Assembly: GCA_028719825.1 (NCBI GenBank)
Contig: JAQYLW010000032.1
Location: 1-32,876 of the forward strand
Direction of reading: 5' to 3'
From: Spirochaetales bacterium
Lineage (GTDB): Bacteria; Spirochaetota; Spirochaetia; Sphaerochaetales; Sphaerochaetaceae
DNA: 32,876 bases
Shown here: positions 1 to 32,876 of the stretch, piece by piece
Layout of the letters: each line of letters begins with the position of its first letter
Numbering within the stretch: position 1 is the first letter of the stretch
Notes under the pieces: generated by a model
Databases searched by the model: none
Told to the model about the DNA's origin: nothing
Seen by the model: only the letters and a program-made list of their open reading frames with translations
Translations under genes and position numbers: made by a program

Positions 1-849
1 GAAACTATCACTAAGGGTGAAAAGAGCGCTAATGGTGAAACTGTGGGAGCCTCTGAAACAGACAAAACACCATCAGAGGAAATACAGCCTCTCCCCCCTG
101 ATGAGGCTATTCAAACACAGAACAGAGTTATATCCGTTTTCTTCTTGCCCCTAAAGGACAGCACGGTAAAAACCTCTCTCATCTCATCCAGAATCCGCAG
201 CATTTTTGCCCTTGATCAACCCGATATTCTTATTATTACGGGCATAGATAAAAATGAGGGTGAAAAACTTGCATCGCTGTTTGCGGATTATACACCGTAT
301 TTTGAGAAGGATGCCGTTATCCTTTGTGATAAAGAACTTGATACCACCCTACCCATCGTAGGAATGAATACGCTTATAACAACATATGTATCAGATGACG
401 AAATATCCCTCTCCTACCTTAAAAACCCAACATCGCCACATATTCCATCCCCAGATATTGAAACGATAAAGGAATATACAAACACAGAGATTCCCTCTAT
501 ATTAGCACTAAGCCCTGCAGAGAGAGCAAGCTCTGATTTTTCTGCATGGAGCGATATTCCAAGAAAGACAGCAGATGAATATTGGAGTATTATAAGCACG
601 CTTAGAAACTACGATTTCTATGATGCTGTTGAAAACTCAAGATACAACTCATCATCATCCGGTCCCTTGTATTCCGACTGGACATATAAAAATGGAAACG
701 ATGAATTAAGGCTGGATTTCTTAATGCTTAGAGGAGTTGGAGTTGTTGATGTGGTCACAATGGATATAGCGGATATTTCAACAGATAAGGACATATCAAG
801 AAGAGGAATCTTTGCACATATCGTTATTGAAGACAAAAAGGATAATTAG
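1..849 (+). CDS. Partial CDS, 5' end outside the window; possible degenerate endonuclease/exonuclease/phosphatase (EEP)-like protein
   Basis: Frame 1 is open from base 1 (ETITKGEKSANGETVGASETDK...), so the listed GTG start at 43 is probably internal. The C-terminal RLDFLML...FAHIVIE resembles the end of EEP folds. Confidence 0.5.
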   Translation, partial: ETITKGEKSANGETVGASETDKTPSEEIQPLPPDEAIQTQNRVISVFFLPLKDSTVKTSLISSRIRSIFALDQPDILIITGIDKNEGEKLASLFADYTPYFEKDAVILCDKELDTTLPIVGMNTLITTYVSDDEISLSYLKNPTSPHIPSPDIETIKEYTNTEIPSILALSPAERASSDFSAWSDIPRKTADEYWSIISTLRNYDFYDAVENSRYNSSSSGPLYSDWTYKNGNDELRLDFLMLRGVGVVDVVTMDIADISTDKDISRRGIFAHIVIEDKKDN

Positions 850-1460
850 TTTTTAAAACATTCGGCATAGTCAAAATCAACGCATAGTTTGGGGTTATCC
901 TTATAGTCGCAGTTGTATATTTTTAACTTATCCTTATTGTCGTTTATCAAACTTCGCACGCTTTGGTAATTTGAATTATCCAAAAACAGATTCTTCAAAT
1001 TGCTTTTAAAAAAAACGGGATGACAGGGAGTGGAATTAACAAACGGACGCACAATATCGCTATCTGATAAAAATGAATACAGCTTTTTATAATCATTTGG
1101 AGTAACAAATGGGGCATCACTAACGGATAAAGCAAAATCGGCATCCTTTTCTATGTTTTGTATTCCGCAAAGCACAGATGTGTATTGCCCTTTTTCATAA
1201 TAGATATTCTTCACGCACTTAAGGCTGTGCTTAGCGTTGAGGCGGGATATAAATTCTTTTGCGGCAGATGTTACCCTTTCACTTTCGTGTCCCGTAACTA
1301 AAACAACATCGGCAAATTCTAAAGCTGCAGAAAGCGAATATAAAAAAAGCGGTTTGTCATTATACAATTTCAGGAGTTTTTGTTCCCCTGAAAGTCGTCT
1401 TGACAAGCCCGCCGCCAATAAAACTATATTTAAACTACGCTGTGTAGTTTGATCTTCCAT
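846..1460 (-). CDS. MobA-like NTP transferase (nucleotidyltransferase family)
   Basis: N-terminal [20 protein letters not shown] motif and internal [11 protein letters not shown]. The likely start is MEDQTTQ, overlapping the 3' end of rpsU. Confidence 0.75.
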
Positions 1461-1656
1461 GCTGTTCCTTACCAAGCGTTCGTTTAAGCTGCTTGCGTTT
1501 TAAAGCCTTCTTTTTTCTGTTAAGAATTGTAGAGGGCTTTTCATAGAACTCACGATCGCGGAACTCACGAATGATTCCTTCGCGCTCAACCATGCGTTTA
1601 AATTTTTTTATTGCACGCTCAAGGTTATCATTCTCTTCAACCTTTACATAAGCCAT
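1435..1656 (-). CDS. rpsU: 30S ribosomal protein S21
   Basis: [42 protein letters not shown] is typical S21. Preceded by GGGGGTGAG (Shine-Dalgarno). Confidence 0.95.
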
Positions 1657-1709
1657 TTTTTCTCACCCCCTTTTTTTTTAATCTGCCGTTATATTTTAAT
1701 AAAACTTTT

Positions 1710-1733
1710 CCATAATTACAACACACTTATAAT
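1710..1733. repeat. 24-bp perfect direct repeat, copy 1
   Basis: CCATAATTACAACACACTTATAAT, identical to 2387-2410. Confidence 0.97.
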
Positions 1734-1758
1734 GTTGCACGTGTAAGAAAAAAAATTA

Positions 1759-2331
1759 TTATTCGTCCACTTTAAAATTTTTTACTTGAACATTTATTCC
1801 TGAATATACCGGCATTGGCAGAAGGGGACGTGGTGAATTATTACAGTGAAAATATAGTGGAACACAGTTCTTTTTATCATATTTTACCTCCGATTCAAGG
1901 TGATGGTGCGTTTTATCTTGTTCATATTCATTTTTTTCTCTTTGATATATTGTAGCTATTAACTCAAATACATCTTCCATAGTGTTCATTTCTTCAACAA
2001 ATATTTTATCGTAACTATTTTCATAGTTTTTCCATTTTTTAAGTTCAGTTATTTTCTCGTCGCAGTTTTCTTCATCCACTGCTCCCCCTCGTATCCAACT
2101 AAATTTCTTTGTAACAAGTTCCCCATCTTTTATTACTATATGAGCAACATATGTATTAGGTGCTGCATATTCTAATGAGCAATCAAATGAATAACTGGTA
2201 TATCCTTTTTGGATAAATTTGTTTTTATATTCTTCGAGTTCTGCCTCACTTATATATTTTGGGGATAAATCACACGAACAAAAAAGAAGTATTAAGAATA
2301 AAATAACAAAATAATAATTATTTTTCTTCAT
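1759..2331 (-). CDS. Small lipoprotein, DUF6174-like by eye
   Basis: MKKNNYYFVILFLILLFCSCD signal peptide with lipobox; body YTSYSFDC...VIKDGELV...MEDVFELI...VKYDKK. The start at 2331 is preferred over 2343 because of the promoter spacing. Confidence 0.75.
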   Translation of the reverse strand: MKKNNYYFVILFLILLFCSCDLSPKYISEAELEEYKNKFIQKGYTSYSFDCSLEYAAPNTYVAHIVIKDGELVTKKFSWIRGGAVDEENCDEKITELKKWKNYENSYDKIFVEEMNTMEDVFELIATIYQREKNEYEQDKTHHHLESEVKYDKKNCVPLYFHCNNSPRPLLPMPVYSGINVQVKNFKVDE

Positions 2332-2338
2332 ATTAAAA

Positions 2339-2367
2339 ACCATAACTTATACAATTATATCCGTCAA
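2339..2367 (-). promoter_or_regulatory. Candidate sigma-70 promoter TTGACG-N17-TATGGT, 7 nt before the ATG at 2331
   Basis: Minus-strand reading of 2367-2339. Confidence 0.5.
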
Positions 2368-2386
2368 GGAAAATATTAATTACATG

Positions 2387-2410
2387 CCATAATTACAACA
2401 CACTTATAAT
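2387..2410. repeat. 24-bp perfect direct repeat, copy 2 (contains the last codons and stop of the M16 gene)
   Basis: CCATAATTACAACACACTTATAAT; the reverse complement encodes ...IISVL-stop. Confidence 0.97.
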
Positions 2411-5254
2411 ACCGTTTGGATTGTTTAACTCTTCTGTTATTCTCTCTTTTGATGAAAGAGTGATTTTTTTGCATTCTCCGCTTATAAGCGAATCACGCGC
2501 ATTTAACACATCTTTCTTGGTTGCATTTATTATACGGTCAATATATGAAAGCCTGTATTCATCCGTAGTTTTTGAAAGGTATCTTATAAGTGAAAGCGCA
2601 CTGTCCTCCTCTGATTTTTTAACGCTTGCCAAGTCGGAAAGTGCAATTAATTTATATTTATCAAGATCGTCGTCAATTTCATCCTTTAAAGATAACAGCA
2701 TGCTATCATAGGTTTTTGAGATATTGGGATCACAGAAAGAATGCATCACAAACTGCCCCTCACTAAGATATGAAGAGCCACAGCCGTATGCTCCTCCATC
2801 AAGGCGTAATCTCTTCCATAATGAGGCTGAATTGAGAAATTCACAAAACACCGCATAAGCATTGTTTTCGGATTCTACAGAAAACGAAAGGGCGTTATAC
2901 GAGGTTGCAAAGGGATAGGAATACATTATATCCCTCATCTCTAAATTAGGAAGGCTACTGTAAACTCCCCGATAACAGCCCTGTTCAAAGGAATGTACAA
3001 ATGATAATATATCAATCTTTTTATCAGAAAGAATATGCACCGTAAGCCGTGATGCGGTTGTAATTCGGTTTATTACGCCAAGAAGCTGTTTGCCCGTTTT
3101 TTCAAACTCACCAGAATTGATTATTTCATTTGCAAAGCGGATTATCGGGAACGACAGAAGTTCCTTTTGAATTTGATTTTTATATGAAAATACGGAATAT
3201 GCCATAGGCATAAACATCGCTTCCGGCGAATACGTAAGGGATGAATACAAGCTTCCGTAAAAATCGGTCATGGTATTTTTTATGCTTTTTGCATTGTCGA
3301 ACTTACCGCATTGCAACAGGGACGACAACAGGCTTAAATATTGATCAACATCTTCATCGAGCATTTTAGCGCTTATTATCAGATACGATTTTATTTTTAA
3401 ACTGTTGTTTTGTTCCGTGACGGTTTTTATGGAAAAACTGAGTTTTACACAGTGCTTTAAAAGCTTTTTGGTAAATTCGGATGCAGAGGTATCTCCCACA
3501 TCAACATGAAAAGAAGCGGTATTCAACAAAGAGAGGATCTTCATTTCTTCAATGCTCAAATCGCTTATATCAAAAATAATATTTATATAGCTGATTCCCC
3601 GCGTATCCCTATATTTATAAATATAGCGAGAGGATGAGACCATATCTTCTTCATAGCTCTCTTGTTGGAAATACTGTTTTAAGTCGGAAAAGCTTGAGCG
3701 CGGACATATAACGCTCTTATTTTTATCTGCCTTGTTTAAGGATGCGTGTTTAGTGTCATTCTTTATATCGTAGTTATTATAGGTTAAAAGCGCATTGCTT
3801 TTGATGTTATCCATGGCTTTTTGTTTGACGTTTTCATCAGGACAAACCATAATAAGAGAATTTTTTGCACATAGAATATTCTCCTTAATGAAATCGGTAA
3901 ACAGGTTTTTGTTTTTTTTGTATTCCTCTTTAATTTCGTTAATAGTTTCGGATACACAAAGCGGCGATATATAATCGCTGCTGTTACGAACAATTGATGA
4001 GATAAGGCGCTTAGTCCATATAAGAGCATGGGGCTTTCTTGAACCGTCCTCCTTTATTAAAAACTCATAGTATTTAATGGACGATGTGATAAATTCCTCA
4101 TCTATTCCGTTTTGGACGACGGAATAAAGGATCTTTAAAAACTCCTCCTTTGCCCTTATCAAAGCCTCATCTATGCTCTCGCCTTTTTTTAATTTGAAAT
4201 CATCTATACCTATGCTGAAAACAGCGAACGGGAATGAGGTAATAAGACCGGAAATTGACGAGATATCACCACCAAGCTCAGATTCTTCTAAGGCTCGTGA
4301 TAAGGGCGATTGCGATGAGCCTAAAACAGCATCCTCTATTATTTTTAAAATCCACATACCTTTTTTATCCATAACAGAAACGCGCGTTAAAATATTCAGC
4401 GAGGCTGTGGGGGCGGATTTTTTGTTTTCCATCTGATAAGAGACGATTTTATCCTTAGGGGCTTTCACAAAATCAAGGTCTTGATAATTAATGTCCTTGT
4501 AATAGACGGCGCTGTTTGTTGTATCGCTTGCTGAAAATGATGATAAATACCTATCGTACATAATATCCAGCATTTCAAGTATTTCTTTTTTCCCCGACAG
4601 AATAAGCGTACAAACAGACGGCGAGTAATTTCGCTTGTAAAATTCTATAAACTCATCATATGTCAGAAGAGCTATTTCCTCCCCTTCTCCGCCGCTATCG
4701 AACTCATAAGGAGTTCCTTGAAACAGGGTGTTTCTTATACATCTAAACAGCTCTGTATCCTTATCAAATGAGGATGAGAGCATTTCTGAAAGAACTATTC
4801 CGTTGGCCTTTGCCTCACCGTTTTTTAAAATGGTTCGCTTAACTCCCTCTTTTTCAAACGATGCTTTTTTTAAAAGAGGACAAAAAACGGCATCGGCATA
4901 AACTTCAAAAATTTGTTTGAAGTCCTCAAAGAGCTTAGAAGAAGCAGGATAAAGCGTTGCGTCAGAAAAGGTCATGGCGTTCATAAAAGTATTTACGGAT
5001 ACTCCGTCAAGCTCCTTAAACGGATCCTCACTTTGATATCTTTTTGAACTTGAAAGAACGGTGTGTTCTACTATATGTGGAATTCCCTTATTATTATCGG
5101 GTAGAGTAGGAAAACAAAAAGAGAAGAAATATTCTTCATCGTTATTTTCAAAATACACAATCCTCATGTTTGTTTTTTCATGCTTGTAAATATGAACAAG
5201 GCTGCTTGTGTCTTTAATAAAAACAGAGGCTATCTCTACAAAACTGTTATTCAT
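2393..5254 (-). CDS. M16C family (presequence protease-like) zinc metallopeptidase
   Basis: 953 aa; inverted zinc motif HIVEH (HxxEH) in GIPHIVEHTVLSSSKRYQSEDPF, followed by NTFMNAMTFSDATLYP as in PreP-like M16C proteins. Confidence 0.9.
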   Translation of the reverse strand: MNNSFVEIASVFIKDTSSLVHIYKHEKTNMRIVYFENNDEEYFFSFCFPTLPDNNKGIPHIVEHTVLSSSKRYQSEDPFKELDGVSVNTFMNAMTFSDATLYPASSKLFEDFKQIFEVYADAVFCPLLKKASFEKEGVKRTILKNGEAKANGIVLSEMLSSSFDKDTELFRCIRNTLFQGTPYEFDSGGEGEEIALLTYDEFIEFYKRNYSPSVCTLILSGKKEILEMLDIMYDRYLSSFSASDTTNSAVYYKDINYQDLDFVKAPKDKIVSYQMENKKSAPTASLNILTRVSVMDKKGMWILKIIEDAVLGSSQSPLSRALEESELGGDISSISGLITSFPFAVFSIGIDDFKLKKGESIDEALIRAKEEFLKILYSVVQNGIDEEFITSSIKYYEFLIKEDGSRKPHALIWTKRLISSIVRNSSDYISPLCVSETINEIKEEYKKNKNLFTDFIKENILCAKNSLIMVCPDENVKQKAMDNIKSNALLTYNNYDIKNDTKHASLNKADKNKSVICPRSSFSDLKQYFQQESYEEDMVSSSRYIYKYRDTRGISYINIIFDISDLSIEEMKILSLLNTASFHVDVGDTSASEFTKKLLKHCVKLSFSIKTVTEQNNSLKIKSYLIISAKMLDEDVDQYLSLLSSLLQCGKFDNAKSIKNTMTDFYGSLYSSLTYSPEAMFMPMAYSVFSYKNQIQKELLSFPIIRFANEIINSGEFEKTGKQLLGVINRITTASRLTVHILSDKKIDILSFVHSFEQGCYRGVYSSLPNLEMRDIMYSYPFATSYNALSFSVESENNAYAVFCEFLNSASLWKRLRLDGGAYGCGSSYLSEGQFVMHSFCDPNISKTYDSMLLSLKDEIDDDLDKYKLIALSDLASVKKSEEDSALSLIRYLSKTTDEYRLSYIDRIINATKKDVLNARDSLISGECKKITLSSKERITEELNNPNGIISVL

Positions 5255-5262
5255 AGATGATT

Positions 5263-5268
5263 ATTATA
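5263..5268 (-). promoter_or_regulatory. -10 box TATAAT of the M16 gene, 8 nt before the ATG
   Basis: Minus strand ...TATAATAATCATCTATGAATAAC. Confidence 0.55.
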
Positions 5269-5299
5269 TAAGTTTTAAACAAGCAATAGAATATTGCTG

Positions 5300-5308
5300 T
5301 GTTATAAT
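5300..5308 (+). promoter_or_regulatory. Extended -10 TGT-TATAAT of the GH57 gene, 8 nt before the ATG
   Basis: GTGTTATAATATTAGAGTATG; no Shine-Dalgarno. Confidence 0.6.
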
Positions 5309-5316
5309 ATTAGAGT

Positions 5317-6984
5317 ATGTCAAAAAAGATAATTATTCACTCACATTTTTACCAACCACCACGTCAAAATCCTAACACATTAGAGATAGACAAAGAGGAA
5401 AGCGCTTTCCCCTATCACGATTGGAACGAAAGAATTACATCAGAATGCTATAGGGCAAACGCATATGCTCGATATCTCGACAAGGATGCACGAATACGAA
5501 AAATAATAAACAACTACAGGTACATGTCCTTTAACGTGGGGCCTACCCTGCTTGAATATATCGAAAAAAAGTATCCTGATGTTGCATCAAGGATCCTTGA
5601 GGCCGACAAGGACAGCATAAAGCGATTAGGGCATGGAAACGCAATCGCACAGGGGTACAACCACACCATACTGCCTTTAGACGACAAGGAATTTGCCCGA
5701 AATCAAATAAAGCACGGCCTTGATAAATTCCGCTCATTTTTCAAACGCGATGCAGAAGGCTTTTGGTGCCCGGAGTGCGCCATATCGCCATTTGTAATAG
5801 ATCTGCTTGCCGAAGAAGGGGTAAAATTTACAATACTCTCACCTCTACAAATAAAATCCCTTATAATAGAGGGCGTTACAATCCAAGCAAAAGATATAAA
5901 GTATTCAATGCTTGCAAAGCCCTTTTACATAATAGGAAACAATCACAAGATATGCGCTATGTTTTATAATGCAGCTTTGTCATCCGACATATCGTTCAAT
6001 CATCTTTTGCAAAGTGCAGACAGGCTGTATGAGAATATTAAACAGATATTTATAGAATCCGATTCTCCCTTAGTTATGGCGGCAACAGATGGTGAGATCT
6101 ATGGTCATCATGAGCCGTACGGCGAAATGGCCTTTGCGGCTTTAAGCGAAAAGGTTGCAAGCAGAGGTGAATTTGAGTTTACAAATCCGGCAAAGTATAT
6201 AAGCGAAAACACGCCCTCAGATGAGGCTGTTTTAATTGACGGCGAGGACAACCTTGGTTCATCGTGGAGTTGTTTCCACGGAGTTTCACGCTGGTATAAG
6301 GACTGCTCATGTTCTACGGGCGGCAAGGAAGGATGGAATCAAAAATGGAGAACGCCGCTCAGAAAGGCACTTATCAAAGCCAAGAGCAGCGTTATGAGCG
6401 AAATCAGCAGCATCCTTAAACAGCATTCATTAGACGTAAACGAAACCATAAGGCTACCGTTTGAATCACAACAGTCTATGAGGATAGCTGCCTTTGATCA
6501 GAGTGTGAAAAAAGCCCTTGAAGCGTATAAATGGATGTCTTATTCATTCACATCCTGCGGCTGGTTTTTTGCCGATATAAGCGGACTTGAAGCAACGCAT
6601 AATATCGGATTTATGATAAAAGCGTTGAAGCTTTTAAACCTCAACAAGGATCTTGAAGTGTTTATCAATGACCTTACACAGGCTGAAAGCAACATAAAAG
6701 AAATGCAGAACGGCGGTGAGATTGCAAAGAATATAATTAAAACGTATTTTGAAAATATTGATATTAAAGCTACAATTACGAATATAAAAAGATCGGGTCT
6801 TACCAATGAAAATGCAGATGACTTATTAACAATTCTTATGATACAGGGCACGAGTCCTACATCGGATTACTATTTTGACGCACAAAATACCGTGTATCAG
6901 GAATTAAAAAAAGGGGGCGGCAAAAAAATCAAAAACATAAATCTTCTTGCCGAACGCCTTAATCTTTCAACAATGCTTATTTAA
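5317..6984 (+). CDS. Glycoside hydrolase family 57 (DUF3536-type) protein
   Basis: IIIHSHFYQPPRQNP, FNVGPTLLEYIE, GNAIAQGYNHTILPL, GFWCPECAIS and ATDGEIYGHHEPYGEMA are GH57-type motifs. Confidence 0.9.
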   Translation: MSKKIIIHSHFYQPPRQNPNTLEIDKEESAFPYHDWNERITSECYRANAYARYLDKDARIRKIINNYRYMSFNVGPTLLEYIEKKYPDVASRILEADKDSIKRLGHGNAIAQGYNHTILPLDDKEFARNQIKHGLDKFRSFFKRDAEGFWCPECAISPFVIDLLAEEGVKFTILSPLQIKSLIIEGVTIQAKDIKYSMLAKPFYIIGNNHKICAMFYNAALSSDISFNHLLQSADRLYENIKQIFIESDSPLVMAATDGEIYGHHEPYGEMAFAALSEKVASRGEFEFTNPAKYISENTPSDEAVLIDGEDNLGSSWSCFHGVSRWYKDCSCSTGGKEGWNQKWRTPLRKALIKAKSSVMSEISSILKQHSLDVNETIRLPFESQQSMRIAAFDQSVKKALEAYKWMSYSFTSCGWFFADISGLEATHNIGFMIKALKLLNLNKDLEVFINDLTQAESNIKEMQNGGEIAKNIIKTYFENIDIKATITNIKRSGLTNENADDLLTILMIQGTSPTSDYYFDAQNTVYQELKKGGGKKIKNINLLAERLNLSTMLI

Positions 6985-7994
6985 ACCTTATAAAGCCATC
7001 CGTCGGGAGCGGGAATTTCCTCTTTTTGAATTGCGGTGTACGTTTTATAAAGCTTTTCCAAAACAGGACCTCTGCCAGAAGACGAGTCTTTAAACTCCAC
7101 ATGGCGAGAAGGCGAATCGACGCTGCCTACAGGAGAAATAACTGCTGCCGTTCCGCAAAGTCCGCACTCTGCGAAATTTTCAAGTTCATCACAGCAAACA
7201 GGCCTTTCAACCACCTTGATATTAAGATATTCACGCGCTATATAAATAATTGATTTTCGCGTAATTGACGGTAGTATTGAAGGAGATGATGGAACAACAA
7301 GAGTTCCGTCTTTATCTACAAATATTATGTTTGCGGTTCCGGTTTCCTCTACATATCTGCGGCTTTTAGCATCTAAGTACATACACTCGTTATATCCTTT
7401 TGCCTTTGCCGATGCGGATGGATAAAAACTCATTGCATAGTTGAGTCCGGCCTTAACTCCCCCTGTTCCGTTCGGGGCGGCTCTGTCGTAATCACTTATG
7501 AGCAATTTCATAGATGATGCGCTTTTAAAATACGAGCCAAGCGGAGTTGTGAATACCCTGAATTCAAATTCATCCGACGGAATTACGTTTATCACAGGGC
7601 TTGTTCCAATCATAAACGGTCGTATGTACAAGGCTGCATTTATTCCATAAGGCGGAACGTAGTCCTTAGTTGCTCTTACGGTTTTTAATACGGCATCTAC
7701 GAATTTATCAATAGGATAATCCGGCATAACAAGGCGTTTAAGAGTATCGCTAAAACGCTTTGCATTCATATCAGGGCGAAAAACCACTATATTCCCCTTA
7801 GATGATGTAAACGCCTTTAATCCCTCAAAACATGTTTGAGCATACTGAAGAACACAGGATGCCTCCGAAAGCACTACATCAGCACTCTGTGTTAAACCAC
7901 CCTCATCCCAGGCTCCGTTTTTATAATGCGAAACAAATCTATAAGGCGTTTTTGTGTAATTTAATGAAAGTTTACTCCAATCAACCATTGTCAT
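6981..7994 (-). CDS. ilvE: Branched-chain amino acid aminotransferase
   Basis: QTCFEGLKAF, RPFMIGTSPVINV, GTGGVKAGLNYAMSFYPS, EETGTANIIFV; the start overlaps the parC stop. Confidence 0.92.
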   Translation of the reverse strand: MTMVDWSKLSLNYTKTPYRFVSHYKNGAWDEGGLTQSADVVLSEASCVLQYAQTCFEGLKAFTSSKGNIVVFRPDMNAKRFSDTLKRLVMPDYPIDKFVDAVLKTVRATKDYVPPYGINAALYIRPFMIGTSPVINVIPSDEFEFRVFTTPLGSYFKSASSMKLLISDYDRAAPNGTGGVKAGLNYAMSFYPSASAKAKGYNECMYLDAKSRRYVEETGTANIIFVDKDGTLVVPSSPSILPSITRKSIIYIAREYLNIKVVERPVCCDELENFAECGLCGTAAVISPVGSVDSPSRHVEFKDSSSGRGPVLEKLYKTYTAIQKEEIPAPDGWLYKV

Positions 7995-9954
7995 CCCCCT
8001 TAAAAAGCGACGGATTATCATCGCTCTTATTTATTTTCTCACCGTCTAAAAGCTTTCTTATTTTAATTTGAGCAACCTCATTCCTTGTAAGTACGGTTCC
8101 CTGTGATGAAGGATTTTTTACAAGGAACTCACTGAAATAAGAGTTTTTAGGCTTAACGCGCTGAGATTTAAATGTCATAAGAATCTCGGCATCGTTTAAC
8201 GTTGACAGCTTTAGTATCTTGAACTTCCCCGTGCTCGGTAAAAGCGTATATAATTTTCCAAGTGTCCATGAGAGGATCTGCGTTCTTTTTATAACTAAGA
8301 TCTTTGTATCCTTTTCCTGTAAAATCAATGTGAATACTATGTTTTTAAGCTCGTCTTTATCGGCGATGCCAACGTACAACACTCCCTTTCCTACATAAAT
8401 CTTATCGGGAGCATTTTCAATTCGATACGAGCCGTCCTTTGTTATTATCAAAATCTTGTCGTATTCGGAAATTTTGAATAGTTCTTCGCCCTTTACCTCA
8501 TATCCCAGCTGACCCGACTCGTTATCGTAGCGGAGCGAAAGCGAACGTTTTACAACGCTGCGCACGTCTATTTTTTCAAACTGTTCAACCTTTGTCTTAC
8601 GCTCAGACGAAGACGGGAGCGCCTTTTTTATATCATCAAGCACGCTGTATGCATATGATTTTATATGAACAAGATTGTAATCGGTTTTTTGAATATTCTT
8701 ATGTATTTCCTCTATTTCCTTTCGATTTTTTTCTATATCAAACAGCGAAATTCTCTTAATCGGAAGGGATAAAAGGCGTTCTATATCCTTGTCGGAAACA
8801 GGACGGACAAATTCGTTCTCAAATGGAGCAAGACCATCCACAACAGCTTTCTTTACATCCTCGGCGCTTTTCATCTCTTCTATCTTTTTGTAAATTCGCT
8901 CCTCTATGAAGATTCTGTCAAGCGTGCGTGATTGAAGATTTTCAAGATGATGGGATTTTTCAATATTCAGTTCATCCTTTAGTATGTCTATGAGGGATAA
9001 AGCATGGTGTTGGACTATCTCAGTCACTGTCATTTCGCGCGGACGATTGTTGTCTATAACTATGGGGCTGAGCGAAATTGAGGTTTCTGCCTTTGTGTAC
9101 GCATAAAGCGATTTTAACTCTTGATTGGGATCGGCTCCCCTTGAAAGCACAAGCTCTATATTCGCCGAATGCGATGTAAAATCATTAATATTTGATATTT
9201 TAATCTTACCAAGACGAACGTTTCTATCTATGTCGGCAATCAGTTCATCGGTTGTAATGCCAAAGGGCACTTCCTCTATTACAAGCCTGCCGCCCTTTTC
9301 GTCAACAGTCACCTTAGAGCGTATAGTAACCTTTCCCTTGCCGTCATTGTATTCGCTTACATCAACAATTCCGCCTGTTTGAAAATCAGGGTACAACGTA
9401 AAGGGTTCACCCTTTATTGCGCTTTTAACAGCTTCAATAACCTCTATGGGATTATGGGGGAGGATACGGGTACTCATTGTAACGGAAATTCCGTTTGCTC
9501 CTAAAAGCAGAATAACTGGAAGCTTTGCTCTGAATACCTCAACTTCCTGATTGCGCCCATCGTAAGACGGAATATATTTTGTTATTTCAGGGCTGAAAAG
9601 AACCTTTTTTGCAAAAGGTAAAATTCTAGCCTCAATATACCTTACGGCAGCAGCAGGATCCCCTGTGAGAATATTACCGAAGTTACCCTGTGTATCAATA
9701 AAGTACTTGCTGTTTGCAAGGCTTACAAGAGCATCGCCAATAGAGGCATCGCCGTGCGGATGATACTTCATCACCTGTCCTACGATGTTCGCAACCTTGT
9801 GAAAACGGCCGTCATCCATCTCTATCATGGTGTGTATTATACGGCGCTGCACTGGCTTAAAGCCGTCCTCCAGATAGGGAATCGCCCTGTCCTTTATTAC
9901 ATAAGAAGCATATTCCAAATAGTTATTTCTAAAAATCTTTGAAGCATTTGCCAC
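7981..9954 (-). CDS. parC: DNA topoisomerase IV / gyrase-type subunit A
   Basis: YASYVIKDRAIPYLEDGFKPVQRRIIHTM, YHPHGDASIGDALV, GNFGNILTGDPAAAVRYIEARL-type catalytic region; 657 aa; GTG start coupled to the parE stop. Confidence 0.88.
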   Translation of the reverse strand: MANASKIFRNNYLEYASYVIKDRAIPYLEDGFKPVQRRIIHTMIEMDDGRFHKVANIVGQVMKYHPHGDASIGDALVSLANSKYFIDTQGNFGNILTGDPAAAVRYIEARILPFAKKVLFSPEITKYIPSYDGRNQEVEVFRAKLPVILLLGANGISVTMSTRILPHNPIEVIEAVKSAIKGEPFTLYPDFQTGGIVDVSEYNDGKGKVTIRSKVTVDEKGGRLVIEEVPFGITTDELIADIDRNVRLGKIKISNINDFTSHSANIELVLSRGADPNQELKSLYAYTKAETSISLSPIVIDNNRPREMTVTEIVQHHALSLIDILKDELNIEKSHHLENLQSRTLDRIFIEERIYKKIEEMKSAEDVKKAVVDGLAPFENEFVRPVSDKDIERLLSLPIKRISLFDIEKNRKEIEEIHKNIQKTDYNLVHIKSYAYSVLDDIKKALPSSSERKTKVEQFEKIDVRSVVKRSLSLRYDNESGQLGYEVKGEELFKISEYDKILIITKDGSYRIENAPDKIYVGKGVLYVGIADKDELKNIVFTLILQEKDTKILVIKRTQILSWTLGKLYTLLPSTGKFKILKLSTLNDAEILMTFKSQRVKPKNSYFSEFLVKNPSSQGTVLTRNEVAQIKIRKLLDGEKINKSDDNPSLFKGDDNG

Positions 9955-11792
9955 TATATCAAGTTCTCCGTTACAAATTGTCGTCTTTCAGGGGTGTTAT
10001 GCCCCATATAAAAAGCAACATCATCAGTTATGTCACTTATTGCAGAAAGTTCAACTCGGTTAAGACGCATGCCCATTCCGATAAAATCTTTAAATTCACC
10101 GGGAGATATCTCTCCAAGTCCCTTGAATCTTGTAATCTCGCATTTTGAGATCTTCTTAGCAGCCTCATCCCTTTCAGCCTCGGAATAGCAGTATTCAGTA
10201 ACCTGCTTGTTGCGTACACGGAATAAAGGCGTTTCTAATATATACACGCGGCCGGAGGTGACGAGATCCGGAAAGAAGGTGAGAAAGAACGTTAAAAGCA
10301 AAATTTGAATATGCATTCCGTCAACATCGGCATCGGTTGCGATAATGATTTTTTCATATCTGAGGTTATCTATGCTGTCCTCAATTCCAAGAGCTGATGT
10401 AAGGTTATAAAGCTCCGCATTTTTATACAGCTCGGTTTTTTTGCATCCGTAGGTGTTAAGAACCTTACCCCTAAGGGCAAAAACAGCCTGATGATATACA
10501 TCTCGTGTTTGCGTAAGAGAACCGGCTGCCGAGTTTCCCTCGGTTATAAAAATCATGGTTTTAGGACCTTCGTTCTCACGTATTTTTTGAGCGCCCTGAT
10601 TAAGGTGATATTTACAATCTTTTAAGCTTGGTATGTTGTACCTTATTCGCCCCGAAACTTCCTTTGCGCTTTTTTTTACCTCTGCAATTTCCTTGTGCAT
10701 CTTTTCGGTAAGGTTGATCTTTTCCGCAAGGTTGTTCTTAACAACAGGGTTTTTTAGTAAGAAATCGGTTACGGCTTCCTTCACCTCATCCGTTATCATC
10801 TGCCTGATTTCGGTATTGGTAAGCTTACTCTTTGTTTGGCTGTCAAATCTGGGCTCCTGTACTTTAACAGCAATAGCTGCGATTATACCCTCTCTTACCA
10901 CCTGCGGCGCCCAGTTCTTCTTGTAAAAGTCCGCTATGGTTTTCGCAAGCGCTTCTTTAAAATAAGATTGGTGGGTTCCACCATCCCTTGTATACTGTCC
11001 GTTTGCATACGAAAAGAAATCCTCGCCGAACATCCCCTTTACATGGGTGAATGCAAATTCAACCTTTTTGTCCTTGCTAACGTAATGGCATGGTTGATAA
11101 AGCGGTGTTTCCTTTCCCAATGCGGAATCAAGAAGGTCCTTAAGCCCGTCCTTGCTTTTATACTTTTTCCCGTTGTATTCAATTGTCAGTCCTGCGTTCA
11201 GCCACACGTAATTCTGAATCATCTTTTCAACGTATTCGGCATTGAACGAATAATCGCCAAAGAGGTCCGCTCCCGAATCCGGGGTAAACGCTATTTCGGT
11301 TCCTGTTGTGTTGTCGGGATTCTTACGTTTTTTCTTTTCGGTAAGCTTGCCGTATGCAAACTCTGCACTCACACACTCTCCGTCACGATAGGTTGATGCC
11401 TTAAAATATGACGAAAGCGCATTTACGGCCTTGGCTCCTACTCCGTTAAGTCCAACAGAAAACTGAAAAACATCAGAGTTGAATTTTCCTCCCGTGTTAA
11501 TTTCGGAAACACAGTCTACAAGCTTTCCCTGCGGAATTCCCCGTCCGTAATCACGTACCGTAACGGTTTTGTCGGCAATAGTTACGCTTATTACGGAGCC
11601 GTACCCCATAACAAATTCATCTATGCTGTTGTCTATTATCTCTTTAAGCAGTATGTAAATACCATCTTCAGGAGATGAGCCGTTTCCAAGACGCCCTATG
11701 TACATACCGGGGCGACGGCGGATGTGTTCTGTGGCACTCAGAGTTAATATTTTTGAATCGTCGTATAGGACTTTATCAGAAGGTCTACCCAT
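9954..11792 (-). CDS. parE: DNA topoisomerase IV / gyrase-type subunit B
   Basis: RRRPGMYIGRLG, KEIIDNSIDEF, GHKL ATPase motifs, ITEGNSAAGS, DADVDGMHIQ (TOPRIM). Confidence 0.9.
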   Translation of the reverse strand: MGRPSDKVLYDDSKILTLSATEHIRRRPGMYIGRLGNGSSPEDGIYILLKEIIDNSIDEFVMGYGSVISVTIADKTVTVRDYGRGIPQGKLVDCVSEINTGGKFNSDVFQFSVGLNGVGAKAVNALSSYFKASTYRDGECVSAEFAYGKLTEKKKRKNPDNTTGTEIAFTPDSGADLFGDYSFNAEYVEKMIQNYVWLNAGLTIEYNGKKYKSKDGLKDLLDSALGKETPLYQPCHYVSKDKKVEFAFTHVKGMFGEDFFSYANGQYTRDGGTHQSYFKEALAKTIADFYKKNWAPQVVREGIIAAIAVKVQEPRFDSQTKSKLTNTEIRQMITDEVKEAVTDFLLKNPVVKNNLAEKINLTEKMHKEIAEVKKSAKEVSGRIRYNIPSLKDCKYHLNQGAQKIRENEGPKTMIFITEGNSAAGSLTQTRDVYHQAVFALRGKVLNTYGCKKTELYKNAELYNLTSALGIEDSIDNLRYEKIIIATDADVDGMHIQILLLTFFLTFFPDLVTSGRVYILETPLFRVRNKQVTEYCYSEAERDEAAKKISKCEITRFKGLGEISPGEFKDFIGMGMRLNRVELSAISDITDDVAFYMGHNTPERRQFVTENLI

Positions 11793-11798
11793 AGGCTA

Positions 11799-11827
11799 AT
11801 TCTATTTGTTTTGGTTTAATTTTTCAA
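11799..11827 (-). promoter_or_regulatory. Candidate promoter TTGAAA-N17-TAGAAT, 6 nt before the parE ATG
   Basis: Minus-strand reading; no Shine-Dalgarno between the -10 and the ATG. Confidence 0.6.
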
Positions 11828-11847
11828 ATTGAGACGCCTAAGGGATA

Positions 11848-13278
11848 TCAATTGTATAAAACGTCATCAAGGACGCTGTACAAATAGTCTAATGCCATGC
11901 CAAACGCCTTTTTTGTTGCTTCATCCTCGCTTGGATCATAGCCTGAGCCGTCTATAGAGGAGGAAGAGTACAGTAGTTTTTTAGATGAAGTATCTGCCAT
12001 GGCAGCGTTTAGTTCTATGTGTACTGCCTTTTCCGATGACACGGGGATGGCTGACACCTCATCCACCTTGCCTATGACAACTATTACAAACCGTGAATCA
12101 AAGGAATTATTAAGGGCAATACTCTCTGCGGTTTTTTCGCCCTGATCATCGTTTTGTATACCGTATTTCGTATCCTCATCAACTTTGATTTTGCCGCTTT
12201 CCTCAATTTTTTCTATAAAGGAGCTATTGAGATCCTTGTATTGTACTATCAGTCCGTTTTTGTCATAGAACATCATAAGAAGCGAAATATTATCCTCGGT
12301 AATTCGCCTTTCGTTGTTGTAGGACAAGGCTATTTTGTTTTTGGAAGCCGCATTCTTTAAGGCTTTAACAAAGGCCTCGCCACGTTTTGTTTTAAAATGG
12401 CTTATGGTGGAAGGCAGCAACAGTCCAAACTCAACACTCCCCTCAACTTTATCGCTTTGAAGCGAAGTAAGATACACAAAACGCCCCTTCTCGTCCGTAG
12501 TGTATATGGGATTTAAGCTGTTCTGTACAGAGGTTAGGGATGCCTCGACCACAGCGCCTTTGATAACAGGGTGAATAATGCCAAATCGACGTCTCATAAC
12601 AAACGTCTGTCCCTCTGCTGAGGAGGGGCCACTCTGTATTGAAAGATAGGAGTTTTTAACTATTCGCTCAGCCTTTGCCGAAAGATCTTCAAACGAATCT
12701 TTTCCGTCAAACAGAGTATTGGTTTCTGCAATTAGGCAAGCCTCAATATAAAGACTTAGTGCATCATAATCCCTGTTATCCCTGTATGCATCTGAGGCTT
12801 GTTTCCTCAATAGCGATATTCTTTCTCTTTTGCTTTCAAATTCTTCTTTTGAAATAACTCCGTTTATAAAAAGAATATCCGTAGGGCAAGATACTTTAAC
12901 AAGACACTCATATGATGAGGGCGAATGTTCGTAAACTATAATATCTTCAATCACTGCAGAAAGTTCGGCTATTTTGGAAACGGAGATGAATTCAGCCATA
13001 TATCGCTCTTTCACATCAACGCCTAAAAAAAGAGAGATATCTTCAAGAACGGTTTCATACGCATTTATCTTTGCAAGATAAGGGGATGACAGGCGCTTAG
13101 ATGCTGCATAAAAATACAGTTTTTTAGATGTGGACTTGTTTTTTTCGGTCCACCAGGACGGATATGTTTGAAGCGGAGTGTATTTAACAACGTTTATGTC
13201 TGATTCTGAACTGCTTATACAGGATGTAAAAATCAAAAAGAATAAAACCAATATAACAAGCGTTATTTTACGTTTCAA
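11848..13278 (-). CDS. LPP20-family-like lipoprotein
   Basis: MKRKITLVILVLFFLIFTSCIS lipobox; PSWW...LYFYAASKRLSSPYLAKINAYETVLEDIS region typical of LPP20-like proteins. Confidence 0.65.
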   Translation of the reverse strand: MKRKITLVILVLFFLIFTSCISSSESDINVVKYTPLQTYPSWWTEKNKSTSKKLYFYAASKRLSSPYLAKINAYETVLEDISLFLGVDVKERYMAEFISVSKIAELSAVIEDIIVYEHSPSSYECLVKVSCPTDILFINGVISKEEFESKRERISLLRKQASDAYRDNRDYDALSLYIEACLIAETNTLFDGKDSFEDLSAKAERIVKNSYLSIQSGPSSAEGQTFVMRRRFGIIHPVIKGAVVEASLTSVQNSLNPIYTTDEKGRFVYLTSLQSDKVEGSVEFGLLLPSTISHFKTKRGEAFVKALKNAASKNKIALSYNNERRITEDNISLLMMFYDKNGLIVQYKDLNSSFIEKIEESGKIKVDEDTKYGIQNDDQGEKTAESIALNNSFDSRFVIVVIGKVDEVSAIPVSSEKAVHIELNAAMADTSSKKLLYSSSSIDGSGYDPSEDEATKKAFGMALDYLYSVLDDVLYN

Positions 13279-14134
13279 ACGTTACCCCCATTCTTACTCC
13301 GTATCCCGAAAAAAGCGAGGATGAGGAGGAATCGTACATGGACGACAGGGAAAAGCTTAAATTAACTGCCAAAAACGATAAAGCATACCACCTAAGGCCG
13401 GCTGCAAAAGAATATCCGTAACAGAAAGCATCCTTGTTGTCTGTAAGCTTTGCCCCAAGGTTCAAATTGAACGAAAACACAAAGTGAATATTTGTCACGG
13501 TATTTGCCATAAAGTCCAATGGCAGCATATACAAAGCACCCAAGCTTCCGCCTAAAACAGAGAGGGATCGTCCCGGTACTGTGTGAAATACGGGGCCGAA
13601 GGTAAGGGAAACGGGATAGGCATATTTAGGAAAAGAAAACGAAAGAGAAGCAACATGCACAGAACCGTAGTAGGATGAAAACAAATAATCGTAATACGGC
13701 GTTATGCTCATATTGAATTTCTTTTCCACTTTTAAACCGGAAGGCACATAAGCGGGAGATGAAAGGCGCTTATGAATGGGTTTGAGCAGTTTATATACGG
13801 TATCATCCTCGTTATCAGTGCGTGAGGTTGCATAAACTATGTATTTTCCACGGTATTCTCCGCCTTTATCGTAAACAACAACCGTATCGCCGTAATTGAA
13901 ATAGCCTATGGCAGACAGTATTCCTCCCCTTGACGTTGCCGTCCAACCGGAGGATTCTTCACTAGCTTTTTGAAAATCGCTCTCTTCAATTGTAGGCGGT
14001 ATAACGTAGTCGTATATAACTCCGTTTTTATCTTGAACTGGCGGCAGTAAATCTCTGTTTACAAATGCAAAAACAGACACTGATGACAACGATAAAATAA
14101 GGAGGCAAATTATACTCCTTCGATTAATTCCCAT
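13268..14134 (-). CDS. Secreted, probable outer-membrane beta-barrel protein
   Basis: Signal peptide MGINRRSIICLLILSLSSVSVFAF; C-terminal amphipathic beta-strand pattern ending ...GVRMGVTFET. The longer listed ORF (to 14446) reads through antisense tRNA and is not supported. Confidence 0.6.
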   Translation of the reverse strand: MGINRRSIICLLILSLSSVSVFAFVNRDLLPPVQDKNGVIYDYVIPPTIEESDFQKASEESSGWTATSRGGILSAIGYFNYGDTVVVYDKGGEYRGKYIVYATSRTDNEDDTVYKLLKPIHKRLSSPAYVPSGLKVEKKFNMSITPYYDYLFSSYYGSVHVASLSFSFPKYAYPVSLTFGPVFHTVPGRSLSVLGGSLGALYMLPLDFMANTVTNIHFVFSFNLNLGAKLTDNKDAFCYGYSFAAGLRWYALSFLAVNLSFSLSSMYDSSSSSLFSGYGVRMGVTFET

Positions 14135-14142
14135 TATTATTA

Positions 14143-14172
14143 ATTCTATATATAATATTGCAAATTGTTCAA
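14143..14172 (-). promoter_or_regulatory. Candidate promoter TTGAAC-N18-TAGAAT, 8 nt before the ATG at 14134
   Basis: Minus-strand reading. Confidence 0.5.
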
Positions 14173-14232
14173 CGGTATGTAATAATTTTAAGAAGAACCC
14201 TATGTACTGTTTGGGGGTTTGGAGCCTACGAT

Positions 14233-14304
14233 GCGGCAGTCGTATAATGGTTATTACCCGAGCTTCCCAAGCTCGAGACGGGGGTTCGATTCCCCTCTGC
14301 CGCT
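14233..14304 (+). tRNA. tRNA-Gly(CCC)
   Basis: GCGGCAG...CTGCCGC acceptor, anticodon stem-loop CGAGC-TTCCCAA-GCTCG, T-loop GGGGGTTCGATTCCCC. Confidence 0.95.
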
Positions 14305-14321
14305 TGGTATAGGAGGAAGAT

Positions 14322-15362
14322 GTGAAAAATTTCTTACGCATACTTATAGTCGTTGTATCGGCACTCTTATTAATTGGATTAGTAGCTTGCGCCATTATGA
14401 TGACAACGTCATATAAGCCCGAAAGTATTGAGCAGGCGAAATACACGGTTATTGAAGGTAATACTATTTCATATGGCGATTACTTAGACATTATAACGTG
14501 GAACATCGCTCATGCCGGACTGGATAATGAAAAAGCACATTTTACAGACAAGGGTAAGGGTGTAGAGGCCATAGAATCAGAAGAAATCAGACAAAATCTT
14601 ATGGGTATTAACGAAACCCTGAATTACTATAATGCTGACGTATATATGATTCAGGACGTTGATACAAAATCCACAAGAACTATCGCTATTAACGAAGCTG
14701 AAAATATAAAAAATCAACTGGGTTTAAACTATGCATTTGCCTACGATCAAAAATCACCCTTTGTTCCTTATCCCTGGCCAATACAGGGCAGAATTGAATC
14801 GGGAAATGCGACATTCTCACCGTTCATTATAGGCAGTGCTCACAGAGTATCGCTTCCGCAGACTCAAACAATATTTCCGCTTAAATACAGCGAGCCAAAA
14901 AGATCAATGCTGATTGTAAGAAATCCGATTACCGATTCTTCAAAAAACGTTGTGTTTATAAATGTAAATCTTGACAGAAGCAAAAACGATGATCAGATAA
15001 AGGCGCTTTCAGAAACGGCAAAAGCAGAATATGAAAAGGGAAACTATGTTATAATCGGCGGAACGTTCAACAAGTCCTTTAACGGAGCTCAAAAGAACAT
15101 AAACGATAAATCGCTCTGGGATCCCCAAATTCTTACAGACTATTTTTCAAACGATTGGGAATACATATATGACGACACTACACCAAGTGTCAGAACGCTG
15201 AACACTCCGTATTTAAACAACATGGACAAAGTGAATACATATACGGTTGACGGCTTTATCTGCTCACCTAATGTAAAAATTCAAATGTACGAAACTGTTA
15301 ATGAGGAATTCTTCTACTCATCACACAATCCCGTACACCTTGTTGTAAAAATTGAAAGATAA
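14322..15362 (+). CDS. Membrane-anchored endonuclease/exonuclease/phosphatase-like protein with altered catalytic motifs
   Basis: N-terminal hydrophobic anchor; ITWNIAHAG, YMIQDVD, ESGNATFS, VIIGGTFNKS, SSHNPVHLVV align with EEP motifs. AGGAGG precedes the GTG start. Confidence 0.7.
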   Translation: MKNFLRILIVVVSALLLIGLVACAIMMTTSYKPESIEQAKYTVIEGNTISYGDYLDIITWNIAHAGLDNEKAHFTDKGKGVEAIESEEIRQNLMGINETLNYYNADVYMIQDVDTKSTRTIAINEAENIKNQLGLNYAFAYDQKSPFVPYPWPIQGRIESGNATFSPFIIGSAHRVSLPQTQTIFPLKYSEPKRSMLIVRNPITDSSKNVVFINVNLDRSKNDDQIKALSETAKAEYEKGNYVIIGGTFNKSFNGAQKNINDKSLWDPQILTDYFSNDWEYIYDDTTPSVRTLNTPYLNNMDKVNTYTVDGFICSPNVKIQMYETVNEEFFYSSHNPVHLVVKIER

Positions 15363-15377
15363 TTAATCTGATACTAA

Positions 15378-16262
15378 TCAGTGGACTGCGACTCTTAAGT
15401 CAAGGTCCACTTTTTTTACATCCGGAAAAACAGAGCGGAGTTTTAAAAGAGCATTGTTTTTTATATCCCTTATCATCTTGCCGCCCTTGCCTATAACGAT
15501 TCCTTTTTGACTTTCCCTTTCAACCATAATAAAGGCTCTTATCCACACAATGCCGGAGCGGTATTCCATATCCTCAAGAACTACCTCAACCACATGCGGA
15601 AGCTCATGCTTTAACAGCCCTACGGCAGCACCGCGAATTATCTCGCTTACTCTGTCATCAAGGGTTTCATCAGTCCATACGCTTTCATCGTATTCCATCT
15701 CTCTGTTTTCGGCATGCTTAAACAACTCTATCAAGACCTCATCGATACCTTCATCTTTTAATGCCGATATTTCAAAAATAGTGACACTGCCAAGAGAGGA
15801 TATTATGTTTTTTTTACGCTCCTCTATTTTTTCACGCGGGGCAGAATCACATTTGTTTATTAAAACAATAATAGGCTTGTCATGTATGTCAGAGAGTATT
15901 TCATTAAGGCGTTCGGATTCCTTGCCCTCATTATCAAAGGCATCTACCATATACAGTATTGCCTCGCTTGATTTTAAGCGCTTTAATGCCAATCGGGATA
16001 TTTCTTTGGAACGCTTGTCAAAATCGCTTACTCCGGGAGTGTCGGTAAATACTATCTGTCCTCTTTCATCCGTATAAATACCACGTATTGCCCGACGTGT
16101 TGTTTGCGGAGTTGATGCCACAACACTAAGATATGTGCCTAACACTGTATTTAAAAAAGTGCTCTTACCGGCGGATGGACGACCGATAAGAGCAACATTT
16201 ATACATTTTTTCAACTGATTACCATTAAATGGAAGTGCTGAATCACTGTTCGTTTTTGTCAT
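15378..16262 (-). CDS. era: GTPase Era
   Basis: VALIGRPSAGKSTFLN, TPQTTRRAIRGI, DTPGV, NKCD, C-terminal KH motif GIVIGKGGKMI. Confidence 0.95.
   Translation of the reverse strand: MTKTNSDSALPFNGNQLKKCINVALIGRPSAGKSTFLNTVLGTYLSVVASTPQTTRRAIRGIYTDERGQIVFTDTPGVSDFDKRSKEISRLALKRLKSSEAILYMVDAFDNEGKESERLNEILSDIHDKPIIVLINKCDSAPREKIEERKKNIISSLGSVTIFEISALKDEGIDEVLIELFKHAENREMEYDESVWTDETLDDRVSEIIRGAAVGLLKHELPHVVEVVLEDMEYRSGIVWIRAFIMVERESQKGIVIGKGGKMIRDIKNNALLKLRSVFPDVKKVDLDLRVAVH
15380..15417 (+). terminator. Rho-independent terminator for the upstream plus-strand gene, inside era codons
   Basis: AGTGGAC ... GTCCACT followed by TTTTTT. Confidence 0.75.
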
Positions 16263-17994
16263 CTATCTTTTTGGCAACTTCGAACCTTTTAATCTTCATT
16301 GTGCTTGAGGTTGGCATTTTTTCATCCGTAACATCAACCTTGGTAATGCGCTTGTAGCTTGGTAAACGTTTGTTTACCTCTTCCACTATAGATTCAAGCT
16401 TTGCTTTTATCTTTACAATGGAGCCTTCACGTTCTTCACATTCTTTTGTGGGTTTAATAATAGCTCTTATGCCTTCAACCTTGCGTTCTTTATTGGCAGA
16501 ATACCCTGTTACAAGAATCTGTTCTATATCGGTACAAAGCTGGAATGCATCCTCTATCTCTTCGGGGAAAACATTCTTGCCACCCTCTGTAACAATTATA
16601 TTCTTTGCTCGTCCCGTAAGATACAGGTAATTTCTTTCATCAAGATGCCCAACATCTCCCGTGCATATCCATCCATCGGGTGTAAGAACCTCTTTTGTTG
16701 CATCAGGGTTGTTATAATATCCGCTCATAACCATTGGACCCTTTGCATAGATCACTCCGTTTCCGTCACTGTCCGGATCAACAATCTTGAGCTCTGTTCC
16801 GGCTATTACTTTTCCAACAGATGATTCAACATAATCATATGTTGGATTGAGCGTTAAAATCGGGCTTGTTTCAGTCATGCCGTAGCCCTGAACAAAATCA
16901 ATTCCAAGAGCATTGAAATCGTGGAACGTGCTTTCGGGAAGCGGACCGCCACCGGAAATACATATTCTGATTTTATCCATGGACAATTTTTTCAAAACGC
17001 TTTTAAACAGAACTCGTCCAATGTTTTTACCGGTGCGTTTCTTTATGCGAGCCGATAAATTGATAAGAGAATACATTATTGTTTGAACAACTTTACCCTT
17101 TGCATCTATGTTTTTCCTTACACCGGCTATAAACTTGTTGAACAACATCGGCACGGCAAGGAACATTGTGACATTCCCTCGTTTAAGATCCGAAAGAAGG
17201 CTTTGAACAGCAAGCCTTTTGCCGAAGACTATAGCTGCCCCTACGGATATAGCCTCTATAAACACGGCAAGCATGGTATATGCATGGTGAATAGGAAGAA
17301 TGGCATAGAAGGTATCCGTATGATATATGTTCATATTAGCCTGTGCAAGATAGCAGTCTGACACAAAGTTTTTATGAGTAAGCGTTACGCCCTTTGGAAA
17401 TCCTGTTGTTCCTGAGGTGAACAAAATTGCTGCAATATCATTTTCGTTTCTGTTGAACTTTGTTGGTTCTTTTTCATTTGACACGCTTTCATTGCTGCAC
17501 CAATTCAAAATATAATCATCGCCTATATCCTCAAGACAGACTTTATGAGCATACTTAACAGAGCCTTCCGTTTCAAGGCCTTCATACTTATCCTTATCGG
17601 CAAATATAAATTCTACTCCTGCAAATGAGGCAAGATGATTGACATCCTTAAAAGGTAAGGAGTTATCCAATGGAACAACAACGGCATCAGCAAACAGAAC
17701 GCCTAAATACGCTAAGGCCCATTCAGGGCTATTTTTGCCTATTACGGCAACCTTGTCCCCGTCTTTAACTCCGTTTTTTTTGAGTTTTGATGCAATCTTT
17801 TTTACAATATCAAGGGCTTCACCATAGGTGAATGATATATGTTTTGGATCAAAGCACTCAAAACACTTTTCTTTTGAATAGCGCTTAGCATTTATCTCGA
17901 ACATCTCCGGAAGTGTTGGCCACTCACCGTTAAAATATGTTCCCCTGTACTCGTCAAGCCAAACCCATGGCGTGAAGGAATCTTTTGTTTTCAT
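16243..17994 (-). CDS. AMP-dependent synthetase / long-chain acyl-CoA ligase
   Basis: AAILFTSGTTGFPKGVTLTHKN, QGYGMTETSPILT, DGWICTGDVGHLDERNYLYLTGRAKNIIVTEGGKNVFPEEIE. The MKTKDSF start has an upstream AAGGTG. Confidence 0.92.
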   Translation of the reverse strand: MKTKDSFTPWVWLDEYRGTYFNGEWPTLPEMFEINAKRYSKEKCFECFDPKHISFTYGEALDIVKKIASKLKKNGVKDGDKVAVIGKNSPEWALAYLGVLFADAVVVPLDNSLPFKDVNHLASFAGVEFIFADKDKYEGLETEGSVKYAHKVCLEDIGDDYILNWCSNESVSNEKEPTKFNRNENDIAAILFTSGTTGFPKGVTLTHKNFVSDCYLAQANMNIYHTDTFYAILPIHHAYTMLAVFIEAISVGAAIVFGKRLAVQSLLSDLKRGNVTMFLAVPMLFNKFIAGVRKNIDAKGKVVQTIMYSLINLSARIKKRTGKNIGRVLFKSVLKKLSMDKIRICISGGGPLPESTFHDFNALGIDFVQGYGMTETSPILTLNPTYDYVESSVGKVIAGTELKIVDPDSDGNGVIYAKGPMVMSGYYNNPDATKEVLTPDGWICTGDVGHLDERNYLYLTGRAKNIIVTEGGKNVFPEEIEDAFQLCTDIEQILVTGYSANKERKVEGIRAIIKPTKECEEREGSIVKIKAKLESIVEEVNKRLPSYKRITKVDVTDEKMPTSSTMKIKRFEVAKKIDDKNEQ

Positions 17995-18106
17995 TTTACG
18001 CACCTTTAAGCAGAATATCTCGATGGTATAAAAGTTTTTAGTATATGTATGATATACCTCTCTTACAGATATATGATCTGTATTTCCTTTTAAAACCAAC
18101 CCGCTT

Positions 18107-18178
18107 TACTCCCTAGGGGAATCGAACCCCTGTTTAGAGACTGAGAATCTCCCGTCCTAACCCCTAGACGAAGGGAGC
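18107..18178 (-). tRNA. tRNA-Glu(CTC)
   Basis: Minus strand GCTCCCTTCGTCTAGGGGTTAGGACGGGAGATTCTCAGTCTCTAAACAGGGGTTCGATTCCCCTAGGGAGTA; anticodon loop TTCTCAG. Confidence 0.93.
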
Positions 18179-18197
18179 AAGATGAATTGTATTATCC

Positions 18198-18268
18198 CAG
18201 GGATAGAGGGATTCGAACCCCCAAAGGCAGAACCAGAATCTGCAGTGTTACCATTACACTATATCCCT
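18198..18268 (-). tRNA. tRNA-Gln(CTG)
   Basis: Minus strand AGGGATATAGTGTAATGGTAACACTGCAGATTCTGGTTCTGCCTTTGGGGGTTCGAATCCCTCTATCCCTG; anticodon loop TTCTGGT. Confidence 0.93.
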
Positions 18269-18286
18269 AAACAAACAACAAGCGTT

Positions 18287-18315
18287 ATTATAATTGCTTT
18301 ATATAAAAAAAGCAA
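18287..18315 (-). promoter_or_regulatory. tRNA-Gln/tRNA-Glu promoter TTGCTT-N17-TATAAT
   Basis: Minus-strand reading; the -10 lies 18 nt before the tRNA-Gln 5' end. Confidence 0.65.
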
Positions 18316-18342
18316 CATAAAACGCTTGCCTATAAACTATGC

Positions 18343-21237
18343 TTATATCAATTTTTCGCTAACAGAAGCATAAGACACGGTAACTCTTGAGCTGTATGGC
18401 AGTTCAACACCGAACTCTCCGTTATTATCCATAACATTTATATTATTGAAGTAAATCTTGGCTTTTCCTTGATTGTACGGAAGATGAACCGTAACACTAC
18501 CCTGATTGTTATAACCTATATATTGCAAAGGATCCTTACCAAGGTTACCAAGGTGACTCCATCCTCCCCCATCTTTCGCATTTACTCTTATGGTAATATC
18601 TTCGCTTTCAGTGTTTATTATAAACTTGCCGTAGAAAGAATCATTATGCTCTAAATTCTTGTATTTAATATATCCGGCTTGGTTTTGAGTTCCTTTGGTG
18701 TTACTGGCAGCCTCAAGCTTGCCGTCTGAGCTTGTTTCAATCTGTTGAGATGGAGTCCACCAGTCCCCTGCACCATAAGAATGTTGTATTTTTGAATTGA
18801 TCTCCTGAAGACGCGGTCGCGTTGCGCTTCCAAGAATCTTAACAAGCTCTTCTGCACTGCTAATAGGATTATACACTTCAAATGTGAAGGACGACGGAGA
18901 GCCGTATGTAGGACTTACGGTAATTGTTACCTCTCCTGTTTTGTTAATAGTAATAACACCTTTTGCATCTATGGAAGCAACACTTGGATCAGATGATGAA
19001 TAAGATAAATTCTGCATCGTTGCGTTTATAGGCTCAACAGATGCGTTCAACGCATAAGACTTTGTTGTAAATGGGAGATAATCAACTATGGGATTTTCTA
19101 TGGTTACGCCCGTATCTATAACACTTACAACTCTAAAGTATATTGTTTTACTATGAGCATTGCCGTCTCCATCCTCCACAACAAGAGTAAGGGTATTTGC
19201 ATCCCCTTGACGAAGTGAAAGAATGTCCATGGAAGCATCAAGAATAATGGATTGAACCTCGCCAAATACGCTTGAAGATTTAATAAGTGTATTATTTACA
19301 AGCCAACTGTATTTTACCGCCCCTTCTATTTCAGCTGGAATGCAAAGCGTTTGGGGAGAAGAAGGAGTTACCAGAATATCTCTTGCTTCAACATCATTGT
19401 TGTTAATTCTAAGATCAAAAGAATCAATGGAAGGCTGAGTAAATGTGATGGTTGGTATAACAGGTGTAAATGTATTTGAGGCTTCCGAAAGTTCGCTGTC
19501 CGGATTAAAGGTTTCTGTTTTTAAACTGTCATTCATTGATTTAACAGCATAGGCATAGCTTGTGTTTGCATACAGGTTTTTATCGGTGAATGTAAAGTCG
19601 CTATTATCCTCTACATTGATTACGGACACTGCCTGTTCTTCAAGAACTCCGTTTACATAGCGATACACTTCGTATGATGTTGCATAAGCATCTTCCGGAG
19701 TCCATGAAACAACAAGGCTCTTTCCTCCGTCTGCAGTATTTTCCGTTACGCTTGGAGCTTTTACGGGCCTTAATCGAATGCTTACCGTCTTTTCACTTGT
19801 GTATGTGATATTTGTGTTGTCCTTTGAAGTAACGGTTATCTTTGTGGTTCCCGGTTTCTTGGCAACAAGGTTTGCAGATGTATAATCCTCATTTGCCGGT
19901 GTTACAATAAACAAGGAGTCATCATCAAAGCTCCACTTAACGTCCTTTATAGTTGCATCTGATGGCAAAACAACGGAATCGAGTTTGAACGAATGTCCCT
20001 GAACAATATATGAATCCGGCATTTGACTTTCGACAATTGAAACGCTTTCAACAAGAACTTTTGGAGTAAATTCATTTGATTTGAATTCTTTTGTTTCTCT
20101 GCCGTATGGTGTGCGTGCAACGGCAGTTACTATATAATTATCCCCTCTTGTGAGGCTGTATTCAAATGTGTAAGAAGCATTCTGAGAAGCATATTCATTG
20201 CCGTTCAACATCCTTGTTTCAAGTATTTCTCCGCTGTTTGCTTTTTTAAGAACAAGCGCTACTTGATCATAAATAAGTGCACCTCTGACATCGGTATTTA
20301 CCCACGAAACCTTAAGGTCTTTTGTAGGATCTTCACCATAGCCGAGAGAAAGTTTAATCGCATTTATTTCAGACGGAATATTTTCGCCTTTCACCTTATA
20401 CAATTCGGCATTGTCGGGCTCGGACACCTGGTTTGAATAAATTTGAAACGCCTCGCCACCTACTTTCAACAACAGATACTCAGTGCTGCCCTTGGTGTAG
20501 TAGATTCCAAAGTATCCATACCCTGTTCCGGTTACCGGAATATTTGAAGTTGTGAATGTTACAGAAGTCACTCCTTCTGCAGGCTTAGAATCTATAACCT
20601 CGTATTCCCCCGAAGTGTAGTCGTTTTTATAAAAGAACTTTACCGTCATATCCGTAACTTCTTCTGAGGTCATTACTTCCCTTATAACCCCTTCCACATT
20701 GCTCGCTTCTGTCCAATCAATAGTTATTTTAACAGAACCTGTGAGGGCTTCTCCTTTATTCACGGCTTTTAAGGGAATAGTAGCCTTGTTTTCACCGGAT
20801 ACAGTTACGTTAAGGTTTTGTTTGCCTGTTCCTTCATACAGCAAAACTCTTGTATCCTGAGCCTGTTCAAGATAGGCCTTAGCTTCTGCTTTATACGATC
20901 CGACTTTAACGTTTTGAATGTCTATTTCAACACTTTTTTCTGCATCGGCAATAGCTTCACCTGAGTAAATTAAGCTGTCATCCTCCAGTGATGTGAGTGT
21001 TACGGTATAGTACTCGGCCGCTACAAGGGATGTGTTGTTCGGTTTTACCGTGCGTTTTACAGCCCCTTGTGGTTCAGAGGAATTGTTAAGAGCGGGTATT
21101 ACAACCCTTACAGTTGTACCCTCTTGCTGAATGTCACCGGGTAAAGTGGAATTTTCCGGAGAATGTAAATTCATCCTACACGAAAAAACTGTAATTAATA
21201 CTGCAAATACAAATACTGTTTTTAAATACTTTTTCAT
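18343..21237 (-). CDS. Large surface lipoprotein with bacterial Ig-like (Big_2) and fibronectin type III-like domains
   Basis: Lipobox LITVFSC; SVVLPSDATIKDVKWSFDDD...KPGTTKITVTS and ASVEPINATMQNLSYSSSDPSVASIDAKGVITINKTGEVTITV (Big_2); VSWTPEDAYATSYEVYRY...YAYAVKSMN (FN3). Confidence 0.8.
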   Translation of the reverse strand: MKKYLKTVFVFAVLITVFSCRMNLHSPENSTLPGDIQQEGTTVRVVIPALNNSSEPQGAVKRTVKPNNTSLVAAEYYTVTLTSLEDDSLIYSGEAIADAEKSVEIDIQNVKVGSYKAEAKAYLEQAQDTRVLLYEGTGKQNLNVTVSGENKATIPLKAVNKGEALTGSVKITIDWTEASNVEGVIREVMTSEEVTDMTVKFFYKNDYTSGEYEVIDSKPAEGVTSVTFTTSNIPVTGTGYGYFGIYYTKGSTEYLLLKVGGEAFQIYSNQVSEPDNAELYKVKGENIPSEINAIKLSLGYGEDPTKDLKVSWVNTDVRGALIYDQVALVLKKANSGEILETRMLNGNEYASQNASYTFEYSLTRGDNYIVTAVARTPYGRETKEFKSNEFTPKVLVESVSIVESQMPDSYIVQGHSFKLDSVVLPSDATIKDVKWSFDDDSLFIVTPANEDYTSANLVAKKPGTTKITVTSKDNTNITYTSEKTVSIRLRPVKAPSVTENTADGGKSLVVSWTPEDAYATSYEVYRYVNGVLEEQAVSVINVEDNSDFTFTDKNLYANTSYAYAVKSMNDSLKTETFNPDSELSEASNTFTPVIPTITFTQPSIDSFDLRINNNDVEARDILVTPSSPQTLCIPAEIEGAVKYSWLVNNTLIKSSSVFGEVQSIILDASMDILSLRQGDANTLTLVVEDGDGNAHSKTIYFRVVSVIDTGVTIENPIVDYLPFTTKSYALNASVEPINATMQNLSYSSSDPSVASIDAKGVITINKTGEVTITVSPTYGSPSSFTFEVYNPISSAEELVKILGSATRPRLQEINSKIQHSYGAGDWWTPSQQIETSSDGKLEAASNTKGTQNQAGYIKYKNLEHNDSFYGKFIINTESEDITIRVNAKDGGGWSHLGNLGKDPLQYIGYNNQGSVTVHLPYNQGKAKIYFNNINVMDNNGEFGVELPYSSRVTVSYASVSEKLI

Positions 21238-21626
21238 AATACTCTTTTATGCCACAGGGCAATTCCTTTTATTCTTGCATACATTTGGCTGCGCTTTAAT
21301 GTTTTTAGCATTTCGCTACGCTTGCATGCTTTTTTTAGCAAATTATTATTTTTCCATACAAAACTTGTCAAATGCGTACATAAAAGAAGGGCGTAGAGAA
21401 AAAAATTGTATTTTTCATTATATTAAGGTATAAAAGCCGAAAAACCCCTATTTTACTGCCATTTTTTGGGTAATTCTACAATTAGTAGAGTCAAATTTAC
21501 CCTTTAATTATAAGAAAAATACCCATTTTCTACGCTTATGAGGCGTAGAAAAACAACACAAGGGAGATAATTGATTAACTCTATAATTTAAAAAAAACAT
21601 ATATTAATTAAAGTTTGTTAAATCAA

Positions 21627-21664
21627 AAGCACCCATTTCCCGTTAATTTGGGATATGAGTGCTT
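21627..21664 (-). terminator. dnaJ terminator
   Basis: Minus strand AAGCACTCATATCCCA-loop-GGGAAATGGGTGCTT followed by TTGATTT; 14/16 arm complementarity. Confidence 0.65.
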
Positions 21665-21686
21665 ATTTGTGGTTTTTGAATTATTA

Positions 21687-22829
21687 TTACGAAATAGGCA
21701 TAAGAGTTGGTTTTTCGTTGTTTGGAATTTCATCCTTAAGCATTTTTAGCAGTTCCTTACCGCGTGATGATAGGGATGTGGGGGTTGTAACATACAGCTT
21801 TATATACAAGTCGCCCTTTGCAAACAGTTTTCCTCCTTCAGACAGCGCACCTTTACCCTTAAAGCGCAACATTTTATCCGTAGTGCTCCCTGCAGGTATT
21901 TCAATACGCAGTTTTTCGCCCGTAATATGCTCAAATTCAACCGTATCTCCCAAAGCAGCCTGAACAACGTCTATAGGCATTTTACAATATAGATCGTTGC
22001 CGCTACGAACGAAATTTCTGTTTTCTTTAACGGTGATGTACACATACAAATCCCCTGCATTACCCTGTGGGGATTCATCGCCCATACCTCGTATCAGTAT
22101 TCTTGAACCCGAAGCAATACCTGGTTGTATATCAACAAGGAGCTTTTCTTTTTTACGCACCACTCCCTTACCTGAGCAATCCGGACAGGGCTTATCCACA
22201 ACAGTTCCTTCTCCTCCGCATGTTGGACATGTAGATCTCATCTGAAAGAATCCGTTAGATCTTACGCTATATCCGGAACCGCCGCATGTTGGACATTTCT
22301 TTCTGGTACTGCCGGCAGCCGCACCTGTTCCCGAACATGATGAGCACTTTACATATCTTGAATATGCAACCTCTACTTTGGTCCCCTTTATAGCCGTAGC
22401 AAGATCTATGGCTATATCATGCCTAAGTGATGCTCCCTGAGCTTGTGATGAATAATATCCGCCGTTTGAATATCCGCTATGCGTAAATCCGCCTGAAAAT
22501 ATGTTGTTTATCATATCGGAGAAAGAACCAAACCCCATATCGCCGAAGATGTCGCTAAAATCACGATAGACGTTGGAATAGTTCCCTGCCCCTCCGGCTC
22601 CTTCTACACCGCTGAACCCGTACTGATCATACATGCTGCGCTTCTTGTCATCGCTGAGAATCTCATATGCCTCAGTTGCTTCCTTAAAGCGTTCCTCCGC
22701 CTCTTTATTATCGGGATTTCTATCGGGATGGTTAGCCATAGCAATTTTTCGGTATGCTTTTTTTATCTCTTCAAGCGACGCTTTTTTATCTACGCCTAAA
22801 ACCTCGTAATAATCTCTTTTTCCTGCCAT
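21687..22829 (-). CDS. dnaJ: Chaperone DnaJ
   Basis: [31 protein letters not shown], four CxxCxGxG zinc repeats. Confidence 0.97.
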
Positions 22830-22915
22830 TTAACAATTCCCCTTATACGCAAACAAGACGCACCTCTTCCTTTTTGGGATTCAGTGCGTCTGAATGCTAT
22901 TTTATTAAAAACGCA

Positions 22916-24847
22916 TTATTTCTTTTCATCGTCAACAACGGTGTATGAAGCATCCTCTGCCTCCTTAGGTCCGTTATCGGCATTGTTGTTACCTGCGTTT
23001 TCAGATGTCGATGAAGCATTCTTTTGCTGTTCTGCGGCAGCTGCCTTGTAAATCTCCTCGGCAAGCTTATAAGAAGCAGTTTGAAGCTCCTCGCTTCCCT
23101 TTTTGATCTCCTCTGCACTTGCACTTTGATTTTCAAGGATCTTTTTAAGTGCTTCCATCTTTTCCTCTATGGTCTTTTTATCCTCTGCGCTTACCTTGTC
23201 CCCGTATTCCTTTAAGGATTTTTCGGTTGCATATATAAGGTTGTCGGCTGTATTTCTTGCATTTACCTTTTCAGCCTGTGCCTTATCCTCTTCGGCATGC
23301 GCCTCGGCATCCTTAACCATTTTTTCTATCTCTTCCTTAGGAAGTCCGGATGAAGATTCAATCTTGATCTCCTGTTTTTTACCGGTTCCAAGATCCTTTG
23401 CGCTAACCTGAACAATACCGTTTGCATCGATATCAAACGTTACTTCAATCTGTGGCACGCCACGGGGAGCTGCAGGAATTCCAACAAGATCAAACTTTCC
23501 GAGAACCCTGTTTTGAGATGCTATTTCTCTTTCTCCCTGAAGAACAACTATCGATACGGCTGTTTGGTTGTCCGCAGCAGTTGAGAACACCTGACTTTTC
23601 TTTGTAGGAATAGTTGTGTTTCTTTCAATGAGTTTTGTATTGATACCACCCATTGTTTCTATTCCGAGTGAAAGCGGTGTAACGTCAAGAAGAAGAACGT
23701 CTTTAACGTCTCCCTTAAGGATTGAACCCTGAATACTTGCTCCTATTGCAACAACTTCATCGGGGTTAACTCCTTTATGAGGTTCCTTACCGAATATCTC
23801 TTTTACCTTAGCCTGAACTGCCGGTATTCTTGTACTTCCTCCTACAAGGATGACCTCATCTATGTCGCTTGCACTAAGTCCGGCATCCTTTAAGGCGTTC
23901 CTACAAGGAATGGCTGTTCTTTCTATAATATCCGATGTCAACTGATCGAACTTTGCCCTTGTAAGCGAAACCTGAAGGTGTTTAGGACCGCTCTGATCTG
24001 CCGTGATAAACGGAAGGTTAATCTCAGTAGTCATTGAAGATGAAAGCTCAATCTTTGCTTTTTCTGCGGCATCCTTCAGTCTTTGAAGAGCCATTTTATC
24101 GTTTCTGAGGTCTATGCCGTTGGCTCTTTTAAAGTCGTCAGCAAGCCACGAAATAAGAACAGCATCTATATCATCTCCTCCGAGATGCGTATCACCGTTT
24201 GTGCTTTTTACTTCAAACACTCCGTCTCCGAGTTCCAAAATTGAAATATCAAATGTTCCTCCGCCGAAGTCGTAAACTGCTATTTTTTCGCTCTTGTTTT
24301 TGTCCTTTCCAAGTCCATAAGCAAGGGCAGCAGCTGTGGGTTCGTTGACTATGCGCTTTACATCAAGGCCTGCAATTCTTCCTGCATCCTTTGTTGCCTG
24401 TCTTTGAGCATCGTTGAAGTATGCAGGTACGGTGATAACGGCCTCTGTTACGCTTTCACCAAGATAATCCTCGGCTGTTTTCTTCATCTTTTGAAGAATT
24501 GCAGCGCTTATCTCTTCGGGGCTGTATTCCTTGCCGCGGATATCAACTTTAACGGTTCCGTTTGTTCCTTTTACAACTTTATATGGGAGTTTTTTATCGT
24601 TTTCACTCATTTCTTCAAACTTGTTTCCCATAAATCGTTTAATAGAATAAATAGTGTTTTCCGGATTTGTTACAATCTGGTTTTTAGCACTCTGTCCTAC
24701 AAGGCGTTCTCCTTTGCCCGTAAATGCAACGATAGACGGCGTTGTTCTTCCACCCTCTGAGTTAGCTATAACAACAGGATCGTTTCCTTCCATAACAGCA
24801 ACACAGCTATTTGTTGTTCCAAGGTCAATTCCAATAATCTTTCCCAT
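22916..24847 (-). CDS. dnaK: Chaperone DnaK (Hsp70)
   Basis: [21 protein letters not shown]...[14 protein letters not shown]...; GGAGAT Shine-Dalgarno. Confidence 0.98.
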
Positions 24848-24913
24848 AATATTTATCTCCTTTTTTTTTATCTTCTTTATATGACACCGATTTTACCGTG
24901 TCACTTATATACT

Positions 24914-24930
24914 TGCAAATAGCGTGCCAA
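24914..24930 (-). promoter_or_regulatory. Candidate sigma-54 (-24/-12) promoter upstream of dnaK
   Basis: Minus strand TTGGCACG-CTAT-TTGCA, versus the general consensus YTGGCACGN4TTGCW. Confidence 0.65.
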
Positions 24931-24977
24931 TTTTACTTAATTTATTGTATTACAACAAGTTATCGCAAAAAAAAATA

Positions 24978-25003
24978 AAAGCCCTGCACATCGGCAGAGC
25001 TTT
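24978..25003 (-). terminator. grpE terminator
   Basis: Minus strand AAAGCTCTGC-cgatgt-GCAGGGCTTTTATTTTTTTT. Confidence 0.75.
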
Positions 25004-25027
25004 TTATACCCGTAATTTGGGTAATTT

Positions 25028-25642
25028 TTACTCATGTTTTCCCTTTAAGATCTTAACCTTTGCGGGGCGAATCACCTGAGAATGCAAGGCGTAACCCTTT
25101 TGCAGTGTAAGAACTACCTTGTCGTTTTCATCCTCTGTGCCTTCTTCACAAAGGCAGGCCTCGTGACGGGAGGGATCATAATCCTTGCCCACATCGTCTA
25201 TTTCTTCTATTCCCCATTTTTTAAGAACGGTGAGGAACGAAGTTTTGATAAGCTCTATTCCTTTTTTCACACTTTCGTCGGCAGATGATGAAAGCGCTGC
25301 ATCAAAACTGTCAAGACACGGGATGAGGTCCTTTATAATCTCTTTGTTTGCAAATGACACGGCATCCTCTTTGTCGCGCTGCATTCTTTTTTTTGTATTT
25401 TCACAATCTGCAACGGCACGGAGCATTTTGTCTTTATGACTGTTAACAAGGGCTTCAAGCTCTGTAATTCTATCCTTTAACTGTTCGGCTTCCGATTTTT
25501 CCTTAATGTCGCTTTCGTTTTGATTATCATTGTTGACTACCTGTTCCTCATTAGGTTTTTTCTTGTCTTTTTCCTTATCTTCCATATCCGCCTTTTTTTT
25601 AGAATTATGGTTTTGTTTATCGTCTGTATTGTTTTTGTTCAC
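25028..25642 (-). CDS. grpE: Nucleotide exchange factor GrpE
   Basis: RAVADCENTKKRMQRDKEDAVSFANKEIIKDLIPCLDSFDAAL...VGKDYDPSRHEA...VLTLQKGYALHSQVIRPAKVKI; GTG start with upstream GAGG. Confidence 0.95.
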   Translation of the reverse strand: MNKNNTDDKQNHNSKKKADMEDKEKDKKKPNEEQVVNNDNQNESDIKEKSEAEQLKDRITELEALVNSHKDKMLRAVADCENTKKRMQRDKEDAVSFANKEIIKDLIPCLDSFDAALSSSADESVKKGIELIKTSFLTVLKKWGIEEIDDVGKDYDPSRHEACLCEEGTEDENDKVVLTLQKGYALHSQVIRPAKVKILKGKHE

Positions 25643-25669
25643 TTTTATTACCTCGTAGGTTTTTTTTAA

Positions 25670-25698
25670 ATGATAGAAAGATTATTTTTAAAAATCAA
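25670..25698 (-). promoter_or_regulatory. grpE promoter TTGATT-N17-TATCAT
   Basis: Minus-strand reading. Confidence 0.55.
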
Positions 25699-25754
25699 GT
25701 TGCGCTTTTTTATTGACATATCACGCAGATCGGTGTTTGAAATATCACTTTAAA

Positions 25755-25783
25755 TAGACCTTTACTTTTTAATTCAATATAAT
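25755..25783 (+). promoter_or_regulatory. lptC promoter TAGACC-N17-TATAAT, 8 nt before the ATG
   Basis: ...CAATATAATTATTAGCAATGATAAAG; no Shine-Dalgarno. Confidence 0.6.
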
Positions 25784-25791
25784 TATTAGCA

Positions 25792-26349
25792 ATGATAAAG
25801 CATTTACCAATCTTCGCTTTTATTCTGCTATTGTCGCTTATATCTTGCAAAAACGAAATTATTGAAACAAAGGCAATAAACTATCCCGATATATCATTAA
25901 AGAATGCTAAATATCTTTTAGGCAGAGAAGATGGCGATAATGTGATGTTCAATGCCGAGGAAATGAATATCTTTTTAAAAGAGAAAAACGCAAAGCTTTC
26001 CCATGTATCCTTTGAACAGAAAAAGGATTCAAACGGTGAACTGTTTGTTTCGGGAAAAGCAGACAATGCCGATATCAACACTGAAACTCTATTAAGCGCT
26101 CTTAGTGGAAACGTAATGATAATTCTGCATGAAGGAAACAACTCAATAACGGCAGAAAACATCAATTGGAACAAGGATACCCAAAACGTAGAAAGCAGTG
26201 GCAGAGTAGAACTCAGATACGATGATATAAGCATAGACGGAGTTAATTTGACGGGGAATCTTCAAAGCGGAGTATTCACTTTTTCCAAAATAAAAAAGGG
26301 CTTAATCAAGGACAATGCAAAATCAGAGGAACAAAAAGATGATAAATAG
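25792..26349 (+). CDS. lptC: LptC-like LPS-export lipoprotein
   Basis: Lipoprotein signal, LptC/OstA-like beta-strand pattern, position directly upstream of lptA-lptB. Confidence 0.65.
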   Translation: MIKHLPIFAFILLLSLISCKNEIIETKAINYPDISLKNAKYLLGREDGDNVMFNAEEMNIFLKEKNAKLSHVSFEQKKDSNGELFVSGKADNADINTETLLSALSGNVMIILHEGNNSITAENINWNKDTQNVESSGRVELRYDDISIDGVNLTGNLQSGVFTFSKIKKGLIKDNAKSEEQKDDK

Positions 26350-26968
26350 ACGTTTGTTAGTATTCCTGTTATGCTCGATTTTGTTGCCGTTATACGCTTT
26401 AGCCGATGATATAACCTTTTCCTCAGGCTATACACGCGTTGTGATGAAAGGCGAAAACAGAACTGTAGAACTTACCGAAAACGTTACCGTCAAATCGGGC
26501 CAAATAGACATAAAGGCTAATAAAATCATAATATCGGGCGAAAACTATTCTTATCTTCAATGCATAGGAAATGTACAAGTAATAGACCACGAACGCGATA
26601 TAACATTAAATACTTCAATGCTTTCATACAACAGAAGCACGGAATTTATAACCATAGACGGATGGGTGGAAATGCAAGACTCAAAGAATGAAGTAAGCGT
26701 GTCCTCCGCATGGCTTGAATTTGACCTGAACGGAGGAATTCTGCGTTTACAGTTGCAAACAAAAATCTTAAAGAGCACATCTAAGGGTCCTATGGTTTGC
26801 AAGGCAGACAACGTTACCTACGACAGAAACAGCGAAAAAATCACACTCCTTGGCAATGCCGAGGTGGAATGGAATAATGACACATATAAGGCTCAAAAAT
26901 TGTCGGTTGATTTAAAAACCGAAGAAATAGTTATGACCGGTGATATATCAGGGACAGTAAATGGATAA
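26339..26968 (+). CDS. lptA: LptA/OstA-like periplasmic protein
   Basis: DDITFSSGYTRVVMKGENRTVELTENVTVKSGQIDIKANKIIISGENY...CIGNVQVIDHERDITLNTSMLSYNR is OstA-like; start overlaps the lptC stop. Confidence 0.78.
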   Translation: MINRRLLVFLLCSILLPLYALADDITFSSGYTRVVMKGENRTVELTENVTVKSGQIDIKANKIIISGENYSYLQCIGNVQVIDHERDITLNTSMLSYNRSTEFITIDGWVEMQDSKNEVSVSSAWLEFDLNGGILRLQLQTKILKSTSKGPMVCKADNVTYDRNSEKITLLGNAEVEWNNDTYKAQKLSVDLKTEEIVMTGDISGTVNG

Positions 26969-27713
26969 CAGCGATTTAGTAAAACAGGAAAACAACATAC
27001 TCTCCATTGTGGGACTACAGAAATACTATGGTAAAAAATACGTGGTAAGAGGAATATCCTTTTCTATGAAAAGCGGGGATATTGTGGGCCTATTGGGTCC
27101 AAACGGAGCCGGAAAAACCACCACCTTCTTTATGATTGTAGGTTTTATTAAATCGTATGGCGGAAAGATTTTTTTGAACAATGAAGATATTACGCATCTT
27201 CCTATGTACGAAAGATCAAGAAAAGGCCTTGCCTATCTTCCTCAGGAGCCCTCTGTGTTTCGCAAATTATCGGTTGAAAACAACATTCGCCTTGTTCTTG
27301 ATTCCAGACGTGATTTAACCACAAAGCAAAAGGAGGACGAATGCGAGCGCCTTCTTAATGAATTCGGTATTGCGGGACTTAGAAAACAGCCGGGATACAC
27401 ACTCTCCGGAGGTGAGCGAAGAAGATGCGAAATAGCTCGCTGTCTTGCTTCACGTCCTAAGTTTTTACTTCTTGATGAACCATTTGCCGGTATTGACCCC
27501 ATAGCAGTAAACGAAATAAAGGGCATAATACGCCATCTTAGTGAGATAGGAATAGGAGTGATTGTTACGGACCACAACGTAAGGGATGCCCTTGATGTTA
27601 CAACAAGGGGCTATATTATCAGCAACGGCAGCATTATCGTATCAGGTAACAAAGAAGAACTTATGAGAAACAAAACAGCCATAGATGTTTACTTTGGCGA
27701 GGATTTTAAATAA
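26961..27713 (+). CDS. lptB: LPS export ABC transporter ATP-binding protein
   Basis: GLLGPNGAGKTTTFFMIVGF, GLAYLPQEPSVFRKLSVENNI, YTLSGGERRRCEIAR, FLLLDEPFAGIDPIAV. Confidence 0.93.
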   Translation: MDNSDLVKQENNILSIVGLQKYYGKKYVVRGISFSMKSGDIVGLLGPNGAGKTTTFFMIVGFIKSYGGKIFLNNEDITHLPMYERSRKGLAYLPQEPSVFRKLSVENNIRLVLDSRRDLTTKQKEDECERLLNEFGIAGLRKQPGYTLSGGERRRCEIARCLASRPKFLLLDEPFAGIDPIAVNEIKGIIRHLSEIGIGVIVTDHNVRDALDVTTRGYIISNGSIIVSGNKEELMRNKTAIDVYFGEDFK

Positions 27714-27733
27714 CGCGTCAAAGGGAAAGCTGT

Positions 27734-28366
27734 TTAAAGAAACGTAGCACCCTTCTGTTTAAGAATACTAATATACTCCTCTTTTACAAGCGGAGAGAGC
27801 ATATCATACATCTTTTGACCGCGTACGCACGAGGATGAAAATTCAAACGTCGGATTGAGAACTCTAAAGAAATCATACCCATCATCTATCAAGTTTTTTA
27901 TTGTATTTTCTTTATTGTCCGAGCGGTTAAAAAGAATAAAGCGAACATTGTTTTTGAGGTATTGAGCATCATGCCATTTTGGGAGTTCATCGACAATATC
28001 ATCACCTATTATAAAATTCACCTTATCTTCTATCATATAGGTGTTTTTTATGTGTTTAATTGTTTCTGATGTATAGCTGTACGTCGGTGAATTCAATTCG
28101 TAGTCGTTTATAAAAACTCTGTCTGAATACTCACTGCCGTATATGTTTTTATAGTCTATAAGAGCAAGACGGCATAAATAGAGTCGTTCTTCTTTTGAAA
28201 GGTTTACACTGTTTGATTTGAATGGAGGAACACCTGAGGGAACAAGCATAACGCATGAGGCAATGTTGTTCCTTAAAGTATAATCAACAACGGCAAGATG
28301 ACCCATATGAATCGGATCAAACGTTCCTCCAAAAACCACGATGTTTTCTTTAAAATTCTTTCTCAT
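27734..28366 (-). CDS. nadD: Nicotinate-nucleotide adenylyltransferase
   Basis: VVFGGTFDPIHMGHLAVVDY, VPSGVPPFK, FIIGDDIVDELPKW, SSSCVRG. Confidence 0.92.
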   Translation of the reverse strand: MRKNFKENIVVFGGTFDPIHMGHLAVVDYTLRNNIASCVMLVPSGVPPFKSNSVNLSKEERLYLCRLALIDYKNIYGSEYSDRVFINDYELNSPTYSYTSETIKHIKNTYMIEDKVNFIIGDDIVDELPKWHDAQYLKNNVRFILFNRSDNKENTIKNLIDDGYDFFRVLNPTFEFSSSCVRGQKMYDMLSPLVKEEYISILKQKGATFL

Positions 28367-29423
28367 CGGGGAATACCGTACCTTCGGGTATATTCAAACT
28401 CATAAAAGTGTCTTTTGCTTTCATCTGCTTTGAGTTATCACCCTCTGAATCCCTAAGAGCTATAAATGCTTTTTTTACTTCCTCAAGCATATCCTTATTA
28501 TAAACTGACAGGGGGAAAATCGTTTCTCCTTTCAGTTTATTGCAGAATTTCTTATATACCTTGTCTGTCCCCTGTACATCCATTTTGCTTGCAAGAATAA
28601 TGCGTTTCTTTTCTGCTAAGCGATGAGAATATGCATTCAGCTCCCCAAGAAGAATATCAAATGCATTAAGGGCATTTTCATCACTCATATCTATCAAGAA
28701 TGCAAGACTGTGTGTTCTTTCTATATGTTTGAGGAACTTAATTCCCATTCCCTTGCCCTCGGAGGAGCCCTCAAGCAATCCGGGAATATCTGCAATCAGA
28801 ACGTCCTTGTCGTACATTCTAAGCATTCCTAAATGAGGAATTTTTGTAGTAAACGGATAGGGTGCAATTTCGCTTGTGGAATTTGTGATAGCGTTGATCA
28901 ATGAGGACTTTCCTGCATTAGGGAATCCCACAAGTCCTATGTCGGCAATGAGCTTGAGTTCAACGCCAACTCTGATTTCGGTTCCGCTTTCCCCGTCCTG
29001 AGCAAAACGCGGTGTTTGGAAACGCGACGTTTTAAAATGGGCATTCCCCTTGCCGCCTTGCCCTCCCTTAAGAAGAGTGTATTCTTTAAGTCCGGTAAGG
29101 TCTTTTATTATTTTGCCGTTTATCGCATTCTTGAGTATAGTGCCGTTTGGAACGCTTACATAAACATTTGCACCGTCCCTGCCACTTGAATTGTTACCGC
29201 TTCCATCCCTTCCGTTCTCTGCACGGAAAACTCTTTTTTTCTTAAGATGTGAAAGCGTTCTGAGATTGTCTTTTACAACAAATATAACGTCGCCTCCGCG
29301 CCCACCGTCTCCACCGTCCGGTCCCCCTTTCGGCACAAACTTTTCTCTGTGGAAGGATACTGCTCCATGCCCTCCACTGCCTGAGGCAACGTCTATATAT
29401 GTTTCGTCGGAAAAACCTTGCAC
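28350..29423 (-). CDS. obgE: GTPase ObgE/CgtA
   Basis: Glycine-rich Obg domain (SGSGGHGAVSFHREKFVPKGGPDGGDGGRGG), VGFPNAGKSSLINAIT; GTG start at 29423 just after the rpmA stop. Confidence 0.95.
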   Translation of the reverse strand: MQGFSDETYIDVASGSGGHGAVSFHREKFVPKGGPDGGDGGRGGDVIFVVKDNLRTLSHLKKKRVFRAENGRDGSGNNSSGRDGANVYVSVPNGTILKNAINGKIIKDLTGLKEYTLLKGGQGGKGNAHFKTSRFQTPRFAQDGESGTEIRVGVELKLIADIGLVGFPNAGKSSLINAITNSTSEIAPYPFTTKIPHLGMLRMYDKDVLIADIPGLLEGSSEGKGMGIKFLKHIERTHSLAFLIDMSDENALNAFDILLGELNAYSHRLAEKKRIILASKMDVQGTDKVYKKFCNKLKGETIFPLSVYNKDMLEEVKKAFIALRDSEGDNSKQMKAKDTFMSLNIPEGTVFPDEKEF

Positions 29424-29425
29424 GA

Positions 29426-29683
29426 TTATTCCGTTATAGCATCTACTCCGCAATACGAACGATTGTTTCTCTTATAAAAACGTACCTTACCCGATACAAG
29501 AGCAAAAATCGTATAATCGCGTCCTAAACCACACCCTACTCCGGGGTGAAGTCTTGTTCCGTGCTGACGAACAATAATCTCGCCTGCCTTTACGCTCTGA
29601 CCTGCAAAGCGTTTAACGCCAAGGCGCTGAGAATTTGAATCGCGTCCGTTTCTTGAACTTCCGCCACCTTTTTTATGTGCCAT
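29426..29683 (-). CDS. rpmA: 50S ribosomal protein L27
   Basis: [43 protein letters not shown]. Confidence 0.97.
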
Positions 29684-29694
29684 TTGTCCCCTCC

Positions 29695-30009
29695 TTATGC
29701 GTTAATCTTTTCAATTTTAATTACGGAATACTTCTCTCTGTGACCCTGAGTTCTTCTGTATCCCTTTCGGCGATGGTATTTATATACCTTTATCTTTTCT
29801 CCGGCGATTTCTTCCGTTACAAGTGTTGCGTCTATTGACGCCCCTTCAACATAAGGTGTTCCGAACTTAACGATATTGTCATTCACAAGCGCAAGCACTG
29901 TCGGATAGTTGAGTTTATCCCCCTCTGCTGCATGCGTTCTGTCAATTCGTACCGTATCGCCTTCCTCGACCTTGTATTGTTTACCAAGGATTTCTACAAG
30001 TGCGTACAT
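29695..30009 (-). CDS. rplU: 50S ribosomal protein L21
   Basis: [23 protein letters not shown]...[31 protein letters not shown]. Confidence 0.97.
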
Positions 30010-30128
30010 TACTTTTCTCCTACCCCATTAATACTACTTATTTTTAAATGTTTGATAAATACAATTTGATTATAACAACGGCTTTTTTTAGCGATTTTAT
30101 CGTTAATTTACCTAACAGTTATTAGGTG

Positions 30129-30157
30129 TTGCCTTTTCACAGTACGGATTTTATAAT
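30129..30157 (+). promoter_or_regulatory. tmk promoter TTGCCT-N17-TATAAT, 7 nt before the GTG
   Basis: TTGCCTTTTCACAGTACGGATTTTATAATATTTTCCGTGAAG. Confidence 0.65.
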
Positions 30158-30164
30158 ATTTTCC

Positions 30165-30782
30165 GTGAAGAAAGATGTCATTCTAAAAAATTTTATAGTA
30201 TTTGAAGGGCTTGATGGAGCCGGAACAACCACACAGGCAAAGATTCTTGCAGAAAGTCTTAAAAAAAATAATAAAACGGTGTTTTTAGACGCAGAACCCA
30301 CTCCGTCTCCCATAGGTGAACTCATTAGAGAAACCTATCTTAAGAAAAAGGCATCAACTACTATGCTCGCTTTAGCTCTTTTATACAGCGCCGACAGAGA
30401 AAATCATTTGAACAACCCTGATAACGGAATAAAAAAGCGCCTATCCGAAGGAAGCATTGTTATATCGGACAGATATTTGTATTCTTCAATAGCATATCAG
30501 GGCGTAAACATAGATCCGCTTATCATAGAGAACCTTAACAACTACGAAAGTCCGGAATACGTTATTTACATAGACACCCCCGTTGACGAGTGTTTAAAAC
30601 GCATAGACAAACGTGGAGATGAAAAGGAACTCTTTGAACACAAAAGCTTTTTAGAAAAAACTAAACAGGGATTTGACAGAATTTTTTCGAGCCTCCCCTG
30701 TGGGGTTAAATTCATTTGCCTTAACGGGCTTGAAAATATAGATTTACTCTCTCAACATATAACGGAATTCATAAAGGCCTAA
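30165..30782 (+). CDS. tmk: Thymidylate kinase
   Basis: KNFIVFEGLDGAGTTTQAKILAESL, SDRYLYSSIAYQG; GTG start at 30165 supported by the promoter position. Confidence 0.9.
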   Translation: MKKDVILKNFIVFEGLDGAGTTTQAKILAESLKKNNKTVFLDAEPTPSPIGELIRETYLKKKASTTMLALALLYSADRENHLNNPDNGIKKRLSEGSIVISDRYLYSSIAYQGVNIDPLIIENLNNYESPEYVIYIDTPVDECLKRIDKRGDEKELFEHKSFLEKTKQGFDRIFSSLPCGVKFICLNGLENIDLLSQHITEFIKA

Positions 30783-30837
30783 TTTATTATATAGTTTATC
30801 TAATGCTATAATTAATTAAACCACTATGGAGAATCAT

Positions 30838-32049
30838 ATGAAAAGAATTAAGAGCGTATTTTGTATTTTATCTATTGTTATTTTGTGTATTTCATGTGCA
30901 AGCGGAGTAAGAACTCTTCATAATGAAGAGTATTCAGACCTCTCCTATCTGAAAGAATACTTCGGATCCGGATTTGAAGACAAAGACGCTGTTTACACCT
31001 TAAAAGATTTTAAGGATCAGCTGTCTGTTGTAGTACCCGAATACAACGGGGAAGGCACAAATGTTATTGAATGCGCCGTAAATGCGGCAGGCTATAGCGA
31101 GCTTGTTTCCACATATACATCATCCAAAATTAAAGAAAGGAATCTGTGGTACTATGCCAAACCCCTTAAAAACGTAAGAACAGATTATTTTTATACGTTC
31201 TTAGATACGGGACTTGGCAATATTGAAATGGCGAAAGACGATAAAATCACAGCAGACGAGGCTAATAATATTCTTGTTAACGTGGCAAACGCAAAAGGCT
31301 ACGGAAGAAGATATATAGGCTTCTCCACCGACCCCGACATCCTTAACACAGTAAGAACGTTCTATAATGGTTTTGCCCTCTTCTCTGATGAAACTCTCTC
31401 ATCTATAGGCAAAACGCTGCTTGAAAAAGAATATATTACAGGATACAACCTGAAAAACTACAATTACGAGCCAAGGTTCTTATCCGATTACACTATCGTA
31501 TACAGCCACGATGATATTGACCACTTGATACAGCTTATTGCCCTAATGAAAAGCGAAGGCATTATATGCAGAATACAGATAGAACCCAAGGTGTCCGTAT
31601 ATCAATACTTGTTAGACTGGGGTCCTATCCCGGAACCATCCGATCATTATAGAGTTGTAAAAGACGGCGATATGTATCTTGTTAATGCAATTGAATTTGA
31701 CGCTTCGTTTGAATTCTCAAAAAAACAGGACAAGGAATACTTTAATTCCCTTATTAACAAGAATGCAAAGAAGAGCAGCGATAATCCTGAGATGAAGGGA
31801 CTTATAAAAGGCTCGTGGTGGCAACCCCTTTATACAAGTAGGACAGTTATGAATACCGGTGACTTCGTTGCTATTGTTAACAATACGCTCAGCAATGACA
31901 AGTATTCACTAAACACCTTCACCGTAAAAAATTCGCCTGTTGATTTCAGCGCTTTCACGCAGAGCGACGATACTCTTACAGCACAGAGGACGCCTCTTGT
32001 GGTGAATAGGGCGTTCTATAACTACCTTATCGGCGCCTCCTACGAGTAA
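30838..32049 (+). CDS. Lipoprotein of unknown function
   Basis: MKRIKSVFCILSIVILCISCASG lipobox; GGAG Shine-Dalgarno before the ATG at 30838. Confidence 0.75.
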   Translation: MKRIKSVFCILSIVILCISCASGVRTLHNEEYSDLSYLKEYFGSGFEDKDAVYTLKDFKDQLSVVVPEYNGEGTNVIECAVNAAGYSELVSTYTSSKIKERNLWYYAKPLKNVRTDYFYTFLDTGLGNIEMAKDDKITADEANNILVNVANAKGYGRRYIGFSTDPDILNTVRTFYNGFALFSDETLSSIGKTLLEKEYITGYNLKNYNYEPRFLSDYTIVYSHDDIDHLIQLIALMKSEGIICRIQIEPKVSVYQYLLDWGPIPEPSDHYRVVKDGDMYLVNAIEFDASFEFSKKQDKEYFNSLINKNAKKSSDNPEMKGLIKGSWWQPLYTSRTVMNTGDFVAIVNNTLSNDKYSLNTFTVKNSPVDFSAFTQSDDTLTAQRTPLVVNRAFYNYLIGASYE

Positions 32050-32104
32050 ATCCTTGAATCATTGGGTCTTTTCCGCTTCTTCGCACACAAAATTCCTTAG
32101 GCAG

Positions 32105-32175
32105 TACACAAAGTACAGCCTTGCGGATATTTTGGTGCTCAGGGAGCGGAAAATCCTCCAAGCATTCTGCGGATT
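32105..32175. repeat. 71-bp direct repeat, copy A
   Basis: TACACAAAGTACAGCCTTGCGGATATTTTGGTGCTCAGGGAGCGGAAAATCCTCCAAGCATTCTGCGGATT; 70/71 identical to copy B. Confidence 0.95.
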
Positions 32176-32266
32176 TAAGTTTGAGGTGTTTTCGGGGTAT
32201 TTTGCAAATCGGCAAATTCCTTAATATTCTAATCCTTGAAGATTCGAGTGAGAGTTGCGAACTTGA

Positions 32267-32320
32267 AGCCTGCAAGCAAGCGAAGATTGTACTTTGTGTA
32301 CTATCAAGCGCTTGCAGGCT
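32267..32320. repeat. Inverted repeat AGCCTGCAAGC / GCTTGCAGGCT within the mosaic
   Basis: 11-bp perfect arms, 32-nt interior. Confidence 0.85.
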
Positions 32321-32352
32321 GAGTTTGCAAATATCGCCGAAGATTCAAGGAT

Positions 32353-32423
32353 TACACAAAGTACAGCCTTGCGGATATTTTGGTGCTCAGGAAGCGGAAA
32401 ATCCTCCAAGCATTCTGCGGATT
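32353..32423. repeat. 71-bp direct repeat, copy B
   Basis: Same as copy A except one G-to-A difference (CAGGAAGCGG). Confidence 0.95.
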
Positions 32424-32508
32424 GGGGAATATGATAGTCACAAGGTAAACTCATTCTTGCTTGAAAATAAAATTATGGATTATGTCTGTCTTGCGTAATA
32501 ATATGCAA

Positions 32509-32544
32509 TTTCTGCATATAAATCGACAGATTTATATGCAGAAA
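32509..32544. repeat. Perfect 16-bp inverted repeat with 4-nt loop
   Basis: TTTCTGCATATAAATC-GACA-GATTTATATGCAGAAA. Confidence 0.95.
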
Positions 32545-32573
32545 CTGGGTGATAGGAATAAGATGAATTAATA

Positions 32574-32876
32574 TTACTCCTTCTTTTTAGAATTGTTATT
32601 TTCTTTATGCTCCTTTTTCGAACCACTCTTTATCCAATACTTTCCTTCATCCTTAATATTTCCACTTTTCAAAATCATTACAATAAATCCAATTAGAATA
32701 ATTATAAGTACAAACACCTTAATTAAATAACATCTCATAAAAAGAGATAAAAAATGAAAGGAAAAAAGTTCTGTCCATACAATCAACAGAACTTGCCCAA
32801 TAGCAATATTAATTCTTGATGGGGAGTAGGATACACCACACGTTGCAAATAAGGTTTTATCCCAACGATATTCATC
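32574..32876 (-). CDS. Partial CDS, 5' end outside the window; small membrane protein with lysine-rich tail
   Basis: The minus frame stays open to the window end (DEYRWDKTLFATCGVSYSPSRINIAIGQVLLIVWTELF...); hydrophobic YLIKVFVLIIILIGFIVMIL, tail KKEHKENNNSKKKE. Confidence 0.5.
   Translation of the reverse strand, partial: DEYRWDKTLFATCGVSYSPSRINIAIGQVLLIVWTELFSFHFLSLFMRCYLIKVFVLIIILIGFIVMILKSGNIKDEGKYWIKSGSKKEHKENNNSKKKE

Follow-up and report, generated by a model that had tools for sequence, protein, structure and literature searches.

A lipoprotein gene between exact 24-bp direct repeats at the 3' end of an M16 peptidase gene: a probable insertion with target duplication in a Spirochaetales bacterium

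Comparisons of Helicobacter genomes have described insertions with long target duplications of variable length, involving restriction-modification genes, according to two papers (PMC1643837, PMC3031569). The unit inserted in Helicobacter pylori is a small gene unit without a transposase or integrase, its flanking target repeats differ in length and sequence from site to site, and the neighbouring gene is left intact. Nobusato et al., whom both papers cite, reportedly documented insertion with a long target duplication in this species in 2000. Three other systems share individual features with such insertions: tyrosine-recombinase islands in the 3' ends of tRNA or protein genes, in which a direct repeat restores the 3' end of the target; integron gene cassettes, which are one-gene units of <1 kb; and IS or MITE elements, which are flanked by direct repeats as target duplications. 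We analysed a stretch of 32,876 nucleotides from a Spirochaetales bacterium (hereafter the window), in which a one-gene insert lies between the gene for a PreP-type M16 peptidase and rpsU (Table 1). The locus resembles the H. pylori insertions in all the features named above, the variation of the repeats being seen across this insert and two sister loci of the same genome. It differs from them in cargo, which is an orphan lipoprotein gene here and a toxin-antitoxin pair and a 101-aa plasmid/phage gene at the sister loci, with no restriction-modification genes, and in the length of its duplication, only 24 bp.

Table 1. Coordinates of the features at the M16-rpsU junction (window positions) and of the two sister loci (contig positions)
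Feature	Position	Strand	Description
rpsU (ribosomal protein S21), far side of insert	1435-1656	-	Pfam Ribosomal_S21
Outer 24-bp copy	1710-1733	-	Non-coding, upstream of rpsU; possible rpsU -35 box within
Unique insert	1734-2386	-	653 bp, 28.9% GC
Orphan lipoprotein gene	1759-2343	-	194 aa; lipoprotein-type N-terminus
Candidate lipoprotein-gene promoter TTGACG-17-TATGGT	2339-2367	-	Consensus match only
Inner 24-bp copy	2387-2410	-	M16 last codons (ISVL), stop and 6 bp beyond
M16 (PreP-type) peptidase gene, 3' target	2393-5254	-	Pfam M16C_assoc, PreP_C, Peptidase_M16
Sister locus L130, contig C55	16606-17353		101-aa gene between 110-bp, 91% direct repeats, 638 bp apart
Sister locus L116, contig C41	6024-6701		YefM-YoeB pair between 46-bp, 89% direct repeats, 632 bp apart

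A first-pass annotation of the window had reported a perfect 24-bp direct repeat at this locus, and we confirmed both exact copies of the 24-mer CCATAATTACAACACACTTATAAT, which are spaced 677 bp apart. The structure is real and non-random. None of 100 sequence shuffles reproduced the exact repeat pair, and across 20 genomes of 1.15 Mb simulated with a third-order Markov model, the longest direct repeats spaced 150-3000 bp apart measured only 15-19 bp, so the pair did not arise by chance. Past the 24 bp, no significant similarity was found between the flanks except for an AT-rich gapped stretch on one side. In the genome, isolated long repeats at comparable spacing were in direct orientation, and inverted repeats of at least 17 bp at such spacing nearly all belonged to one dispersed repeat family. 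This partly palindromic, intergenic family (TACACAAAGTACA...) occurs in the window at 32105-32423 and at L179, L181, L173, L114, L103, L088 and other loci; the TACACAAAGTACA word gave 22 matches in overlapping stretches, and the family often lies near contig ends, where it probably causes assembly breaks.

The inner copy encodes the M16 codons ...I-I-S-V-L-stop, and the protein ends in ...NGIISVL. Alignment with 27 homologues, one from a congener (38% identical) and 26 from other relatives, revealed that the M16 proteins stop at about the same position, indicating that the gene has its native C-terminus in the inner copy, in agreement with the annotation of this copy as the source of the last codons and stop of the gene. 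Any duplication that extends beyond an insertion point leaves the end of the gene in two copies, one either side of the insert; this apparent regeneration therefore does not by itself point to a specialised element. The outer copy, previously described as a non-functional remnant, is indeed non-coding, but it may be more than a mere remnant. Its TTGTAA (1721-1716), a copy of the final M16 codon and stop, is followed 17 bp downstream by TAAAAT and could serve as a predicted -35 box of rpsU. This assignment is only a suggestion, since TTGTAA-17-TAAAAT matches the consensus at 9 of 12 positions and such matches are no commoner than in shuffled sequence, so that one this good is expected by chance. 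If the predicted box is real, the duplication possibly preserved both overlapping functions, the end of M16 and the upstream region of rpsU. The promoter formerly ascribed to the insert itself fared no better: it likewise matches at just 9 of 12 consensus positions, and the matches in the region are no more numerous than in its shuffles.

As had been annotated, the sequence between the copies carries one small lipoprotein gene, which is its single ORF; a second in-frame ATG, at 2331, is a likely start. The GC content of the insert is well below that of the neighbouring genes (about 37%) and of the window (39%), and the genome contains no second copy of it. A Pfam-type profile search returned no family match for the ORF, the 139 family genomes held no confident relative (just weak, chance-level matches), and no relative was found in IMG/VR, plasmids, phages, PDB or profile libraries. 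A relationship to DUF6174 was considered and is unsupported; in the genome test, control genomes gave no signal either. The AlphaFold2 model of the single sequence reached a mean pLDDT of 37.8 and was left out of fold searches. In contrast to IS and MITE elements, the insert has no terminal inverted repeats at its borders, the best inverted pair beginning 11 and 58 bp inside the ends; duplications of 24 bp here and of 46 and 110 bp at the sister loci are also long and variable for an IS. This best pair (1745-1763 and 2310-2328), 19 nt long, 95% complementary and A+T-simple, falls at either end of the lipoprotein gene.

The first-pass annotation likened the locus to a non-autonomous cassette inserted in the 3' end of M16 and its repeat to a tyrosine-recombinase core site; in this reading, a tyrosine recombinase integrated the cassette at a 24-bp attB site. 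An exact 24-bp core, its location at the 3' end of a gene and the restored coding end agree with such integration, the 24-mer contains a weak dyad, and the XerC, XerD and third tyrosine recombinase of this genome could act in trans. However, the score of the dyad, which had been likened to a tyrosine-recombinase site, was reached by about 10% of random 24-mers from the window and about 4% of shuffles, placing it near background. The core of a site-specific cassette is expected to turn up at other sites or in other elements, yet the search for the 24-mer that the annotation had proposed yielded, with up to three mismatches allowed, no copy beyond the pair in the 1.15-Mb genome and none in 138 other family genomes, and no exact copy in GTDB220 contigs or IMG/VR. 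A 24-mer confined to this locus is half of a result that the annotation had named as refuting its reading, the other half being the lack of an empty allele. The two sister inserts bear unrelated repeats. The window does lack an integrase, as annotated, and all three tyrosine recombinases found in the genome are on other contigs. Two are the Xer proteins (XerC and XerD), encoded beside dnaA and ftsZ, and the third is on a 3.9-kb contig (L096, contig C63, 564-1481), amid apparent partial genes (radical SAM, GNAT and polymerase-like fragments); this contig could be a contaminant or mark a hot spot of integration. None of the three is an integron integrase (49-141 bits against the TIGR02249 cut-off of 265 bits), and the locus further departs from integron gene cassettes in having no array and in that its flanking repeat is target sequence. 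Whereas tyrosine-recombinase islands also restore the 3' end of their target, the insert here is one gene without an integrase, its core does not recur and its dyad does not rise above background. We consider integration at an attB site improbable. What is supported of the annotated cassette is a discrete one-gene insert at the M16 3' end, with a flanking duplication that keeps M16 intact; its mobility and the recombinase core site lack support.

Comparison of the genome with itself for repeat pairs, conducted in stretches over nearly the whole genome (about 23 kb of N and one or two contig tails excluded), uncovered two further small inserts of like anatomy, with repeats unrelated to the 24-mer. 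At L130, the duplicated sequence is the 5' end of a RecQ-type helicase gene together with the region upstream of it. The enclosed 101-aa gene is 82% identical in the congener G002, terminator included, where it adjoins a cytosine methyltransferase gene (named from its sequence, without a profile search), while ordinary genes of the two genomes are far more diverged (rpsU 68% and M16 30% identical). Homologues occur on plasmids of Parabacteroides, Phocaeicola, Bacteroides, Segatella and Streptococcus and also in faecal phage records. Judged by this identity amid diverged ordinary genes and by its plasmid and phage occurrence, the 101-aa gene is clearly cargo that has moved horizontally; the RecQ relatives found were too distant to show an empty site. 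The second insert, at L116 upstream of fusA, carries a complete YefM-YoeB toxin-antitoxin pair. Synteny breaks at fusA, where a different gene lies upstream in the congener and no empty site was found, and the L116 repeats could instead have arrived with the insert. Repeat length and sequence differ by locus; the three spacings (677, 638 and 632 bp) are alike, a likeness that carries no argument at n=3. Since the window repeat is identical and the other two have diverged, the window insert may be the youngest of the three, or its short repeat may be held by function on both sides. The other scanned pairs (L106, L122, L124, L079, L133, L162 and others) represented paralogous or repetitive coding sequence, tRNA genes or the dispersed repeat family, L106 and L133 being classed by repeat pattern alone. 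The array of long repeats at L133 (contig C58, 1-2470) has a 633-bp period and probably encodes a repetitive surface protein. About 400 kb of the congener G001, scanned likewise, contained no comparable single-gene insert.

Alternatively, nothing need have been inserted at the M16-rpsU junction: replication slippage or template switching might have carried 24 bp of the M16 end past a lipoprotein gene already in place, a local duplication in keeping with the mere 24 bp duplicated and with a lipoprotein gene that has no homologue to mark it as foreign. Against this, the far border of a low-GC orphan gene is precisely where the copy sits, and at other loci the genome has larger duplications on either side of genes that are clearly mobile. 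We regard such a duplication as very improbable.

M16 and rpsU were not adjacent in any other genome checked, and the nearest genomes, too diverged and with the two genes apart, yielded no empty allele. In G001, an aldo/keto reductase gene follows M16 and an ABC permease gene precedes rpsU; a close homologue of that permease gene sits elsewhere in the studied genome. G001 has retained the rpsU-NTP transferase and GH57-M16 neighbourhoods. A contig scan returned no close M16 relatives. As the insert falls exactly on a synteny breakpoint, the repeat could be a scar of the rearrangement that joined M16 to rpsU, which would also have picked up the lipoprotein gene and created the 24-bp duplication; in that case the locus would never have been an intact empty site. 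The separation of the two genes in G001 and all other genomes checked, the neighbourhoods retained there and the displaced permease gene all fit this origin. The congeners are so diverged, however, judging by the 38% identity of their M16 proteins, that the rearrangement could long predate an identical repeat, and the sister loci show insertion with duplication in the studied genome, yet one of them, at fusA, is a breakpoint as well. On balance, an origin as a rearrangement scar, the main rival reading, seems unlikely.

We favour a model in which a foreign single-gene segment was inserted by illegitimate recombination at the M16-rpsU junction, with duplication of 24 bp of the target, and assign it a probability of roughly 0.6. 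It builds on an exactly repeated 24-mer found nowhere else, an insert without a second copy, the native C-terminus of M16 and the two further inserts with longer, partly diverged repeats. On the other side, the M16-rpsU adjacency is itself derived, so a rearrangement also occurred at the locus, and 24 bp is short compared with both sister-locus repeats; the insert also lacks the restriction-modification genes of the published cases, and no donor copy of its lipoprotein gene was found. In this model, a foreign DNA segment of about 653 bp carrying one gene would have entered the junction without a site-specific recombinase, and 24 bp of target would have been duplicated during the event, either because both sides of a widely staggered break were filled in or because a DNA circle was captured by single crossover or template switching. 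The duplication would have made the insertion tolerable, because M16 keeps its last codons and stop and rpsU keeps its upstream sequence. We infer this mechanism from the occupied locus. We likewise infer, from these three cases, that the loci share one mechanism. That the genome gains single small genes by one transposase-free route, in which 24-110 bp of target is duplicated and units of 530-650 bp are taken up with a size preference, is a broader proposal that we put forward tentatively, as possible but doubtful. If true, it would carry insertion with target duplication beyond restriction-modification genes, to genes of very small size.

The event at the M16-rpsU junction is a probable further example of the insertion with target duplication already described. 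It is not well understood how a genome that lacks evident mobile elements acquires single genes, and the presence of two companion inserts in the same small genome adds to the interest of the window insert: three one- or two-gene inserts, each with a different target duplication, open this route to testing. The repeats pinpoint the junctions and predict clean loss by recombination between the copies and an empty site defined to the base, with the junction ...GGTATTATAAGTGTGTTGTAATTATGGAAAAGTTTTATT... between M16 and rpsU.

Follow-up and report, generated by a model that had tools for sequence, protein, structure and literature searches.

A predicted sigma-54 promoter upstream of dnaK and its small candidate regulon in a Sphaerochaetaceae-type spirochaete

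The dnaK gene of a Sphaerochaetaceae-type spirochaete, a relative of Sphaerochaeta with a small genome, is preceded by an exact match to the -24/-12 consensus of sigma-54 promoters, which very probably, as judged from comparative sequence data, is a functional promoter within a small regulon consisting of dnaK, clpB and a sigma factor gene. The site is located in a stretch of 32,876 nucleotides, hereafter called the window, which belongs to a genome of 1.15 Mb (G000, 94% complete). On the minus strand, the -24 element TGGCAC (24929-24924) and the -12 element TTGC (24918-24915) match the consensus TGGCAC-N5-TTGC at 10 of 10 positions (24929-24915), and the GG (24928-24927) and GC (24916-24915) dinucleotides are separated by 10 nt (GG-N10-GC). 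The initial annotation had described a near-perfect sigma-54 site at this position, 67 nt before the dnaK ATG; its sequence, spacing and distance, measured from the promoter GC to the ATG at 24847, are exactly as claimed. The treponeme context given there was wrong, since the source organism is not a member of Treponema. The features of the locus are compiled in Table 1.

Table 1. Annotated and predicted features of the grpE-dnaK-dnaJ locus in the window
Feature	Position	Strand	Evidence
Predicted sigma-54 promoter TTGGCACGCTATTTGCA	24930-24914	minus	exact consensus, matrix score, conservation in sister species G002
Predicted transcription start	24903..24904	minus	inferred from usual sigma-54 geometry, ~12 nt beyond the GC of the -12 element
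Predicted 5'-terminal mRNA hairpin GUGACACGGUAAAAUCGGUGUCAU	24881..24904	minus	-10.2 kcal/mol, z -5.0
dnaK, 643 aa	22916..24847	minus	PF00012, E 6e-269
dnaJ, 380 aa	21687..22829	minus	DnaJ domains; probably cotranscribed with dnaK
grpE, 204 aa, GTG start, upstream unit	25028..25642	minus	PF01025, E 3e-40
Intrinsic terminator between grpE and dnaK	24977..25004	minus	11-pair stem, then T-rich tail
Possible sigma-70-type grpE promoter TTGATT-17-TATCAT	25670..25698	minus	9/12 consensus matches

In the proposed mechanism, RpoN would start the transcription of dnaK, and probably also of dnaJ, separately from grpE. By its pattern, the terminator between grpE and dnaK is real; a strong terminator had been noted at 24978-25003 and was recovered with nearly the same limits, and a comparable G+C-rich hairpin is also found in the grpE-dnaK spacer of the sister species G002. 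No promoter-like or terminator-like site is present in the gap between dnaK and dnaJ, and dnaJ is probably cotranscribed with dnaK. A sigma-70-like promoter had also been assigned to grpE; the sequence is indeed present at 25698-25670, but with 9 of 12 matches it is not clearly above chance and is weak evidence. The predicted 5'-terminal hairpin of the dnaK mRNA is formed by the inverted repeat TGACAC-N10-GTGTCA (24881-24904, minus strand). This hairpin is not present in G002 and is thus not essential to the dnaK arrangement.

The dnaK site is the single exact occurrence of TGGCACN5TTGC in the window. Sequences with up to two mismatches are found 14 times in the window, with 20 expected by chance, and counting of a short pattern alone is therefore insufficient for a sigma-54 claim. 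A matrix was trained on 28 promoters of sigma genes, all of which derive from genera other than that of the window genome. With this matrix, the dnaK site reaches 23.6 bits and ranks first in the window (runner-up 10.6 bits), a score that was attained in none of 300 simulated windows. All 49 positions of the genome within one mismatch of the consensus were enumerated and their surroundings read; most of them lie inside long open frames. Three sites in the genome are exact, and they are located before the gene of a 284-aa sigma-70-family factor (29 nt), clpB (36 nt) and dnaK (67 nt). All other non-coding sites within one mismatch either lack the GG or are far from a gene, and none with intact GG and GC is found directly before a gene. 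It is extremely unlikely that the dnaK site is a chance match in a non-functional spacer, with dnaK being expressed by read-through from grpE or from another promoter. About one exact chance match is expected by estimate in a genome of 1.15 Mb, and the number of positions within one mismatch is at the level of the reversed-pattern control (49 versus 52); however, the exact matches immediately precede dnaK, clpB and the sigma gene, the sister species retains two of these sites, the third is conserved family-wide, and a terminator separates grpE from dnaK.

Conservation was assessed in 141 genomes of the family, the nearest of which with a dnaK gene is that of the sister species G002 (DnaK 85% identical). 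G002 keeps the site, TTGGCACGCTTTTTGCA, 45 nt before the dnaK ATG. The aligned block of both species, AAAATTGGCACGCTwTTTGCAwGTATATAAGT, and the ribosome-binding stretch stand out in a grpE-dnaK spacer that has otherwise mostly diverged. The GG and GC dinucleotides, whose conservation had been suggested as a check, are hence retained by the nearest relative within a flanking spacer that has changed, but they are lacking in other genera. Among 168 dnaK upstream regions, a 10/10 site is present in two (G000 and G002), and three more regions have 8-9/10 matches, all of them outside the family. Direct conservation is thus limited to two species and provides genus-level support. The third genome of the genus, G001 (2.0 Mb, 87% complete), yields no match to DnaK or ClpB at strict cut-offs and contains distant Hsp70-like proteins only, which could be due to the incompleteness of the genome; without a recognisable dnaK or clpB, G001 cannot confirm the conservation of the promoter. 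Sigma-54-like sequences are also seen upstream of dnaK in Bacteroidota (L106, 9/10; L098, 8/10), around 83 nt before the gene, consistent with reported promoters of Flavobacteriia.

The conserved block could also be read as a promoter of the sigma-70 family with TTGGCA as -35 and TATAAG or TATATA as -10 element, in which case the likeness to sigma-54 promoters would be coincidental. TTGGCA shares five of six positions with TTGACA, and a TATA-like stretch is located downstream in the dnaK promoters of both species as well as in the sigma and clpB promoters. However, the gap between TTGGCA and TATA varies from around 11 to 15 nt among the promoters of dnaK, the sigma gene and clpB, in all of which GG-N10-GC is invariant, and the -24/-12 elements of the sigma gene are kept family-wide with variable downstream sequence. 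A second candidate, TTGCAA-17-TAAAAT (9/12), in the dnaK spacer of G000 is lost in G002. This makes a sigma-70-type promoter very improbable, and a sigma-54 promoter remains the preferred reading.

In most other genera of the family, dnaK is preceded by a different element, TTGACGATT-N14-TANNTT, which is very conserved and nearly dnaK-specific, and which is absent before dnaK in the genus of the window genome. The element was considered as a general heat-shock or small-sigma promoter and rejected in this role, as it is rare genome-wide and its matches outside dnaK are mostly coding or unrelated, with tatD in two genomes; it may just as well be a strong housekeeping promoter. Within the element, TTGACG is followed by an ATT that is nearly dnaK-specific. 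The sigma-54 promoter gained at dnaK would stand in its place.

The regulon would be very small: besides dnaK and clpB, it would contain one gene, which encodes a group-2-like factor of the sigma-70 family. In G002, the clpB site persists with 9 of 10 matches, and no site was found close before clpB in any other genus examined. The open frame of ClpB has a length of around 715-730 aa in this genus (L262, L263) and starts around position 150 of the ClpB model; judged from the sequence, ClpB of this genus seems to lack the N-terminal domain. Short ClpB frames also occur in a few other genera with small genomes (L265, L271-L273). hslV was discarded as a shared target; a 10/10 site upstream of hslV-hslU is found only in G001 (L193), where it ranks second in its locus with the matrix.

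RNA polymerase containing sigma-54 (RpoN) stays closed until an activator hydrolyses ATP, and at dnaK it would wait in this state. The presence of rpoN and of enhancer-binding proteins had been named as checks of the sigma-54 reading, and the window genome contains both. A single intact rpoN gene encodes a protein of 448 aa (PF04552, E 6e-43; TIGR02395, 311 bits with a cut-off of 277), and two enhancer-binding proteins, both encoded on contig C14, each contain an AAA+ and a Fis-type HTH domain and carry the GA(F/Y)TGA loop, one as GAYTGA and the other as GAFTGA. One of the two activators additionally has a receiver domain, and its gene is located downstream of a histidine kinase gene; the other lacks a receiver, and its gene adjoins groES. 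Together with the GG and GC dinucleotides kept in the nearest relative, this machinery supports the original sigma-54 reading. The receiver-less activator is found beside groES in both species (L378:6358-7431 (+), L379:12346-13449 (+)), a place that is taken by the kinase-activator pair and dinG in other genera.

The 284-aa factor contains the sigma-70 regions 1.2, 2, 3 and 4 and resembles RpoS and RpoD; it stays below every equivalog cut-off, and by its best NCBIfam match (TIGR02394, 227 bits with a cut-off of 378.7) it does not qualify as an RpoS equivalog. A match to its gene is present in 138 of the 141 genomes of the family, but in a few of them it may be the large RpoD only. With the gene start in relatives set by alignment to the sigma factor of the window genome, a -24/-12 site with GG and GC precedes the gene at 30 of 31 loci, around 30-75 nt from the start. 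Upstream of this promoter, the palindrome GGGTCAN3TGACCC (up to three mismatches) is found at 25 of 28 loci of other genera versus 3.5% of shuffles, and TGTGCAN5TGCACA is located at exactly -83 in G000 and G002. The palindrome of the sigma gene is a conserved candidate enhancer. TGTGCAN5TGCACA was also considered as an operator of groES and rejected; in G002, groES lies elsewhere and lacks the palindrome, which the sigma promoter keeps. The kinase, activator, dinG, groES and sigma genes, in part named from their translations, form one locus in most genera examined. The promoter of the sigma gene would be ancestral and family-wide, while the dnaK and clpB promoters would have been gained within the reduced-genome genus.

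An upstream enhancer is usual for sigma-54 promoters but not strictly defining, as some activators work without one. In contrast to the sigma gene, no enhancer palindrome was found within 600 nt upstream of dnaK or clpB, and an activator would therefore have to bind a site of unrecognised type or function from solution. The motif GTAA-N3-TTAC, present in both species at the stop codon of grpE, was rejected as an enhancer because it is partly explained by coding constraint and is missing at clpB of G000.

The repressor HrcA (PF01628) was matched in none of the 141 family genomes versus 7 of 14 control genomes, and the usual repressor control is thus missing in the family. Since the window moreover contains no CIRCE element with up to three mismatches, in agreement with what had been noted before, dnaK does not have the features of an HrcA/CIRCE-controlled operon. 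The absence of HrcA fits activator-dependent control without proving it, and the comparison suggests that a lineage without HrcA may have placed core protein-folding genes under sigma-54.

Promoter activity, activator and inducing signal are what we infer from these data. An enhancer-binding ATPase would open the RpoN polymerase under stress, most plausibly of protein folding or heat; judged from the target genes, heat or misfolding has about an even chance of being the signal. Somewhat short of even stands a sigma-54-dependent promoter that responds to a nutritional or envelope signal via a two-component system of the AtoC/NtrC type, with DnaK and ClpB belonging to a general stress programme instead of a heat-shock response. 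The receiver-bearing activator and its kinase, which keep synteny with the sigma gene throughout the family and recall the RpoN-to-sigma cascade of Borrelia, speak for such a signal; the extra receiver-less activator beside groES in this genus and the chaperones among the direct targets speak against it, neither of them decisively. Returning to protein folding as the signal, it can tentatively be proposed that sigma-54 is the dedicated folding-stress factor of the genus: dnaK(-dnaJ), clpB and the second sigma gene would form its whole direct regulon, which the receiver-less activator beside groES would switch on, with HrcA absent from the family and the usual dnaK promoter of the family replaced.

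Sigma-54 control of dnaK had been called unusual, which holds, but precedents exist in Flavobacterium psychrophilum (PMC9723704) and in the hrcA-grpE-dnaK operon of Chlamydia (PMC8762339). The F. psychrophilum study ties -24/-12 promoters to mapped starts at DnaK, GrpE-DnaJ, GroES-GroEL, ClpB, Lon and HtpG (PMC9723704). As with the sigma-54 (SM4) promoters described there, sigma-54-type promoters are found here at dnaK and clpB as protein-quality-control targets; however, F. psychrophilum belongs to another phylum, its target set is broader and the accessible text notes no small sigma gene, while the targets here are only dnaK, clpB and the sigma gene (PMC9723704). Chlamydia trachomatis uses a tandem sigma66-sigma54 promoter at hrcA-grpE-dnaK and the AtoS-AtoC system (PMC8762339). 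A sigma-54 site at the Hsp70 operon, a reduced genome and an AtoC-like activator are common to both organisms, but Chlamydia possesses HrcA and the tandem sigma66 promoter, whereas the site found here is placed between grpE and dnaK in a genome without HrcA (PMC8762339). A survey of sigma-54 regulons found DnaK, GroEL and GrpE enriched among the predicted targets in Bacteroidota and Planctomycetota and names another protease cluster for Spirochaetia (PMC12316311). A parallel in regulatory logic among spirochaetes is the Hk2-Rrp2-RpoN-RpoS pathway of Borrelia burgdorferi, in which an enhancer-binding response regulator likewise acts through RpoN on a stress factor of the sigma-70 family. A cascade of this type, with a sigma-54 promoter at an alternative sigma gene and an activator, is indicated in the family by 30 of 31 loci and the kinase-activator synteny. 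The arrangement differs from that of Borrelia in that palindromes lie upstream of the sigma gene, which shows synteny with the kinase-activator pair, that dnaK and clpB would be direct targets as well, and that the encoded factor stays below the NCBIfam cut-off for an RpoS equivalog.

Within an incomplete coverage of the literature, no paper on Sphaerochaeta was found that deals with both heat shock and sigma factors. For heat-shock control in spirochaetes without HrcA or a classical RpoH, the wiring proposed here runs from an activator via RpoN to a second sigma factor, DnaK and ClpB; it would extend the RpoN-to-sigma logic of Borrelia to a further family of spirochaetes, in which a candidate enhancer is conserved. 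One genus with sigma-54 promoters at dnaK and clpB next to sister genera without them would represent a natural promoter swap. If the proposal is true, dnaK and clpB would be activator-dependent in this genus, in contrast to the usual leaky control by a repressor.
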